64,000 nucleotides of DNA from Nitrospira sp. (lineage in GTDB: Bacteria > Nitrospirota > Nitrospiria > Nitrospirales > Nitrospiraceae), in assembly GCA_024998595.1 (NCBI GenBank), contig JACOEK010000002.1, positions 310,001-374,000 of the forward strand, written 5' to 3'. Positions 1 to 64,000 of this stretch are shown in pieces (position 1 is the stretch's first letter; the number at the start of each line of letters is the position of its first letter). A model generated the notes under the pieces. That model saw only the letters and a program-made list of their open reading frames with translations. It ran no database searches and was not told the origin of the DNA. The position numbers and the translations under genes were made by a program.

Positions 1-567
1 AATTGTGTAGTCGCCTTCCGTCACTTCGCCTTTCGTACCGTAAAGCAATTGCGCCTCGATAAAAATCACCGGATTCTTGTCACGAATCGCGCTCTTCAGC
101 AAACCCTTCGCATCGTGCGGCGTGGCCGGCGCGACAACTTTCAATCCAGGGACGTGGCAGAACCAGGCTTCCAGGCTTTGCGAATGTTGCGCCCCCAGTT
201 GATGCGCCGCGCTGCCGGGGCCACGAATCACCAGCGGCACCGAGAGCTGGCCACCGGACATGTACCGGATTTTGGCCGCGTTGTTCACGATCTGATCCAG
301 CGCGACGATACCGAAGTTCATGGTCATCAACTCGACGATCGGGTGCAACCCAGCCATGGCCGCCCCGATGGCGAGGCCGGTGAACCCGGCTTCGGTGATG
401 GGCGTATCAACCACCCGTTGAGGGCCGAATTCCTCGACAAACCCCTTCGTCACTTTGAACGCGCCCTGGTAATAGCCCACTTCTTCGCCGATCAAGAAGA
501 TGCGCGGGTCGCGGCGCATTTCCTCCCGCATGGCTTGGTTGAGAGCTTCCCGATAGGACAACAACAT
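1..567 (-). CDS. pdhB: Pyruvate dehydrogenase E1 component, beta subunit (3' part missing)
   Basis: This is the beta half of the thiamine-diphosphate E1 enzyme that decarboxylates pyruvate in the pyruvate dehydrogenase complex. The frame is open from an ATG at 565-567 to the window edge, giving 189 residues of an expected ~325. It starts MLLSYREALNQAM and contains the transketolase-like motifs IFLIGEEVGYYQGAFKVTKG, TPITEAGFTGLAIGAAMAG and RGPGSAAHQLGAQHSQSLEA that are typical of E1 beta. The start lies 8 bp after the stop of the alpha-subunit gene, so the two are co-transcribed. An E2 gene would be expected beyond the left edge. A branched-chain or acetoin dehydrogenase E1 beta is the main alternative. 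Confidence 0.93.
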   Translation of the reverse strand, partial: MLLSYREALNQAMREEMRRDPRIFLIGEEVGYYQGAFKVTKGFVEEFGPQRVVDTPITEAGFTGLAIGAAMAGLHPIVELMTMNFGIVALDQIVNNAAKIRYMSGGQLSVPLVIRGPGSAAHQLGAQHSQSLEAWFCHVPGLKVVAPATPHDAKGLLKSAIRDKNPVIFIEAQLLYGTKGEVTEGDYTI

Positions 568-575
568 AGACGTTC

Positions 576-1553
576 CTAGTCTTCCACCATGACATCGGCA
601 TACAAACTTGCAGGATCGGGAAACGGACTCTCGTCGGCAAACTTTACCGCTGCCGTTACGACTTCGCCGATCTCCCGCTCGAGTTGCTTGAAATCGGCCT
701 CGTCGCAACGCGCCTGGCTCAGCATCGTCTCCCTCAACAGCGTCAGCGGGTCACGCTTGCGATGTTCCTCGACTTCATCCTTGCTCCGATAATGGCCATG
801 CGAGGGATCGGCCATCGAGTGCCCCATGAAGCGATAGGTCATCGCCTCGATGAAGAACGGCCCATGCCCGGCACGCACCTGATCCACCACCCTGTGCATC
901 AATGAACGCACGGCGAGCACGTCCATGCCATCTACTCGCTCGGCCGCAATGCCATAGGAGCGCGCGGCCTCCGCCACGTTTTCGTACAACGCCACGGCTC
1001 GTTGCACGGGCGTACCCATTCCGTATCGATTGTTCTCACAGATAAAAATCACCGGCAGTTTCCACAGAGCCGCCAGATTAAATGCTTCATGCGCCTGGCC
1101 ACTCGGCACGGCGCCTTCTCCAAAGAAACAGACGGTGACCAGATCCTGCTTCTGATATTTCGTCGTAAAGGCCAATCCCGTCGCCAATGGGATATGCCCA
1201 CCGACGATGGCGTAGCCGCCCATGAAACGTTTCGAAAGATCTACCAAATGCATCGAGCCGCCCTTGCCCTGACACAAGCCGGTCGCCTTGCCGAAGAGCT
1301 CAGCCATTACCTTGTTAGGATCAGAACCGCGGGCCAGACAATGTCCGTGATCGCGATAGGCGCTGATCGCATAATCATCCGGCCGCAGCGCTGCGATCGC
1401 CCCGACGGCAATCGCTTCTTCCCCGATGTACAGGTGGAGAAACCCGGCGATCTTGGCGAGCGCATACATCTCCGCCGACTTTTCTTCAAACCGGCGAATC
1501 AACAACATCTGGCGGTAGAGCCCCAGCAGATCGGCCTTGTCCATGTGGGTCAT
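576..1553 (-). CDS. pdhA: Pyruvate dehydrogenase E1 component, alpha subunit
   Basis: Alpha subunit of the two-component E1, about 325 residues, the usual size. It binds thiamine diphosphate and decarboxylates pyruvate. Visible marks are the N-terminal RRFEEKSAEMY segment, YRDHGH (about 67-72), GKGGSMH, and the ThDP-binding block from about 145 to 175 ending in ICENN. The metal-binding GDG of that block reads GEG here (FFGEGAVPSG), a conservative change. HSMADPSHGHYRSKDEV matches the phosphorylation-loop region. The start at 1553 (MTHMDKADL) is preferred over the more upstream ATG at 1571; 1544 is also possible. It is followed after 8 bp by the beta subunit. Confidence 0.93.
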   Translation of the reverse strand: MTHMDKADLLGLYRQMLLIRRFEEKSAEMYALAKIAGFLHLYIGEEAIAVGAIAALRPDDYAISAYRDHGHCLARGSDPNKVMAELFGKATGLCQGKGGSMHLVDLSKRFMGGYAIVGGHIPLATGLAFTTKYQKQDLVTVCFFGEGAVPSGQAHEAFNLAALWKLPVIFICENNRYGMGTPVQRAVALYENVAEAARSYGIAAERVDGMDVLAVRSLMHRVVDQVRAGHGPFFIEAMTYRFMGHSMADPSHGHYRSKDEVEEHRKRDPLTLLRETMLSQARCDEADFKQLEREIGEVVTAAVKFADESPFPDPASLYADVMVED

Positions 1554-1699
1554 TATGCATGCCCACCACAAGACGACTCAACCGGGATGTTTGGAGGTCA
1601 GCACAGCGCGGAACGAATGGAAGGAAACCGGTCGAGGGAGGAGTGGGATTGCACAGAAGATAGCGGTGGGGGCACACATGCCCGCACCGCTATGCGAAA

Positions 1700-2374
1700 T
1701 TATTTCACCTGCGAAAAATCCGCGTCGAACTGCATGGTCTGACCATCCTGCAAGGTCACCACGATGGTGGTTTTGGCATTGGGATCGAACGATTCGTATC
1801 CGAAGCGGGCGGTGAAACGCGACCGGTACGCGGGGCCCGTGCCATCGTTTTTTCTCCCTCGATCAGCCGGGCTGAGATCCACCGGGCGGATATTCTTGCC
1901 CTTTTGCTGAAAGACGAGGTCCGCCTTCTCGGCGAAGTATTCGTCATCGCCGCATAACTGCACCTCGACTTCCATGTTCGGCATATCCACGACTTTTTGG
2001 ATGAACTCGTCGGGCATGCGGACGTCTTTCTTCTGCTTTTTCGATTCGGCCGCTTCTTGCCTGCCGAACGCCTCTAACCGGTAGCGCTTGGTGCGAAGAA
2101 TGGCGCTGGGACCGCAGGGATCTTTTTCGGGATCTGCGCCGACTCGCGTGACTAGCGAGGCCTGCTGTAGGATTTTTTTCACGTCCTCCGGTGATCCGGC
2201 TTTATCCATAGGCGCTCGCCCGGCTTCCAGGGCTTTCCTGGCTTCTTCGGGAGACAACTTCACATCAATCGCCCACGCCGGCCCGCTGACCGCCAACGCC
2301 ATTGCTCCAACCACCAACCCGACTACCGCATGCGTAGTTGCACGCCGACCTGCCCTGCCATCATTCGCGCGCAT
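1700..2374 (-). CDS. Hypothetical exported protein
   Basis: A 224-residue protein I do not recognise. It begins with a basic segment and a hydrophobic stretch ending GPAWA, a good signal peptide with cleavage near residue 35, so it is probably periplasmic. The mature part is charged and has two cysteines (DPCGPSA and VQLCGDD) that could form a disulfide. The C-terminal ~60 residues look beta-rich (TTIVVTLQDGQTMQF). The ATG at 2372-2374 is preceded by AGGGAGG at good spacing, which supports this start. It stands alone between pdhA and maf. Confidence 0.75.
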   Translation of the reverse strand: MRANDGRAGRRATTHAVVGLVVGAMALAVSGPAWAIDVKLSPEEARKALEAGRAPMDKAGSPEDVKKILQQASLVTRVGADPEKDPCGPSAILRTKRYRLEAFGRQEAAESKKQKKDVRMPDEFIQKVVDMPNMEVEVQLCGDDEYFAEKADLVFQQKGKNIRPVDLSPADRGRKNDGTGPAYRSRFTARFGYESFDPNAKTTIVVTLQDGQTMQFDADFSQVK

Positions 2375-2479
2375 GAGTACCTCCCTGACGCGTCACTGAA
2401 CAAAGGCGCATTGTAAAAGGATTGGGAAGACCATTTCAATCTCACGCTAATCGGAATAAGGGTGGACGATCGGGCTCGG

Positions 2480-3112
2480 CTAGGAGCGGAAGTGATCCCA
2501 ATTCGGATAGGGCGTGCGGACGTAGAGCTGATCGATGTCGACCGGACAGGACAGGCCGCGCTGCTGCAACATCTCAGCGACAAGCCGCAGGGGCAACCCC
2601 ACGGCCGCGGTGTAGTCGCCCTCGATCCGCTCAATGAATGCGGCCCCGCCTCCCTGAATGGAATACGCACCGGCTTTGCCCAGGCTCTCGCCGGTTCTGA
2701 GGTAGGCAGCTAACGCGGCGTCGTTCAGAGGTTTCATCGTCACCAGCACCGTTGCGAGTCGGACTTCGCAGCGCTCAAGCTCGGGCCCTGCCAGCGCCAC
2801 GGCTGTCACAATCCGATGCTTCTGACCAGCCAGACGACGGAGCATCACCCCCGCTTCGGCCACATCGTCCGGCTTTCCCAGCACCGCACCGCCGAGATCG
2901 ATCAACGTGTCGCTTCCAAGAATGAGGGAATCAGGACAAGATGCGACACAAGACTTGGCTTTGCCTGCGGCGAATTCCTCGGCTTGCTTCTCGGCAGCCA
3001 CCTGCAGTCGCACCTGTTCAATGAATGGCGGGGCAACGACATCGAAGGGCACCCCCAGGAGAGTCAGTAATTCATGCCGCCGAGGCGAGGTGGAAGCCAG
3101 GATCAGTCGCAT
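2480..3112 (-). CDS. maf: Maf-family nucleoside triphosphate pyrophosphatase
   Basis: House-cleaning enzyme that hydrolyses non-canonical or excess NTPs (dTTP/UTP type) to the monophosphate and pyrophosphate. It has 210 residues, normal length. The N-terminal ASTSPRRHELL motif, LILGSDTLIDLGG (the SDT catalytic region), LGKPDDVAEA and the C-terminal GGGAAFIERIEGDYTAAVGLPL are diagnostic. The start is 3 bp from the stop of the upstream dihydrouridine synthase gene, so it is the last gene of a three-gene operon with the DUF692 and dus genes. Confidence 0.93.
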   Translation of the reverse strand: MRLILASTSPRRHELLTLLGVPFDVVAPPFIEQVRLQVAAEKQAEEFAAGKAKSCVASCPDSLILGSDTLIDLGGAVLGKPDDVAEAGVMLRRLAGQKHRIVTAVALAGPELERCEVRLATVLVTMKPLNDAALAAYLRTGESLGKAGAYSIQGGGAAFIERIEGDYTAAVGLPLRLVAEMLQQRGLSCPVDIDQLYVRTPYPNWDHFRS

Positions 3113-3115
3113 GGG

Positions 3116-4300
3116 TCAGGATGCGCAGGGGTGAGGAATGTGAGCTTCCAGCGGAGCCGAGTCGGATGCGGCGGCCTCTTCCAGCATGAGGTCCTGACAA
3201 AACTCTGCGACGATGCGTTCGACATCCTGCACGGTCGAGACTCCGAACATCTTTCCCCGCATGGCCGCCGCGTGAGGAAATCCTTTGCAGTACCAGCCAA
3301 GATGTTTCCGGATGGAGCGGAAGCAGTCCAAGCCCGCAATGGCCTCATACTGCCGCGCATGATCGAGCATGACCTGCATGCGGTGACGCAGGGACACCGG
3401 CGGCTCCCACATGGTGGCTGGAAGCGCCGACAGCTCGAGCCGCTCGGTGAACGCGCGGCGGGCTTGCTCTTTTTCACGAAAGAACCACGGTGCGCCGAGT
3501 GTTCCGCGCCCGACCAGCACCCCCTGAACCCGGCTCTCGGCGACGCGTCGAACGGCATCGACCAAGGTATTGAGATCGCCATTCCCCAGGATCAATGTCC
3601 CTGTGTCCTGGGCGAGCTTGGCCGCCTCGGCAATGGCCGCCCAATCAGCGGCGCCGCGATACATCTGTTGCAAGGTTCGGCCGTGCACCGTAATGGCTGC
3701 TGGACGCGCTTCCAGCAAATGCTCCACCCATCGCTCGACTACCACACAATCGAACCCCAATCGCGTCTTGATGGACAGCGGGAGCAGCGGGCGCGGCACA
3801 ACGGGAGAGCCGGAACGCCGATGATTCAGCTCGTGAATGAATTCGATGCGAGACGGTTTGAATCCCTGGGTGTGGATCGACTGCCCACCGGCCCAATCCT
3901 CCAACCCCTGCCTCGCAGCCTGCAGGATGGCATGGGCCAGATCCGGTGTTTTGATCAGCGCTGCGCCTGAGCCGGATGCCGCCACACTTTTCGACGGGCA
4001 GCCCATGTTGATATCGAGACCGTCAAATCCGAGCTCGCAGACCACCTGCGCGGCCCGATAGAATTGCTCCGGATCCTTGCCGTACAGCTGGGCCACAATC
4101 GGCCGTTCGGCCTCGCTGTAAATCAGAGAGGACAGCAGATGGTCCGGGCCACGGCAGATCTCATTCACGTTGGTGAACTCGGTAAATGTAATGTCGGGCC
4201 GTCCCTGCGAAGCCACCACGCGCCGGAAGGCGGCATCGGTCACTCCGTCCATCGGAGCCAACCCTAAAATGGGCTGTGGAAGCGTCGTCCAAAAGCTCAT
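3116..4300 (-). CDS. tRNA-dihydrouridine synthase
   Basis: FMN-dependent enzyme that reduces specific uridines of tRNA to dihydrouridine. It has 394 residues, somewhat longer than the usual 320-350. The TIM-barrel start LAPMDGVTDAAFR, the catalytic cysteine in DINMGCPSKSVAASGSGAAL (Cys101), LSIKTRLGFD and ITVHGRTLQQMY are all present. A ~35-residue segment around 135-170 (after ARQGLEDW) is an insertion relative to the typical enzyme. Its ATG overlaps the TGA of the DUF692 gene by 4 bp, implying translational coupling. The subfamily (DusA, B or C) cannot be fixed by eye. Confidence 0.92.
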   Translation of the reverse strand: MSFWTTLPQPILGLAPMDGVTDAAFRRVVASQGRPDITFTEFTNVNEICRGPDHLLSSLIYSEAERPIVAQLYGKDPEQFYRAAQVVCELGFDGLDINMGCPSKSVAASGSGAALIKTPDLAHAILQAARQGLEDWAGGQSIHTQGFKPSRIEFIHELNHRRSGSPVVPRPLLPLSIKTRLGFDCVVVERWVEHLLEARPAAITVHGRTLQQMYRGAADWAAIAEAAKLAQDTGTLILGNGDLNTLVDAVRRVAESRVQGVLVGRGTLGAPWFFREKEQARRAFTERLELSALPATMWEPPVSLRHRMQVMLDHARQYEAIAGLDCFRSIRKHLGWYCKGFPHAAAMRGKMFGVSTVQDVERIVAEFCQDLMLEEAAASDSAPLEAHIPHPCAS

Positions 4301-5799
4301 GAGCCCACCTGCGCCGACCCGATCGGTTCATTTGCCGCACGATACGCAGCCCGCAATTCCTCGGCCTCAGTATCCACGACTGCAGAAGCTGACAGGCAGG
4401 CCTGTCCTACGAACTCGACGAACCGGTCGATCTTCAGCAGGAAAAAATCATAGTCATCCTGATCATGTCTTGGCCGGCTGAACCAGAATGGCACGAATCG
4501 CTCTAGTGGAAGGTGCGCCTCGCTGAGGGCACGGCAGGTCTTCGGAAACATATCCTGTAAGTCACCGCCCCAATGCAGCAGTTCGTGCGGCAGATAGCTA
4601 TCGCGATAGCGGTGCAGATTCTCAGGCGATCCGCCCAGCAAGGACGGGTCTGCCGGCATCGATCCAGGATCTTGCGTCGTGACGAATTGCACATAGGTGC
4701 CGTACTGCCGTTGCAAGGCATCGCGCTCATCCGAGGTCAGAACCTGCCCCCTCTCGGGCGATCGATTGGTCGCCGGCGACGGAGCTGCCGTACAACTCTG
4801 TTGCAGTTCGTTGACCATTGCCTCAAACCGCCCACGACACTGCCTGAACTCTTCAACGATCATCGCAATCGACTTGGTATCAACTTCGAGAGCCACGCCC
4901 TTGAGTGATGTCAGGCGTGGATGAGCCAGGACTTGGGCCAACAGATCAAATAGGATTTCTGGAATGGGAGCTCCGTGGGCATCAATCCAGTAGGGCAATG
5001 AACTGCCGTCTGCTGCAACCCGGCAGTCAGGAGAGCTCGCAAATTCAGCCAGTCCGGCCACATGGATCTCGATCACCCGTTCCATTGGAAACGCATCGAG
5101 GAAGTCCGCGGCGAAGTCTTCCAACCGCTGTCGTTGCCAGGCCGCTGTGTAGCGATACACGGTCCAGAGATGTCCGATATCCAGCACTAAGCCACAGGCC
5201 GCCCGGTCGGTGACCGTACGGAAAAATTCAGGAATCGCCAGCGTGCCGCAGCCGAAATACGTGAGCGGCGGCATTTCCAAGAGAACCAGCGCAGGATCGC
5301 TTGCATTTCCGCGCGCGTACTGATCCACTTGGCTTTGGAGATAGGCCAGGTTTTGAGCCGTCATTCTGGCCGACAACTCCGTATACAGCGGGGGCAGATA
5401 GGTGCCGAAGGCATAACCCGCCATCTGCTTGGACGCGCATTCATGATTCAGCCAGGCGCTGTGCAGGGCGATGATCTGCGCACAGGCTTCCGCCACACCC
5501 TGCCGGCCGGAAACACTGTCGGGGAATTCCGGTTGCGTACTCCACAAGCCTTCACCATGGTAGGGAAGTTTGATTCCCGGTAATTGTTGCCGCACCCACT
5601 GCATCGCGGATGTCGTGGCTTTGAACACTTCCAGATATCCCGGCTCCAACCCCGTTTCACGAAGCGCTTGGACCAGATGCAGCAGATCCGGAGAATACAC
5701 GTCCACGGACAGCCCCAGACCATGCGCAGAAACGTTTTTCGCACGTTGTGTGAATTCACTTTGCATCAGATCACATTTGGCATATTTTGAAGCAACCAT
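4297..5799 (-). CDS. DUF692/MNIO-family metalloenzyme with C-terminal extension
   Basis: Resembles the multinuclear non-heme iron oxidative (MNIO, formerly DUF692/UPF0276) family, whose members MbnB and TglH modify cysteines of ribosomal peptides. It has 500 residues, whereas a plain MNIO domain is ~280-300. Residues 25-310 form the TIM-barrel-like domain with the expected pattern of possible metal ligands: His81 (YHGEGLW), His113, His119-Glu120, Glu175 (LLEMP), Asp207/His210 (LVLDIGHLW), Glu244/His246 (EIHVAGL), Asp273/His275 (DAHGAPIPE) and Glu305. Residues ~350-490 are an extra domain (YRDSYLPHEL, DMFPKTCRAL, WFSRPRHDQDDYDF) faintly like the DUF2063-type partner proteins of MNIO enzymes. 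No precursor peptide gene is adjacent. It overlaps dus by 4 bp. Confidence 0.78.
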   Translation of the reverse strand: MVASKYAKCDLMQSEFTQRAKNVSAHGLGLSVDVYSPDLLHLVQALRETGLEPGYLEVFKATTSAMQWVRQQLPGIKLPYHGEGLWSTQPEFPDSVSGRQGVAEACAQIIALHSAWLNHECASKQMAGYAFGTYLPPLYTELSARMTAQNLAYLQSQVDQYARGNASDPALVLLEMPPLTYFGCGTLAIPEFFRTVTDRAACGLVLDIGHLWTVYRYTAAWQRQRLEDFAADFLDAFPMERVIEIHVAGLAEFASSPDCRVAADGSSLPYWIDAHGAPIPEILFDLLAQVLAHPRLTSLKGVALEVDTKSIAMIVEEFRQCRGRFEAMVNELQQSCTAAPSPATNRSPERGQVLTSDERDALQRQYGTYVQFVTTQDPGSMPADPSLLGGSPENLHRYRDSYLPHELLHWGGDLQDMFPKTCRALSEAHLPLERFVPFWFSRPRHDQDDYDFFLLKIDRFVEFVGQACLSASAVVDTEAEELRAAYRAANEPIGSAQVGS

Positions 5800-5960
5800 A
5801 GTGACTATAGTTTATGTGCAGTCTAAGCGCCTAACCTCTTGGTTGACAAGGGAAGATGGGGAAACGGGTCCGGCAAACCGATCTGATATACTTCCTTTCG
5901 ACGTGGTGGTCGCCGGGCCGCACCGTTAGCCCCTCTCACGGCGAGAAATAGGCTTACAAC

Positions 5961-6737
5961 ATGACACGAACCGGCTCCATGCTCCGCGACAAACCGACTC
6001 ATTCGACAACCCCTATGGTGGCCCACATGATGACACCCGGCGTGGTACAGATTCCCGGGGATGTCTCTGTCAGCGAGGCCGCCTCGCTCCTCGATCGGGA
6101 ACAGATGCCCTGCCTGCTGATCAAGGACGGCGAAGCCGCCTTCGGCATCATGACCTCTGGCGACATCGTCAAAAAAGTCGTCGCCCAGGGGCTCGAACCG
6201 CACGATGTCGAGGTGCGGTCCATCATGTCGAAGCCAGTTCATTCCGTCGAATGTGACCAGATTCTTGACGATGCCACCAGCGTCATGGCTTCTACCGGCA
6301 CCTCTCTCCTGATCGTCACCAAACAAGGTCAACCAGTCGGCATCCTGACGGCACGTGACTTGGCCTTGGCGCCGAAACGTTGCGAGACCTGTCTTCCCGC
6401 CACCGTTCGCGTGACCAACGGCGAGGGCGAAGGCGCAAAACACACCGCCACGATCAGGCAACTCAGCCATGTCGGCGCGTCTATCGAGAGTCGCACGTTG
6501 CTGCTTCCCGGAACGAGCATCGTGCTGTCGTTCATTCTTCCCGGAGCGGATTTAAGTTTCTCTCTGCAAGGCACCATCCTCAACAGCAGTTACGAGCCGG
6601 AATTCCACGAAGACCGGAATGTGCTCGGAACCTACCCGGCAATCGACATTCAATTCACTCCCATGCCGTCTTCCGACGAATCAAAAATTCGCGCTTGGGT
6701 GTTGCAAAACCTGCCGCGTGCCTCGGATCTCTCCTAA
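5961..6737 (+). CDS. CBS-pair and PilZ-like domain protein
   Basis: A 258-residue cytosolic protein with two CBS motifs (about 20-75, MVAHMMTPGVVQIPGDVSV, and 87-140, VRSIMSKPVHSVECD) followed by a PilZ-like beta-barrel (about 147-255). CBS pairs usually bind adenine nucleotides; PilZ domains usually bind cyclic-di-GMP. The second PilZ signature is recognisable (IRQLSHVGASIES, matching D/NxSxxG), but I see no RxxxR motif before it, so c-di-GMP binding is doubtful. No membrane segment. It is monocistronic or leads the LOG-family gene 100 bp downstream. The role is probably regulatory. Confidence 0.82.
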   Translation: MTRTGSMLRDKPTHSTTPMVAHMMTPGVVQIPGDVSVSEAASLLDREQMPCLLIKDGEAAFGIMTSGDIVKKVVAQGLEPHDVEVRSIMSKPVHSVECDQILDDATSVMASTGTSLLIVTKQGQPVGILTARDLALAPKRCETCLPATVRVTNGEGEGAKHTATIRQLSHVGASIESRTLLLPGTSIVLSFILPGADLSFSLQGTILNSSYEPEFHEDRNVLGTYPAIDIQFTPMPSSDESKIRAWVLQNLPRASDLS

Positions 6738-6838
6738 GTTTCCTCCGATGAATCTTTTGCTTCGAGCTCCCCGGCTTGTTATGATTTCATTCTCCGGCGA
6801 TACCCGTCCGGAGTTTACCGTGCTTTAGGTGACCATTC

Positions 6839-7894
6839 ATGAAAAGTCCTGCCGCGCGTTCGAAACCCGTTCCGACCAAAGACGAAATTCTCACCCAAAT
6901 CACGACCCTACTTGACCGCCCGGACGACGACGTCCAGGCCGCACTCATGAAAGAAATCCTCGCGGGCGTCATCCGGCTCTCAGAATCGCAATTGGATGTG
7001 CTGGACCTGAAGATCGTGAATCGAGCACTCAAAGAACTGCGGCATGCCTTCCGAGTGTTTCAAGGCTATCGAGACCGCCTGAAGATTAGCGTTTTCGGCT
7101 CAGCCCGCACCCCCGCCGACGATCCGAACTACCAATTGGCATTTCAGTTCGCCCGGCGAATGGTGGAAGAAGGCTACATGACCATCACCGGCGGCGCCGA
7201 CGGCATCATGCGGGCGTCGCAGGAAGGCGCGGGCCGTGAACATAGCTTCGGGGTCAACATCATGCTGCCCTTTGAACAGGGGGCCAATGCCGTCATCGCC
7301 GACGATCCCAAGCTCGTCACCTTTAAGTATTTTTTCACCCGCAAGCTCATGTTCCAAAAAGAATCGCACGCGATTGCGTTATTTCCAGGCGGGTTCGGCA
7401 CGCATGACGAGGGCTTTGAGATCATGACGCTCGTGCAAACCGGCAAAAGCGATCCGAAACCGATCGTGTGTCTCCAGGCTCCGGGCTGCGATTATTGGAA
7501 CCACTGGAATTCATTTATCACCGAACAGCTGTTGAAGCGCCGCCTGATCAACGCCGAAGACCTCGCCCTCTTCACCATCGTCGATAATGTGGAAGATGCG
7601 GTCACAGAAATACGCACCTTCTATCGGCGCTATCACTCCCTCCGATTTGTGGGACGTCAGCTTGTGATCAGGCTGAAAACTCCATTGACCGCGGAGCAAG
7701 TCGAAGAGGTGCAGCGTCAATTCAAGGACATGTTGACGGAGGGCACGTTTGAGCAACGGCCGTCGCTCCCGGAAGAAATAGATGAGCCCGGCTTGAAGGA
7801 CCTCGCACGATTGACCTTTTCATTCAATCGCCGTAATGCGGGCCGCCTGCGGCAGTTGATCAATCACCTCAACCACCTTCCGGCGACCGCCTAA
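6839..7894 (+). CDS. LOG-family nucleotide 5'-monophosphate nucleosidase-like protein
   Basis: Rossmann-fold protein of the LOG (lysine decarboxylase-like) family, related to PpnN and cytokinin-activating phosphoribohydrolases that split nucleoside monophosphates into base and ribose 5-phosphate. It has 351 residues; an N-terminal helical region of ~80 precedes the catalytic domain, and a C-terminal helical part follows. KISVFGSAR begins the fold, ITGGADGIMRASQEGA and the family signature PGGFGTHDEGFE (183-194) form the active site. The true substrate is not known. An AGGTGA ribosome site precedes the ATG. Confidence 0.88.
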   Translation: MKSPAARSKPVPTKDEILTQITTLLDRPDDDVQAALMKEILAGVIRLSESQLDVLDLKIVNRALKELRHAFRVFQGYRDRLKISVFGSARTPADDPNYQLAFQFARRMVEEGYMTITGGADGIMRASQEGAGREHSFGVNIMLPFEQGANAVIADDPKLVTFKYFFTRKLMFQKESHAIALFPGGFGTHDEGFEIMTLVQTGKSDPKPIVCLQAPGCDYWNHWNSFITEQLLKRRLINAEDLALFTIVDNVEDAVTEIRTFYRRYHSLRFVGRQLVIRLKTPLTAEQVEEVQRQFKDMLTEGTFEQRPSLPEEIDEPGLKDLARLTFSFNRRNAGRLRQLINHLNHLPATA

Positions 7895-7989
7895 GCGAAT
7901 GCAGGCGATGCCGGCAGCCGGGCCGGCTCGCCCGCATCCTGAGATAGCTCTTTAGTCTCCATGAACGGACATGCTAAGGTGGTGAGCCT

Positions 7990-8844
7990 ATGAGCGCAGC
8001 CACCATGCGAACCCTGTCTTCTTCTCCTCCCACGCTGATTCTCTATCATGCTGAATGTGCTGATGGTTTCGGCGCCGCCTGGGCCATTTGGCGGCGTTAT
8101 CCCGGAGCGGAGTATCGCCCCGTGAAACACGGTGAAGCGCCGCCGACCAATCTCGCGGGTCATCACATTGTCATGGTGGATTTCAGCTACAACCGGCCGA
8201 CGCTTGAAGCCATGGCCAAGGATGCGGCCAGCCTGGTTGTTCTGGACCATCACATCACCGCCGAGCAGGCGCTGGCCGACCTTCCCTATGCCTACTTCGA
8301 TCTCAACAAGTCGGGAGCGGTACTGGGATGGGAATGGGCCCATGATGAACCGGCCCCCTGGCTGCTGCGCTACATCCAAGATAAGGATTTGTGGCATTGG
8401 GCGCTTCCGAACAGTCGTGAAATCAGCGCCGCACTGGCCTCCTACCCGTTCGACTTTGAGCTTTGGACCCGATTCGAGCAGCGGGAGTTAGAACGCGAAG
8501 GCCGCGCCATTCTCCGCTACGAAAACGAACTCGTCACGAAACTGGCCTCACACGCGACGTTGGTGCAGTTCGAAGGCGTCACCGTTCCATCGGTCCACAG
8601 CTCGGTTCTCACCAGTCAAATCGGCGAACGGTTGTCCGCCGACCATCCGTTCTGTTTGATCTGGCATGATCGCAACGGTCGTCGATATTTCAGTATGCGT
8701 TCCCGCGAAGATGGAACCGATGTCGGTGCGATCGCAGCATCGTTCGGAGGCGGTGGCCATACCCATGCGGCCGGGTTCTCGGTTCCGCTGCAAGCCGACG
8801 ATGTCCCACCATCGAATCCTCGGCTTCCGCGTCCGGCAGCCTAA
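7990..8844 (+). CDS. DHH/DHHA1-family phosphoesterase-like protein
   Basis: 284-residue member of the DHH phosphoesterase superfamily (oligoribonucleases, RecJ-like proteins and cyclic-dinucleotide hydrolases). The N-terminal part carries LYHAECADGFGAAWA, VMVDFSY and the name-giving VVLDHHITAEQ (DHH at 86-88). The C-terminal DHHA1-type domain has the substrate-binding GGGGHTHAAGF. The exact substrate cannot be told from sequence. The gene ends 25 bp before the rhomboid start, so the two are probably co-transcribed. Confidence 0.87.
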   Translation: MSAATMRTLSSSPPTLILYHAECADGFGAAWAIWRRYPGAEYRPVKHGEAPPTNLAGHHIVMVDFSYNRPTLEAMAKDAASLVVLDHHITAEQALADLPYAYFDLNKSGAVLGWEWAHDEPAPWLLRYIQDKDLWHWALPNSREISAALASYPFDFELWTRFEQRELEREGRAILRYENELVTKLASHATLVQFEGVTVPSVHSSVLTSQIGERLSADHPFCLIWHDRNGRRYFSMRSREDGTDVGAIAASFGGGGHTHAAGFSVPLQADDVPPSNPRLPRPAA

Positions 8845-8869
8845 CAATTCTCTCAGACCAGGTGTCGCG

Positions 8870-9574
8870 ATGCTGCCTCTGAGTGATGACAACCCGACCG
8901 AACGCACGCCGGTCATCACGGTCGCCTTCATTGTCGCCTGTTCACTCGTCTTCCTTTATCAAAGTTCCCTCGGATCACCTTCCGGCGAAACCTTCGTCTA
9001 CCAATACGGAGCCATCCCGTCCATCCTGTTCGGCCAGGCATCGCTCCCAACGGGAATTGCGACCATTCCCGCGTATGCGACCATCCTCACGAGCATGTTT
9101 CTACACGGCAGCTGGATGCATTTGATCGGCAACATGCTCTACCTGTGGGTCTTCGGCAACAACATCGAAGACATCATGGGGCATGGCAGATTTATCGTCT
9201 TCTATGTGGGATGTGGAATCCTGGCGGCGCTAAGCCACGCGTTGACCGACCCGACATCCACCGTTCCCATGGTCGGCGCAAGCGGGGCGATTTCAGGCGT
9301 CCTGGGTGCCTATCTGCTGCTCTTTCCCCATGCCCGCGTCTTGCTGATTGCCCCGGTGGTGGGCACCACCTATGTGCCGGCCGGCGTCGTGCTGGGATTG
9401 TGGTTCGTCATGCAGCTGCTGAACGGCGGCGCGAGCCTGGGATCACAAGGAGGAGGCGTGGCGTTCTTTGCGCACATCGGCGGGTTCATTGCGGGAATGG
9501 CGCTGATCGGCTTTTTCAAGCGACCCGACGTGCGGTTTTTCAAGCCCGGCCGCACCGAGTCCTTCCGATACTAA
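8870..9574 (+). CDS. Rhomboid-family intramembrane serine protease
   Basis: Multi-pass membrane protease, 234 residues from the ATG at 8870. The open frame extends upstream into the previous gene, but MLPLSDDNPTERTPVIT is the usual N-terminus of this family. Marks are HGSWMHLIGNMLYLWVFG (His84, Asn88), the catalytic serine in GASGAISGVLGAY (Ser138) and the catalytic histidine in AHIGGFIAGM (His202). About six or seven hydrophobic segments are visible. Substrates are unknown. Confidence 0.93.
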   Translation: MLPLSDDNPTERTPVITVAFIVACSLVFLYQSSLGSPSGETFVYQYGAIPSILFGQASLPTGIATIPAYATILTSMFLHGSWMHLIGNMLYLWVFGNNIEDIMGHGRFIVFYVGCGILAALSHALTDPTSTVPMVGASGAISGVLGAYLLLFPHARVLLIAPVVGTTYVPAGVVLGLWFVMQLLNGGASLGSQGGGVAFFAHIGGFIAGMALIGFFKRPDVRFFKPGRTESFRY

Positions 9575-9591
9575 CGTCGCCATCCCATCGT

Positions 9592-11526
9592 TTACACATC
9601 CAACAATTCGCGAACTTTTCCGGCCAGGTCGTGCTGCCGATACGGCTGCTGCAGGAAATACTTCTTATTCACCCGATGACTGGCAATCGTATCGTCAGAA
9701 AATCCTGATACGAACAACGCTTTCATTTTTGGATGTTGCAGCACCAGCCGCTTGGCCAACTCCCGGCCGCTGATTTCCGGCAATGAGAGATGGCTGACCG
9801 TGAGGTGAATCGGCCCTTGGTATTGCTGGGCTACGAGCAAGGCCTCCACCGCCGACCCCGCCTCCAGCACATGGTAACGATGGCAGTGCAGGGTCGAGAG
9901 GGCCAGTTTCCTCGCGATTTCATCTTCCTCCACAAGCAGCACCGTTTCTGCGCCCTTCGACAGCGCCTCGGGGAGTACCCTCGTATCACGCAGTACCCCG
10001 TTACGCTCGACCAGGGGGAGATAGACACGTACCGTGGTGCCTTGACCAGGTTGGCTTTGCACCTCAACCATTCCTCCGGATTGACGGACGATCCCGTACA
10101 CCAGCGTGAGCCCCAGACCGGCATGGGTTTCCTTGGTCGAAAAAAACGGCTCGAACATCTGGGCTTGGACGTCCGAATTCATCCCCCCTCCACTGTCGCT
10201 CACCGCAATCCGCGCCATACGCTTGCGGGGATTCTTTTCCAGTTGTTCAGCCGGCAACAACTCCCCGGTGACGACCTCCAGTGAGATCTCCACCCTGCCG
10301 CTGCTCGGCATGGCATCTCGCGCATTGGCGACCAGGTGTAACAACAGATACTCCAACCGGTCGTGCCCGATCTCCACCAGCACCGGCTTGGACTCGTCCG
10401 GCACCCGCACATCAATCCGTCCGGGAAGCAGTCCTTGAAGCGTCTCACGCATCGACACAATGACCTCGCCGAGCGACAACGTGTCGCGAATAGCCGTTTC
10501 GCGTACCCCCAGCGCGAGCAGTTGCGCCGTCAGGGTCGCGGCACGCTCCCCGCTCCGGAAAATGTCCTCCACCGGCCCATGCAACGGATCATCGGGTTTC
10601 AACCTGGACACGATGGCGCCTGTCTGAGCGCCGATCACGGCCAACACTTGATTGAATTCATGCGCCAACCTGGAGGCCAAGCGACCCATCGCCTCGAACT
10701 TCTGAGCTTCGCGCAATTGCCGCTCCAACCCGGTGCGCTCCACCATGCCCTGACGGATTTCCTGGTTTGCGCGGGACAACCCCTGCTTCAACCCTTGCAC
10801 ACGGGTTTCCAGTTGCGTTCGCCGTTCCTCCAAGACCTGCTCGGACTGTTTCAACCCTTGAACGTTTTCCCGCAACACACGGTTCCGCCGCCGCTCGACA
10901 GCCACCGTTTCCAGGGTGAGGCCGTAAAACACCGACATGATCAGCAAGACAGGAATGCCCAGCAGGTGCCCGACCGCAAGGGAGCCGGATTGCATCGCCT
11001 GCTCATACACCAACACACCGTACCCGGCACAGATGATGACCGAGAAGCCGAGCAGTTGTTTGAGCGAGGGCGCGGATGAGGCAATCAAGAGGAGAAGAAA
11101 ATAGGTGAGATACAGTTCCGAACTGGCGTTTCCGGAGAGATAAATGGTTCCCGTGACGAGCAGCGTATTGATGCTGATCAAAGCGCCGGGAAACCAGGCA
11201 CTCTCCAGGGCCGTTTTCGGCAACACCATGATTCCGGCACTGACCAGCAGCAATCCAAGCGCCACCATCTTGCTGACGGTCTGCCCGTAGATCGTCTCAT
11301 TACTGACCAGCAGTTCGTACGACAGGATGCCGGCCACGAGACTTTGCAGAAACATCACGCGGACTCGTGAATGAGACAGCAAACGGCCCAATCCTCGCAT
11401 GGTGGGATGCCGCCCCGTTTGATCGAGTTCGGAGGAAAGTGGAACGCTCAACGCTATGCCTGCCCTTAAGAGAAAGGTGTGGAACCAGCCGGGTGGACAG
11501 CAAGTCCCATACCCTCGTTCCATCAC
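9592..11526 (-). CDS. Membrane hybrid histidine kinase with a degenerate receiver domain
   Basis: 644 residues (or ~602 if translation begins at the ATG at 11400). An N-terminal membrane module of about six hydrophobic segments (55-205) is followed by a coiled coil (210-275), a dimerisation/phosphoacceptor domain with His289 (RLAHEFNQVLAV), an HATPase_c domain (LVANARDAM, VSDSGGGM, EPFFSTKETHAGLGLTLVYG) and a C-terminal receiver-like domain from ~520. In the receiver, the phosphoacceptor aspartate position is His579 (LTVSHLSLPE where LTDVVMP is usual) and the conserved lysine is Gln627 (LQQPY). The receiver therefore probably cannot be phosphorylated in the normal way. No response regulator gene is adjacent. 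Confidence 0.9.
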   Translation of the reverse strand: MMERGYGTCCPPGWFHTFLLRAGIALSVPLSSELDQTGRHPTMRGLGRLLSHSRVRVMFLQSLVAGILSYELLVSNETIYGQTVSKMVALGLLLVSAGIMVLPKTALESAWFPGALISINTLLVTGTIYLSGNASSELYLTYFLLLLIASSAPSLKQLLGFSVIICAGYGVLVYEQAMQSGSLAVGHLLGIPVLLIMSVFYGLTLETVAVERRRNRVLRENVQGLKQSEQVLEERRTQLETRVQGLKQGLSRANQEIRQGMVERTGLERQLREAQKFEAMGRLASRLAHEFNQVLAVIGAQTGAIVSRLKPDDPLHGPVEDIFRSGERAATLTAQLLALGVRETAIRDTLSLGEVIVSMRETLQGLLPGRIDVRVPDESKPVLVEIGHDRLEYLLLHLVANARDAMPSSGRVEISLEVVTGELLPAEQLEKNPRKRMARIAVSDSGGGMNSDVQAQMFEPFFSTKETHAGLGLTLVYGIVRQSGGMVEVQSQPGQGTTVRVYLPLVERNGVLRDTRVLPEALSKGAETVLLVEEDEIARKLALSTLHCHRYHVLEAGSAVEALLVAQQYQGPIHLTVSHLSLPEISGRELAKRLVLQHPKMKALFVSGFSDDTIASHRVNKKYFLQQPYRQHDLAGKVRELLDV

Positions 11527-11704
11527 GGCAAGTCATCGCAATTGCAGGGAGGAGCTAACCAGGGGTGGCCATGAAGGGCCGGGGAGCTCTCATCGTCACA
11601 CAAAAACGGACAATCTCAGAGCGGCCGACCGGCTTCAACCGAGAGGAATGGGCAACATCGTATCGGCGTACTTAGCGAGATCAAGTCGTAGGCTAGTGTC
11701 GTGC

Positions 11705-12871
11705 TTACGGTCGAGTCGGAACAAGCCGCGAGCGGAATGTCGAGGCCGTCGCAAGCGCCTCCGCGCGGGTGGGAGCGAGGAAGGAGATATGGCCCATTTT
11801 CCGTTTCGGTCGGATCGCTCGTTTCCCGTACAAGTGAAGAATCGCACCAGGCACACGTAGGAGATCGTGCGCGGCAGGCGAGAGTGTGACGAGTCGAACA
11901 TCGTCACCGATGAGATTAAGCATCACGGCAGGGCTGAGCAGGCGGACTTCTCCCAGCGGTAACCCGCAGAGGGTCCGCACCTGTTGTTCAAACTGCGAGA
12001 CGGTACAGGCATCCAAGGTGTAGTGACCGGAATTATGCGGCCTGGGGGCGATTTCGTTGATCACTAAGCGTCCATCGGCCATAAGGAACAATTCCACGCA
12101 AAACACCCCCACACCATCCAACGCCTGTACGGCGTCACGAGCCATCGTGGCGGCCAGGCCGGCAACGGCTTCCGGCACATCGGCCGGGACAATCGTCTGA
12201 AGAAGAATGCCGTCTTCATGCACATTCTCCACCAATGGATAAGTCTGTGCCGCGCCATCGGCGCCTCGCACGACCAGAATCGACAGCTCGCGCTCGAACG
12301 GAAGCCATTCTTCCAGAATCCATCGCGAATCCGGCCTCGCGTTCCGGGCCAACTCCTGCTGCACCGCAAGACAATCCTCCGCTCGAAGGATTTTCCACTG
12401 CCCCTTGCCGTCATACCCGGCAGTGGCGGTCTTACACACCAGCGGATAAGGGGGTATGGTCTGCCGGCCGAGCTCATCCGGCGAGGACAGGGTGGAAAAT
12501 GCCGGCACGGCCAGCCCATGAGACCGCAAAAAGGTCTTCTGCTCGATGCGATCCTGAATCACCCGAAGCACATGGCTCGATGGACGAACCGGCACGTCCA
12601 GCTCCAACTGTTCGCACAGATCGGCCGGCACGTTCTCCCATTCATAGGTCACCGCACGGACACGCCGTGGGAACTCCTTGCGCGTGTCGGCGTCTGTGAA
12701 CGGGGTGGTGAAGGAATAGTCGGCAATCCGGTGGGCAGGCGCTTCGGGGTCGGGATCCCAGACCGCAATCGCGTAGCCCATCCGGCGGGCCACGGTGGCG
12801 AACATCGCGCCGAGCTGCCCGCCTCCAAGCACACCCAGGGTCGCGCCAGGATCGATCACCGTCACGTTCAC
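11705..12871 (-). CDS. purK: N5-carboxyaminoimidazole ribonucleotide synthase
   Basis: ATP-grasp enzyme of purine biosynthesis that carboxylates AIR to N5-CAIR with bicarbonate and ATP. It has 388 residues, the normal size. N-terminal [21 protein letters not shown] is characteristic, as are [16 protein letters not shown] (ATP-binding loop), [48 protein letters not shown] and the C-terminal [10 protein letters not shown]. Its ATG overlaps the purE stop by 4 bp, so purE and purK are translationally coupled. Confidence 0.96.
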
Positions 12872-13422
12872 GGCCGGCGGCTCATCCGGCTGCTGCGTGG
12901 GGTCGGAAAGGGAGGGGACAATCGGGCGTCGTCCTGCGAGTCGAGCACGCGTTGCGTTTGTGCCGTACGGAATCCTTCCACGCGTTGCCTGATGGAAACG
13001 GACTGCAATCCCAGAATTTGCGCGGCCAGGATGGCCGCATTTTCAGCGCCCCCGATCGCAACTGTGGCGACCGGAATTCCCCTCGGCATCTGGACGATCG
13101 ACAGCAGGGAATCTAAGCCGCGGAGGTTTTCGGTGGGAATAGGCACCCCGATGACCGGTAACGGTGTCTTCGCCGCCACCATTCCCGGGAGATGAGCGGC
13201 TCCCCCGGCACCCGCAATGATGACCTGAATCCCCCGCCCCACAGCCTGTTCCGCATAGGCGAAGAGGCGATCCGGTGTGCGATGGGCCGACACCACGAGC
13301 AGCTCATTGGGAATCCCGAGCTCCGTCAACATGGCGACGGCCTTTTCAAGAATGGGGAAATCGGATGTGCTCCCGCCCAAGACTCCGACCAACGCCCGAT
13401 CCGCTTTCTTATTCTTCGGCAT
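12868..13422 (-). CDS. purE: N5-carboxyaminoimidazole ribonucleotide mutase
   Basis: Converts N5-CAIR to CAIR in purine synthesis. 184 residues from the ATG at 13422 (MPKNKKADR). The longer open frame to 13530 adds an unconserved segment and is not used. Family marks are [64 protein letters not shown] and [15 protein letters not shown]. It heads the purE-purK operon and is divergent from the membrane fusion protein gene. Confidence 0.95.
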
Positions 13423-13522
13423 GGACACCACACCTCTGGCTGAAGGAAAGAATGATGCGGCGAACCATAGCCGTTCTCCGGTCGAAGGGTCAAGCCGAGC
13501 CACGACGGAACCCCTCATTGAA

Positions 13523-13552
13523 TTGACCAACTCCTTTGTCTTCCACTATGAT
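13523..13552 (+). promoter_or_regulatory. Sigma-70-type promoter of the MFP/TolC/ABC cluster
   Basis: TTGACC at 13523-13528 and TATGAT at 13547-13552 are separated by 18 bp, near-consensus -35 and -10 boxes. Transcription would begin near 13559. The ATG at 13548, which looks like a start codon for the next gene, lies inside the -10 box and so cannot be translated from this promoter. Confidence 0.6.
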
Positions 13553-13595
13553 ACGTCTGCGCATCTTTACAGAGGATGGTGCGTGGAGGGGTCAC

Positions 13596-15032
13596 GTGCA
13601 GCGTATCCGTGAGGGACTCAAAACCCGATTTCGCTCCCTCGTCACCCAACGTACCGGCTTGGATGAAATGGCCGTCGACGATCTGGCGACGTCGACCAAG
13701 CTCCAGTCCTGGGAAGCCGTCCAAATCCCCGAACGGCTTCGGTTCTCCTCACGCTTGGCCATTCTCCTGGTCGGCTTCTTCATGCTGATCGTGGCCTTCG
13801 TCCCCTGGACTCAAACTATCACGGTCACCGGCCAACTCTCCGCCTACACCCCCTTTGAGCGCCCGCAAGACATCGAGGCGCAGATTACCGGTCGAATCAG
13901 GAAGTGGCACATCTTCGAAGGCGTGCGGGTTAAGGCGGGCGACGTAATTCTCGAACTCGACGACTACGACCCGAATTTCATGGCCCCGGACCTCCTGAAC
14001 CTGCTCGAACAACGCAAGAGCGCTCTGGAGGATACCCGGAAGGCTGCCCTCAGCCGCGCCGATCAGCTCGATAAACGCATCAAGGAAATGCAAAACCTCG
14101 TGAAGGCCGCGGTGCCGTCGGCAGGCGCGCGCGTGCAGGAGGCGGACAGCAAGGTTCGGGAAGCCTACCAGAAGGTCGAGGTCGCAAAAATTGCCGTGGC
14201 CACCGCCGAACTGAACGTCGATCGACACAAACAACTCGTCAGCCAGGGCCTGGTCTCGCAGCGCGAATTGGAAGTCAGCATCCAGCAAGCCATCGCGTCC
14301 AAGGCCGACCTCGACGGGGCAAAAGCCAATTTGAAGGCGGCCGAGCAGTCGATGAAGGCGTCGACCTTCGGACGGGATCAGATCAGTGCGGAAGTGCTGC
14401 AACGTCTCCTCGAAGCCGAAGCGGCCCGCGATGCCTCGATCGGCGAAGCGGCGCGTGCCGCCGATCAGGTGGCGGACGTCTCTCTGCGTCTTTCCAACGC
14501 CAATCAGCGACGGGTGGCCAGCCGTATTCTTTCGCCCATTGACGGTACCGTCGTGAAAATGGCGCAGTCGGGTGCCGGCGAAACCGTACGGCCAGGCGAA
14601 AAACTCGTCCGAATCTCTCCCAATACCACGGACCGGGCCATTGAAATGGTGGCCGACGGCATCGACGCCCCGTTGCTCAATGTCGGCCGAAAGGTCAAGA
14701 TTCTGTTTTACGGTATTCCGGCCATTCCCCTGCCAGCCTGGCCGGAAATGATGGCTGGTACGTACAACGGGGTGATCAAGGTCATCGACCAGGTCGACGA
14801 CGGCAAGGGCAACTTCCGCTTCTGGGTCATCCCCGATCTGGAGGAACGTCCCTGGCCTCCACAAGAACATGTCCGCCAGGGCACCAAAACCATGGGATGG
14901 GTCATTCTCAATCGCGTCCCGCTTTGGTACGAGCTCTGGCGCCGGTTCAATCTCTTTCCGCCCGACTACCAGGAACGGCCCCCGAGTCTGATCGATACAC
15001 TTCTGCCGAAAGCCGGTCGCGGGGCCAAGTAA
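13596..15032 (+). CDS. HlyD-family membrane fusion (periplasmic adaptor) protein
   Basis: Periplasmic adaptor linking an inner-membrane transporter to a TolC-like channel. The frame opens upstream, but the first start downstream of the promoter is the GTG at 13596, preceded by GGAGGGG at 13585-13591, giving 478 residues. A cytosolic N-terminal segment of ~50 residues and one transmembrane helix (about 50-75, LAILLVGFFMLIVAFVPWTQ) are followed by a lipoyl-like half (GRIRKWHIFEGVRVKAGDVI), a long coiled coil (130-290), the second lipoyl half (ILSPIDGTVVKMAQSGAGET) and a beta-barrel. The long N-terminal cytosolic tail is unlike simple RND adaptors. It is the first gene of the cluster with TolC and two ABC proteins. 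Confidence 0.9.
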   Translation: MQRIREGLKTRFRSLVTQRTGLDEMAVDDLATSTKLQSWEAVQIPERLRFSSRLAILLVGFFMLIVAFVPWTQTITVTGQLSAYTPFERPQDIEAQITGRIRKWHIFEGVRVKAGDVILELDDYDPNFMAPDLLNLLEQRKSALEDTRKAALSRADQLDKRIKEMQNLVKAAVPSAGARVQEADSKVREAYQKVEVAKIAVATAELNVDRHKQLVSQGLVSQRELEVSIQQAIASKADLDGAKANLKAAEQSMKASTFGRDQISAEVLQRLLEAEAARDASIGEAARAADQVADVSLRLSNANQRRVASRILSPIDGTVVKMAQSGAGETVRPGEKLVRISPNTTDRAIEMVADGIDAPLLNVGRKVKILFYGIPAIPLPAWPEMMAGTYNGVIKVIDQVDDGKGNFRFWVIPDLEERPWPPQEHVRQGTKTMGWVILNRVPLWYELWRRFNLFPPDYQERPPSLIDTLLPKAGRGAK

Positions 15033-15120
15033 CCGGTCCCGCCTCACCGGCGCATGCCGGAGCGCTGACATCCTTCGACGCTTATTCTCTGTCTTGTGAT
15101 CTCAGAAAGGAGTGCGTTTC

Positions 15121-16608
15121 ATGAAGAACTATGCGTGGGTCCTGCTCATTGCCGCCTGTGCGCTCTGCGGGCTGCCGGAAGGCAGCGCCGGAGCGGAGGA
15201 CACGGTCAAATCAAAAGCTCTTCCACCTATTCCCCTGTCTCTGAACGAAGTGCTCGCCTGGATCGATCGCTCCCATCCCCTGCTGAAGGGAGCCGGTACG
15301 GAAAAAGTCTCGGCACGCGGCAAAATGCTCAAAGCTCTGGGCGCATTCGAGCCGGTCTTGGTGAACGATACCGAGATCGAACGCTTTATCGACAAGGGCA
15401 CCACCAAAACCCAAAGCGTGGGATTTAACGATACCTTGATCGAAGCGAGGACCCCCTGGGGCTTCCGTGGTAGCGCGGGCTTTCGGCAGGCCATCGGGGA
15501 CGCGAAGATTCCGGACCTCTCTCTCGGCAACGGCCAGCAAGTGATTCTCGGCGGCTTCCTGCCCCTCCTGAAAGGGCTCATGATCAACCCGGAGAACGCG
15601 GAACTGCAGCGTTCGGAACTGGCTGATCCTCGCGCCGAGGTGAAAATTTCGCAAACGAGGCAGGACCTCTTCCTCGCCGCTGCGAGCCAATTCTGGGATT
15701 GGGTCTCGGCAGCCAAGTTTGTGGACGTGCAACGCCGGGCCCTAGGCGTCGCAGAAGAACGGTTGCGGCAGGTGGAGGGCAGGGCCAAAGCCGGAGCCGT
15801 GGCGCCGCTCGACGTGGTGGAGGCAGGGCAGGAAGTGCAGCGCCGCCGCGAAGTCGCCATCACCGCGCAGCGAGCCGTGGAACAGGAACAGTATAAAATG
15901 TCGATGTTCCTCTGGGAAAACCAGACGCCCACAGCACCGCAACTCGAGCGTGTTCCCGATTTCCCCCCTCCCGCCGCTCTGCCGACCGCTGACATCGTCA
16001 AGGCCGATAAGCTGCAGGCGAAAAGCGATCGTCCGGAAATTCGCGAAGTGGATATCGAAGCCAAGGTCAACAATATCGATCTGGAACTCGCCAAGAACAA
16101 TCTCTTGCCGAGTCTCGATCTGGAAGCGGCGCCGGCCAGGGCCCCGGAGAAATTTGTGCTTGGATTGGGCTATCGGTTCGGAGCGGAATTGCGCATCCCG
16201 ATCCTCCAACGTAGAAGCCGCGGCGAAGTGATGGAAGCCCAGGCGCAGGCCGATCGCCTGGTGCTGGTGCAAAAATACCGGGAACAGCAAGTGGTCGTGG
16301 ATGTCGACAATGCCGTTTCAGCCATTGAACGGGCGAAGGAGCGGGTTGCGGCGGCGGCGGAATCGCTCCGCATGGCCAAGACCCTGGAGGAAGGCGAACG
16401 CTTCCGGTTTAGTCTGGGTGCCACGAGCGTCTTGTTTGTGAATCTTCGCGAGCGCAATTCCGTCGATTCGGAAATGCAATTGGTGCGGGCGAAGGCCGAT
16501 TACCAGAAGTCCCTCGCCCTGTATCAATGGGCGACCGGCTCCTGGGCCCGGAGCCAGCCGTCCGCCGTGCCGGTCAATTATCGGGTCGGCGCGAGCTTCT
16601 CCAAATAG
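15121..16608 (+). CDS. TolC-family outer membrane channel protein
   Basis: 495 residues with a signal peptide (MKNYAWVLLIAACALCGLP, cleavage near AGA-ED). The ATG at 15121 is preceded by AAGGAG at 15107-15112 with 8-bp spacing, which decides against the GTG at 15112. The body has the two long helical repeats of outer-membrane efflux proteins (WDWVSAAKFVDVQRRALGVA; VVDVDNAVSAIERAKERVAA) and is predicted to form the trimeric exit duct for the adaptor encoded 88 bp upstream. Confidence 0.9.
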   Translation: MKNYAWVLLIAACALCGLPEGSAGAEDTVKSKALPPIPLSLNEVLAWIDRSHPLLKGAGTEKVSARGKMLKALGAFEPVLVNDTEIERFIDKGTTKTQSVGFNDTLIEARTPWGFRGSAGFRQAIGDAKIPDLSLGNGQQVILGGFLPLLKGLMINPENAELQRSELADPRAEVKISQTRQDLFLAAASQFWDWVSAAKFVDVQRRALGVAEERLRQVEGRAKAGAVAPLDVVEAGQEVQRRREVAITAQRAVEQEQYKMSMFLWENQTPTAPQLERVPDFPPPAALPTADIVKADKLQAKSDRPEIREVDIEAKVNNIDLELAKNNLLPSLDLEAAPARAPEKFVLGLGYRFGAELRIPILQRRSRGEVMEAQAQADRLVLVQKYREQQVVVDVDNAVSAIERAKERVAAAAESLRMAKTLEEGERFRFSLGATSVLFVNLRERNSVDSEMQLVRAKADYQKSLALYQWATGSWARSQPSAVPVNYRVGASFSK

Positions 16609-16722
16609 TAGTATTTTGGGGTGCGCTCTGATAGGTTTTAGCAGGTGTAGGCCTGCGCAGACAGGTCGCCGCAACCACGTCTTTCGGGCGGCGGCTTGAA
16701 GAGGCGTGCCAGGGGTAGCAGG

Positions 16723-18390
16723 ATGGCCCAGGATCATTCCGACAACCAGAGTAATCTGTTCCAAGCGGTCGTCGGCCATCTGGGCCTCCTGTTTCGTCTC
16801 GAACGGCGCATCCTCGGCCTCATTGTCTCGTATTCGATCGCCATCGGGCTCTTCTCGCTAATCGTCCCCCTCACCGTCCAAGAACTCGTCAACACCTTCG
16901 CATTCGCTCTGCAGCCCATCACGATCGTGACGCTGGCAGCCGTCATGGTGGCGGGCCTCCTCTTCGTCGGGGCCTTCCGGGCGCTGCAATATTATGCGGT
17001 GGAAGTCTTGGAGCGGCGCATTTTTGCGCGAGTTGCCATTGCCATGGCGCAACAACTCCCGCATCTGCGTTATCAGGGATTCAAACCCCGCTACGCGAAT
17101 TACTTCGTCGAAACCATTCTCATGCAACGGGCCGTTTCGGTCCTGCTGGTGGACCTGATCAACGTGATCGTGGGTGGGGCGGTCGGCATGACCATCCTCG
17201 TGTTCTACCACCCGTACTTCCTGTTGTTTAACGCGATCCTGCTGGTCGGGTTCAATGTCGTGTTCTTTCTCATGAGTCACGGCGGCCTGAAGGCCGACAT
17301 GGACATGTCGCATGCCAAATACGACACCCTGCACTGGTTTCAGGAAATTGCGTACAACCTGCTCCATTTCAAGTCCACCGATAGTCAGGCGCTGCTGATC
17401 AAAAAGACGGATCAGCTCCTGGACACTTATGTCGGCGTGCGCAAAACCCGATTTGGAATTCTGATCCGGCAGTATCTGGGGTCGCTCGGCTGGCAGGCGA
17501 TCGTCCATAGCGGTCTCATCGCAACGGCAGGCTGGCTCCTGGGGATCGGCCAGCTCACGCTCGGACAATTCGTCGCCGCCGAAGTCGTGGTAAGCGGGAT
17601 CCTGTCAAGCTTCGACGGCGTGGTGAAGCGGATGGGGCATATCTATTATTTCCTGACCGCGCTGACCGAATTGAGTTTCCTCTTCTCGCTACCCAAGGAT
17701 CAGGACGCCGCGACGCTCTCCATTCCCTTGCCGGATCCGACGGTCCACGGTATTCGAGTCACGTGCAAAGATCTCACCTTTGCGCCCGCCGGCGGCCCAC
17801 CCGTATTTGAGCACTTCAACCTCGAAGTGACGCCGGGGGAAAAAATCGGCATCTATGCGGATTCGACGATGGCAAAAACCGCGCTGGCCCGCGTGCTCGG
17901 CGGGCTCGAATCACCCACCGCCGGCGTCATCCGCTACAACGGCGTCGATCTCCGGCACCTGAACCTGGACTCCGTCAATCGCTTCAGAGGATTCATCCTG
18001 GATTCGCAGCTCTCCCTGTTTGAAGGGACGCTGGAAGAAAACATCGTGCTCGGACGCGACTACATTCCCTATAGCGACGTGCGATGGGCCCTGCGCTTCA
18101 CCGAACTCGAGGAAGAAGTCGACGCCCTTCCCCAGGGCCTGAAAACGCATGTGCGAACCGCCGGCAAAATCTTCGCTCCGACGCACATCGTGCGCATTCT
18201 GGTGGCCCGGGCGATCCTGGGACGCCCGCAGCTCCTCATTTTCGAAGGCATCCTCCACAACATGCATCCCGCTATGCGCGAGACGATCCTCCGGCGCCTG
18301 TGCAGCAAAGAGGAACCCTGGTCGGTGATCTTCGTCTCGAACGATCCCAATCTGACTCCACATGTCGACCGCCGGATCATGCTGAACTAA
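16723..18390 (+). CDS. ABC half-transporter with degenerate ATPase domain (copy 1)
   Basis: 555 residues: a six-helix transmembrane domain (about 30-310) fused to a nucleotide-binding-like domain (about 340-555). The start at 16723 has AGGGG upstream; an in-frame TTG at 16696 is less likely. The ATPase motifs are broken: the Walker A loop reads ADSTMAKT (379-386; both glycines lost, Lys385 kept), there is no LSGGQ (FAPTHIVRILVARA), Walker B reads LLIFEG (Asp to Glu, catalytic Glu to Gly509), and the switch histidine is Asn540 (FVSNDP). The Q-loop Gln429 remains. It is homologous along its full length to the next gene. Hydrolysis seems unlikely; a structural or regulatory half-transporter is inferred. 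Confidence 0.85.
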   Translation: MAQDHSDNQSNLFQAVVGHLGLLFRLERRILGLIVSYSIAIGLFSLIVPLTVQELVNTFAFALQPITIVTLAAVMVAGLLFVGAFRALQYYAVEVLERRIFARVAIAMAQQLPHLRYQGFKPRYANYFVETILMQRAVSVLLVDLINVIVGGAVGMTILVFYHPYFLLFNAILLVGFNVVFFLMSHGGLKADMDMSHAKYDTLHWFQEIAYNLLHFKSTDSQALLIKKTDQLLDTYVGVRKTRFGILIRQYLGSLGWQAIVHSGLIATAGWLLGIGQLTLGQFVAAEVVVSGILSSFDGVVKRMGHIYYFLTALTELSFLFSLPKDQDAATLSIPLPDPTVHGIRVTCKDLTFAPAGGPPVFEHFNLEVTPGEKIGIYADSTMAKTALARVLGGLESPTAGVIRYNGVDLRHLNLDSVNRFRGFILDSQLSLFEGTLEENIVLGRDYIPYSDVRWALRFTELEEEVDALPQGLKTHVRTAGKIFAPTHIVRILVARAILGRPQLLIFEGILHNMHPAMRETILRRLCSKEEPWSVIFVSNDPNLTPHVDRRIMLN

Positions 18391-18524
18391 CCGGTTGCCG
18401 CACAATCATCAGACTGCTCACCTGGGGCGATTGATTCCTCTCCGCCGGCCCCGCCCCTCATCCTTGACAGAGATGCGGTATTCGACCACACTGCGCCCCA
18501 CCATCCGCCGACACGAGCCATCGC

Positions 18525-20201
18525 GTGAACCACGACGCCACTGAATCAACGATCACCACACCTTCAGCCTGGACCATTCTTTCGCGTCTCAACCTCCTGA
18601 TCGGACTCGAACGTCGCATCTTGGCGATCATCGCGTCCTATGCCCTCGTGATCGGCTTGTTTGCGCTGATCGTGCCGCTCACCGTGCAAGAGCTCGTCAA
18701 CACCTTCGCCTTCGCCATTCAACCCATCATGATCGTGACGTTGGTGGCCATTATGTTGGGAGCCTTGCTGTTGATGGGTGCGTTCCGCGTGCTGCAGGGT
18801 CGAGCGGTGGAGATCCTCGTGCAGCGGATCTATACGCGGCTTGCGGTCGCCTTTACCGAAGCCCTGCTCCGTTTTCGGGAAAACGTCTTTCTTCCCCAAC
18901 ATACCAACACCTTCATCGAAGCGGAGCTGTTGCCACGCGCGCTGGTCGCGATGCTGGTCGACCTCATCAATGTGTTTGTGTCGGGCATGATCGGCATGGC
19001 GATCCTGGTCATGTACCATCCCTACTTCCTCGGCTATAACTTCTTCCTGATTATGGGTTTTGCGTTTCTCCTGACCTTTTTCGGTCGTGGAGGACTCCGC
19101 ATTACGCAACGAGTCTCGCGGCTCCACTACCAGACGTTTCACTGGTTGCAAGACATCGGCATCAATCGCCTCCATTTCAAAGCCACCGACAGCCTTCCGC
19201 TCCTGCTCAAGAAAACCGATGCGCTCGTTCAAGCCTATGTCATGGCGAGGAAGACACGATCCGATATTTTGACCGGGGCCCAATATAAGAGCACGGTCAT
19301 CTTCCAGGCCTTCGCCCACAGCGGCATGATCGGCCTCGGCGGATGGTTGTTATCGCTGGGGGATATTACACTTGGCCAATTCGTGGCGGCGGAAGTCATT
19401 GTGGGGACGCTGCTCCTCAATCTCGACATCGTTGCCCGACGCATGTACGCGGCCATTTATGTCGCCACCTCGCTGCAGGAGCTCTCCAGGCTGTTCGAGA
19501 TGCCGAAAGAAGACGTCTCCGGTCCGATCGCCGCCCGGCTGCCGAATCCCACGCTGCAGGGAGTGCGGCTGACGTGCAAAGACGTGTCCTTTGCGAGCGC
19601 GGACGGACCGATGCTGTTCGATCATTTCAACCTGGAAGTGTTGCCGGGAGAAAAGATCAGCGTGCTCACGGGAACGAGCAAAAGCAAAACGTCACTGGCA
19701 CTCCTCCTGGCGGGCCTCTATCATCCGACCAGCGGGGTCATCCGCTACAATGACATCGACCTGCGCGACGTCTCACTCAATTATGTGAATCGCTGCCGGG
19801 GGTTGATGCTCGACTCCCACCCGACCCTGTTCGATGGAACCCTGGAGGAAAACGTGACGCTCCAGCGCCCGTCGATTCAATTCGCCGATCTGAGCTGGGC
19901 GCTTCGATTCGTCGAGCTTGAGGAGGAAATCGACGCGCTGCCCCAAGGGCTGGAAACCATCGTGCACGGAAACGGGGCCAATTTGAGCCGCAGCCAGGTC
20001 CTGCGCATTCTCCTGGCCAGGATGATCGTCACCCGGCCGGAATTGCTGATTTTTAACGGCAGCCTCCACAATATCGACCCCACCCTGCGACTGACGCTAC
20101 TGCGAAGGCTCTGCTCCAAAGAGGAGCCCTGGTCGGTCGTGTTCGTCTCCAATGATCCGGAAGTCGGTCACCTGGTCGAGCGACGCATCGTCCTCGACTG
20201 A
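18525..20201 (+). CDS. ABC half-transporter with degenerate ATPase domain (copy 2)
   Basis: 558 residues, a paralogue of the preceding gene with the same layout: transmembrane domain about 30-315, nucleotide-binding-like domain from ~345. The Walker A loop is TGTSKSKT (382-389; Lys388 kept, both glycines lost), the signature is LSRSQ (487-491) instead of LSGGQ, Walker B is LLIFNG (Asn511 at the Asp site, Gly512 at the catalytic Glu), the switch histidine is Asn543, and the Q-loop glutamine is His432. If the two proteins form a heterodimer, neither composite site has a catalytic base. A duplication followed by parallel loss is the simplest explanation. Confidence 0.85.
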   Translation: MNHDATESTITTPSAWTILSRLNLLIGLERRILAIIASYALVIGLFALIVPLTVQELVNTFAFAIQPIMIVTLVAIMLGALLLMGAFRVLQGRAVEILVQRIYTRLAVAFTEALLRFRENVFLPQHTNTFIEAELLPRALVAMLVDLINVFVSGMIGMAILVMYHPYFLGYNFFLIMGFAFLLTFFGRGGLRITQRVSRLHYQTFHWLQDIGINRLHFKATDSLPLLLKKTDALVQAYVMARKTRSDILTGAQYKSTVIFQAFAHSGMIGLGGWLLSLGDITLGQFVAAEVIVGTLLLNLDIVARRMYAAIYVATSLQELSRLFEMPKEDVSGPIAARLPNPTLQGVRLTCKDVSFASADGPMLFDHFNLEVLPGEKISVLTGTSKSKTSLALLLAGLYHPTSGVIRYNDIDLRDVSLNYVNRCRGLMLDSHPTLFDGTLEENVTLQRPSIQFADLSWALRFVELEEEIDALPQGLETIVHGNGANLSRSQVLRILLARMIVTRPELLIFNGSLHNIDPTLRLTLLRRLCSKEEPWSVVFVSNDPEVGHLVERRIVLD

Positions 20202-20311
20202 CCTGCGCGTTTCCTAAAAAACCTCGACTTCTTTCTTCAAACACGATCTGCTAGACTGCATGGGCCAAAACCTGGGCCACATGCTCCGCGTCCGGCCCGA
20301 AAAGGACACCT

Positions 20312-21088
20312 GTGTCGCTTGCTTCACGTTTCAAACTGTCCGTTCCCAGCACGAACCAATTGATCATCAGTATCCTGATCGCAGGATTGGGATGGATCAG
20401 CGGGCAGGCTCTCAGCCGGATCGATCAGGACCTGCGGATCATGTATACCGAGTACACGCTGGGGGCAGCCGACCTGGCCCATATCTCTGCCGACGTCATC
20501 CGGTATCGCAACACCATCATCCGATCGTTGGAAGCAGAAAATCAGGTCGTCTACGAGCGCATTATCGAATCACTGCCGGCGCAACGAGCACGCATTCAGC
20601 ATGCGGTGGATCGTTACGCCGCAGCCGGCCTGCGCGTGTCGCGGAGCGGACGCAGCGAAGAAAAAGACATCCAGGCCGTGCGTGACAGCCTCGACCAATA
20701 CTTCCACGTTGCCAGCCAGACGATCGATCTTCTCTCGCAGGAATGGAATGCGGGATCGCCCAAAGAGGCGGCGGAGCTCCGGCGTAAAGCTGAGATCCAT
20801 GCCGCCGACAACGGCGGGCCTAAGGTCATGCAGGTCAGTCTGGCTTTGGATCGCCTGCTTGAGACGGTGGCGGAAGTCGCCAAAGACATGCGCGACGAAG
20901 GCACCAAGACCATTCGGTCGACCAGCTATTGGATTGTGGGAGGGAGTTTTTTCATCGCGCTATTGAATCTCTTCCTCAGTCGAACCGCGAGACCACCGCT
21001 GCCCCTGTCCAGATCTGAAGAATCCGTCCATCCCGATTCATTGAACCTGCCCGGCGACCAGTCCAATACGGCCCTTCGCGCCGAATAA
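20312..21088 (+). CDS. Membrane protein with four-helix-bundle sensor-like domain, no output domain
   Basis: 258 residues from a GTG. One hydrophobic helix near residues 14-33 and one near 207-226 flank a ~170-residue helical, charged extracytoplasmic region like the 4HB sensor domain of chemoreceptors (DLAHISADVIRYRNTIIRSL, QYFHVASQTIDLL). After the second helix only ~30 residues remain (RTARPPLPLSRSEESVHPDS), with no HAMP, kinase or methyl-accepting domain. It is the last gene of the plus-strand run behind the two pseudo-ABC genes (110 bp gap) and may belong to it functionally. Assignment to the 4HB class is by resemblance only. Confidence 0.65.
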   Translation: MSLASRFKLSVPSTNQLIISILIAGLGWISGQALSRIDQDLRIMYTEYTLGAADLAHISADVIRYRNTIIRSLEAENQVVYERIIESLPAQRARIQHAVDRYAAAGLRVSRSGRSEEKDIQAVRDSLDQYFHVASQTIDLLSQEWNAGSPKEAAELRRKAEIHAADNGGPKVMQVSLALDRLLETVAEVAKDMRDEGTKTIRSTSYWIVGGSFFIALLNLFLSRTARPPLPLSRSEESVHPDSLNLPGDQSNTALRAE

Positions 21089-21108
21089 CGGAGTTCCTCC
21101 CCCCGGCC

Positions 21109-21819
21109 TCACCTCGACGATTCGGGCGGCCGTCCAAGAGCTTCGAACAATCGGCGACGTTCCTCCTGGCTCAAGTCCCTCCACTGCCCCGCATGAAGCC
21201 CCTCTATCGTGATGTGCATGATTCGCACGCGATGCAAGGAGACCACCCGATAGCCGAGCGCCTGACACATGCGTCGAATTTGCCGATTCCGCCCCTCAGT
21301 CAGGATGATCCGGAATCGACGGGGCCCCAAGCGCGCCATATGACAAGGGCGTGTACGCTCCCCTAATACAACCACACCCGCTGCCATCTGCGAGAGAAAG
21401 GACTCGTCAAACTCACGATCCACGTCCACGCGATATTCCCGCTCATGCCCGTGCTCAACCCGCAAGATCTCGTTGACGATATCTCCGTCATTGGTCAGGA
21501 GAATGAGACCGGACGAATCCTTGTCGAGCCGTCCAATCGGGAAGATTCTGGCGGCATGACCGATTTCAGTGATGATGTTTCGCGGCACATGCAATTCGGT
21601 GGTGGTCGTCACTCCGACGGGCTTGTGATATTTGATGTAGACAACCTGGTTACCGCGCTGCAGAACCGTGCCGTCACGCGCCACCAGATCCTGGGGCGAG
21701 ACCTGATCCCCGAGTTTGGCGACCACGCCGTTGATCGTGACACGACCTTCGGCAATCAGTCGATCAGCCTCCCGTCTGGAACACAGGCCCTGTTCGGTAA
21801 AAAATTTATTGATGCGCAT
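21109..21819 (-). CDS. rluF: Pseudouridine synthase, RsuA/RluF type
   Basis: Isomerises uridine to pseudouridine in 23S rRNA (RluF type) or a similar target. It has 236 residues: an S4 RNA-binding domain (1-60, INKFFTEQGLCSRREADRLI), then the catalytic domain with YHKPVGVTTTTE, the catalytic aspartate in GRLDKDSSGLILLTNDGDIV and ILTEGRNRQIRRMCQALGY. The GRLDKDSSGLILLTNDGD string is closest to RluF of those I know, but RluB/RsuA cannot be excluded. It lies at the 3' end of the polyamine gene run, 68 bp after agmatinase. Confidence 0.88.
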   Translation of the reverse strand: MRINKFFTEQGLCSRREADRLIAEGRVTINGVVAKLGDQVSPQDLVARDGTVLQRGNQVVYIKYHKPVGVTTTTELHVPRNIITEIGHAARIFPIGRLDKDSSGLILLTNDGDIVNEILRVEHGHEREYRVDVDREFDESFLSQMAAGVVVLGERTRPCHMARLGPRRFRIILTEGRNRQIRRMCQALGYRVVSLHRVRIMHITIEGLHAGQWRDLSQEERRRLFEALGRPPESSR

Positions 21820-21887
21820 GGCGGAGAGATGACAGGCGGAACATCTGCGTGAGCGAAGAGCAGCCCGGCGAGCAGGCGCCCTCTGCT

Positions 21888-22820
21888 CTAGTGAACAGGT
21901 CGGCCGGCTCGAATCCGCCCCAGCATGCGGTAGATCAAGCGGGCAATGCTGAACTGAGGCGCGACGAACCCTTCAATGGGAGCGATCTCGCTGATGTCCA
22001 TGCCCACGATGCCGGGGCCATTTGCCAGCGCCGTCACCAGCGCCAGGGTGTCGTACCACCCCAAGCCGCCCGGTTCCGGTGTTCCCAAAGCCGGAACGAG
22101 CGAGGCATCCAGCCCGTCACAATCGAAGGTGAGATACACCGGCCCGGTGCACGCAGCCAGAACCTCAGGAATCCAGCGAGCGGCCCTTCCCTCGTAGGGG
22201 CCGGAAGGATCCAGGATCGAGGCGGCAAAAAAGGTCTTGATGCGGGGAGTCTTGTCGATGAGATCGATTTCTTCCGGACTGATCGACCGGATGCCGATCT
22301 GCACGAGCGGCAACCCGTCTTGCACCACTCGGGCCATGACACTGGCGTGACTGTAAGGATTGTCTTGATAGGCCTGACGGAGATCGCCATGCGCATCGAT
22401 TTGTACGACGTTCATCCCCGGATAGGCCTGCGCATGCGCGCGAATTGCGCCTAAGGCACCGGTATGTTCGCCGGTCAGGGTCACCAGAAACTTCCCTCGA
22501 CCGACGTGCGGTGCCACAAACTCCTGAATGGCCTGCACGGCCTGGCCATCCACGCGCCCGGCAAGGTTCAATGTCGCGGCCGTGGCGACGCCGCCCCACT
22601 CGCGATACGGCTCGTACCGCAACTGCTCATCGTACAGTTCGACCTGTTGAGAGGCTTCAATGATAGCGGAAGGGCCTCGATCGGAGCCGAGGATATAACT
22701 CGAGGTGTGCTCGTAGGGAGCCGGCAGTACATACACTCCGGCTTGATCAGGATGACACCAGGGTTCGTCGATCCCGAGGAAATTATCGGCTTGCCCAAGC
22801 CATCCTGACGGGAGCGCCAT
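21888..22820 (-). CDS. speB: Agmatinase (ureohydrolase family)
   Basis: Mn-dependent hydrolase converting agmatine to putrescine and urea. It has 310 residues, the normal length. Metal ligands are visible in LTGEHTGALG (His119; the usual GGxH reads TGEH), IDAHGDLR (Asp142, His144, Asp146) and TFDCDGLDAS (two Asp). It directly follows the pyruvoyl arginine decarboxylase gene (8 bp from its stop), which makes the substrate, so the agmatinase assignment is favoured over arginase or formiminoglutamase. Confidence 0.92.
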   Translation of the reverse strand: MALPSGWLGQADNFLGIDEPWCHPDQAGVYVLPAPYEHTSSYILGSDRGPSAIIEASQQVELYDEQLRYEPYREWGGVATAATLNLAGRVDGQAVQAIQEFVAPHVGRGKFLVTLTGEHTGALGAIRAHAQAYPGMNVVQIDAHGDLRQAYQDNPYSHASVMARVVQDGLPLVQIGIRSISPEEIDLIDKTPRIKTFFAASILDPSGPYEGRAARWIPEVLAACTGPVYLTFDCDGLDASLVPALGTPEPGGLGWYDTLALVTALANGPGIVGMDISEIAPIEGFVAPQFSIARLIYRMLGRIRAGRPVH

Positions 22821-22828
22821 ACCTGCCG

Positions 22829-23404
22829 CTAGGCCTTGTTCAGAAGGCTCTTGGGGATGTTTTCCGTCGGGATAAACACCGCCAACGCGATGACGCAGGT
22901 CCAGCGATTCGGCCGGCCGACCGCGGATTGCGTGATGTTGAGGGTCCGGACGATCTTTCCGCCCATCTTGAAGACCTGCTCGCGCTCTTTCCAGGCCACA
23001 TCCGGATCGAACTCGATGCCTTGGGTGGTGGCGAGCATCTGAGCCGCCAAGTCTTCCGTGTATTCACCGGATTCTTCGTCCGTTTCACCGTAGGCATGGT
23101 GTTCGGAAAGATAGCCGTACGTATCACGATCGGTCGGAATTGCTAAGCCGATAGATGCGGAGATCAGCCGATTGCGTTCGTTGGTCTCTGAACGGGCCAT
23201 CACGCAAAAGGTAATTTCCCCGGGATTCAACAATTTCTCGCCGCGCTTGCGGGGAAGAATTTTGCAGTTGGGCGGAAGAATGGACGAGACGCTGACGAGG
23301 TTACAATATGCCACGCCGGCACTACGCAAGGCCTGCTCGAACGCAGCCAGCTTTTCCTTGTGCACTCCGACGCCCCTCGTCAAAAACATGTGTGTTGGTA
23401 CCAT
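22829..23404 (-). CDS. pdaD: Pyruvoyl-dependent arginine decarboxylase
   Basis: Decarboxylates arginine to agmatine using a pyruvoyl group made by self-cleavage. 191 residues from the ATG at 23404, which has GAGGGAG just upstream; an ATG 18 bp further up lacks such a site. [19 protein letters not shown], the self-cleavage serine pair in [14 protein letters not shown] and [15 protein letters not shown] are diagnostic. The C-terminal part ([20 protein letters not shown]) is also typical. This type is common in archaea and patchy in bacteria. It is coupled with agmatinase for putrescine synthesis. Confidence 0.93.
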
Positions 23405-23578
23405 GTAGGTCTCCCTCTTCATCCCGCGTCGAAAGCACTCCGACTGAGTGTTCGATGAATTGTCACAAAACCTGTGCCGCGCATGTGATCATGCGGCGAC
23501 ACGCGCGAAAGTTGTATCAAGTTTGTTGCGCATCCGCAATACGGCAGGAGGGTTTTTTTGTCCCGCCACCGCTTTCCT

Positions 23579-25009
23579 TCACGGGCGGCGGAGATTCACA
23601 ACCAGCAGCTTGGGCTCGGTCATATCCTCGATCGCATACCGCAAACCCTCGCGCCCGATGCCGGAATCTTTGATGCCGCCATACGGCATGTGGTCTGCGC
23701 GGAAGGTGGGAATTTCGTTTGCCAGCACTCCGCCGACCTCCAGCTGTTCGAACGCCTGAAAAATGCGCCCGATATTGTTGGTGAAGATCCCCGCTTGCAG
23801 CCCATAGTCCGACGCATTGACCGCACTCAATGCCGCCTCAAACTCGCGATAGGGCGTGATCGTCACCAACGGCCCGAAGACTTCCCGGCAGGAGACGTTC
23901 ATCGTGGCGGTCACCTGTGACAACACGGTCGGACGGACTACCGATCCCTCACGCGGCCCACCCGATAGCAGGCGCGCGCCTTGTGCAACCGCCTCGCCGA
24001 TCCAGCCCTCGATGCGCTGCGCGGCGCCGGCGTCAATCAACGGCCCTACCACGGTGCGCTCGTCGCCCGGGTCCCCGGTCGCCAGCCCTCTCACCCGGGC
24101 CACGAGGTTTTCGGTAAACGACTCGGCGATGGACTCGTGCACAAAGATCCGTTGCACGGAAATACACGTCTGTCCGGCATAGGTGAACCCGCCGGTGACG
24201 CAGCGCTGGGCTGCGTAATCCAGATCCGCGTCAGGCTCGATGACCACCGCGGCATTGCCACCCAGTTCAAGCACGACCTTTTTCTTGCCGCACTTGGCCT
24301 TCAGCATCCAGCCGACGGGGGCGCTGCCGGTGAAACTCAACAGCTTGAAGCGGGGATCGATCACTAATTGTTCCGCCACAGTATTGTCGCAAGGCAACAC
24401 GTTGAGCCCCCCCGGCGGCACCCCAGCCTTGAGGAGCAGATCGCCAAGCAACAGCGCCGTCAGCGGTGTTTGAGGAGCCGGCTTGATCAATATCGAGTTG
24501 CCCGCCGCTAACGCCGGCGCCACCTTGTGCACGACGAGATTAAGCGGAAAGTTGAAGGGGGTAATGCCGAGGATCGGCCCAATGGGGAACCGCCTCGTCA
24601 CACCCCAGTAGGACTCCATGCCGGGGGACCAATCCAGCGGTACCACCTCGCCGCCGATTCGTTTGGCTTCTTCCCCGGCAATCGACAGGGTTTGAATAGC
24701 GCGCCCCACTTCACGACGGGCATCCGTCAGCGGTTTGCCGGACTCTGCGGTCATCGTGCGCGCGAATTCCTCCTGCCGCGCCTGCAGAGCCTGAGCCGCG
24801 TTGACAAGCAGCGTCGATCGCGCATAGCCCGACAAGCGACGCATCGCCGCCGCACCATCGACCGAGGCTTGCATCGCCGATTCCGCATCCGCCGGACTAG
24901 CCTGGCAGACATGGGCAATCGTCTCGCCTGTGTAGGGATTTCGTACAGAGACGACCGTCGTGGATTGAGACCAGCGGCCGCCGACTAGAAATGGACGTCC
25001 ATCTTCCAA
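23579..25009 (-). CDS. NAD(P)-dependent aldehyde dehydrogenase
   Basis: 476 residues of the aldehyde dehydrogenase superfamily, oxidising an aldehyde to the acid. Cofactor and active-site motifs are ITPFNFPLNLVVHKVAPALA, FTGSAPVGW, the general base in VLELGGNAA (Glu248) and the nucleophile in YAGQTCISVQRI (Cys282); the C-terminal VFGPLVTI and YGGIKDSGIGREG are also present. The open frame starts with a TTG at 25009 behind a GGGAG; no in-frame ATG lies close. The substrate cannot be read from sequence. Its place among polyamine genes suggests an aminoaldehyde, which is inference. Confidence 0.9.
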   Translation of the reverse strand: MEDGRPFLVGGRWSQSTTVVSVRNPYTGETIAHVCQASPADAESAMQASVDGAAAMRRLSGYARSTLLVNAAQALQARQEEFARTMTAESGKPLTDARREVGRAIQTLSIAGEEAKRIGGEVVPLDWSPGMESYWGVTRRFPIGPILGITPFNFPLNLVVHKVAPALAAGNSILIKPAPQTPLTALLLGDLLLKAGVPPGGLNVLPCDNTVAEQLVIDPRFKLLSFTGSAPVGWMLKAKCGKKKVVLELGGNAAVVIEPDADLDYAAQRCVTGGFTYAGQTCISVQRIFVHESIAESFTENLVARVRGLATGDPGDERTVVGPLIDAGAAQRIEGWIGEAVAQGARLLSGGPREGSVVRPTVLSQVTATMNVSCREVFGPLVTITPYREFEAALSAVNASDYGLQAGIFTNNIGRIFQAFEQLEVGGVLANEIPTFRADHMPYGGIKDSGIGREGLRYAIEDMTEPKLLVVNLRRP

Positions 25010-25037
25010 CGGACCAACTCCCGGAGAGGAACACTCG

Positions 25038-25316
25038 CTATTGGACAGACTCCACAGGAGGCGTCACGGAAGCCGCCGCACTGAGCGCCGCGCCTTCCTG
25101 TTGAGCGGCCACCGCTTTGGCAATCAACTCGTCGGTTCCCCAATCCTGCACCGCCGCCAGGGTAAACGCTTCATATGTCGAGACCCCGTGGCAGGTGGGA
25201 CAAGCGGGCATGGGCACCTTCCGGCAAAATGCCTCGCTCAAACAGGACATGCACACCCACAGATCCGGCTCTCCATCCTTTGCCGGCACAGTCCAAAAGG
25301 CTTGTTTCGACGCCAT
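25038..25316 (-). CDS. Small zinc-ribbon-like protein
   Basis: 92 residues with CMSC (22-25), another cysteine at about 31 and CPTC (about 39-42), probably a structural zinc site. The C-terminal half is helical and low in complexity (AAQQEGAALSAAASVTPP). I do not recognise the family. A GAGGAAA ribosome site precedes the ATG. The gene sits between the DsbA-like and aldehyde dehydrogenase genes on the same strand, so it probably belongs to that transcription unit. Confidence 0.7.
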   Translation of the reverse strand: MASKQAFWTVPAKDGEPDLWVCMSCLSEAFCRKVPMPACPTCHGVSTYEAFTLAAVQDWGTDELIAKAVAAQQEGAALSAAASVTPPVESVQ

Positions 25317-25397
25317 AGTGCAGTTTCCTCTTTCCTGGCTATACGATGATTCTCGTCACGATATTCACCACGCTGGATCTTTCGCGCATCAGGGGCC

Positions 25398-26051
25398 TTA
25401 CTTCGCCTTCTCTCCCGACGCCGCGAGGAGCTTTTCGATTTCTTCTTCGAAGGCGGCAAACGGGAAGGCTCCGGGAATCGCGAGCGCCGGATTTTGGGCC
25501 GTAGGCTGCTGCGTCGTCCGCATCAGGATGAAGCCGGGCGTGCCATGAAATCCCCAGGAGTTGGCCTCGTCGCGATCTTGGAAAATCGCCTTCATGTGCG
25601 GGGCATCGCGCAGACATTGCCGGAATTTCGACTGGTCGAGATTGATGGCTTTGGCATGCTGGGAATACGTATCCACATCCAACCGGCCGTCGGCGGCGAA
25701 CAGGCGGTCATGCATTGGCCAGTAGGTGCCCTGGTCTCCCGCACATCGCGCGGCAAGAGCGGCCGTCACACCGGGGCCCTGGTCGGCGCGGGGGTAATCC
25801 TTATAGAGAAACCGCACCTTCCCCGTTTCGACGTATCGCGCTTGAATCTTGGGCCAGGTTTCTTTGAAAAATTTGAGACAGTAGCCGCACGTGAAGTCCG
25901 AATATTCGATCAGGGTGATCGGCGCGTCTATCTTCCCCCGCATACGATTGTCGACCGCCGGCGCACTCGCCGCCATGGCCGAGGACGCCGTGAGCAGGAA
26001 TAGCAGGAAGGATGCTCCAGCTCTGATCATCCAGTTCGCCAACGGGATCAT
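25398..26051 (-). CDS. DsbA-like exported thiol-disulfide oxidoreductase
   Basis: Thioredoxin-fold protein with a DsbA-type helical insertion, 217 residues from the ATG at 26051 (MIPLANWMIRAGASF), which overlaps the stop of the deoxyhypusine-synthase-like gene by 4 bp. The longer frame to 26108 runs inside that gene and is rejected. A signal peptide ends near SSAMAASA. The redox motif is CGYC in YSDFTCGYCLKFF, and the cis-proline is in FHGTPGFIL. It likely acts in the periplasm as oxidase or reductase. The coupling to a cytosolic enzyme gene is unusual. Confidence 0.9.
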   Translation of the reverse strand: MIPLANWMIRAGASFLLFLLTASSAMAASAPAVDNRMRGKIDAPITLIEYSDFTCGYCLKFFKETWPKIQARYVETGKVRFLYKDYPRADQGPGVTAALAARCAGDQGTYWPMHDRLFAADGRLDVDTYSQHAKAINLDQSKFRQCLRDAPHMKAIFQDRDEANSWGFHGTPGFILMRTTQQPTAQNPALAIPGAFPFAAFEEEIEKLLAASGEKAK

Positions 26052-27151
26052 GCGGAGAAACTCTTCGCGGCAAACCGTTCCAACAATCCCACCATGAGCA
26101 GCGGCCACACCAGCGTCGCGTCACTGAGCACTTCGGCAAACCGGCCGCCTTCCGCCGGCGGGACAAATTTGCCCCAGGAGATACCTTCTTGATAGGTGCA
26201 CCCGCTCAAGCCGCCCCAATAGTCCGGTTCGGGGCAGATCCGCACGCCATAGTGGAAGCGCGGCGGCGGCACATTGAGCCCGAGACGCGTATTGCTAATT
26301 TCGATATAGGGGGCCACTTGCTGCGCCCAATTCCGTGGCACGCCGCCGCCGATCGTAAAAATCCCGAGCTTCGTGGAGCCGAGCACTTCGTCTGCATAAT
26401 GATTGAGATCAAGGTAGGGATTGAACACCGGACAGGTCTGGTGCAACGCGCGCAAGACGGCGGCATCTCCACCCTCTTTTATTTGGCTGCGGGTAAAATC
26501 GATCTGCTTGCCCATGGCCCACGTTCCGACGTCCAGGCCCATTTCAGAGTCGGTAAACGCGGGGATATAGACCGGAACGTTCTTGAGATAGGCGCTCTTG
26601 AGAATACCGGGGCCCTCAAACTCTTCGGCCAGCGTCTTGCCCAATTCGCGAGTCAGAAAATTCGACGACAGGGGCTGATCGACGTTGATGCGCTTCATGG
26701 TCTGCGACACGACATGCTCGACATAATTGAGATTCGATTCCATCTCGAGCGTGTCGTAGACGCGATTGTAGCCCTTTTGAAACAGCTCCTCATCAGTATG
26801 GGATGGTTCATGACGGTAGTGCAGCTTGCCCACCGATTCGCTCAATCCGTGCGCGACCAGCGCGCCGGTCGAGACAATCGCCTGCACCATGCCGCGATCG
26901 ATCATGGTGCTGATGATTTTCCCCATTTTGGCAATCGTCATGGCGCCCGAGAGGGTTAACACGACTTTGCACTCAGGATCCTCGATCATTGCGGCAAGCG
27001 TTTCGTAGGCCTCGCCCAGACGGCGGCCACCGAACGCGGTTTTCCGCATCGCTTCCAGCAATTCCGAAAAAGAATGAATCTTCTCGGGGTCTAGAGGCTC
27101 CAACGCCTCCAAGCCATCCTTGGCTCCGTCGTGAAATTCCCGTCCCGCCAT
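26048..27151 (-). CDS. Deoxyhypusine synthase-like protein
   Basis: 367 residues of the deoxyhypusine/homospermidine synthase family, NAD-dependent enzymes that move the aminobutyl group of spermidine (or a related polyamine) to an acceptor. NAD-region motifs KVVLTLSGAMTIAKMGKII, IVSTGALVAHGLSESVG, IFTIGGGVPRNWAQQV and the active-site lysine in EGISWGKFVPP (Lys328) are present. Bacteria lack eIF5A, so the acceptor is probably a polyamine (homospermidine-type reaction) or unknown. The gene heads a run with agmatinase and arginine decarboxylase, which supports a polyamine role. Confidence 0.87.
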   Translation of the reverse strand: MAGREFHDGAKDGLEALEPLDPEKIHSFSELLEAMRKTAFGGRRLGEAYETLAAMIEDPECKVVLTLSGAMTIAKMGKIISTMIDRGMVQAIVSTGALVAHGLSESVGKLHYRHEPSHTDEELFQKGYNRVYDTLEMESNLNYVEHVVSQTMKRINVDQPLSSNFLTRELGKTLAEEFEGPGILKSAYLKNVPVYIPAFTDSEMGLDVGTWAMGKQIDFTRSQIKEGGDAAVLRALHQTCPVFNPYLDLNHYADEVLGSTKLGIFTIGGGVPRNWAQQVAPYIEISNTRLGLNVPPPRFHYGVRICPEPDYWGGLSGCTYQEGISWGKFVPPAEGGRFAEVLSDATLVWPLLMVGLLERFAAKSFSA

Positions 27152-27372
27152 GATGAACGCCTCCCGAAAAAAATCAGCCTTTCGATCGAGCAGTCCATTT
27201 TATACACAACCGACTGTCGCGGGGTCAATTGAAGCGCCGATCAGTCGCGTCGTCGCACTTCATACATATCTCTTGTGAAAGGCGGTGGGCGTGCAAGGAT
27301 ACGACTCCGCGAGGAACCTGCAGGCAAGACTGCGAGACTGAGGGCGGGTAACGCTGTCGAGGAGGAACGTCG

Positions 27373-28125
27373 TCAGCTGCGAACGCCGCTAACCAGAGTC
27401 AATATCATGGCCGTGAGATACATGATCGCAATTCCGGCAAACATTCCTGCCGACACCTGCACTCGACGCGTCGCCGTGTACGACATCACCGTGAGCGAGA
27501 GCACCACATACAGCAGCGACCCCGCTGCCAGTGCATAGAAGCAGATCGAGAAGTAGGACGACACTCCCTGCCCGCTGAGAAACGTCCCTACGCAGGTCGG
27601 CAATCCGGCAATCAGCCCGAGCAGCGCCACATCCCGCCACGAGATCGGTGTTTTCCCGGCGGCCCCGACGATGCCAAATCCTTCGGTTCCGTTATGCAGG
27701 CCGAAACCGGTGACGAGTAATGCGCTGAGCGTATACGCACCGCTGGCATAACTCGCGCCGATTGCGAGTCCTTCTCCGAGATTGTGCAACCCCATTCCCA
27801 CCGCAATCATATAGGGCAATGACAGGATCCGGTTGCCGGAACGCGCACCGAACACCTGGCTGGACTCCAAGGCGACTAAGCCGACGAAACTCACGCCCAG
27901 GCTGCCCAGAAACACCAGCCACGAGATAGGGTCACGCGCCCCCGTCTGCTCGGTGGCTTCGTGCATGAGGTCGAAAAACAGATAGACCAGTACGCCGTTC
28001 GCCACCCCGATGAGCCCGCCTTCCCAAGTGCGGGGTAAGACCTTCCCCAGATACAGGGCGGCAAGAATCCCAAGGTAGACGGGAATGAGGCCAGCGACCG
28101 CACCGAGAGCAATGAGATCAAGCAT
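27373..28125 (-). CDS. ZIP-family divalent metal transporter
   Basis: 250 residues, almost entirely hydrophobic, with about eight membrane segments. The ZIP metal-binding helices IV and V are clear: VGMGLHNLGEGLAIGASY and GFGLHNGTEGFGIVGA, each with the His-x-x-x-Glu pattern. The histidine-rich loop between helices III and IV seen in many ZIPs is absent. Likely moves zinc or iron into the cytosol; direction and metal are not decided by sequence. Confidence 0.9.
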   Translation of the reverse strand: MLDLIALGAVAGLIPVYLGILAALYLGKVLPRTWEGGLIGVANGVLVYLFFDLMHEATEQTGARDPISWLVFLGSLGVSFVGLVALESSQVFGARSGNRILSLPYMIAVGMGLHNLGEGLAIGASYASGAYTLSALLVTGFGLHNGTEGFGIVGAAGKTPISWRDVALLGLIAGLPTCVGTFLSGQGVSSYFSICFYALAAGSLLYVVLSLTVMSYTATRRVQVSAGMFAGIAIMYLTAMILTLVSGVRS

Positions 28126-28192
28126 CGCACGTTTCTATCAGAACAAGGGCTCCGGAGGAAAGGCCAGAGACGCGCCTAGGGCACCCGGGTTG

Positions 28193-28837
28193 TCACACGA
28201 CCGTCTGCGCCTCTTGAAGGGCATAGATGGGTCTGACTGTCTGCGCCCGTCTGGCCGCATTTTTTATGATTGCTTCATAGACCGCCGTATAGGCTGTCGC
28301 GGTTTCCACAAGCGAGTCCAGCGTTTCCGCATGGACTTCGCTCGGCTGACATGGAGCAGGAACGGGAATGAGGGCCAGCCAATTGGCGTCGGGGCACTGT
28401 CGAATCTGCTCGGCCGACGTCGCCACCAGGGACAACTCCCTGAATTCCTGGAACAACCGCAAAACTTCCGGCGCATCCAGTGAGCCATACACCGTAGCCA
28501 CAGTGGGCAGGGGGCTTCGGCGCATCAGCGGAAAGGCGGAAAACCCCGCGTGAACGTGGATAAGATCAACGGCAGACCCCATGGAGAATGCCTTCTCGAG
28601 AGCCAGAAACGTCAATCCTTCCGAGAGATGCCGCTTGGGGGCCGGGTAGTGCCGAAGCGCCCGAGGCGATACCGGCACTAATCTCCCTGATACCCGGCTG
28701 TCACCGCTGGCGAAGACGGTCACATCATGGCCGAATCGAATCAGGCTCCTCGTCACGAACGCGACGCCTCGCGCGTCTGGGCTTTCACTCTCGCTGGACA
28801 CTTCCTCAAAAAACTGGCTGACCTGAGCAATGCGCAT
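28193..28837 (-). CDS. Glycosyltransferase family 4, N-terminal domain only
   Basis: 214 residues from the ATG at 28837 (MRIAQVSQFFEEV), preceded by AGGGAAG. The sequence follows the acceptor-binding half of GT4 enzymes (RSLIRFGHDVTVFASGDSR, DLIHVHAGFSAFPLM, PTVATVYGS), but stops before the donor-binding domain that carries the ExxxxxxxE motif; complete enzymes are ~350-400 residues. No continuation is seen downstream in the other frames, so the C-terminal domain has been lost or replaced by the tail VRPIYALQEAQTVV. Catalysis is doubtful. Confidence 0.7.
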   Translation of the reverse strand: MRIAQVSQFFEEVSSESESPDARGVAFVTRSLIRFGHDVTVFASGDSRVSGRLVPVSPRALRHYPAPKRHLSEGLTFLALEKAFSMGSAVDLIHVHAGFSAFPLMRRSPLPTVATVYGSLDAPEVLRLFQEFRELSLVATSAEQIRQCPDANWLALIPVPAPCQPSEVHAETLDSLVETATAYTAVYEAIIKNAARRAQTVRPIYALQEAQTVV

Positions 28838-29322
28838 AACCGTTCTTCCCTTTCTTTTTCGTCGGTCTCTCCACCTTCCATGACTCCATGGAGGTGCGTT
28901 CCCGCCCACACGGTTCATCGAAGCGTGGATCCAGATACACCGTCACCGCCACGACCGAGGCGAGACGGCTCTATTCACTGACGGGAGTGAACCAACTGGA
29001 CGGGTAGTTCCGGAAACCAGTGCTCTCCTCAATAGAGAGCGGATGGTACGGACCGAAGATGAAGATCGACTGAAGACAGCATGAAATTTTGATGAGGAAA
29101 ATGGCGGGAGCCGCCACAAAGCGCCGCCCCGACGAGATCAAAGGTGTGGAGCGTGATTCCAAGGACGATGATCGTAGGCAAGAGCAATCGGGGAGAAAGG
29201 CGGAGTCACAGAAAGGCGGTTATCACCCTCAAGCAGAATGCTCAACCGGGGGCGGCACAGAAAGCTGCCGCCCCCGCACAGGAATCAATACGGGTGCCGG
29301 AGGAATGGACGCGGAGGCCCTG
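28838..29322. other. Intergenic stretch without a recognised gene
   Basis: About 485 bp between the glycosyltransferase-like gene and the DUF3015 gene, both on the minus strand. No open frame with a credible ribosome site or known protein similarity is seen. The only structure noticed is the hairpin at 29248-29275. Confidence 0.5.
29248..29275 (-). terminator. Terminator-like hairpin after the DUF3015 gene
   Basis: Perfect 10-bp stem (GGGGGCGGCA with TGCCGCCCCC) around an 8-base loop, about 50 bp beyond the stop of the DUF3015 gene. No T-run follows on either strand, so it is not a textbook intrinsic terminator; it may stabilise the mRNA end. Confidence 0.45.
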
Positions 29323-29835
29323 TTAGCGAGTGGCGGCGAGCCGGGCGAGAGTCGGGTGTCCTGTCATTGCCTCCTGCAACGCCTTGAGGACAGCGACTGA
29401 GGACACTTCTCCCCCCTCAGTGAGCGCAAGATATTGTTGTTGCGCCAATGCAAAAAACTCCGGCTGTTGTTCGGCCGGCACTCTCATCAACGTCGCCAAA
29501 GCCGTCAGATGTTCTCCCCCGCCCCTCGCCATATCAGTCGATAGCGTATCGAACGTGCCTGCGACGAAGGCATTTGTCTCCTGTGCTGCCATCACCTTCC
29601 CGTCATTGGTGCAGCCCGAGGTTCCAAAACTAATCCCGAATGTTTGGCTCCCGAAGGTGCCATTCGTGGTCGCCATCATGACTTGGGGCGCAATATTCTT
29701 CGGTGTCTTGTAATCAGACCAGGCCAATTTCCCCAGCCCGCATCCGGGTCCATTGTCCGGATTGACCGCAACCGCGACGCCGGATTGAAGGCCGATCACC
29801 ACTCCTGCAAATGCGACGAGCCATGGTTGCTTCAT
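29323..29835 (-). CDS. DUF3015-family exported protein
   Basis: 170 residues from the ATG at 29835 (MKQPWLVAFAG), which has AAGGAG five bases upstream; the longer frame to 29883 is not needed. A signal peptide ends near AVAVNPDN. The mature protein starts with GPGCGLGKLAWSD and contains QVMMATTNGTFGSQTFGISFGTSGC, the pattern of DUF3015, with two conserved cysteines likely in a disulfide. Function unknown; members are periplasmic or outer-membrane associated in proteobacteria and Nitrospira. Confidence 0.85.
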   Translation of the reverse strand: MKQPWLVAFAGVVIGLQSGVAVAVNPDNGPGCGLGKLAWSDYKTPKNIAPQVMMATTNGTFGSQTFGISFGTSGCTNDGKVMAAQETNAFVAGTFDTLSTDMARGGGEHLTALATLMRVPAEQQPEFFALAQQQYLALTEGGEVSSVAVLKALQEAMTGHPTLARLAATR

Positions 29836-30158
29836 ACGATCTCCTTCCTGTTCCCTGATGTTACCGGTACGGCTCAGAGACAACCCTCGGCCTTCTCGGC
29901 GTGATTCCTACCATAGCTGTCTTTTAAACCCTGTCAAACAAAGCCCTGATTTTTTCGCCTAATAACCAGCGAGATGACGGAGCCGTCTAAATCATTCAGC
30001 AATACACGCACGCCCTCAATGGCAAGCAAGATCCTAGGCAGATGGGAATGGGAAAAAGGGAATTAGGTAAACAGAGATTGAGCGCCTCCAGTGGAGGCTT
30101 TGTTGCCGGTTCGGTGTCAGATTACCGGGCGATCATACTTCGGCAAGTCTGAAAAAGT
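29836..30158. other. Intergenic stretch without a recognised gene
   Basis: About 320 bp between the DUF3015 gene and tRNA-Glu. It is more AT-rich than its surroundings and contains short A/T runs near 29940-29960, but no coding frame or clear palindrome was found. Confidence 0.5.
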
Positions 30159-30236
30159 TGGTGGTCCCAACGGGATTTGAACCCGTGTCTGAGCCTTGAG
30201 AGGGCTCCGTCCTAGGCCAAGCTAGACGATGGGACC
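30159..30236 (-). tRNA. tRNA-Glu (anticodon CTC)
   Basis: On the minus strand a full cloverleaf can be read. The acceptor stem GGTCCCA pairs with TGGGACC, the anticodon loop CTCTCAA gives CTC in the 34-36 position, the T-arm is CGGGTTCAAATCCCG, and the 3' CCA is encoded. Confidence 0.95.
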
Positions 30237-30406
30237 GGAGAGGTAGTCCAACTGCAGCGGAAAGAATGGGGACTGTACCATAGCGAGTTTTGGCTTTTCA
30301 AACGGCAAGTCACAATGGCCTGCCTGGAGGGGCGCTCTAGACGGTGATGCAACGGAATCAGCCAGCCCATCTTGCAGAGGCTTTTGAATTAGCCTACAGT
30401 ACGTGT

Positions 30407-30841
30407 ATGCGTAGTCATGCCCCCAGATCGAGAGTCTTTCTTGTCGCCGGCCTAATTCCCGCCCTTCTCGGGGTGGCCGGCTGCGGGGCCAGTTTCCTAG
30501 AGGGGACGATCGCTCCGCCCAACTCCAGCGCATGGACGAAATGTGGCAGCACGACCAAAGTGCGCGTGAAGCCGCCTAAATCCACCATTACGGTCGCGTA
30601 CACCGAACCGACCACCGGCACTGACGGCAAACCCCTGACCAACCTTGCCTACACCACCATTTACTATAACGCCGGGGATGGCCCTGTGATTGCGAAGGTT
30701 GTGCCGGCGTCACAAAAGGCCGGCGGGGCAGCGGTCTCTCAAGTCATCATGATACCCATGCCGAGCCAGGCGGAACAGGACGTGACCGTCTGCGTCACCG
30801 CGACCGATTCCGACGAACGTGAAGGCCCCGCCACGCCGTAG
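30407..30841 (+). CDS. Hypothetical lipoprotein
   Basis: 144 residues from the ATG at 30407 (MRSHAPRSRVF). The hydrophobic leader ends in a lipobox, GVAGC, so the protein is probably lipid-anchored. The mature part has a beta-sandwich-like pattern (KSTITVAYTEPTTGTDG, TNLAYTTIYYNAGDGP, DVTVCVTATDSDEREGP) resembling a fibronectin type III fold. No catalytic motif. The frame is open 63 bp further upstream, but only the shorter start gives a clean signal peptide. Confidence 0.7.
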   Translation: MRSHAPRSRVFLVAGLIPALLGVAGCGASFLEGTIAPPNSSAWTKCGSTTKVRVKPPKSTITVAYTEPTTGTDGKPLTNLAYTTIYYNAGDGPVIAKVVPASQKAGGAAVSQVIMIPMPSQAEQDVTVCVTATDSDEREGPATP

Positions 30842-30968
30842 CTTACCCCTCAGAACAGACTTGACAGCGCCCCGCTAAGGGCCTACCTTGCATCCCACTT
30901 GCTCAGGCCGGCAGATATGGCCGAATGCGTCGCCCAGCCGGTCTTCAGGTGGTACTAGATTTCTACGC

Positions 30969-31493
30969 ATGGAACTACGCAAACCTGACGCATCCCATCC
31001 TTCCCACGACGCCGAATCAGAACGGCATAAACACCGCCTGGAGATTCGGCTCGGCTCGAACATTTTCCGCAACACCAACGGCGTGGTTCGGGTTCAGGGC
31101 AAGGAGCAGCTCGTCCTGGAACTGGCGCCGGAACAAGACCGCATCCTGCTCACGATCGATTTGTATGACGGCAGCGGCAACCACGTGGCGCATCTTCGCC
31201 GCAATCGCTGGGCGTTCAACGACGGCAATCGCTTTTCGCTCAACACGAGCGACTCCCCGCCGACCCTGTTTCCCAATCTTCCCTGGCTCAAACTGACGGA
31301 TCAGGAAACCGGCGACACGGTCCTGGAAGCGGCTGTTGCCCCGGGCGAAAAGATCCATGTGGCGACCGGCAAGTTCTACTCGCATCGCGGCCAACTCATC
31401 GAGATCACCTCCCACTTCTGCCGCGTCGGATCGACCCACACCCTGTTCGGTGATGTGTTTGAAGCGCGTGGCGGAACGGCGGTGCTCGGCTGA
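30969..31493 (+). CDS. Hypothetical cytosolic protein, beta-rich
   Basis: 174 residues from the ATG at 30969 (MELRKPDASH); the frame is open upstream from 30888 but the added residues look unconserved. I do not recognise the family. The sequence alternates hydrophobic and polar residues (QLVLELAPEQDRILLTIDLY, WAFNDGNRFSLNTSD, TVLEAAVAPGEKIHVAT), suggesting a beta-sandwich or jelly-roll. No signal peptide or membrane segment. It precedes another unknown gene by 15 bp and is probably co-transcribed with it. Confidence 0.65.
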   Translation: MELRKPDASHPSHDAESERHKHRLEIRLGSNIFRNTNGVVRVQGKEQLVLELAPEQDRILLTIDLYDGSGNHVAHLRRNRWAFNDGNRFSLNTSDSPPTLFPNLPWLKLTDQETGDTVLEAAVAPGEKIHVATGKFYSHRGQLIEITSHFCRVGSTHTLFGDVFEARGGTAVLG

Positions 31494-31508
31494 AGACGGC
31501 CGGATCTT

Positions 31509-31922
31509 ATGACTGACAGTCCGCATCCCAGCATCCAGGCCTTTCTGGTCTGTGACAGTGTCATTGAAGACAGTCTCACCAAGAAAAAATCTCTGATCGG
31601 CATTTTTACCCACCTGCAGGCAGTGACCTTCCCGTTTCAGCACCATCAACTGGGCCTGTACTTCTGTCTGACGGATGCCGAGGGAACGTACCACCTGGAA
31701 ATCGATCTGGTGTATGTGAACACCGATCAGTTGGTCTGCCGCGCCTCCCTTCCCGACATCGCCATCAGCGATCGCCTGCAAATTGCCGACTTCGGCATCA
31801 ACATCCCCGCCCTCCTGTTTCCTGCCCCGGGTCGGTATGAGTTTCGTTTGCGCATGAACAGCCGTGTGATCGCGCAAAAGGATTTCCACGTCATTCAACT
31901 GCAGGCGCCACCTGCCGCTTAA
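31509..31922 (+). CDS. DUF6941-like protein
   Basis: 137 residues. The N-terminus (QAFLVCDSVIEDSLTKKKSL, IGIFTHLQAV) resembles DUF6941 proteins, where a short LLCDxV start is followed by a beta-rich fold; this match is from memory and tentative. The rest is regular beta-strand (YHLEIDLVYVNTDQLVCRA, GRYEFRLRMNSRVIAQKDFH). No catalytic residues stand out. It follows the preceding unknown gene closely on the same strand. Confidence 0.65.
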   Translation: MTDSPHPSIQAFLVCDSVIEDSLTKKKSLIGIFTHLQAVTFPFQHHQLGLYFCLTDAEGTYHLEIDLVYVNTDQLVCRASLPDIAISDRLQIADFGINIPALLFPAPGRYEFRLRMNSRVIAQKDFHVIQLQAPPAA

Positions 31923-32065
31923 CCTAGCCATTCCCCCTTGTCCGAAGACGTACTGGACCAGGATGCGCCAGGCATCCGAACGTAAACCAGCGACAGACAG
32001 ACATCACGCTTGGTGAGATGTGTACCTCGGGAGGCTAATCGAGAGGCAAGAATGGGAGAGGAAGA

Positions 32066-33214
32066 CTAGAAGGCCGTGGCACTAGCGAGGCAGGCGTCCA
32101 CATATTCATTCTCCCCCCGATGGCAGGCCTGCACGCGCTTAGTTTGATCATCGAACAGAGGCACCACCATTTCACCCACGGTGGCGTAACAGTCCCGTTT
32201 GAACGGTCCATCCAGGCTGCGGCACAGCGCCAGACCGGGATCGGGATTCGCATCGGTGAGAATGAAGTCTTTCACCGCGCCGATGAAACATTGCTTGATC
32301 TGATCACCCTGTCCGAGCCGACACAGTTCATTCACCCGCACAGCATCACGCAGCGTGTACCCGCTGATATCGCGTCCCAAACTTCGGTAACACGTCGTCT
32401 GATGTTCCCCCTCCACACGGGCGCATTGGGTGAACGCCTGCGCGAAATCGTAATTAAGAAAGGTCAGGACCGCAGATGTCTGCATCAGATAACAGGCGCG
32501 CAGATACTTTTCCGTCAGGACGGAACAGGGATACAACAGGTCTTGAGGATTCAAGAAGCTGGTCGCCTCATGGTGATGATGCTCGCTGGCTGGTTGCGCC
32601 CGGCGCGCCTGTTGAAATGTCACGATGTTCTCCATGAACACGCCGCCATAGCAGGACTCCCGATCCCAACTCCCCGGCAAGGCATCACAAAAAGCCAGAC
32701 TCTTCAGCACATCGTAGTGAAATTGAATGGTCAGGCCATGGCCTAACCCATGAAGACAGTTGTATCGCTGAAACGAATAGGCCGAGACTGTTTCGCTGAT
32801 GGGGCAAAGGGGCAGGATATGTTCGGGTTCCACAACAGGCAGACTGGTCAGAAAAGCCTGCAGCACACCATGGTAACACCCAGACCAGAACACATCCCGG
32901 CAATGCGACATCGCAAGCGGCGCCGTACCATACCGTGTAAACGAACGTTGGCCGACATGATGCACGAGTGGATGCGCCTCCCGCATCGCCTCAGGATCTT
33001 GCGCGGTGATCTGCTCCAGAGCTGTCAGCGCCTGCTCGGTGCCTTCCGCCAGCAAGACGGTTTCCAGATGCGTCTGATAGCACTGCATCTTGGCCTCGAA
33101 CGGCTGGGTCCGACAGACCTCCAGAGAGGCCGGCTCTTCCGCTTGAAGCCAATCAACCCCGCCCATGCCTAGCAATACCACCAGCACCAACAGCATCCGT
33201 TGACCACGCATCAT
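32066..33214 (-). CDS. Exported protein with repeated cysteine pairs
   Basis: 382 residues, signal peptide ending near WLQAEEP. The mature protein is built from about nine units, each with two cysteines, mostly C-x10-C (for example CRTQPFEAKMQC, CSVLTEKYLRAC, CARVEGEHQTTC, CRLGQGDQIKQC, CRSLDGPFKRDC, CHRGENEYVDAC) followed by a short hydrophobic helix. Three units vary the spacing (7, 15 and 11). One unit contains the His-rich CLHGLGHGL, and a run of histidines (EHHHHE) lies in a linker. I know no named family. A disulfide-stapled helical repeat protein of the periplasm is inferred; the histidines could bind metal. Confidence 0.75.
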   Translation of the reverse strand: MMRGQRMLLVLVVLLGMGGVDWLQAEEPASLEVCRTQPFEAKMQCYQTHLETVLLAEGTEQALTALEQITAQDPEAMREAHPLVHHVGQRSFTRYGTAPLAMSHCRDVFWSGCYHGVLQAFLTSLPVVEPEHILPLCPISETVSAYSFQRYNCLHGLGHGLTIQFHYDVLKSLAFCDALPGSWDRESCYGGVFMENIVTFQQARRAQPASEHHHHEATSFLNPQDLLYPCSVLTEKYLRACYLMQTSAVLTFLNYDFAQAFTQCARVEGEHQTTCYRSLGRDISGYTLRDAVRVNELCRLGQGDQIKQCFIGAVKDFILTDANPDPGLALCRSLDGPFKRDCYATVGEMVVPLFDDQTKRVQACHRGENEYVDACLASATAF

Positions 33215-33408
33215 CCGATCTCCCTCACTGAATCACCACGCTACAGGCAGCCTGCGATAGAAAATTGATTCTAAAATACTCGCCCCAATCGATCCAGAGA
33301 AAATCGACACGGCACAGGCCGCTCATCAATCCCCCTTCTCCCACTCGCCGTTCTGTGATAGAACCATGCGCGTTTCATCATCGACAACTCGACGAAATCG
33401 CACCCAGT

Positions 33409-35112
33409 ATGTCCACCACGCCAGAATCTCCGACACGCTCAGACTTCATTCGCGAGATTGTTGCGGCCGATCGGGCCGCCGGCAAACATGACGGCCGAGT
33501 GGTCACCCGCTTTCCGCCGGAGCCGAACGGCTATCTTCATATCGGCCATGCCAAATCGATCTGCCTCAACTTCGGCATTGCCAACGAGCAACCGGGCGGG
33601 ATCTGCCATCTCCGCATGGATGATACCAACCCGACGACAGAAGATCCCGAATACGTGCAGGCGATTCAAGAAGACGTCCGCTGGCTGGGATTCGACTGGC
33701 GAGGCAAGATGTTTTTCGCCTCCGATTACTTCGAACGACTCTATGGATACGCACAGAAACTTATCAGAAAAGGTGTCGCCTACGTCGACAGCCTGACGGC
33801 CGACGAGATGCGCCGCTACCGCGGAACCCTCACGGAACCAGGTCAACCCAGCCCCCATCGCACCCGCAGCATCGACGAAAACTTGGATCTCTTCAGCCGG
33901 ATGCGGGCGGGGGAATTCCCCGACGGCACGCATGTACTTCGCGCCAAAATCGATATGGCGTCGCCGAATATCAATCTCCGCGATCCGGTTCTCTATCGCA
34001 TCCGGCATGTGGCGCACTACCGCACCGGCACGACCTGGCCGATCTACCCCGCCTACGATTTCGCGCATCCCCTGTCCGATGCGATCGAGGGCATCACCCA
34101 TTCGATCTGCACATTGGAGTTTGAGGACCACCGGCCGCTCTACGACTGGGTCGTCGAGCAATGCGAAATGCCGCAGCGCCCGCAGCAAATCGAATTTGCC
34201 CGGCTGAATGTGACCTTCACGGTCATGAGCAAGCGCAAGCTACTCGACCTCGTCGAACGCAAACTGGTCAACGGCTGGGACGATCCGCGCCTGCCTACGC
34301 TCAAGGGATTACGCCGGCGCGGCTTCCCCCCCGAAGCCCTGCGCGCATTTTGCGAAGCCATCGGCGTAGCCAAACGGGATGCCATCGTCGAAATGCAGCT
34401 CCTTGAACACTTTGTCCGCGAAGACTTGAACAAGCGCGCGCCCCGCGTCATGGCGGTCCTTCGACCCTTGCGCCTCGTGATCGAAAATTATCCTGAGCAT
34501 CAGGTCGAGCACCTCGATGCCATCAACAACCCGGAAGATGCTTCGGCCGGTACGCGCCAGTTGCCCTTTTCTCGCGTCCTGTATATCGACCAGGAAGATT
34601 TCAAAGAGGATCCGCCCAAGCAATTCTTCCGTCTCGCACCGGGCCGTGAAGTGCGGCTGCGTTATGCCTACATCATTACCTGTGTCGGTGTCGTGAAGGA
34701 CCCCGCTACGGGCGATATCACCGAACTCCGCTGCACCTACGATCCCGAAACCAAAAGCGGCGGAGCGCAGGCGCAACGAAAAGTGAAGGCAACGATCCAC
34801 TGGGTATCGGCCGCCCATGCCCTGGATGCGGAAATCCGGCTCTATGAAAGCCTCCTTCTTACAGACCCGGGGAAACTTCCCGCTGATCAGGATTGGACCC
34901 AACAGTTGAATCCCCATTCTCTAGAACGGCTGTCAGCCTGCAAAGTAGAGCCTGGCCTGGTCTCGATCACTCCCGGCACCAGCGTCCAGTTCGAACGCGT
35001 CGGCTACTTCTGTGCCGACCCCGATTCGGCGCCTGACAAGCTGGTGTTCAACCGAACCGTGACGCTCAAAGACGCCTGGGCCAAGCTCGAGAAGGCCCAC
35101 GCCCCGCGCTGA
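33409..35112 (+). CDS. glnS: Glutaminyl-tRNA synthetase
   Basis: Charges tRNA-Gln with glutamine. 567 residues from the ATG at 33409 ([16 protein letters not shown]). The open frame starts 48 codons earlier, but that part is not conserved. Class I signatures are [20 protein letters not shown] (HIGH) and VMSKRKLL (KMSKS). [19 protein letters not shown] and the C-terminal anticodon-binding beta-barrels ([20 protein letters not shown]) fit GlnRS rather than GluRS. A separate gltX is also in the window, and two tRNA-Gln genes lie at 46.2 kb. Confidence 0.97.
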
Positions 35113-35265
35113 TTCACTCCGCTCCGGCTCGATTCAACATTCCCGCAGTCCCACGCAAAGTACTGGTGCGCCGCCCTTCGGCAGCCTTGAACCCTCTCCT
35201 GGCGATGAACGAGAATGGCTTCTCGCGCAATTGCTCCTCTCATTCCCGCCATAGGAGTTACGACG

Positions 35266-35601
35266 ATGACAACAGGATCAGGCAGCGAAGATCATCAGGC
35301 CGAACGTGGTTCATTCCGGGAGCGCCTGCTGCAGCTGGAAGCCGCGATTCCCGGCGCAGCGACCGACGTGCAACCACTCCTGGTGAACATTCACCGCTCC
35401 GTCCGTCGGCTCCACGATCAACTTCAGTGCATCGATGTAACGCCTCTCCTGCCCCGCTCCATCGTGAGCCAAGTTCGCTGCTTTGATTGCGGCACCGCCC
35501 AGATGGAATCGTTTCATACGTCCTCACAAGGCGGCTACCATCTCTGCCCGGCCTGTTTTCACCAACGGCTCCGCACGGGACGCGCCAGGACCGCGCATTA
35601 A
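35266..35601 (+). CDS. Small zinc-binding protein
   Basis: 111 residues from the ATG at 35266, which has AGGAG upstream. An N-terminal helical segment (RERLLQLEAAIPGAATDV) is followed by a C-terminal treble-clef or zinc-ribbon pattern, VRCFDCGTAQMES and YHLCPACFHQRLR (CxxC and CxxC 17-18 residues apart). The family is not recognised. Confidence 0.7.
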   Translation: MTTGSGSEDHQAERGSFRERLLQLEAAIPGAATDVQPLLVNIHRSVRRLHDQLQCIDVTPLLPRSIVSQVRCFDCGTAQMESFHTSSQGGYHLCPACFHQRLRTGRARTAH

Positions 35602-35646
35602 CAGCACGCTCACCTTCTCAATTGGACTGCTTCACCCGCTCAGACG

Positions 35647-35670
35647 GCACGGCGGTGTTTCCCGCCGTGC
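35647..35670 (+). terminator. Hairpin between the zinc protein and the ABC-F gene
   Basis: Perfect 9-bp stem (GCACGGCGG with CCGCCGTGC) and 6-base loop, 45 bp after the zinc-protein stop. No T-run follows, so termination is only likely if Rho or another factor helps. Confidence 0.4.
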
Positions 35671-35739
35671 AGCTAGCCCCCAGCCGCCCCTGCACCGTAT
35701 ACTGCAGGCTTTCTATGTCGAGAAAGAGGTACCCAGGGT

Positions 35740-37587
35740 ATGGCCCCGAACATTCTATTGAGTTGCGAGTCGATCAGTAAAAGTTATGGGGTGCGAGCCC
35801 TGTTTGCAAATTTAACCCTGGCCTTGAGCGAGGGGGATCACGTCGGACTGATCGGCCCAAACGGATCCGGCAAATCCACCTTGCTCAAAATCCTGGCGGG
35901 ACTCGAATCGCCCGACCAAGGCACGCGCACCTTACGCGGGCATACCCGCGTCGGGTATGTGCCGCAGGAGCCAAGCTTTCCCGACGGCCACAGCATTGAA
36001 CAGGTTTTACAGGAAACGCTGTCGGCAGCAGGGCGTGATCCTCATGAAGAAGGTGGCCGGATCGCCAGAGCACTCAGCATCGGCACCTTTCCTGATCCCG
36101 AACAAATCGTCGACACCCTTTCAGGAGGCTGGCGCAAGCGATTAGCCATCACGCAGGCGCTGCTGCTTGAACCCGACGTGCTCCTCATGGACGAACCGAC
36201 TAACCATTTGGATGTCGAGGGAATTCTTTGGTTGGAGCGGCTGCTCAAGAACCGCGCCAAAGCCTTTCTTGTCATCAGCCACGACCGTCGATTTTTAGAA
36301 TCGATCGCGTCGCGCATGGTGGAACTGAATCGTTGCTATCCTGAGGGCCGCTTTGAAGCGCGTGGTCGCTACAGCGACTTTCTCGAGCAACGGGATGCCG
36401 CACTCCAGGCGCAGGCCGACTATCAATCCTCGCTGGCCAATCGCGTCCGGCGGGAAGTGGAATGGTTGCGACGCGGCCCCAAAGCCCGCACGACCAAAGC
36501 CAAAGGCCGCATTCAATCAGCCGGCAAACTGATCGAGGAGTTAGACCAGGTCGAGTCTCGCGCCGCGCAATCGTCGATCGGCATCGACTTTTCCGCCTCG
36601 GGGCGAAAGTCCAAACAACTGCTGGTGGCGGAGCAAGTCACGAAGAGCTTCAAGGGCACACCGGTCGTGACGAATCTGGATGTGCTCCTCGGGCCCGGGC
36701 AACGGCTCGGCCTCCTCGGCCCGAACGGCAGCGGCAAGACTACCCTGCTTCGATTGCTGGCCGGCACGCTGGAACCAGACTCAGGCACGATTGTGCGGGC
36801 AGACGGGCTGCGCATCGTCTCATTCGAACAACATCGCGAATCATTGGATCAGGCCGCCACCCTGCGGCGCGCACTGGCCCCGTCAGGGGATGCTGTGATC
36901 TATCAAGGCCGCTCGATCCATCTGGCCTCGTGGGCAAAGCGGTTCCTCTTCCGCCCCGAACAGCTCGACCTTCCGATATCTCGACTTTCCGGCGGTGAAC
37001 AGGCACGACTTCTGATCGCCCAACTGATGTTGCAGCCGGCGGACCTGCTCATTCTCGACGAGCCGACCAATGATTTGGATATTCCGACCCTGGATGTGCT
37101 GGAGGATAGTTTGCTTGAATTCCCCGGTGCGCTGGTGCTCGTAACCCATGATCGGTGGTTACTGGATCGTGTCTCGACCATCCTCCTGGCACTAGACGGG
37201 ACCGGTCGCCTCGAATGGTTCGCCGACTATGCCCAGTGGGAAAACGCACAGGAGCGGGCTGCCGAATCCGGGACGAATGCGAATGAAGAGGGCTCCGCTT
37301 CCGCAGCGAGCGACGAAGGGGCAGGGGCCGCACCGGCTCGCAAAGCCAAGAAGCTCAGTTATCGCGAACAGAAAGAATGGGGCGCAATAGAGGAGAGTAT
37401 CCTCAAAGCCGAAGATCACGTCTCTGCCTGCCAGGCCGCGATGCACGATCCGGCCGTCATGTCGGACGCTGCCGCACTACAGGACCGAAGTCAGGCATTG
37501 GTGGAGGCACAGGCTGAAGTGGAGCGACTGTATGCCCGCTGGGCCGAGTTGGATGAGAAACGCGCACAGACCGTGCAGAGCTCGTGA
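35740..37587 (+). CDS. ABC-F ATPase (Uup-like)
   Basis: 615 residues with two complete ATPase domains and no membrane segments, the ABC-F layout of ribosome-associated translation factors. Domain 1 has GPNGSGKSTLLKIL, LSGGWRKRLA and LLMDEPTNHLDVEG; domain 2 has GPNGSGKTTLLRLL, LSGGEQARLLIAQ and LLILDEPTNDLDIPT. The linker (205-285) is basic and helical. A charged C-terminal coiled coil (about 545-615) resembles the DNA-binding tail of Uup. In contrast to the pseudo-ABC pair, all catalytic motifs are intact. Confidence 0.93.
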   Translation: MAPNILLSCESISKSYGVRALFANLTLALSEGDHVGLIGPNGSGKSTLLKILAGLESPDQGTRTLRGHTRVGYVPQEPSFPDGHSIEQVLQETLSAAGRDPHEEGGRIARALSIGTFPDPEQIVDTLSGGWRKRLAITQALLLEPDVLLMDEPTNHLDVEGILWLERLLKNRAKAFLVISHDRRFLESIASRMVELNRCYPEGRFEARGRYSDFLEQRDAALQAQADYQSSLANRVRREVEWLRRGPKARTTKAKGRIQSAGKLIEELDQVESRAAQSSIGIDFSASGRKSKQLLVAEQVTKSFKGTPVVTNLDVLLGPGQRLGLLGPNGSGKTTLLRLLAGTLEPDSGTIVRADGLRIVSFEQHRESLDQAATLRRALAPSGDAVIYQGRSIHLASWAKRFLFRPEQLDLPISRLSGGEQARLLIAQLMLQPADLLILDEPTNDLDIPTLDVLEDSLLEFPGALVLVTHDRWLLDRVSTILLALDGTGRLEWFADYAQWENAQERAAESGTNANEEGSASAASDEGAGAAPARKAKKLSYREQKEWGAIEESILKAEDHVSACQAAMHDPAVMSDAAALQDRSQALVEAQAEVERLYARWAELDEKRAQTVQSS

Positions 37588-37595
37588 AGAGAAAA

Positions 37596-37640
37596 TTGGC
37601 TGGGGGACTAGGAATCGAACCTAGGTAGCCAGCTCCAAAG
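37596..37640. repeat. Left attachment site (attL-like), 3' part of tRNA-Gln
   Basis: 45 bp identical to 46167-46211, the 3' part (acceptor, T-arm and anticodon-arm half) of tRNA-Gln(TTG). The identity stops sharply on both sides. Here it is not followed by the rest of a tRNA, so it is a displaced tRNA 3' end that marks the left border of the integrated element. Confidence 0.9.
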
Positions 37641-38575
37641 TCGCACCTAGCGCCTTAGAGACTGACAGCGATTAAAGAGCGTAGATGGACATTTTCATAT
37701 TACAGAACAGATACTTAACTGCAACGCGATGGTGACGAGTTGAGATGGAGGCCTACCTGTAATCGTGGCCAAAACCGGGACCGAACCGTGACCAAAACCG
37801 GGACCAAAATTTGGCTACCCGCTAGGCCTCGATTCAACAGCGCCGAAGTCTCTCTTATCGCTCGTCGGGCCACATGGAGTGACAATTACAGGCTCTGCAG
37901 CGGTAGGATAGCTGCCTATAGCGCATGATAAAAATTCCGGTCACCCAGACCGACGTGAGCGGCTCAGAGGATACAAGCATCGGGGACATACTGATGACAG
38001 AGGCCTCACTTTAGATTTTCGGAATTTCAATCGCACGTTCGATGAGGTATTTGGCTACAAATTGCTGACATCGAACTGGCCCGAAACGCATCAAAGCATT
38101 GCCCGTGGACGACCTCCACCGACGGCTTAACTTACGAATCGTCCCAACACCTTCCCGTCGACCGATTCCTTCAACTGGGCTTCCCAAAAGCTACTAAGAC
38201 GCGAAACCACTCCATCGGACGGGGATTCCGATTGGCTTCTGCTGAACCGAGCACAAGACCAAGCTCACCTACGCTCCAGCCGCCTAGAGAAACTACCGCA
38301 CACTCCAATGCATCCATCGCACCGAGAATCTACTTCCTCATTCCACCACAGATGAAATTAGAGGCGGCACTGATCCGCGGCTTTGACAGTGACAGAAGCA
38401 CTTCGCTTCCCACGCGGCACAGATGATGCACACCACAGGGTGGCAATTCTTCAGCAGTGGCTTAGCATTTCAGAGCACGGTTGGCATATGCGAAGGGGTG
38501 AAATTTCGAGGTATCGATCATCCACTCTCATTTTCCCAAGGACGATGCCATCCATAGTCTAGAGGAGCTACTGCC
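37641..38575. other. Gene-poor left end of the element
   Basis: About 930 bp with no convincing gene. At 37770-37806 a stretch reads, in one frame, NRDRTVTKTGTK, similar to the SRTVTKTVTG near the end of the integrase at 46.07 kb; it may be a remnant of another integrase's 3' end. The rest looks like decayed sequence. Confidence 0.5.
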
Positions 38576-39679
38576 ATGAAAATCACCCTCAGCATCATCA
38601 AGGCCGACATCGGTTCCATCGGTGGCCACCTGTGTCCCTCGCAACAGTTGATCCAAACCGTACGGAGCTACATTGCCCAACACGGTTCCACGCTACTCAT
38701 AGACTACTATGTCAGCAGTACAGGTGATGATATCGCCATTCTGATGAGTCACACACACAGCCCTGGGCATGAAGCGGTCCACAAACTGGCCTGGGACGCC
38801 TTCCTCGCTGGAACGGAGGTGGCTAAAAAACAAGGTTTGTACGGTGCCGGACAGGACCTATTGAAGGACGCCTTTTCAGGCAATGTGCGCGGGATGGGGC
38901 CAGCGGTGGCGGAGATGCAGTTCGACGAACGGCCAAACGAGCCTTTTTTGTTTTTCGCAGCTGACAAGACAGACCCGGGCGCCTTTAATCTGCCACTGTA
39001 TCTGGCCTTCGCTGACCCCATGAATACGCCGGGTTTGATGCTGGCACCCAACATGGCGCAAGGCTTTCGTTTCGTGATTATGGACGTTAATCATACGGAT
39101 GGCGACCGGATCATCGAGCTTTCTGCCCCGAAAGATTTGTACGAGATTGCAGCGTTGCTGCGGGACACCGAGCGCTACGTCGTGGAGTCAATCTGGTCTC
39201 TCTCCAGCGGCGAACAAGCAGTGGCGGCGTCCACTTCCCGGCTGCATAACATTGCCGGCAAGTATACCGGCAAGGACGATCCGGTGATGCTCGTCCGGGT
39301 GCAAAAGGATTTCCCTGCCACTGGTGAGGTCTTGGCACCCTATGCCATTGGCCCCTATGTAGGAGGTGGAATGCGGGGTTCTCATCAAATGCCTTTGATG
39401 CCGGTACCCCTTCAGTCTGGCATCAGCTATTTCGACGGTCCGCCAGTGATTACGTGTGCGGCCTTTGCGATGCATGCGGGACGGTATACCGAGCCTGTCG
39501 ATGCCTTTGCCCACCCCTTTTGGGACCGGGTTCGCGACAACGTTTCAGACAAAGCCATCAGCATGCGACGCCAAGGGTTCTTCGGTGCCGCTATGCTGCC
39601 TATGGCGGAATTAGAATATACCGGGATTATGGAAAAGCTTAAGGGCCTTGACGCAAGTTTCAAGGTGAGAAATATGTAA
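38576..39679 (+). CDS. fbp: Fructose-1,6-bisphosphate aldolase/phosphatase (archaeal type)
   Basis: Bifunctional gluconeogenic enzyme that condenses triose phosphates to fructose-1,6-bisphosphate and dephosphorylates it. 367 residues, the family length. Active-site features are Asp11 (IKADIGSIGGH, with His18), Asp51-Asp52 (STGDDIAILMSH) and the Schiff-base lysine with its neighbours in IAGKYTGKDDPVMLVR (Tyr230, Lys233, Asp234, Asp235). YVGGGMRGSHQMPLMPVP is also characteristic. Typical of archaea and deep-branching, often autotrophic, bacteria. The gene lies inside the tRNA-Gln element, which is unusual for a central carbon enzyme. Confidence 0.94.
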   Translation: MKITLSIIKADIGSIGGHLCPSQQLIQTVRSYIAQHGSTLLIDYYVSSTGDDIAILMSHTHSPGHEAVHKLAWDAFLAGTEVAKKQGLYGAGQDLLKDAFSGNVRGMGPAVAEMQFDERPNEPFLFFAADKTDPGAFNLPLYLAFADPMNTPGLMLAPNMAQGFRFVIMDVNHTDGDRIIELSAPKDLYEIAALLRDTERYVVESIWSLSSGEQAVAASTSRLHNIAGKYTGKDDPVMLVRVQKDFPATGEVLAPYAIGPYVGGGMRGSHQMPLMPVPLQSGISYFDGPPVITCAAFAMHAGRYTEPVDAFAHPFWDRVRDNVSDKAISMRRQGFFGAAMLPMAELEYTGIMEKLKGLDASFKVRNM

Positions 39680-39933
39680 TCCAGTAACTTCAATCAAATT
39701 TCTGTAATTTCCAGATATCGTCGCTCAAGGCGGGGCTAAGGATTTTTATGCAATCTCCCGTGGCACGATTTCGGATGTTGAGTCCACCCGTCATAACCTT
39801 TGGATAGCTTGATAGGATTTTGACGCCGCTTCCTTGGGGGAATAAGATAACTGCACCAGCAGACCAACTGGCGCGTGCTGACCGTACTAACGCGCAATTT
39901 CGGAGGGGTAACGTCGGACAGAGCATGTCCCAC

Positions 39934-40824
39934 CTAGCGAGGCGTGCTGGCCTCTGTTTTTGGCCCCGGCGAATGACCGATGATCTGGACTCGCGGACCA
40001 TGCAAGAGTGGAATCAGGTGATCACCCTCAGGCTCACCTCCTAGAACCCAGACAAATAAGCGTTTGGCATCGTTCAGCTTAGGATCCTGGGGTATGCCGT
40101 ACTGCTCCTTCTGCATCGGCTCATCGTAAAGACCGATGCAGCCATGCGAGGCAGCATAGCCCGGTAGATCCCGTCCATGAATCCAGTAGGATACACCTCC
40201 GCGGTCCACGTAAAAGCGTAGCGCATAGTTCATCGGGTAGGGCCGGTTGGTCCCTTCGATCATGTACAGACAGGACTGATGTGAGCGATGAGCAGCCGTC
40301 ACACGAAACTCGCCGCTCGGCGTTTCAGCCGCGACATTTCCCGAAGAAATGGGGATATCGATGATCAACATTCCATATGCGTAGGCGCCAAGGAACTGCT
40401 CGGATAGGTCGATCAAGATGAATTGTTCATCTTGTTCTGCGGGGGAATAAAATAATGGCAGAGGGTGGAAGAATTTCAGATCGTTAATACGCCTTGGCAC
40501 CTTTATAGAGACGCCCGCGTGGGTATGCCGCCGATCGATCCGATTGAACCTGGCGACATCGATCCAGTCGTCCCGAAACATCTTCTCAAGGGATTCACCA
40601 GATCGCAAAGTCCGGCACTCCCACTCAATCATCGCATCGCTAGGATACGATATGTCACAGGGCGTGAGGTGTTTCTTGATCGCTTCTGCAGCGGAGGCGA
40701 TCGAAAGAAAGACAGCACTGACCAGCAACGTAACGCCTAAGAGAATTGAACGGAATAATGACGGTGAAGCAGGCAATCCAGCGACCAGATTCATAAGCAG
40801 TACATCAGACGCACTATCTCGCAA
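39934..40824 (-). CDS. L,D-transpeptidase (YkuD domain)
   Basis: Cell-wall cross-linking or lipoprotein-anchoring enzyme of the YkuD family. 296 residues with a hydrophobic leader (about 23-46, ending SIASAAEA), a LysM-like segment (RTLRSGESLEKMFRDDW), and the catalytic domain (about 135-270) with IHGRDLPGYAASHGCIGLYD, including the catalytic His and Cys. The residue after SHGCI, usually Arg, is Gly here. The start may be 40824 or the ATG at 40794. It faces the FBP aldolase/phosphatase gene. Confidence 0.9.
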   Translation of the reverse strand: MRDSASDVLLMNLVAGLPASPSLFRSILLGVTLLVSAVFLSIASAAEAIKKHLTPCDISYPSDAMIEWECRTLRSGESLEKMFRDDWIDVARFNRIDRRHTHAGVSIKVPRRINDLKFFHPLPLFYSPAEQDEQFILIDLSEQFLGAYAYGMLIIDIPISSGNVAAETPSGEFRVTAAHRSHQSCLYMIEGTNRPYPMNYALRFYVDRGGVSYWIHGRDLPGYAASHGCIGLYDEPMQKEQYGIPQDPKLNDAKRLFVWVLGGEPEGDHLIPLLHGPRVQIIGHSPGPKTEASTPR

Positions 40825-41095
40825 AACGCTTCATCCGCCCCGAACCTCAAAACCCTCGCATCTTCCTGCTCATCCCACGGATTAATTTCCGCGTAATTGT
40901 AGGCACTTACAAACAAGGCCGGTGTCATGCAGCGCGATCTTTGGCATACCTTGGTCTAACGAACGAAGGGCTATTCCAGAGAATGCCCTTAGATTAGTTA
41001 GCGTTACAAGGCTCGTTTTTCTAATCACAGGGAGGTATCATGCGGAATCTGTGAAGGCTCAGTGCATTTTCTACCTTCATCCGGGGAAACACCTT

Positions 41096-41284
41096 ATGAA
41101 ACCCATGGGATCAAATGCAACCACACGGACCGAAAACACGAACTCGTCCACTACCTGTCTTCATCGCCGGCTGTTCTCCGATGACGTGTCGGAAGAAGAA
41201 CGAGCGGCCGGTATCGTCCGGTGTGTGGAATGTGGGGGCCTGTTTCCAGAGCCCTCCGCTCTGAATAAAAGCCAAAACACCTAG
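41096..41284 (+). CDS. Small hypothetical protein
   Basis: 62 residues from an ATG at 41096 (MKPMGSNATTR). Three cysteines occur, the last two in VRCVECGGLFPEP, which looks like half of a zinc-binding site. No good ribosome site precedes it, and the frame is also open upstream. A weak call based on the cysteine motif and composition. Confidence 0.4.
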   Translation: MKPMGSNATTRTENTNSSTTCLHRRLFSDDVSEEERAAGIVRCVECGGLFPEPSALNKSQNT

Positions 41285-41476
41285 CTTGTTTTCAATAGCC
41301 GGTCCCCCCTAGGCTGCTTACCTCAGACGCAACATTCCGTCTTCGTTGGGGTATTTAGCAACAGCTCCTCACTAGATATTGACCCGATACTCCTCACCGT
41401 TTCTCATGCAGCCGCTTTCTCCTGCTACTTCCGATTTATAAACCTTGGTGTTTACTAACTTCCGTTGTTGATATGT

Positions 41477-41503
41477 GCGAAACCCTTAAGTGGCATTCCC
41501 CAT
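41477..41503 (+). promoter_or_regulatory. Possible heat-shock (sigma-32-like) promoter
   Basis: CCCCAT at 41498-41503 matches the -10 of sigma-32 promoters, with GCGAAA 15 bp upstream as a poor -35. It lies ahead of the small HTH-like gene and Hsp20. The -35 match is weak. Confidence 0.25.
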
Positions 41504-41548
41504 GCATGCGTGCCCCTTCATCCACCCATTCGTCAAAAAAGGCAGCAC

Positions 41549-41767
41549 ATGACGCGAGAGAGTACGGCAGAGGGGCAGGTGATCGATATCGTGCAATCTA
41601 TGCCAATGTGCGATCTAGAAGAGGTACTCCGTCGATACCCGACGCTCGCATGGAGCCAAGTCTTTTTCGCAATTGACCGTTTGAGTCGGACGGGCCAAAT
41701 CAGGCTCATCGCTACGAAGGCGAGCAGCTACTCTGGGACTTTTGCGCGTAATAGAGACGTCGACTAG
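41549..41767 (+). CDS. Small winged-helix-like hypothetical protein
   Basis: 72 residues from the ATG at 41549 (MTRESTAEGQVIDIV). The core (MCDLEEVLRRYPTLAWSQVF, FAIDRLSRTGQIRLI) looks like a helix-turn-helix plus wing, a pattern I associate with a small family common in Nitrospira genomes. It is 39 bp upstream of hsp20 and may share its transcript. DNA binding is inferred only from the pattern. Confidence 0.6.
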   Translation: MTRESTAEGQVIDIVQSMPMCDLEEVLRRYPTLAWSQVFFAIDRLSRTGQIRLIATKASSYSGTFARNRDVD

Positions 41768-41806
41768 ATCAACAGTCGTTATCAGCTAATCACCAGGAGG
41801 TTATGT

Positions 41807-42283
41807 ATGTCTGCTTTAACTCGTTGGGAACCGATGATGGGCCGCTGGAATCCGTTCAAGGAATTGAAAGAGATCGAGCAACACCTGTCAACGTACTTGG
41901 GCAGATCGGCGGAGCGGAGTGAGAATGGGAAACAAGAGGCGATGACCGTCGCAGAATGGTCGCCGCTCGTCGACATCACGGAAGACGAAAAAGAATACAT
42001 GATCAAAGCAGAACTACCGGAAGTGAAGAAAGAAGACATCAAGCTCACGATACAAGATAACGTGATGTGCATCTCGGGTGAGCGGAAGTCAGAAAAAGAA
42101 GAGAAAGGAAAGAAATACCACCGCGTCGAGCGTTCCTATGGGAGCTTTATGCGAAGCTTCACACTGCCGGAAGGGGCCGACGGCAGTAAAGTCAACGCGG
42201 AATACAAAGATGGAGTCTTAAACGTACGCCTGCCGAAGTCGGAGAAAACGAAAGAAAAATCGATTGAGGTGAAAGTCTCCTAA
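41807..42283 (+). CDS. Small heat-shock protein, Hsp20 family
   Basis: ATP-independent chaperone that holds unfolding proteins. 158 residues with an N-terminal WNPFKELKEIEQHL segment and an alpha-crystallin domain (about 52-150: WSPLVDITEDEKEYMIKAEL, VMCISGERKSEKEEKG, YGSFMRSFTLPEGAD, YKDGVLNVRLPK). An AGGAGG precedes the ATG at good spacing. The C-terminal I-x-I/V motif is present in weak form (IEVKV). It is carried on the element. Confidence 0.95.
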   Translation: MSALTRWEPMMGRWNPFKELKEIEQHLSTYLGRSAERSENGKQEAMTVAEWSPLVDITEDEKEYMIKAELPEVKKEDIKLTIQDNVMCISGERKSEKEEKGKKYHRVERSYGSFMRSFTLPEGADGSKVNAEYKDGVLNVRLPKSEKTKEKSIEVKVS

Positions 42284-42371
42284 CGACGAAGGGATGTTGC
42301 GATCGCCTATTGTCCTCTCCCCATGGCATAGACAGAGCCCATACGGAGATAATTTCGGAAAGGAGTCAACC

Positions 42372-42614
42372 TTGAGCACCGCGAGCGTTCAACGAAAAAA
42401 ACTCGACCCAAAGACGTTGGCTCCACAACACCTGCCCACAGGACCGGTGGCCGAGAAACCTCAGCCCCCCTTAGGGTTGCCTGACGATGCTCTGCATATC
42501 CTCATTGCAAAACGGGCCTATGAGCTTTACATGGTGCGAGGTGCCGGCCATGGATCTGCGCTGGATGATTGGCTGCAAGCGGAGCGGGAAATTCTGCGTC
42601 CAGATCATGCTTAA
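42372..42614 (+). CDS. DUF2934-family protein
   Basis: 80 residues if it begins at the TTG at 42372, which has AAAGGAG directly upstream; an in-frame ATG at 42294 has no such site. The C-terminus IAKRAYELYMVRGAGHGSAL followed by DDWLQAEREIL is the DUF2934 motif, a short helical module of unknown function. The N-terminal part is proline-rich. It follows hsp20 by under 100 bp and may be co-expressed with it as a stress gene. Confidence 0.75.
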   Translation: MSTASVQRKKLDPKTLAPQHLPTGPVAEKPQPPLGLPDDALHILIAKRAYELYMVRGAGHGSALDDWLQAEREILRPDHA

Positions 42615-42978
42615 CGATAAGTCCGGCCTAGTCAGGACGACTTGCGGACAGAACTTCCTGAATGACTTTCAGGATAAGTGGTGTCCTACTTTGACCATAT
42701 AGATCAAGTGAAGCGGGGGCTGCGCCCCCGATCCCCCCGGCCGTCCGGTCCAGTGGTCCGGAACGGCCGGGCGGCCTCGTCGGGCGGAATATTCGCGTGA
42801 CCATCTCCCCATGGTTTCAGTATCCCTATTTTCTTCTCTGCGTCTGTAATCCACGATCAAACAGAAAGGCGGCCAAGCTAACGCATCACCGCCTTGTAGG
42901 AATAGCGGCAGATGAATGATTCCCTCTCACCCGTAGAGGATAGTGGACGGGTGACAGGGACAAATTGATTCGCCGGCC
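42615..42978. other. Intergenic stretch with two adjacent hairpins
   Basis: 364 bp between the convergent DUF2934 and zinc-protein genes. No gene is seen. It holds the GC-rich double hairpin at 42714-42770; the rest shows nothing recognisable. Confidence 0.6.
42714..42770. repeat. Tandem GC-rich hairpins
   Basis: First hairpin: CGGGGGC and GCCCCCG around a 3-base loop (42714-42730). Second: a near-perfect 15-bp stem from 42737 to 42770 with a 3-base loop, one mismatch and one bulge. They lie between two convergent genes, so they may be a bidirectional terminator or a REP-like mobile repeat. No T-run follows. Confidence 0.6.
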
Positions 42979-43221
42979 TCACCGTCGCCCCGTCAGTCCC
43001 GCACAGTCGATACAGAGCCAGATTTCGCATGTGACGTCATGCTCCCTATAACAAAACCGAACCCATGCCCGTTCAAATTGGCAGAACTCGCAGAGCCGTT
43101 CTTTCGTGTGCTCAGGACAGAGCCATGCTTTGCGAGCACGATCATACGTGGTCGCTTCCCGTCCGCAACAAGCTGGACCAAAGAGACTCGGCAGCTTCAA
43201 ATCGCATCGATGCCAGATCAT
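42979..43221 (-). CDS. Cysteine-rich small protein of the element
   Basis: 80 residues from the ATG at 43221, which has AGGAGG seven bases upstream; a GTG at 43227 is also in frame. Eight cysteines and several histidines (ACCGREATTYDRARKAWLCPEH, RLCEFCQFERAW, IWLCIDCAG) suggest two zinc sites. No known family. It is the third gene of the operon behind the excisionase-like and Rep-like genes. Confidence 0.65.
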   Translation of the reverse strand: MIWHRCDLKLPSLFGPACCGREATTYDRARKAWLCPEHTKERLCEFCQFERAWVRFCYREHDVTCEIWLCIDCAGLTGRR

Positions 43222-43223
43222 CC

Positions 43224-43937
43224 TCACACCTCCTGATAGACAAGCCCCTTTCCCAGTACCAGTTGCAGAATCGTGCCACTAAACCAAATGGGATGCCCCG
43301 AGAGCAGATCCTCCCAGGTCTTGATGAACACGATCCGAGGGATTTCGATCTCGCCTCTGATCCGTCGGTAGGCGTTCCTGGTGGACCATTGATGCCGCAT
43401 TTCTTCCCAGAGCCGACTGATGGGAAATCCAAGGGACCGTTTCCAGGACCAGCACATATTCACGTAGCCGCATTGATCCTGGACGTACTGGCTGATGACG
43501 TAGCGGCTCAGACGGTTCCGGGACCGATGACTAGGCTGATAGGCCTTGATCCAGACGACTGGAGCCCCATGGAGGGATTGCCACTGGGACGAGAGCCATT
43601 CCTGCGAGATCCAGAACCGGCGTGCGCGCTCCCCATCCGGCACCCGCCAGGCCCAGAAGATATGAAGCACGCCATGCCCTTCTTCCGTTCGGACCTGGTA
43701 ATACTCCAGACCCTGAAAGCCTAGCTGGCGTTCGATCCGTTGGCGCAGTTGCTTGTGATGGTAGGTCAGCTTCTCCGCATCCCCGCCTTCTGCCGTAGAC
43801 AGGGTGACCCAGAGCACTTGGAACTGATGACATTCCCAGAACCAGAGGAGCGACCGCACCCGGTGATAGCCTCGTTTCTGCTTCCTGGTCCATTCCCCGG
43901 CGACAGGCTCCCGCCGGAACTCCTTCCAGCGGCTCAT
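43224..43937 (-). CDS. Replication-protein-like (rolling-circle Rep/G2P-like) protein
   Basis: 237 residues from the ATG at 43937, which overlaps the stop of the excisionase-like gene by 4 bp. The order of motifs resembles rolling-circle replication proteins of the ORF2/G2P type: FQVLWVTLSTAEGGDAEK (motif 1-like), HGVLHIFWAW where HUH enzymes have an HxH strand (the second His is Phe here), and SRYVISQYVQDQ at the place of the YxxKY catalytic tyrosine motif. The protein is rich in Trp and Arg. The match is by pattern only; the altered HUH motif leaves nicking activity uncertain. Confidence 0.55.
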   Translation of the reverse strand: MSRWKEFRREPVAGEWTRKQKRGYHRVRSLLWFWECHQFQVLWVTLSTAEGGDAEKLTYHHKQLRQRIERQLGFQGLEYYQVRTEEGHGVLHIFWAWRVPDGERARRFWISQEWLSSQWQSLHGAPVVWIKAYQPSHRSRNRLSRYVISQYVQDQCGYVNMCWSWKRSLGFPISRLWEEMRHQWSTRNAYRRIRGEIEIPRIVFIKTWEDLLSGHPIWFSGTILQLVLGKGLVYQEV

Positions 43938-44143
43938 CGGGCAGCCTCCGCTTGAGGGATGGCCGGCCTCAGCCCGGCTGAGAGAATCCGTTCCAATTCC
44001 TCGATGGGAATCCGCACGGCTCGCACGGATGGCTTCACATAGGCGATCTGCCGCTTCAGGATATATTTCCTGATCGTGCTTTCCTTGAGCCCTAACCGGT
44101 TCGCCGCTTCTCGAATGGTGATCAATTTTGTACTCGGGACCAT
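43934..44143 (-). CDS. Excisionase-like helix-turn-helix protein
   Basis: 69 residues of the MerR-like HTH_17/excisionase family (KLITIREAANRLGLKESTIR, KYILKRQIAYVKPSVRAVRI, PIEELERIL). An AAGGAGG ribosome site lies upstream. Such proteins steer integrase toward excision or control the neighbouring operon. It is divergent from the CGNR-like/integrase genes, with about 200 bp between them that should hold control sites. Confidence 0.85.
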   Translation of the reverse strand: MVPSTKLITIREAANRLGLKESTIRKYILKRQIAYVKPSVRAVRIPIEELERILSAGLRPAIPQAEAAR

Positions 44144-44345
44144 CGGGCACCTCCTTGAAAGAATGGTTCAAAAATGATCACGGCTGATATTGGTGAGCCA
44201 TGATTCTTCTTGACAGCCATTAGCAAGGCGGAGGTACACTTGCCAAACACATTCGGGTGGAAACGGCCCTTTCGCACGACACATTTTTCAGTGGTGTTGG
44301 GATCAAGAAACTCGGGAGGGTCGGCGTGAAAAAGGAGCCGAAGGC

Positions 44346-45023
44346 ATGAGCGCACAGGGGCACGCGGAACAGGACTTCCAAGTTGAGTATGAGAAGGCGA
44401 TGGAGCGGATCCAGACGATGCCGGATGGCGCCGTGGGGTGGGTGCTCCGGTTTTTACAGACCGATCTGGAGGCTTTGACGCCCACGGAATGGACGCTGGT
44501 AGCGTTTGAGGTCGCGGCCTTTGTCGATGAGACGGGGGAGCGGTATGGCGGGATGGTGGCCCCGGAAAGTGGCTGGAGCGTGGAGGGCGTGCCTCACGCG
44601 AAGAACTATCAGACAATTCCCAGCCGCAAAGAAGCCCAGGACATTCAGGCCACAGTCCTGGAGCAGTTAGAACTCTATTGGCATGAAGGCTACACCGAGT
44701 TCACGTTTCCGCAGATGACGCTGGTCGTGGTGTCGCCGGGTGAGGGCTCTGACGAGGCCGGGACGGTCATCGTGAGCGCGAAACGCAAGGCGAAGGAGTT
44801 TGAATATCGCTTTGTCCACCTCCTGGCCCAAACGGGGGACTACATCCGACGCTGTCCGGAATGCGCCACGATCTTTTTCGCGATCCGACGGGACCAGCTG
44901 TACTGCCAGCCCCGCTGTCAAAACCGCGTCGCGGCGAGAAAGTGGCGCGATAACCAGAAGACTGACCACAAGACCGTGGGACGAAAGGAGGACCGCCATG
45001 GCAAGAAAAGCGGGAAAGGATAG
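44346..45023 (+). CDS. CGNR-like zinc-finger protein upstream of the integrase
   Basis: 225 residues. The C-terminal ~45 residues follow the treble-clef pattern of CGNR-type fingers: RRCPECATIFFAIRRDQLYC and CQPRCQNRVAARKWR, with four cysteines. The N-terminal ~150 residues are unrecognised. It overlaps the start of the integrase gene by 26 bp, so the two are co-transcribed, and it may act as a DNA-binding regulator of the element. Function is inference. Confidence 0.7.
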   Translation: MSAQGHAEQDFQVEYEKAMERIQTMPDGAVGWVLRFLQTDLEALTPTEWTLVAFEVAAFVDETGERYGGMVAPESGWSVEGVPHAKNYQTIPSRKEAQDIQATVLEQLELYWHEGYTEFTFPQMTLVVVSPGEGSDEAGTVIVSAKRKAKEFEYRFVHLLAQTGDYIRRCPECATIFFAIRRDQLYCQPRCQNRVAARKWRDNQKTDHKTVGRKEDRHGKKSGKG

Positions 45024-46164
45024 AGGCATCACCCAGCGGAAGGGCCGGGAAGGCTGGTGGGTACGTTTGTATGCCAACGGACGGGAGCGCTGGCATCGCT
45101 GTGATACGAAATCACAGGCCAAAGCCTTGTATGGACGGCTGAAGGCAGATATTCGAGAGGGCAAATATTTTCCGGATAAATTTTCTTCAGGGAAGGACAT
45201 TACCTTACGAGCGTGGGTGAACCGATGCCTGGAGGGGTCTACGAATCGAGGCATTGAAAATGAGCGGCGTTACGGTCGCCGCTGGTCACTCCTCATAGGA
45301 AAGCGTTTGATTACCGAGATCACGACAGAGGACTTGCGGCGCGTCCAAGCGAAGATGAGGACAAGGCTCAGACCACGTCCGGCGGATGCGCCAAAGGACT
45401 CCGAGCCGGAACGCCAGTGGAGTGACGCGACCATTAACCGGCATTTCACGTTCCTCCGTCATGTCCTGATGCTGGCTGTTAAGGATGGCAAACTGACCCG
45501 CAATCCTGTGTCGTCTGTGAAATTCTTGCCGGAAGTCCGGCGCACCCGGTTTCTCAGTGATGAAGAATTGTTTCAACTGGAGAAGATCATGCCTCCCGCC
45601 GCCTGGAAGCTGGTGGCGTTTGCTATTGAAACCGGCATGAGACGGGAGGAACAGTTTCAGCTGAGGTGGGATCAGATCGACCTGGAAGCAGGTGTAGCGA
45701 CCATTCCCCTACCCAAAGGTGGGAAAACCCGTCATGTGCCCCTTAGCGAGGGCGCAAAGGATATCTTGCGGTCCCTGGATTCGTTCGTACGGTCTCCCTG
45801 GGTCTTCCCTAGCCCAAAGTTTCCACTCCAATCCTGGAACCCTCAAAGCTTCGTGAACCACTTCTACTCGCCCTATTTGCAAAAAGTCGGCATCGAGGGG
45901 GTTTGTTGGCATACATTGAGACACACGGCGGCGAGTCGTCGGGTTATGGCCGGAGTAGATTTAGTTTCAGTCAAGGAGATCCTTGGACACAGGGATATTC
46001 AGACCACCCTGCGATACTCGCACTTATCGCCTGGTCACCTCCAAGAGGCCATCAACCGGGGGAGTCTTTCTCGAACCGTGACCAAAACCGTGACCGGTCC
46101 GCTCGATGGAAAACCGAACCGTGACCTTGAAGGCTCGCAAGTTACTGAAATTGTGGAGAGATAA
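44998..46164 (+). CDS. int: Tyrosine recombinase / integrase
   Basis: 388 residues from the ATG at 44998, preceded by AGGAGG; the frame is open much further upstream inside the previous gene. N-terminal arm-binding and core-binding regions (RGITQRKGREGWWVRLYANG; about 65-165) precede the catalytic domain with Arg215 (ETGMRREEQF), Lys243, His305/Arg308 (WHTLRHTAASRR), His331 (LGHRDIQTTL) and the nucleophile Tyr340 (LRYSHLSPG). All catalytic residues are present. The gene ends 3 bp before the right attachment repeat, the standard place for a tRNA-specific integrase. Confidence 0.95.
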   Translation: MARKAGKDRGITQRKGREGWWVRLYANGRERWHRCDTKSQAKALYGRLKADIREGKYFPDKFSSGKDITLRAWVNRCLEGSTNRGIENERRYGRRWSLLIGKRLITEITTEDLRRVQAKMRTRLRPRPADAPKDSEPERQWSDATINRHFTFLRHVLMLAVKDGKLTRNPVSSVKFLPEVRRTRFLSDEELFQLEKIMPPAAWKLVAFAIETGMRREEQFQLRWDQIDLEAGVATIPLPKGGKTRHVPLSEGAKDILRSLDSFVRSPWVFPSPKFPLQSWNPQSFVNHFYSPYLQKVGIEGVCWHTLRHTAASRRVMAGVDLVSVKEILGHRDIQTTLRYSHLSPGHLQEAINRGSLSRTVTKTVTGPLDGKPNRDLEGSQVTEIVER

Positions 46165-46166
46165 GT

Positions 46167-46211
46167 TTGGCTGGGGGACTAGGAATCGAACCTAGGTAGC
46201 CAGCTCCAAAG
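46167..46211. repeat. Right attachment site (attR-like) within tRNA-Gln
   Basis: 45 bp identical to 37596-37640. It covers the 3' part of the intact tRNA-Gln(TTG) gene through the first bases of its anticodon loop, so the element keeps the tRNA functional. Confidence 0.9.
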
Positions 46212-46243
46212 GCTGGCGTCCTACCGCTAGACGATCCCCCAGC
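46168..46243 (-). tRNA. tRNA-Gln (anticodon TTG)
   Basis: Complete cloverleaf on the minus strand: acceptor GCTGGGG with CCCCAGC, anticodon loop CTTTGGA giving TTG, T-arm CTAGGTTCGATTCCTAG, encoded CCA. It is the integration target of the 8.6-kb element. Confidence 0.96.
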
Positions 46244-46294
46244 GCGGTACGGAACCGAGACATCGAGCTGAAGAACAAGGGGTGGAAAAGATTT

Positions 46295-46370
46295 TGGCTG
46301 GGGGACTAGGAATCGAACCTAGGTAGTCAGATCCAGAGACTGACGTCCTACCGCTAGACGATCCCCCAAC
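46295..46370 (-). tRNA. tRNA-Gln (anticodon CTG)
   Basis: Second glutamine tRNA, 51 bp from the first and very similar outside the anticodon arm. The anticodon loop CTCTGGA gives CTG. The acceptor GTTGGGG pairs with CCCCAGC through one G-U pair, and CCA is encoded. The altered anticodon stem explains why the element's repeat matches only the TTG copy. Confidence 0.96.
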
Positions 46371-46434
46371 CGGTCCACACAGTAATATAAGCTTCTCCAT
46401 TGCGTCAAGATCGAGCGCGATTCTTGAACGGCAA

Positions 46435-47850
46435 TCATGATCCGGAGGCCTGCTTGATCCCTTTGCGCAACCGGAATAACGTGCGCTCCCGGCCGAGCAC
46501 TTCCATCACCTCGAACAGACCGGGGCTCGCGGTCCGGCCGGTCAGAGCGACCCGCACCGGCTGAGCCAGTTGTCCCATTTTGATGCCTTCTTCCTCGACC
46601 AGTTTTTTGAACGCCTCTTCCCAGGCCTGCTTGCCGAATGTGGGGAAGGCCTCAAATCGATCAGTCAACTTGGCCAGCATCGGAGCATGGGCAGGCGTGA
46701 GAAACTTTTTCGCCGCCTCTTCCTCGAACGCCACTGCCTCGCCGAAATAGGGCTTCACCCAATGGACCATGTCGACCAGCGTTTTCGTTCGTTCCTTCAC
46801 CAGGACTACTAGTTGTGCAAGCCACTCGATCGACACCGCGCGAACCTCATCCTTGAGGCCGGTCTGTTCGAGTAACGGCACCAGCGCCTCCGCCACCTGC
46901 TCGGGTGGATTGGTCTTGAGGTATTCGGCATTGAGCCACAGCAACTTGTCGGGATTGAAGACGGCCGGCGATGTCTGCACATTCTTCCAGGAAAATTTTT
47001 CGATCAGCTCTTGTCTCGAAAATAACTCCTGATCTCCATGCGACCATCCGAGCCGGACTAAATAGTTGACCATGGCATCGGGCAGGTAGCCCATTTCTTT
47101 GTAGGCCATGACGGAGGTCGCGCCATGACGCTTCGAGAGCCGCGTCTTGTCCGAACCCAGAATCATCGGTAAGTGACCGAAGCGCGGGAGCGGGAATCCC
47201 AGGGCCTGAAAAATGGGAATCTGGCGAGGCGTATTCGTGAGATGGTCATCGCCACGCACGACATGGGTAATCCCCATCAGCGCATCATCCACGACCACGG
47301 AAAAATTATAGGTGGGAAAGCCATTCGACCTGAGAATGATGACGTCATCCAGAATCTGATTGTCGAAGACTACCCGGCCTTTGATCAGGTCATCGACCAC
47401 CGTCTGGCCATCCTGCGGTGCTTTAAACCGGAGCGCCGCGTCACCGGTTGGCTTGGTGAGCCCCAGGTTTCGACACCGGCCGTCATATCTGGGCGATCCG
47501 CCCTTGGCTTCAGCTTCTTTCCGGCGAGCCTCAAGCTCTTCCGGTGTACACACACACCAATAGGCATGACCTTGCTCAAACAACCGTAGCGCATGGCTGC
47601 GGTAGAGTTCCATCCGATCGGTCTGCCGAAAGGGACCTTCATCCCAATCCAGCTTGACCCAGCGCATGCCATCGAGAATGGCTTGAATCGATTCGTCGGT
47701 GGAGCGGCCCTGGTCGGTATCTTCAATACGAAGAATAAAGACGCCGTTCTGCTGCCGAGCAAACAGCCAATTGAACAAGGCCGTCCGCACCCCGCCGATA
47801 TGGAGAAAGCCCGTCGGACTGGGCGCAAATCGAACCCTGACCTGACTCAT
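46435..47850 (-). CDS. gltX: Glutamyl-tRNA synthetase
   Basis: Charges tRNA-Glu. 471 residues, the normal bacterial length. Class I signatures: RFAPSPTGFLHIGGVRTALF (HIGH as HIGG) and DKTRLSKRHGATSV (KMSKS as KLSKR form). The C-terminal helical anticodon-binding region ends LRKGIKQASGS. With a separate GlnRS in the same genome, this enzyme need only be discriminating. It lies directly downstream of neither tRNA but next to both tRNA-Gln genes. Confidence 0.97.
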   Translation of the reverse strand: MSQVRVRFAPSPTGFLHIGGVRTALFNWLFARQQNGVFILRIEDTDQGRSTDESIQAILDGMRWVKLDWDEGPFRQTDRMELYRSHALRLFEQGHAYWCVCTPEELEARRKEAEAKGGSPRYDGRCRNLGLTKPTGDAALRFKAPQDGQTVVDDLIKGRVVFDNQILDDVIILRSNGFPTYNFSVVVDDALMGITHVVRGDDHLTNTPRQIPIFQALGFPLPRFGHLPMILGSDKTRLSKRHGATSVMAYKEMGYLPDAMVNYLVRLGWSHGDQELFSRQELIEKFSWKNVQTSPAVFNPDKLLWLNAEYLKTNPPEQVAEALVPLLEQTGLKDEVRAVSIEWLAQLVVLVKERTKTLVDMVHWVKPYFGEAVAFEEEAAKKFLTPAHAPMLAKLTDRFEAFPTFGKQAWEEAFKKLVEEEGIKMGQLAQPVRVALTGRTASPGLFEVMEVLGRERTLFRLRKGIKQASGS

Positions 47851-47968
47851 CGCATCACCGTAGCGTGTGTGGGAAAAAATTAACGGGGGGCTATCTATAG
47901 CATGGCACTGAAACGATGTACAGAACTGGGCTGTTCCATTCTGAATCTGTTTTTGTTAAGAACAGTCC

Positions 47969-48667
47969 ATGGCTGAACCCACACAACTTGCTGAAGTCGT
48001 CTCGCTCACCGCGTTGACACCCCACACGACAGAACTTGTGCTCCGCCCGGTTGAAGCTCCGCTTCCCTTTACACCCGGCCAGTGGATCTCCCTTCAGTTA
48101 CCGATCGGCGACCATCCACCGTTGAATCGCGCCTATTCTTTGGCTGAACCTCCGACGTCCACCGGGCATCTCACACTCGTCTTCGATCATGTCCCGGGAG
48201 GCAAAGGCTCCGGCTATCTCTCCTCGCTCAAGCCGGGCGATGGCATTCCCCTCTCAGGGCCATACGGTCACTTCGTACTTCCTGAGCCAAAAACGCAGCA
48301 CCTCCTGTTGATCGGCCGTTACTCAGGCCTCGTCCCGCTCCGCTGCATGGTCCGCGCGCTGGCAGAGCAGGACACTCTGCCCTCGACCACTCTGATCGCC
48401 CACGCACCAACCATCAGCGAGCAGCTCTACCACGAAGAGTTCACAGCGCTGGCGGCGAGCCATTCCAATTTTAAGTATCTACCGTTTGTGAGCGAGGCTC
48501 CCGACGGCCATGCAGGTACGGTCGAGGTGATCAAACAACTTGCAGGTAACGGCCGTCGCGTGACGCCCATGATCGCAGGGATCAAATCCTTTGCCCGTCC
48601 GCTGCGCAGCCTGTTGATGGAACTGGGATTCGATCGCCGGGAAGTGAAGCTCGAAACGTACGACTGA
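47969..48667 (+). CDS. Ferredoxin reductase-like FAD-binding protein with altered NAD site
   Basis: 232 residues of the FNR superfamily. The FAD-binding barrel is clear (TPGQWISLQLP, LNRAYSLAEPP with the RxYS motif, GSGYLSSLKPGDGIPLSGPYG). In the nucleotide half, the usual GGTGIAP loop reads GRYSGLVP, and the conserved CG near the C-terminus is AG (MIAGIKSFARPL), so NAD(P) binding may be changed or lost. Tail: FDRREVKLETYD. It is divergent from gltX and convergent with the ferredoxin gene, which could be its electron partner. Confidence 0.85.
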   Translation: MAEPTQLAEVVSLTALTPHTTELVLRPVEAPLPFTPGQWISLQLPIGDHPPLNRAYSLAEPPTSTGHLTLVFDHVPGGKGSGYLSSLKPGDGIPLSGPYGHFVLPEPKTQHLLLIGRYSGLVPLRCMVRALAEQDTLPSTTLIAHAPTISEQLYHEEFTALAASHSNFKYLPFVSEAPDGHAGTVEVIKQLAGNGRRVTPMIAGIKSFARPLRSLLMELGFDRREVKLETYD

Positions 48668-48696
48668 AGCCCATTTCAGGCTTTCGTCTACCCGGA

Positions 48697-49113
48697 TTAA
48701 TGACCTTCCTTCGCCAGATTCTTATTGATGGCGGGAATTTCCACGGTGACGTCTGCCTTCCCATTCGGCACACATTGGCACCCGAGTCGGGACTGCAAGG
48801 TCGTGACGGGAGCCTCATCTAACTGATCGAACTCATCATCCGTCCCCTCGTTGCATGTCTCCAGTCCCTTTTTCACCATGACATGGCATGTAGAGCAGGC
48901 GCAGACCCCTCCGCAGACATGTTCGAGATCGATGTCGTTCCCCATGGCGATATCCAGAATGCTGCCCGGCAACCCCGTCGGACCATAGGGAATCTTGTCC
49001 GGCTGCACCGCCACCTTCTTTTCGGTCTTGTCTGGGAAGATGAAAGTCACGGTATAGGCTTTAGTCGGTAACTCGACGTCGGCCTTTTCAATATAGGGAT
49101 TCGTTCCACCCAT
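48697..49113 (-). CDS. fdx: 2Fe-2S ferredoxin, adrenodoxin/Isc type
   Basis: 138 residues, electron carrier for iron-sulfur cluster assembly. Cluster ligands are in EHVCGGVCACSTCHVMV (three of the cysteines) and the fourth in SRLGCQCV. An N-terminal extension of ~18 residues (GGTNPYIEKADVELPTKA) precedes the fold. It is divergent from iscR, sharing a 204-bp control region with the isc operon, where fdx is normally found inside. Confidence 0.93.
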   Translation of the reverse strand: MGGTNPYIEKADVELPTKAYTVTFIFPDKTEKKVAVQPDKIPYGPTGLPGSILDIAMGNDIDLEHVCGGVCACSTCHVMVKKGLETCNEGTDDEFDQLDEAPVTTLQSRLGCQCVPNGKADVTVEIPAINKNLAKEGH

Positions 49114-49225
49114 GTTGCTCAGCCCCTTTTCTTCTCAATCAGAGATACGATGGATAATTTGCCCGTCCATCACCCGGTCTTTTACACAGAACGCTGCATA
49201 ATTCTGTTTTCTAATCCACTCGCCC

Positions 49226-49253
49226 TTGACAGGTCAAAAGATCACATGATAGT
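49226..49253 (+). promoter_or_regulatory. Candidate promoter of the isc operon
   Basis: TTGACA at 49226-49231 matches the -35 consensus exactly; GATAGT at 49248-49253 is a fair -10 at 16-bp spacing. It would start transcription near 49260, just ahead of the palindrome at 49272-49296. Confidence 0.5.
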
Positions 49254-49271
49254 TTTAATACGACTCATTTG

Positions 49272-49296
49272 GTCGGAGATCATTATAGTCTCCGAC
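49272..49296. promoter_or_regulatory. Palindromic candidate operator in the iscR leader
   Basis: Perfect inverted repeat GTCGGAGA / TCTCCGAC with a 9-bp AT-rich centre. It lies between the candidate promoter and the iscR start, a fitting place for autoregulation by an Rrf2/IscR-type repressor. As RNA it could also form a hairpin, so the level of control is open. Confidence 0.6.
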
Positions 49297-49317
49297 TTTA
49301 AAGATCGGCAATAGGCG

Positions 49318-49797
49318 ATGCTGAAATTATCCAAAAAGGCAGATTACGGATTGATGGCGCTGCAACACATTGCCGCCAACCAATATGGCGATGTCGCTCA
49401 TGCCCGGGTAGTGAATACCAAGGAAATCGCGGAGGAATATCATATTCCGGTTGAATTACTTGCAAAAGTCCTTCAAACCCTCTCCAAAAGCGGCATCATT
49501 GAAAGCCATAACGGCCCCAAAGGGGGATATCTACTCGGTAAAAATCCCCGAGAGATCACGATTGCCCACGTGCTCGAAAGCTTGGAAGGCCCCCTCGGCA
49601 TCATGGATTGCTCTCACGAGAAAGACGGTGATGCCTGCATGCAGCGGGAACACTGTAACATCCGAACCCCGCTCCTGAAAATCCAGAACAGCATCTATCA
49701 GCTTCTGAATAATATGACCTTGCAAGATATGTTGGGGGGTACCCCTCTCATCACCATTCAATCCGTCGCGGCGGAACAACAAGGAGTCGAGCGATGA
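49318..49797 (+). CDS. iscR: Rrf2/IscR-family transcriptional regulator
   Basis: 159 residues. A winged-helix domain ([38 protein letters not shown]) is followed by three cysteines ([20 protein letters not shown]) that fit a 2Fe-2S site. It likely senses cluster status and represses the operon it heads. It overlaps iscS by 4 bp. The family also includes SufR and NsrR types, but the isc context supports IscR. Confidence 0.93.
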
Positions 49798-51011
49798 AGT
49801 TCCCGATCTACCTGGATAATCATGCGACCACCCCGATGGACCCTCGGGTGCTGGAATCAATGATCCCCTATTTTACGGAAAAATTCGGGAACGCCGCCAG
49901 CCGAAACCATGCGTTCGGATGGGAAGCTGAAGAGGGCGTGGAGACCGCACGCAAACAGATCGCCAAGTTGATCCATGCGGATGCCAAAGAAATCGTCTTC
50001 ACGAGCGGCGCCACGGAATCCAACAACCTGGCCCTCAAGGGCGTGGTCGAGATGTACCACGAGAAGGGGGACCACATCATCACCTCGTCGACCGAGCATC
50101 GCGCGGTACTGGACACCGCCAAGACGCTCGAAACCAAACGCGGCGTGAAGGTCACCTACCTCCCAGTCGACAAATTCGGCATGGTGAACCCGGAGGACGT
50201 TCGCCAGGCGATCACCGACAAAACGATCTTAATCTCCGTCATGTTTGCGAATAACGAAATCGGGACGATCAACCCGATTAAGGCAATCGGAAAGATTGCA
50301 AAGGAAAAAGGCATCCTCTTTCACTGCGATGCGACCCAAGGTGTGGGAAAGGTCCCGGTCGACGTGCAGGAGATGGGGATCGACCTTATGTCCTTTAGCG
50401 CCCATAAGATGTACGGACCCAAGGGCATCGGCGCCCTGTATGTCAGAAAAAAGAATCCCCGGGTCCGTATCGCGGCTCAAATGGATGGGGGCGGACATGA
50501 GCGTGGGATGCGATCCGGCACGCTTCCTGTGCCCTTGATCGTGGGATTCGGGAAGGCCTGCGAGCTCTGCGAGCAGGAAATGGCCGCCGATGCCGCGCGG
50601 CTCTCGGTCATGCGGGACCGGCTGCATGACACCATTACCAAGGCGCTTGAGGATGTCTACCTGAACGGCCATCCGACGGAACGGCTGCCGCACAATCTGA
50701 ATATTTCCTTTGCCTATGTCGAAGGTGAATCGCTGCTGATGGGTTGCAAAGAAATCGCTCTCTCATCGGGATCGGCCTGTACCTCGGCGACGCTGGAACC
50801 TTCTTACGTTTTACGAGCTTTGGGGGTGGGAGCGGAACTTGCGCATTCTTCCATCAGATTCGGCCTGGGACGCTTCACCCTCGATGAGGAGGTTGACTAT
50901 GCCGCGAAGAAAATTATCGAAACCGTTACCAAGCTGCGAGAAATGTCGCCGCTCTATGAAATGGCCAAAGAAGGCATCGACCTGAAATCTGTGTCATGGG
51001 CAGCACATTAA
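49794..51011 (+). CDS. iscS: Cysteine desulfurase IscS
   Basis: PLP enzyme that takes sulfur from cysteine and passes it as persulfide to IscU. 405 residues. [34 protein letters not shown], the PLP lysine in [19 protein letters not shown], and the mobile active-site cysteine in [17 protein letters not shown] are present. Its ATG overlaps the iscR stop. It is followed 41 bp later by iscU. Confidence 0.97.
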
Positions 51012-51052
51012 CCTGAACACCACTACTACGAACGATACATTCGGAGGACACT

Positions 51053-51436
51053 ATGGCCTATAGCGAAAAAGTCGTCGACCACTTTAATAACCCCCGTAAC
51101 GTGGGAAGTTTCAAAAAAGAAGAAGACGGTGTCGGCACCGGCATCGTCGGCGCCCCGGAGTGCGGCGATGTCATGAAGCTTCAGATCAAGGTTCAAAACG
51201 ACACGATCGTGGACGCGAAGTTCAAAACCTTCGGATGCGGCTCCGCTATTGCCAGCTCCAGCCTGGCCACCGAGTGGCTCAAGGGCAAAACGGTAGAGGA
51301 AGCCGGCAAGATCAAGAACACGGATATCGTGCAGGAACTCAATCTGCCCCCGGTAAAGATTCACTGCTCGGTATTGGCCGAGGATGCCATTAAAGCAGCC
51401 CTCGCCGACTATCAAAAGAAAGCCGACCCGAAGTAA
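51053..51436 (+). CDS. iscU: Iron-sulfur cluster scaffold IscU
   Basis: Scaffold on which 2Fe-2S clusters are built. 127 residues. The three ligand cysteines are in GAPECGDVMKLQI, TFGCGSAIASSSLATEW and VKIHCSVLAEDAI; the aspartate that helps release lies next to the first. The HscA recognition LPPVK is present (LNLPPVKIHC). An AGGA ribosome site precedes the ATG. Confidence 0.97.
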   Translation: MAYSEKVVDHFNNPRNVGSFKKEEDGVGTGIVGAPECGDVMKLQIKVQNDTIVDAKFKTFGCGSAIASSSLATEWLKGKTVEEAGKIKNTDIVQELNLPPVKIHCSVLAEDAIKAALADYQKKADPK

Positions 51437-51456
51437 CCGACAGGAAGGAGCGCACT

Positions 51457-51816
51457 ATGGACGTCACCACGAATGCCGATGCCCAAGCCCCGGTCATTAC
51501 GCTGAGCGATGCTGCACTCAAGGAAGTGAAGCGCCTCATCAATGTCCAAGGCATTGATGAAGGCGGCCTCCGCCTGGGCGTCAAGGGAGGCGGCTGTTCC
51601 GGACTGAGCTACACCATCAACTTCGATGAAAAAATCGGTCAGTACGACCAGGTCTTTGAGTTCGACGGCGTGAAGGTTATCGTGGATGCCAAGAGCGCCA
51701 TCTATCTGCAAGGGACTCAACTGGATTTCCAGAAGGATCTGATGGGCGGAAATTTCAAATTCGTCAATCCGAATGCCAATAAGACCTGCGGCTGCGGCGA
51801 ATCGTTTTCAGCCTGA
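51457..51816 (+). CDS. iscA: A-type iron-sulfur carrier IscA
   Basis: Carrier that takes clusters from the scaffold to target proteins. 119 residues. The three conserved cysteines are in VKGGGCSGLSYTINF and the C-terminal NKTCGCGESF. AAGGAG lies upstream of the ATG. It is the fourth gene of the operon, 10 bp before hscB. ErpA is possible by sequence, but position favours IscA. Confidence 0.94.
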   Translation: MDVTTNADAQAPVITLSDAALKEVKRLINVQGIDEGGLRLGVKGGGCSGLSYTINFDEKIGQYDQVFEFDGVKVIVDAKSAIYLQGTQLDFQKDLMGGNFKFVNPNANKTCGCGESFSA

Positions 51817-51826
51817 GCGAGCGCAG

Positions 51827-52543
51827 ATGAACGGACATACCCACAACACCGACGACCGCCGCGAGCTGCAGATGGCCCGCAGCATGTGCTGGCATTGCCA
51901 GTCGGAAATGGCCGGTGAATACTTTTGCGACCGTTGCGTGAAAGTCCAACCGGTGTCGAAGGACCTCGACTACTTCACTTGCTTCGGGCTCCCGCGGCGC
52001 CTCGTCATCGATACGCAGGTCCTGGAAGCCAAATTTTACGAGTTAAGCCGGGCATTCCATCCTGATTTCTATCAGAACAAGAGCGATGCGGAGCAGTCCA
52101 TCAGCCTCGGCAACTCGGCTATGCTGAACACCGCCTATCGGACCCTCAGGGATCCGATTCAGCGCGCAGAGTATCTGCTGGATCTCGAAGCCGGCGCGGT
52201 GAAAGACATCCGAACATCGCCGCCCGCCGATTTGTTCGAAGAAATCCTTGAGCTGCAAGAGACGCTTGATGAATTCCGTGAGAGCAATCGCGCCTCGGAA
52301 CAGGCCTCCACGCTTCGCGCAAAACTCGATGCCGATCGAACGAATCTTGAGGAACGGCAACGGGACATGGAAGCCAGGCTTCAACAGTTGTTCAGCCGGT
52401 GGGACACCTTGCAAGATCGCGGCGAAGCCACCGAGCAGGCCCGAACTGAACGAAATCACATCCTCAAAGACATGCGGGACATCCTTTCCAACCGCACGTA
52501 TGTAAAAAACATCGTCAACGATCTCGTCGCAACGATCTCCTAA
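51827..52543 (+). CDS. hscB: Co-chaperone HscB with N-terminal zinc-ribbon
   Basis: J-protein that delivers IscU to HscA. 238 residues from the ATG at 51827, longer than the ~170 of E. coli HscB. The N-terminus holds two CxxC pairs (CWHCQSEMAGEYFCDRC), as in mitochondrial-type Hsc20, absent in E. coli. The J-domain has RAFHPDFYQNKSDAEQ (HPD motif). The C-terminal helical IscU-binding domain is also longer. It overlaps no gene and precedes hscA by 5 bp. Confidence 0.93.
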   Translation: MNGHTHNTDDRRELQMARSMCWHCQSEMAGEYFCDRCVKVQPVSKDLDYFTCFGLPRRLVIDTQVLEAKFYELSRAFHPDFYQNKSDAEQSISLGNSAMLNTAYRTLRDPIQRAEYLLDLEAGAVKDIRTSPPADLFEEILELQETLDEFRESNRASEQASTLRAKLDADRTNLEERQRDMEARLQQLFSRWDTLQDRGEATEQARTERNHILKDMRDILSNRTYVKNIVNDLVATIS

Positions 52544-52548
52544 TCTTT

Positions 52549-54369
52549 ATGGCACGCATTGTCGGTATCGATCTCGGCACCACGAACTCGCTTGTTGCCT
52601 ACATGGACAACGGAACCCCGCGCGTTATTTCTGCCCGCCATGAACGCGCCATGGTCCCCTCCGTCGTCGCCCTGACCGATAACGGACTGATCGTCGGCGA
52701 TCCGGCCAAAGAACACCTCACGCGAAATCCTGAACGTACGGTCTATTCGGTCAAGCGCTTCATGGGCAAAAGCTTGGCCGATGTGCAGGGTGAACTGGCC
52801 TACTTTCCCTATACGCTCACTGAAAAGGGCGGGGTCATCAGAATTCAGCTGGGGGAGAAATCGTACTCACCGCCACAGATTTCCGCGATGATTCTGAAAG
52901 AACTCAAGCTCCGCGCCGAAGCCTTTCTCGGAGAAAGCATCACGAAGGCTGTTATTACCGTCCCTGCCTATTTCAACGATAGCCAGCGGCAGGCCACTAA
53001 AGATGCGGGTATGATCGCGGGGCTGGAAGTGTTGCGCATCATCAATGAGCCGACCGCCGCCTCATTGGCCTACGGCCTCCAGGAAAAGACGCAGGGGACC
53101 ATTGCCGTGTACGACCTGGGCGGAGGAACCTTCGATATCTCGATCCTGAAGTTGAAGAACGGCATCTTCGAGGTGCTGGCCACCAATGGCGATACCCATC
53201 TCGGTGGCGACGACTTCGACCAGTTAGTTGCCGATCTGCTTCTGAAGGAGATCCGCGCGCAACATGGGCTTGATCTCAGCACCCATCCCGACCATATGCA
53301 GGCCGTTCGCTTGCAGGCTGAGCGCGCAAAGATTCGCCTGTCGGAGGAACTCAAAACCACCGTCACTCTCGATCTGCCGGACGGACAAGGCCGATTTACG
53401 CGCGAGCTGACACGCGACCAACTCGAAGGACTCTGCAACGCCTTGGTTGAGCGCTCCCTCGGGCCCTGCCGCCTGGCCCTGAAAGATTCCGGGCTCAATC
53501 CAACAGACATCGATGAAGTCGTGCTCGTGGGTGGATCGACCCGCATGCCCCTGGTCCGCCAACGAGTTCAGGCCCTTTTCGGCAAAGAGCCGCATTGCGA
53601 ACTGAATCCGGATGAAGTCGTCGCACTCGGCGCTGCGGTGCAAGCCGATATTCTGAGCGGTGGCACCACGGATATGCTGCTGCTCGATGTGACTCCCCTG
53701 TCCTTGGGAATCGAAACCATGGGCGGCGTCATGAGCAGCTTGATCAGACGAAACACCACTATTCCCGCCAGCGCCAAGGAAATGTTCACGACGTACGTGG
53801 ACGGCCAAACCGGTGTGGATATCCACATTCTCCAGGGGGAACGCGAGCTGGCAAAGGATAATCGCAGCCTGGCCCGCTTTCGCCTCAAGGTTCCGCCATT
53901 GCCGGCGGGAGTGCCTCGGATCGAAGTGACGTTCCTGATCGATGCCAACGGCATTCTGAATGTCATGGCCAAGGACATGCGGACCGGGGAGACTCAATCG
54001 ATCGAGGTCAAACCCTCGTACGGATTGTCGGACCAAGAAGTCGAACGGATGATCGAAGACTCATTCAAATTCGCCGCCGACGACGTCAGTGCGCGAAAAG
54101 TGATCGAGGCCAGGCTGGATGCAGGCGCCCTAATGACGACTACCGAAAAGTCATTGGCTGACGGTGGACATCTCGTCGCCGCAGAAGAGGTCGCCACGAT
54201 TCGCACTGCCCTCTCGGCCCTCGCCTCCGCTAAAGAAGGGACCGATCCCCGAGCCATTCGCGGACGCATGGCCGACCTGGAACAAGCCGCTAAAGGCCTC
54301 ACCGTGGCCATGCTGGACGATTCCTTGAAGCAAGGCCTTCAAGGCAAAAAAATCTCTGACGTGACCTAA
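52549..54369 (+). CDS. hscA: Hsp70-type chaperone HscA
   Basis: Specialised Hsp70 that releases clusters from IscU. 606 residues. The ATPase domain begins RIVGIDLGTTNSLVAYMDNG and has AVITVPAYFNDSQRQATKDA, AVYDLGGGTFDISILKL and EVVLVGGSTRMPLVR. The substrate domain begins near VTPLSLGIETMGG. The lid (about 500-600) is shorter and alanine-rich. The isc context decides for HscA over DnaK. Confidence 0.96.
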   Translation: MARIVGIDLGTTNSLVAYMDNGTPRVISARHERAMVPSVVALTDNGLIVGDPAKEHLTRNPERTVYSVKRFMGKSLADVQGELAYFPYTLTEKGGVIRIQLGEKSYSPPQISAMILKELKLRAEAFLGESITKAVITVPAYFNDSQRQATKDAGMIAGLEVLRIINEPTAASLAYGLQEKTQGTIAVYDLGGGTFDISILKLKNGIFEVLATNGDTHLGGDDFDQLVADLLLKEIRAQHGLDLSTHPDHMQAVRLQAERAKIRLSEELKTTVTLDLPDGQGRFTRELTRDQLEGLCNALVERSLGPCRLALKDSGLNPTDIDEVVLVGGSTRMPLVRQRVQALFGKEPHCELNPDEVVALGAAVQADILSGGTTDMLLLDVTPLSLGIETMGGVMSSLIRRNTTIPASAKEMFTTYVDGQTGVDIHILQGERELAKDNRSLARFRLKVPPLPAGVPRIEVTFLIDANGILNVMAKDMRTGETQSIEVKPSYGLSDQEVERMIEDSFKFAADDVSARKVIEARLDAGALMTTTEKSLADGGHLVAAEEVATIRTALSALASAKEGTDPRAIRGRMADLEQAAKGLTVAMLDDSLKQGLQGKKISDVT

Positions 54370-54391
54370 TTCCCCGATACGAGGAGCGCTG

Positions 54392-54604
54392 ATGGATTTG
54401 AAATGGCAGGATGCGGAAGATATTGCAATTCGCTTGGTAGAGGAACACCCGGATGCTGACCCGCTGACCATCCGCTTTACGGACATGCACGCCTGGATCG
54501 TCGCTCTTCCTGATTTCAAAGACGATCCCAAGAAATCAAACGAGAAAATCCTCGAATCCATCCAGATGGCCTGGCACGAGGAATATCAGGACTCCCGGTC
54601 CTGA
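54392..54604 (+). CDS. iscX: IscX
   Basis: 70-residue acidic protein that binds IscS and may regulate or bring iron to it. MDLKWQDAEDIAIRLVEEHP, FTDMHAWIVALPDF and the C-terminal ILESIQMAWHEEY match IscX (YfhJ). It ends the isc operon, 22 bp after hscA, as in E. coli. Confidence 0.95.
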   Translation: MDLKWQDAEDIAIRLVEEHPDADPLTIRFTDMHAWIVALPDFKDDPKKSNEKILESIQMAWHEEYQDSRS

Positions 54605-54665
54605 TCGATCCCTCACCGTTGCTCCAGAAAAAATACTCCCGAAGCCACTCTGCGGGGCTGTTCCG

Positions 54666-57059
54666 TTACGGCTCGACGGGAGACGGGGGAGTACTATCCT
54701 GGGCCTGGTCCAGCTTGTAAAACTCGGTGGGATCGATCTTGGACCCGGCGCTCTTCGTCGGTTCCGTCCCCTTGGTAAATAATTCCACAGTGCCACGCTG
54801 TTCATCTTGATCGGTCAGGAGCGCCGTGGAGGGATCGACCTTTACGAACATCACTCCCTCGGGAATTTCAAAGGGTACGACGGGCAGCTGCTTGAGCGCC
54901 TCCTTCATGAAGGCGATCCAAATCGGCAAAGCCGCATGCGCGCCTGACTCGGTTTCACCCAAGGGACGCCGGTCGTCGAATCCTACCCACGCGCCCGTCG
55001 CTAAATTGGGCGTGGAGCCGATGAACCAGGCATCGGTAAAGTCGTTGGTGGTTCCGGTTTTTCCTGCCACGGGCCGGTCAATGACCGCTTTCGCCGCGAT
55101 GCCCGTGCCGCGTTGGATCACATCTTCCATCATGTTCGTGATCAGGTAGGCGGTTTCACGGGACACGACCTGCCGCGGCTGAATGGCCGCCTGCTCCAGC
55201 GTGCGCCCCCCGCTATCCTGCACGCTTGCCACGGCATAGGGCTCCACACGCACGCCCTGATTTGCAAACACTCCATAAACCGACACGAGTTCCATCAAAC
55301 CCACGCTGGATGAACCCAGTGCCAGGGAAAGATCGGCGGCCAACGGACTGACGACGCCCACAGTCCGTGAAAAATCGATCACGTTTCGAATCCCGACTTT
55401 GTCCAGAAGCCGAACCGTTGCGAGATTGTGTGAATGGATCAAGGCTTCGCGCAAGCTGACAATGCCGTGAAAACGCTTGCCGTAATTTTCTGGCTTCCAG
55501 GTCTTGTCTTCTTCTTCCTGCTCGTAGACAACCGGCGCGTCCAACACCACCGTGGCCGGACTCATGCCCTGATTCATGGCCATCGCATAGATAATCGGCT
55601 TGAATGACGACCCCGGCTGACGGCGGGCAAGCACGGCGCGATTGTATTCGCTGCGCGCAAAATCATACCCTCCGACCATGGCGCGAATCGCGCCGGTTTT
55701 GGGGTCGACGGCCACCAGCGCCCCTTCGACGACCGGTGTCTGCTCCAGCCGCAGATGCACGACCTCTTTATCAAGCTTCTTGACGCCGACTTCGATCACA
55801 TCGCCGGGAGCGAGAAGTTGCTTGATGTTCTTTACTGGAACGGCGTCTTTCGTGGGATCTTTTCCTTTGAGATATTTAGTGGCCCAAGCCATATCGTCGA
55901 AGGCGAGGCGACCGGTGCTGCCGCCGATCTGGACCAGCACGTGGTCCTTGGCGACCTTCGTCACGATCCCTTCCATCATATCGCCCTCGGCGAGTTTGAC
56001 CGCGGGATCAGGGGCCGGAACCTCCAGAGTTGCCAGATCAACTGTACGGAGCGGGCCGCGCCAACCCTGCCGCTTGTCAACTTCGCGCAAGCCGTTAAAC
56101 ACCGCCGCCTCCGCCGCTTTCTGCATGTCGGCGTTCAGCGTCGTGAAGACTTCCAGCCCGCCCTTGTACACCATGGCTTCGCCGAATTTTGCCACCAGGA
56201 GTTGGCGAATGTATTCGACAAAATACGGGCCAAGATGTTCGCTGCCGGGGCGGCGGAAATTCAGCTTTTCTGCAATGGCCTGATCCCGATCGGCAACACT
56301 GATGAAACCCGCCTCCGCCATGCGGCTGAGCACATGCTCCTGCCGCTTCTTGGCCCGGTCGTAGGCCTTGAAGGGAGAATAATGACTCGGTGACTTGGGG
56401 AGCCCGGCAAGGAAGGCCGATTCAGCCAGCGTCAACTTCGACAGTTCCTTTCCGAAGTAGGTCTGACCGGCCGCCGCGACGCCGTAAGCGCCTTGTCCGA
56501 AATAGATCTGGTTCAGATACATTTCCAGGATCTGTTCCTTAGACAGCACCAACTCCATCTTGTAAGCCAGGATAAGCTCGCGCACTTTGCGGTCGAAGGT
56601 TCGTTCCGCCGACAAAAACAGTGATCGCGCCAGCTGCTGCGTGATCGTGCTGGCGCCTTCGACCTTCCGCCCGCCATGCCGAATATTGGTCCAGGCTGCC
56701 CGAAGGATTCCCACGATGTCCAAGCCGGGATGTTCAAAAAACCTCGTATCTTCGGTCGCAATCACGGCCTGGGTCAGGCTTTTGGGCATCTCCTGAATGG
56801 GCTTGAGAAAACGGCGTTCAATAAAGAACTGGCCGATGACCTGTCGATCATCAGAATAGACGCGCGTAACCAGACTCGGCTGATAGTTCTGGAGCGGATC
56901 CAACGACGGCAGGTCTTGCGAAAAATACCAGAGGATCCCGGCGGCGGCGCCGCCGCCGAGCACCAGGGCGAGCGGGAAGCTGATCAGGGCAATCATCCAC
57001 CACCGCCGACGACGACGTGGCTTCTCCGGCTTATCGAGCAAGTGATCGAGTTCGGACAT
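54666..57059 (-). CDS. mrcA: Penicillin-binding protein 1A (bifunctional)
   Basis: Cell-wall glycosyltransferase and DD-transpeptidase. 797 residues. One membrane helix (about 22-48) follows a basic start. The GT51 domain (about 75-250) has IATEDTRFFEHPGLD and STITQQLARSLFLS. An OB-like insertion (about 350-440, GRLAFDDMAWATKYL) is followed by the transpeptidase with RQPGSSFKPIIYA (SxxK), IHSHNLATV (SxN) and GKTGTTNDFTDAW (KTG). The C-terminus is low in complexity. It faces the isc operon convergently. Confidence 0.95.
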   Translation of the reverse strand: MSELDHLLDKPEKPRRRRRWWMIALISFPLALVLGGGAAAGILWYFSQDLPSLDPLQNYQPSLVTRVYSDDRQVIGQFFIERRFLKPIQEMPKSLTQAVIATEDTRFFEHPGLDIVGILRAAWTNIRHGGRKVEGASTITQQLARSLFLSAERTFDRKVRELILAYKMELVLSKEQILEMYLNQIYFGQGAYGVAAAGQTYFGKELSKLTLAESAFLAGLPKSPSHYSPFKAYDRAKKRQEHVLSRMAEAGFISVADRDQAIAEKLNFRRPGSEHLGPYFVEYIRQLLVAKFGEAMVYKGGLEVFTTLNADMQKAAEAAVFNGLREVDKRQGWRGPLRTVDLATLEVPAPDPAVKLAEGDMMEGIVTKVAKDHVLVQIGGSTGRLAFDDMAWATKYLKGKDPTKDAVPVKNIKQLLAPGDVIEVGVKKLDKEVVHLRLEQTPVVEGALVAVDPKTGAIRAMVGGYDFARSEYNRAVLARRQPGSSFKPIIYAMAMNQGMSPATVVLDAPVVYEQEEEDKTWKPENYGKRFHGIVSLREALIHSHNLATVRLLDKVGIRNVIDFSRTVGVVSPLAADLSLALGSSSVGLMELVSVYGVFANQGVRVEPYAVASVQDSGGRTLEQAAIQPRQVVSRETAYLITNMMEDVIQRGTGIAAKAVIDRPVAGKTGTTNDFTDAWFIGSTPNLATGAWVGFDDRRPLGETESGAHAALPIWIAFMKEALKQLPVVPFEIPEGVMFVKVDPSTALLTDQDEQRGTVELFTKGTEPTKSAGSKIDPTEFYKLDQAQDSTPPSPVEP

Positions 57060-57187
57060 GAAGTTGGGTGGTTGCGAGGAAAGAGGTCAACCCGCGACAA
57101 CCCCACCATACAATGCGCACCCGACAAACTCAAGCAAGGTGCGAATCGTCGTCGAAAGAAGTTTCCATCGCACATTCCACAATCAGC

Positions 57188-57217
57188 TTGCGGGAACCTA
57201 TTTGAATCGGGTATAGT
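57188..57217 (+). promoter_or_regulatory. Candidate typA promoter
   Basis: TATAGT at 57212-57217 is a good -10; TTGCGG at 57188-57193 is a weak -35 at 18 bp. Transcription would start near 57224, just before the hairpin with T-run. Confidence 0.4.
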
Positions 57218-57228
57218 CCATAGGCTTA

Positions 57229-57258
57229 GACGCCTTCATAGGAAGGCGTCTTTTTTTT
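57229..57258 (+). terminator. Intrinsic-terminator-like hairpin in the typA leader
   Basis: Perfect 9-bp stem (GACGCCTTC/GAAGGCGTC), 4-base loop and eight T residues, a complete Rho-independent terminator on the plus strand. No gene lies upstream on that strand, as PBP1A is divergent. It therefore sits in the typA leader and may act as an attenuator. Confidence 0.75.
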
Positions 57259-57282
57259 GGCACTTTCACGGCATTGGAGATT

Positions 57283-59163
57283 ATGAACAGCTCAGCGCCC
57301 TCATCCACCACAGGTTTGCACGCGCCGAAAGGCCGTCGAACCGATATTCGCAACATTGCCATTATCGCGCACGTCGACCACGGGAAAACCACTCTCGTCG
57401 ATGCCGTGCTCCGGCAGACCCACGTGCATCGCAAAATCGATGACATGGGCGAACGCATCATGGACTCGATGGATCAGGAACGCGAGCGCGGCATCACCAT
57501 CCGTGCCAAGAATGCCAGCGTGACGTATAAAGGGGTGAAGATTAACATCGTCGATACGCCGGGACATGCTGATTTCGGCGGCGAAGTGGAGCGCACGCTC
57601 CGCATGGTGGATGGCGTGCTGATCCTTGTCGACGCCAAAGAAGGACCCATGCCGCAGACCACGTTTGTCCTGCGAAAAGCGTTGGCACTCGGACATAAAG
57701 CCATCGTCGTCATCAACAAGATCGATCGCCCGGACGCCGTCGTCGATGATGTGGTCAACCGTACGTTCGACTTATTCGTGCATTTGGGCGCCACTGACGA
57801 GCAGCTCGATTTCCCCATTGTCTACGCTTCCGCCATCAAGGGCATCGCGACTCTTGATCTCAAACAGCCCGGAACGGATATCTCCCCGCTGCTGGAAACC
57901 ATTCTCGACAAGATCCCCGCGCCAGCCATTAACCGCGATGACCCGTTCCAGCTTCTCGTGCTGGCTCTTGCGCAGGATTCCTATAAGGGCAAGATGGGAA
58001 TCGGCAAAATTCAATCCGGCTCGATTGCCCGACGACAAAACGTGGTGACTTTGACCAAAGATGGCGGTCAGGTTGCCGGCAAGATTTCCGACCTTGCGGT
58101 GTTCTCCGGTCTTGAGCGCAGCGATGTGGAATCTGCGGAAGCCGGTGAAATCGTCGCCATCTCCGGACTTGACGAAGTGAACATCGGCGATACCATTGCC
58201 GATCCAGCCAATCCCGTCGCGCTTCCGCGCGTCACGATCGACGAACCGACCGTGCAAATGACCTTTTCCGTGAACAACAGTCCCTTCGCCGGCCGCGACG
58301 GGAAGTACCTGACGTCACGCCACTTGCGCGAACGATTGTTCAAGGAATTGGAAACCAACGTCTCCCTGCGTGTGCAGGAGACCGATAGCGCCGACCGGTT
58401 CCTCGTGGCCGGACGGGGCGAACTGCATCTCGGCGTCCTCATCGAGCAGATGCGGCGTGAGGGGTATGAACTTCAAATCTCCCAGCCCGAAGTCATTCTG
58501 CATCGAGACGGCGATACGGTCACGGAACCGTTTGAAGAGCTGACCGTCCAGGTCCCTTCGGAATATCAGGGTCCGGTGATCGAGGAAATCGGAAAACGGC
58601 GCGGCGAACTCCGCCATATGAAACTCGTGCATTCCGAGGGCACCGCCAGCGAGATGCATATCGAATATCACATCCCGACGCGCGGCATCATCGGCCTCAA
58701 GAACATCCTGCTCGCGAAGACACGAGGCACCATCATTTTGCATCACGTGTTCTCGGGGTATGCGCCGGCGGACGAAAAGGCGTTGCTCGTGGCACCTCAT
58801 GGCTCACTGGTGGCCTTCGAAGCCGGAACCAGCACCGCCTATGCGCTCTTCATGACTCAGGAACGCGGCGAATTATTCATTGGCGCGTCAGTCGAGGTCT
58901 ATCAAGGGATGGTCGTCGGGCAAAATAGCCGCGACGAAGATCTGGACGTCAATGTGTGCAAACAGAAGCAACTGAGCAATATGCGCGCCGCCGGCACCGA
59001 CGAGGCGCTGGTGCTCACGCCGCCGCGTGAAATGTCGCTTGAATTCGCCATGGAGTATATCGGCCAGGACGAATTGGTCGAGGTGACACCGAAATATCTG
59101 CGCCTTCGCAAGCGGCTACTGAACCCGGACGACCGCCGGAAAGCGAAGAAGAGCGCGAAGTAA
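57283..59163 (+). CDS. typA: Translational GTPase TypA/BipA
   Basis: Ribosome-associated GTPase that helps 50S assembly and stress growth. 626 residues from the ATG at 57283; an in-frame TTG lies 9 bp upstream. G motifs are [14 protein letters not shown] (G1), [10 protein letters not shown] (G2), [15 protein letters not shown] (G3) and VINKIDR (G4). EF-G-like domains and the TypA-specific C-terminal domain (ARTRGT-like, [20 protein letters not shown]) follow. The N-terminus is ~20 residues longer than usual. Confidence 0.96.
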
Positions 59164-59199
59164 TCCCAACAGAGCCTCGCGCCTGCTCGCGCGGACTGC

Positions 59200-59955
59200 A
59201 TGAAGATTCGGAAGAAAGCCCCGAAACCTGCGCCCGCAAAGCCACCACTTTACGTCGTTGGCTATCGAGGGATGCCACCGTCCCTCGATGAGCTGAAGAT
59301 CTGGTACGACCTCCAGTATGGAGGTCCGCTCACCTGGCTTGAACGTGCGGAGGAAGGCCGTGCCAGCGCCAGCCACGGTCCCTGGCGCGCGCATGTGCTG
59401 ACCAGCCTCCCTGATGCCACCACCGCAGAGTGGCAACCCGTCCTATCATGGGATCATCGGACACTCGGCGCCGTCTCCCTATCCTCCGCCACGCCAAGTA
59501 CCATCGCAGACACCGTGCTCATCACCGCTCGACTCGCCCGCGGGCTGACGCTACTCACGCAAGGCACAGCCTTCGATGTCGCCTCTCATGAATATCTCAA
59601 TCCATCGGATTGGAATGACCGGCCGTTGAATGTCTTTGTTGCCCGTGATCATGTCACCGTCCTGCACAGCGAGACTGATGATCCTTCACTCGACTGGTTC
59701 TACACCCTCGGCCTCACGAAGTTCGGCTTGGACGAGTTGGAAGTAATTCAGGCGCGAGGCCTGCCGGACAGAGACACCATCGCGCTCCTGCAATGTGCCG
59801 CCGACGGGGTTTTGCGAAAGGGGCAAAACCAAAAGGTGGGATGCGCAATGGATCTCCCTGCCCTTGCCCACACCATTCGATTCATCAAGCATCGTACCGC
59901 CGCACCAATTGGCCGCATGATGGCCTTCCGGCAAATCACCACCGACCTCCGCTAG
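59200..59955 (+). CDS. Hypothetical protein
   Basis: 251 residues, no signal peptide or membrane segment. The start follows a short basic, proline-rich tail (MKIRKKAPKPAPAKPPLYVV). The rest (DTVLITARLARGLTLLTQGT, NVFVARDHVTVLHSETDDPS, YTLGLTKFGLDELEV) is a mixed alpha/beta sequence that I cannot place. The segment SLDWFYTLGLTKFGLDELEV hints at a DUF4261-like fold, which is a guess. It follows typA by 36 bp and may be co-transcribed. Confidence 0.65.
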   Translation: MKIRKKAPKPAPAKPPLYVVGYRGMPPSLDELKIWYDLQYGGPLTWLERAEEGRASASHGPWRAHVLTSLPDATTAEWQPVLSWDHRTLGAVSLSSATPSTIADTVLITARLARGLTLLTQGTAFDVASHEYLNPSDWNDRPLNVFVARDHVTVLHSETDDPSLDWFYTLGLTKFGLDELEVIQARGLPDRDTIALLQCAADGVLRKGQNQKVGCAMDLPALAHTIRFIKHRTAAPIGRMMAFRQITTDLR

Positions 59956-60104
59956 TTAGCGGGTCTTACCCACTAACAAAATCAGACAGCTCGAAGGCCT
60001 CCTACCTTCACCTAGGCCTTCTGGCCCCGTTGACAAGGTTTTTCCAGGCGTGGTACCACCAAAGAGTTTGCGCAGTTCCGCAGGTCTAACCTAGGAGGAT
60101 CTCA

Positions 60105-60575
60105 ATGAGTGATGTGGCCCCAGAAATTAAGGTCGGCGATACCGCGCCGGATTTCACATTAAAAGATCAGGATCAGAAGGACGTGAAGTTGAGCGAGTTT
60201 AGAGGGAAGAGCAATGTGGTGCTTGCGTTTTACCCGCTCGACTGGAGCCCGGTCTGTCAGGGTGAAAACAAGTGCCTGACCGATGACTTCCCCAAATTCC
60301 AAGGCGCCCATGCCGAACTATTCGGCATCAGCTGCGACAGTTTCTTTTCTCACAAGGCGTGGGCGGATTCCCTGGACTTGAAGCACCGCCTCCTTTCCGA
60401 CTTCAACCGCGAAGTCGTCAAGAAGTATGGGCTGTATTTTGAGCCGCTGAATTGCGGTAAGCGCGCGACGGTCATCGTCGACAAGAACGGCAAGGTTGCC
60501 TATGTGAAGGTGCAGGAAATCAAGGTGGCGCGGGAAGACAAGGACATTCTCGCAGCCCTCGCGAAGCTGAGCTAA
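60105..60575 (+). CDS. Peroxiredoxin (AhpC/TSA family)
   Basis: Thiol peroxidase that reduces hydroperoxides. 156 residues. [20 protein letters not shown], the peroxidatic cysteine in [16 protein letters not shown] and [16 protein letters not shown] fit the AhpE/Prx-like class. A second cysteine at KC (five residues on) and one at NCGKR could act as resolving residues. AGGAGG precedes the ATG. It is paired with the thioredoxin-like gene 73 bp downstream, a likely reductant. Confidence 0.92.
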
Positions 60576-60648
60576 GTTCCTATAAAGGCTGGGAGGAGGC
60601 GTTGAAAGGCGCCTTCTCCCGGTTCTTGCCCAACGCCGAGGAGAGACA

Positions 60649-60981
60649 ATGAGCGGCACAGTCCAAGACGTTCGGGACGAGAATTACAAAGAATTTACCG
60701 AGAGCGCCGGCGCAGTGGTGGCCTACGGCCTCGCCACCTGCGAGCCCTGTAAGCAGTACGACCCCATCCTTGAAGACATCGCTGCGAAATTTCCGACCGT
60801 CAAAATCGGGAAGGCCAAGATGCATGTGCCAGGCCGTTGCCGCGAAATCAAGAAAGCCCATACGTTTGAAACCTATCCCACCACACATTTCTTCGCCCAG
60901 GGCAAACTACTGCTGACTCGTGAAGGGGTCGTCCAACCGGACGAGCTGGCAGCGCTAATTTCAGACCATCTGCTGAAGTAA
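60649..60981 (+). CDS. Thioredoxin-like protein
   Basis: 110 residues. The redox motif is CEPC (YGLATCEPCKQYDPIL) in place of CGPC. The cis-proline is in FETYPTTHFFAQG. A further cysteine occurs at GRCREIK. No signal peptide, so it is cytosolic. It probably recycles the peroxiredoxin encoded just upstream, which is inferred from gene order. Confidence 0.88.
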   Translation: MSGTVQDVRDENYKEFTESAGAVVAYGLATCEPCKQYDPILEDIAAKFPTVKIGKAKMHVPGRCREIKKAHTFETYPTTHFFAQGKLLLTREGVVQPDELAALISDHLLK

Positions 60982-61156
60982 CCTTCTGACGGCCTGTACC
61001 AGCTACCGTTCAACAGCTCACTCGGCCCCAGTGAGACGAAAGCTGCCGGACGCCATACGCGTCGCACCACGCCACATTTCCACATCCAGACACGATACAA
61101 TAGGTGCGTGAAGAGCCTCTGCCTAAGTGGGATGATCCTGAATTAGCGTCCAGCCG

Positions 61157-62005
61157 ATGCGCACACTTCTCTGCCTCTCATATGTTGGCGCGTGCCTGCT
61201 CTTGTTCATGGTTCCTGATGTCAGCAGGGGCTACGACACCCCACCAGACGCGTCGGCCGACGGCCATGCTGAATCCCGCTATGTCTCAATCACCCTTCCC
61301 AGGAGCGGCTCGATGGCTCTTATTCCCGCCGGCGAGTTCGCTATGGGCAGTGATCGCGGACAGGACGACGAGCAGCCCGTGCACCGTGTCTCCGTAAAGG
61401 CATTCTATCTGGATGCGCAGGAAGTGACCGTCTCGCGTTTTGCTGAGTTTCTCGCCGCACAAAAACTAGAGCCACCCTTCAAATGGAACGAGGCCACCAG
61501 CGGCTCTCATGAGAATAAACCGGTGGTTGGCGTCAATTGGTATGATGCGCGAGACTATTGCCGGTGGGTCGGGAAACGATTGCCGACAGAAGCGGAATGG
61601 GAGCTGGCAGCTCGCGGCACGGATGGACGGATTTATCCTTGGGGAAACGCCCATCCCACGAAGGGCCACGCCAACGCCGGGCAGAGTAAATGGCGAGGCT
61701 ACGACACACTGACCAACGTCGGGCAGTTCGAATTGGGCAAGACTCCGAATGGAGTCTACGACTTGGCCGGAAATCTCTGGGAATGGGTCGCCGACCGGTA
61801 CGATGCCACCTACTACCAATTTAGCCCGAGAGAGAACCCCTCCGGCCCCTCGTCAGGCCCGCTGAGGGCATTGCGCGGAGGGGCTTGGAATAATGACGCC
61901 AAAGCCATTCGATCCGCCAATCGTGCTGGATATGCGCCCGATGCGCGAAGAAATGACGTCGGGTTTCGCTGCGCCAAGGATGCGGCGCCATCGGACGGGC
62001 GTTAG
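61157..62005 (+). CDS. SUMF1/FGE-fold exported protein
   Basis: 282 residues with a signal peptide (MRTLLCLSYVGACLLLFMVP). The formylglycine-generating-enzyme fold is clear: FAMGSDRGQDDEQPVHRVSV, YLDAQEVTVSRFAEFL, VVGVNWYDARDYCRWVGKRL, PTEAEWELAARG, GNLWEWVADRYD, LRGGAWNNDAKAIRSANR, DVGFRCAKD. The catalytic cysteine pair of true FGE, which lies between RGGA and the Arg of the SANR segment, is absent, so it probably does not make formylglycine. Its stop overlaps the convergent MotB-like gene by 4 bp. Confidence 0.9.
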   Translation: MRTLLCLSYVGACLLLFMVPDVSRGYDTPPDASADGHAESRYVSITLPRSGSMALIPAGEFAMGSDRGQDDEQPVHRVSVKAFYLDAQEVTVSRFAEFLAAQKLEPPFKWNEATSGSHENKPVVGVNWYDARDYCRWVGKRLPTEAEWELAARGTDGRIYPWGNAHPTKGHANAGQSKWRGYDTLTNVGQFELGKTPNGVYDLAGNLWEWVADRYDATYYQFSPRENPSGPSSGPLRALRGGAWNNDAKAIRSANRAGYAPDARRNDVGFRCAKDAAPSDGR

Positions 62006-62754
62006 AACAGGCGGGAGCTGAAGGCGGGAGATTCAAGCGGGCGCATGTCTTGATTCACTTCCCCCACTTGATCCGTAGAACGCAATCGAATCTTAAAGAC
62101 CACGCGCCGGCTTTTGTCGCGGTTGAGCACACGCGATTGATCCAACACCAAATCCTGCCGACCTCGCCCGCTGGCCGACGTTTTTTCGTGAAAGCAGCGA
62201 TAGGCCCAGGGTGCTGAGTCTTTGATCACCTCAAGCCCCTTGACCATAACGTTCAGCGATCGTTCCTGACTGAGCTTTAAATTGTAAATGTCCGACCCAC
62301 GATCGTCGGTATGCCCTTCGATCACCAGCGAATCGATGCGATCGCGCATGGCTCCGCAGAGAAGTCCCGCATAGGTCGGCATCGCATCCACCAAAAACTG
62401 ATCTGCGACGGACGACAGCGTTCCCTTCCCAAACTCAAAGTTCAGCAAGGCATCGGGCACGACAATCCGCACGACATTGGGGTCTGCGGGGTCGGCATCC
62501 AGCGAAAGATCAAACCGCTGAAAGTGATCTCGGAGCACCCCCTTCATATCCTCCGTCGTGCTCTTGGCCACATTCCGGTCGGGCGCCTGTACAGGGGCTT
62601 TCACTTTCGTTTGCGGTTCCGTTTCAGACACCTTCGTCACGTAAGCGCTGAATAGCAGGATAAAAATAACCGCCAGCGAGGTCATCAGGTCTGTGACCCC
62701 GATCGTCAGCACCGATGAATGTTCGGAAGGTTCCGCCGAATGATTGGTGCGCAT
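62002..62754 (-). CDS. MotB/OmpA-like stator protein, ZorB-like
   Basis: 250 residues. One membrane helix near 18-40 carries a polar start, TIGVTDLMTSLAVIFILLF, with an aspartate where MotB and ZorB keep the ion-binding residue. A linker is followed by an OmpA-type peptidoglycan-binding domain (VIEGHTDDRGSDIYNLKLSQ, ERSLNVMVKGLE). The gene is one base after the ZorA-like stop. In Zorya systems this protein anchors a proton-driven stator to the wall. Confidence 0.8.
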   Translation of the reverse strand: MRTNHSAEPSEHSSVLTIGVTDLMTSLAVIFILLFSAYVTKVSETEPQTKVKAPVQAPDRNVAKSTTEDMKGVLRDHFQRFDLSLDADPADPNVVRIVVPDALLNFEFGKGTLSSVADQFLVDAMPTYAGLLCGAMRDRIDSLVIEGHTDDRGSDIYNLKLSQERSLNVMVKGLEVIKDSAPWAYRCFHEKTSASGRGRQDLVLDQSRVLNRDKSRRVVFKIRLRSTDQVGEVNQDMRPLESPAFSSRLF

Positions 62755-62755
62755 G

Positions 62756-64000
62756 TCAGGCTGCGCCTTTCATCGTGGCACCTTGCCGCCAATTCGCAAA
62801 CCATCTCAACCCGAGCATGCTGTCATCAGGCTCGTCATCTTGGTGAAGGCGCTGCTCCACCTCCGGAGTAGGCACCTCGTCCAGCGAGTCGAATTCAAAC
62901 TCGTCCGTATCCGGTTTGAGACTTCGGTCACGTTTGAGTTCTTCTACCGATCGAGCGAGCGTCTGAATGGCCTGATTCAATTGCTGAATCGGTGCCGCCA
63001 TCGTCTCTTGCATCACCCGTGAGAGATCCTCTGCCAAACGATCGGGAGCCCCTGTGCGACCTCCATGCTCACGTCTGGCTAGCACCTCCACCGCCTCCCT
63101 CAGGGCAGTAACCGTAGGGCTTAATCGATCACTCAGGCTGCCCGCCAGGCGATCGCCGAGGTCGCCTGGAACCGCACCTACAGCTGCCTGTGCTTGGGCC
63201 GACGCTGAACCGGCCCCAGGCGTGAAGTTTTCCAGCATCTGCTCCATGGTCTTACGGGGGAACAACTCGTCGACCATCGTCACGAACTGCTGTTGAGTCG
63301 TCGCCAAACGATGCATGGCCGACTTCTCGAGCAGCACGAACACATTGGCGCAGAGCAATCCGACGATCGACGTCAGAAACTTTCCTGCCAACCCGTTAAT
63401 CAATCCTTGAATCCCGACGATATGAGATCCGTCCGCATGAAGCTTGCTTAAGCCGATCAGGATTGCCAAAAACGTGAGCAGCAGGCCTCCCCCCGTGATC
63501 AGTGACGGAAACTGATGATAAAAAGCCAGATTGAGACGGCTGTTCAACAGGTCGCGCGGGAAAAACTCCGCCGCCGTCCGGGTGGTGAACACTTTGGGTT
63601 CGATAAACCACGCTGTGCGCTCGACCACGAAAGTCTTGCGAAAGTGAAGCCAGGCCTGCTCCAGGCGCGGCTCACGGCGCATGGCCTTGTCCAGCGTGTG
63701 GAGATCGTCAAGATCCACGCGTTCGGGTTGCGCGCCGGCCTGAGAAGAGACTTTCTTGACGTCGCTCAAACTGGGAACCATCAACCACTCGGACTGGAGG
63801 CTCTTGCGGCTGGCGGCGAGGCTCGTCAGGGTCGGCCACACCCGCATATAACAACCCTGCACGCTGGAAATGGCTGCCGATAACCGTCCGGCGTGCCACA
63901 TGAACAAAGCGATGAGGCCTCCGGACCCGAGCCAACTCAACATCGGGCTATGAAGGTCTCCGAAAAGGGTCACATCCCGACCGAAAAATTCCCATATAGA
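62756..64000 (-). CDS. MotA-like membrane protein, ZorA-like (start may lie outside)
   Basis: At least 405 residues. A GTG at 63973 can start it, but the frame stays open to the window edge (IWEFFGRDVTLFGDLHSP), so the true start may be outside. Three membrane segments are visible (near SWLGSGGLIALFMWHAG; FPSLITGGGLLLTFLAILIG; GKFLTSIVGLLCANVFVLLE), the MotA/ExbB-like pattern of ZorA. A helical tail (about 210-360) follows; it is shorter than the long tail of well-studied ZorA. It is paired with the ZorB-like gene. Confidence 0.75.
   Translation of the reverse strand, partial: SIWEFFGRDVTLFGDLHSPMLSWLGSGGLIALFMWHAGRLSAAISSVQGCYMRVWPTLTSLAASRKSLQSEWLMVPSLSDVKKVSSQAGAQPERVDLDDLHTLDKAMRREPRLEQAWLHFRKTFVVERTAWFIEPKVFTTRTAAEFFPRDLLNSRLNLAFYHQFPSLITGGGLLLTFLAILIGLSKLHADGSHIVGIQGLINGLAGKFLTSIVGLLCANVFVLLEKSAMHRLATTQQQFVTMVDELFPRKTMEQMLENFTPGAGSASAQAQAAVGAVPGDLGDRLAGSLSDRLSPTVTALREAVEVLARREHGGRTGAPDRLAEDLSRVMQETMAAPIQQLNQAIQTLARSVEELKRDRSLKPDTDEFEFDSLDEVPTPEVEQRLHQDDEPDDSMLGLRWFANWRQGATMKGAA

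Follow-up and report, generated by a model that had tools for sequence, protein, structure and literature searches.

ABC transporters are defined by ATP hydrolysis, and a cassette of Nitrospira sp. in which two ABC-type proteins with degenerate nucleotide-binding domains (NBDs) accompany an adaptor and a TolC-type duct raises the question of what, other than ATP, might drive it. The cassette lies within a 64,000-nucleotide stretch of contig JACOEK010000002.1, hereafter called the window. An earlier note on this DNA had described a membrane fusion protein, a TolC-like channel, two paralogous ABC proteins and a four-helix protein in a single run, and the coordinates, gene order and Pfam matches bear out this description:

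13548..15032, + strand: HlyD-type membrane fusion (adaptor) protein, likely ATG at 13548 (Pfam HlyD_3, 2.6e-8)
15112..16608, + strand: TolC-type outer-membrane duct protein (Pfam OEP, 2.9e-30)
16723..18390, + strand: ABC1, ABC-exporter-fold protein with a pseudo-NBD, likely ATG at 16723 (Pfam ABC_tran)
18525..20201, + strand: ABC2, paralogue of ABC1 with a pseudo-NBD (Pfam ABC_tran)
20312..21088, + strand: membrane-anchored four-helix-bundle protein of 258 aa with an MCP-type sensory fold (Pfam 4HB_MCP_1, 1.6e-9)

Degenerate ATPase domains of the cassette

The combination of an adaptor, a TolC-type duct and an ABC-fold protein in one operon is that of type I secretion. The open frame of the adaptor extends upstream to a TTG at 13536, and its C-terminus carries a WYELWRxxNxFP-type block that is common to the cassettes of Bacteroidota and looser in those of sphingomonads; the TolC-type gene occupies an equivalent position in most of the relatives' operons. 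The four-helix protein resembles chemoreceptors in its ligand domain and is devoid of a signalling domain. Its gene lies beside most cassettes of the host's family (f1) and is absent from those of a second family in the same order (f2). ABC1 and ABC2, each of about 555 aa, are 54% identical, and their NBDs are recognisable by sequence (Pfam ABC_tran, 30.7 bits for ABC1 and 37.3 bits for ABC2, at a cut-off of 25). In both of them the earlier note had reported the loss of the Walker A glycines, the Walker B Asp and Glu, the switch His and the LSGGQ motif, with only the Walker A Lys remaining, and direct reading of the motifs in the two proteins recovered each of these changes:

17857..17880, + strand: ABC1 degenerate Walker A, ADSTMAKT, against GxxGxGK[ST]
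18172..18186, + strand: ABC1 degenerate signature, FAPTH in place of LSGGQ
18232..18249, + strand: ABC1 degenerate Walker B, LLIFEG, against LLxxDE
18331..18348, + strand: ABC1 switch region, FVSNDP, His replaced by Asn
19668..19691, + strand: ABC2 degenerate Walker A, TGTSKSKT, against GxxGxGK[ST]
19983..19997, + strand: ABC2 degenerate signature, LSRSQ in place of LSGGQ
20043..20060, + strand: ABC2 degenerate Walker B, LLIFNG, against LLxxDE
20142..20156, + strand: ABC2 switch region, FVSND, His replaced by Asn

The Lys-Thr of Walker A is retained in both proteins, and the Gln of the Q-loop, as judged by eye, is also replaced by Ser. Neither protein, judged by its motifs, has the Walker A, Walker B Glu, signature and switch His of an ATP-driven ABC transporter, or the catalytically competent ABC ATPase of a type I secretion system. 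Misalignment was ruled out by a joint alignment with four canonical ABC paralogues of the host genome, in which GxxGxGK[ST], LSxG[QE], DE and the His are all intact, and chance or sequencing error by the recurrence of the losses throughout a sample of 78 homologues with an NBD from the order. The switch His, the catalytic Glu and the first two glycines of Walker A are present in 0/78 of these homologues; the Walker A Lys is kept in 70/78, and the Walker B Asp, lost in ABC1 and ABC2, is nevertheless kept in 53/78. The pseudo-NBD is thus most likely unable to hydrolyse ATP.

Loss of motifs alone would also fit a pseudogene or a decaying operon. However, pairwise dN/dS between close species is 0.014-0.066 over the pseudo-NBD (0.014-0.037 for that of ABC1) and 0.005-0.073 over the transmembrane domain (TMD), the frames are long and intact, and the family is present in 29/29 genomes of the host genus. 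The dN/dS values refute decay, to which we assign a practically negligible probability; the pseudo-NBD is under strong purifying selection and, although it looks dead as an ATPase, is not decaying.

A third paralogue with an equally dead NBD, ABC3, is encoded on the window's contig outside the window (G000:C9:420263-421948; L009:10261-11952). It stands alone, with no adjoining adaptor or TolC gene, as do similar solo copies in other genomes (e.g. L040, L041, L043, L051, L058), and may pair with ABC1 or ABC2 in place of the other. The sole other relative of the four-helix protein found in the genome lies within a 633-residue open frame (C2:509021-509632). The neighbours listed for the cassette within the window look like housekeeping genes. 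At 21888-23422 an agmatinase-like gene adjoins a pyruvoyl-dependent arginine decarboxylase-like gene, which by eye we take to be a likely arginine-to-putrescine pair.

Distribution and gradation of the family

The ABC family was found in 52 of 60 genomes sampled from f1 and in 7 listed genomes of f2; outside the order there was none among the matches listed at E<=1e-60 in a sample of the phylum. The gene order adaptor-TolC-ABC(-ABC)-four-helix protein is kept in most of f1, whereas in f2 the cassette consists of the adaptor, TolC and ABC genes alone. Cassettes are rearranged in some f1 genomes, part of which have three TolC genes in tandem. In the rearranged cassette of loci L098, L100 and L101 one ABC gene is flanked by the adaptor gene and, on its opposite side, by three tandem TolC-type genes. 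At another locus (L110, genome G039) the TMD and NBD of one of the two ABC copies apparently lie in separate frames, owing either to a genuine split of the gene or to a frameshift.

A search of plasmids recovered the adaptor-TolC-ABC trio in Persicobacter, Aureibacter and Riemerella (Bacteroidota) and in sphingomonads, again with degenerate NBDs, those of the sphingomonads being almost beyond recognition. The statement in the earlier note that related adaptor-linked ABC proteins of other phyla have odd signature motifs agrees with this, degenerate NBDs being spread across three groups of bacteria. A scan with an adaptor alignment, using one genome per species, yielded at least 590 relatives, of which the best 80 were examined; all of these 80 are from Bacteroidota, and as the first row of the alignment is a Bacteroidota protein other phyla are poorly sampled by it. 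An ABC-family match was present in 76 of these best 80 loci, nearly always as a family protein beside the adaptor. LSGGQ occurs in none of the family proteins of these loci, the catalytic Glu or the His in few, and Walker A in most. In a separate sample of Bacteroidota the family is present in 62 of 247 genomes. Most relatives carry one ABC protein, and the ABC pair emphasized by the earlier note is therefore not a defining feature of these systems.

One set of relatives with the same type of adaptor (L259-L268, L272) retains intact Walker A, Walker B Asp-Glu and switch His alongside odd signatures (LPGG, VSIG, LSTG). The earlier note had named close homologues with intact motifs as a sign of misalignment; near-intact relatives do exist, but they are distant and belong to a different bacterial group. 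Because of this family-level distance their motifs likely represent the ancestral state and give no sign of misalignment. In a tree with canonical proteins as outgroup they fall near the base, and from this position it follows that catalysis was probably lost at least twice, although long branches to the outgroup make the rooting uncertain. The family thus presents a graded series, from a near-intact NBD through Walker A only, a lone Lys and no motif at all to no NBD.

In several Cytophagales loci (L131, L138-L142 and others) the members are of about 720-740 aa and are extended at the N-terminus by a domain of about 150-190 residues; the one tested (L140) gave no significant Pfam match for this domain.

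Deletion of the NBD and the fate of the coupling helix

At nine loci (L096, L097, L159, L164, L165, L168, L171, L257, L258) the family protein has no NBD. Those of f2 (L096, L097) encode TMD-only proteins of 337 and 346 aa, situated 3' of the adaptor and TolC genes, and those of Bacteroidota comprise three from Larkinella and two from Spirosoma (333-334 aa) and two from further genomes (334 and 337 aa). All have an adaptor alongside. In 6/7 of the Bacteroidota cases the stop codon of the TMD-only gene and the start of the adaptor gene share a few bases, so that an NBD would not fit between them. An NBD as a separate open frame or displaced by a frameshift was not found at these loci in a six-frame search, in which NBD-bearing positive controls scored 1e-66 and 1e-86: there was no convincing remnant beside the TMD-only genes, and the one weak match (0.0035), at L257, is on the opposite strand and over 3 kb upstream. 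In the best TMD tree the TMD-only state requires two changes (bootstrap 5-95% range 2-2), and on this reconstruction the NBD is twice independently deleted. An AlphaFold2 model of a TMD-only protein shows a full exporter TMD (pLDDT 85.8, pTM 0.77), which in fold comparison matched TmrB (Z 26.4, 2.6 A over 321 residues) and HlyB (Z 26.0). The NBD blocks of the ABC2 model have pLDDT mostly of 79-96, and its best PDB match is HlyB of the HlyB/HlyD complex, with TmrAB and PCAT1 also among the matches; the six-helix exporter-type TMD is thus present both in ABC2 and in its NBD-less relative. No SbmA structure was among the fold matches listed, which speaks neither for nor against a relationship.

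Since the NBD was dropped twice while adaptor and duct were kept, ATP hydrolysis by the ABC-fold protein itself is unlikely to be needed, and the cassette probably works without ATP hydrolysis of its own. The suggestion of the earlier note that these proteins form a branch of adaptor-linked exporters independent of ATP hydrolysis gains support from the degenerate NBDs in three groups and the deletions in two lineages. One alternative is that in the host's family a residual ATP binding by the Walker A Lys-Thr, or a slow hydrolysis, still drives or gates the cycle. The Walker A Lys in 70/78 members of the order, the intact Walker A in most of the Bacteroidota members sampled and the strong conservation of the pseudo-NBD are compatible with it, but the proteins have lost their P-loop glycines, catalytic Glu, switch His and signature alike, the Lys itself is lost in f2 and sphingomonads, and the NBD-less relatives manage without any such domain; we consider this alternative very improbable.

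A second alternative, raised in the earlier note, is that hydrolysis is supplied in trans by another ABC protein or another ATPase, e.g. of the SecA type. Coupling helix 2 is the element of the TMD that docks the NBD, and with a trans-supplied NBD the docking helices would therefore be expected to stay constrained. In ABC2 this region is kept, its position having been read from the model:

19140..19208, + strand: ABC2 coupling-helix-2 region, residues 206-228

In a blind scan of 299 windows of 15 residues we compared how far TMD-only proteins have diverged from their NBD-bearing sisters with the divergence among those sisters; the result is a ranking and not a probability, as these windows overlap and the sequences are related. 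The top diverged one comprised residues 213-227 in Bacteroidota and 212-226 in f2 (ABC2 numbering), so that the coupling-helix-2 region emerged independently in the two lineages. The NBD-less proteins therefore appear no longer to serve an NBD, whereas the conserved coupling helix of ABC1 and ABC2 implies that their pseudo-NBD still docks. The loss of this constraint in both NBD-less lineages is contrary to what a trans-acting NBD would need. Moreover, with ABC1 and ABC2 both dead their heterodimer has no live site, and no ATPase was noticed in the cassettes examined. Intact ABC half-exporters encoded elsewhere in the host genome could in principle act in trans. There is also a precedent in the secondary SecA_DEAD-HlyD loci (Kamneva et al. 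2015), T1SS-like loci with no ABC protein and with a linked SecA-like ATPase (PMC4452313). Like the cassette, these have a T1SS-like adaptor and duct but no active ABC ATPase; in contrast to them, the cassette has ABC-fold proteins and no secondary SecA_DEAD protein. The host genome has only one SecA, on another contig, which speaks against the recruitment of a SecA. A recruited ATPase is on these grounds an improbable explanation, if less so than residual nucleotide use.

Candidate energy source and relation to known systems

The TMD has a set of residues shared by the pseudo and NBD-less members and mostly not found in the four canonical paralogues (Gln55, His165-Pro166, Ser198, Tyr202, Tyr238, Arg242 and the motif GQ(F/L)xAxE290), two of which are protonatable residues of particular relevance:

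19017..19019, + strand: ABC2 His165, family-specific TMD residue
19392..19394, + strand: ABC2 Glu290 (GQFVAAE), acidic residue specific to the family and shared by every NBD-less member sampled

In the pseudo and NBD-less groups Glu290 and His165 are conserved at 86-100%, and they are absent from the four canonical paralogues; Glu290 and Glu/Asp96 are conserved acidic positions. Gln replaces Glu290 in 13% of the pseudo members of the order. By analogy with SbmA, which is proton-driven, is derived from the TMD of an ABC transporter and has a glutamate ladder (PMC13316013), Glu290 and His165 could be proton carriers. However, the near-intact relatives have them too (Glu290 in 90%, His165 in 72%), for which reason they are to be seen as marks of the family rather than as proven proton carriers.

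We propose that the products of the cassette form a tripartite exporter of the cell envelope, a relative of type I secretion systems, in which ABC1 and ABC2 would make up the inner-membrane dimer, probably a heterodimer with the ABC-exporter transmembrane fold. Where it is kept, the pseudo-NBD would serve to clamp the coupling helices structurally; the driving force of transport would be an ion gradient, most likely of protons, coupled through Glu290 and His165, with Gln55 and Arg242 as possible further participants from the conserved set. In the host's family the four-helix protein might serve as a periplasmic sensor or assembly accessory. Against this proposal, to which we would give an even chance, binding of phosphate or nucleotide could persist at the Walker A Lys-Thr that is left in the host's family. 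Its main rival is that the ABC-fold dimer does not transport at all and is an anchor or gate for the adaptor-TolC duct, the whole being a passive channel, an envelope spacer or, together with the four-helix sensor, a signalling platform. Such a scaffold would accord with the dispensability of the NBD in relatives, the sensory protein in the host's operon, the solitary ABC3 and the fact that no linked substrate gene was noticed. Yet the polar TMD residues conserved across three groups and in the NBD-less members are more than an anchor should need, and the retention of the TolC-type duct throughout suggests that something is exported; we regard the scaffold as rather unlikely, and prefer the gradient-driven exporter.

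Compared with type I secretion (HlyB-HlyD-TolC and the PrtD/LssB type), the cassette has the same combination of adaptor, TolC-type duct and ABC-exporter fold in one operon, but its ABC proteins have neither a catalytic NBD nor a C39 or C39-like domain. Scores against curated type I secretion models were about 76-128 bits overall, far below the cut-offs of 510-726 (best scores 104.7 against 510 for PrtD, 127.8 against 693 for LssB and 87.1 against 726 for HlyB). With SbmA/BacA (SLiPT) it would share an ABC-exporter TMD of ABC-transporter descent that works independently of an NBD (PMC13316013) and, as proposed here, the proton drive. It differs in being tripartite with adaptor and duct and in that most members keep a pseudo-NBD and coupling helices, whereas SbmA is an importer; the absence of an NBD that characterizes SLiPT is seen in the NBD-less relatives and not in the window proteins. 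The Pfam model SbmA_BacA matched neither the cassette proteins nor the tested relative L140, and the origin of the family was apparently independent of SbmA/BacA. TmrAB, TM287/288, TAP and CFTR are likewise exporter-fold pairs with degenerate catalytic residues, but according to two reviews one of their sites stays active (PMC7756269, PMC8277102), whereas ABC1 and ABC2 are both dead. The cassette is therefore T1SS-like in its parts and SbmA-like in its proposed energetic logic, and by membership features is neither.

To our knowledge SbmA/BacA is the precedent for a gradient-driven transporter with the ABC fold, and its origin was inferred without intermediates. In the present family near-intact, Walker-A-only, dead and NBD-less members coexist with the same type of adaptor and duct, and with all stages living the switch can be traced stepwise and tested with real proteins. 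We suggest, at a confidence falling just short of even, that a widespread class of tripartite envelope exporters switched from ATP to an ion gradient, the ATPase domain of an ABC exporter like those of type I secretion having been killed and twice deleted. Secondary transport would then have arisen from the ABC fold a second time and independently, and the intermediates would still be living. We found no description of a dead or NBD-less adaptor-linked ABC system in the open full-text literature, subscription papers and preprints lying outside the search, and none is shown in the accessible part of a broad review of tripartite and type I systems (PMC8277102) or in a review of degenerate sites (PMC7756269). 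The label "ABC transporter ATP-binding protein", which many members receive in automatic annotation, is likely wrong as to mechanism for the host genus and for many of the family-bearing Bacteroidota, which make up about a quarter of the sampled genomes.

In both f2 genomes with NBD-less proteins (L096, L097) the TMD-only cassette has a common context: it is followed by genes for NuoL-like and DabA-like (large DUF2309-type) proteins, which by eye we take to be as in the DAB-type inorganic-carbon pumps, and on its other side lies a gene for what is presumably a LysR-type regulator.
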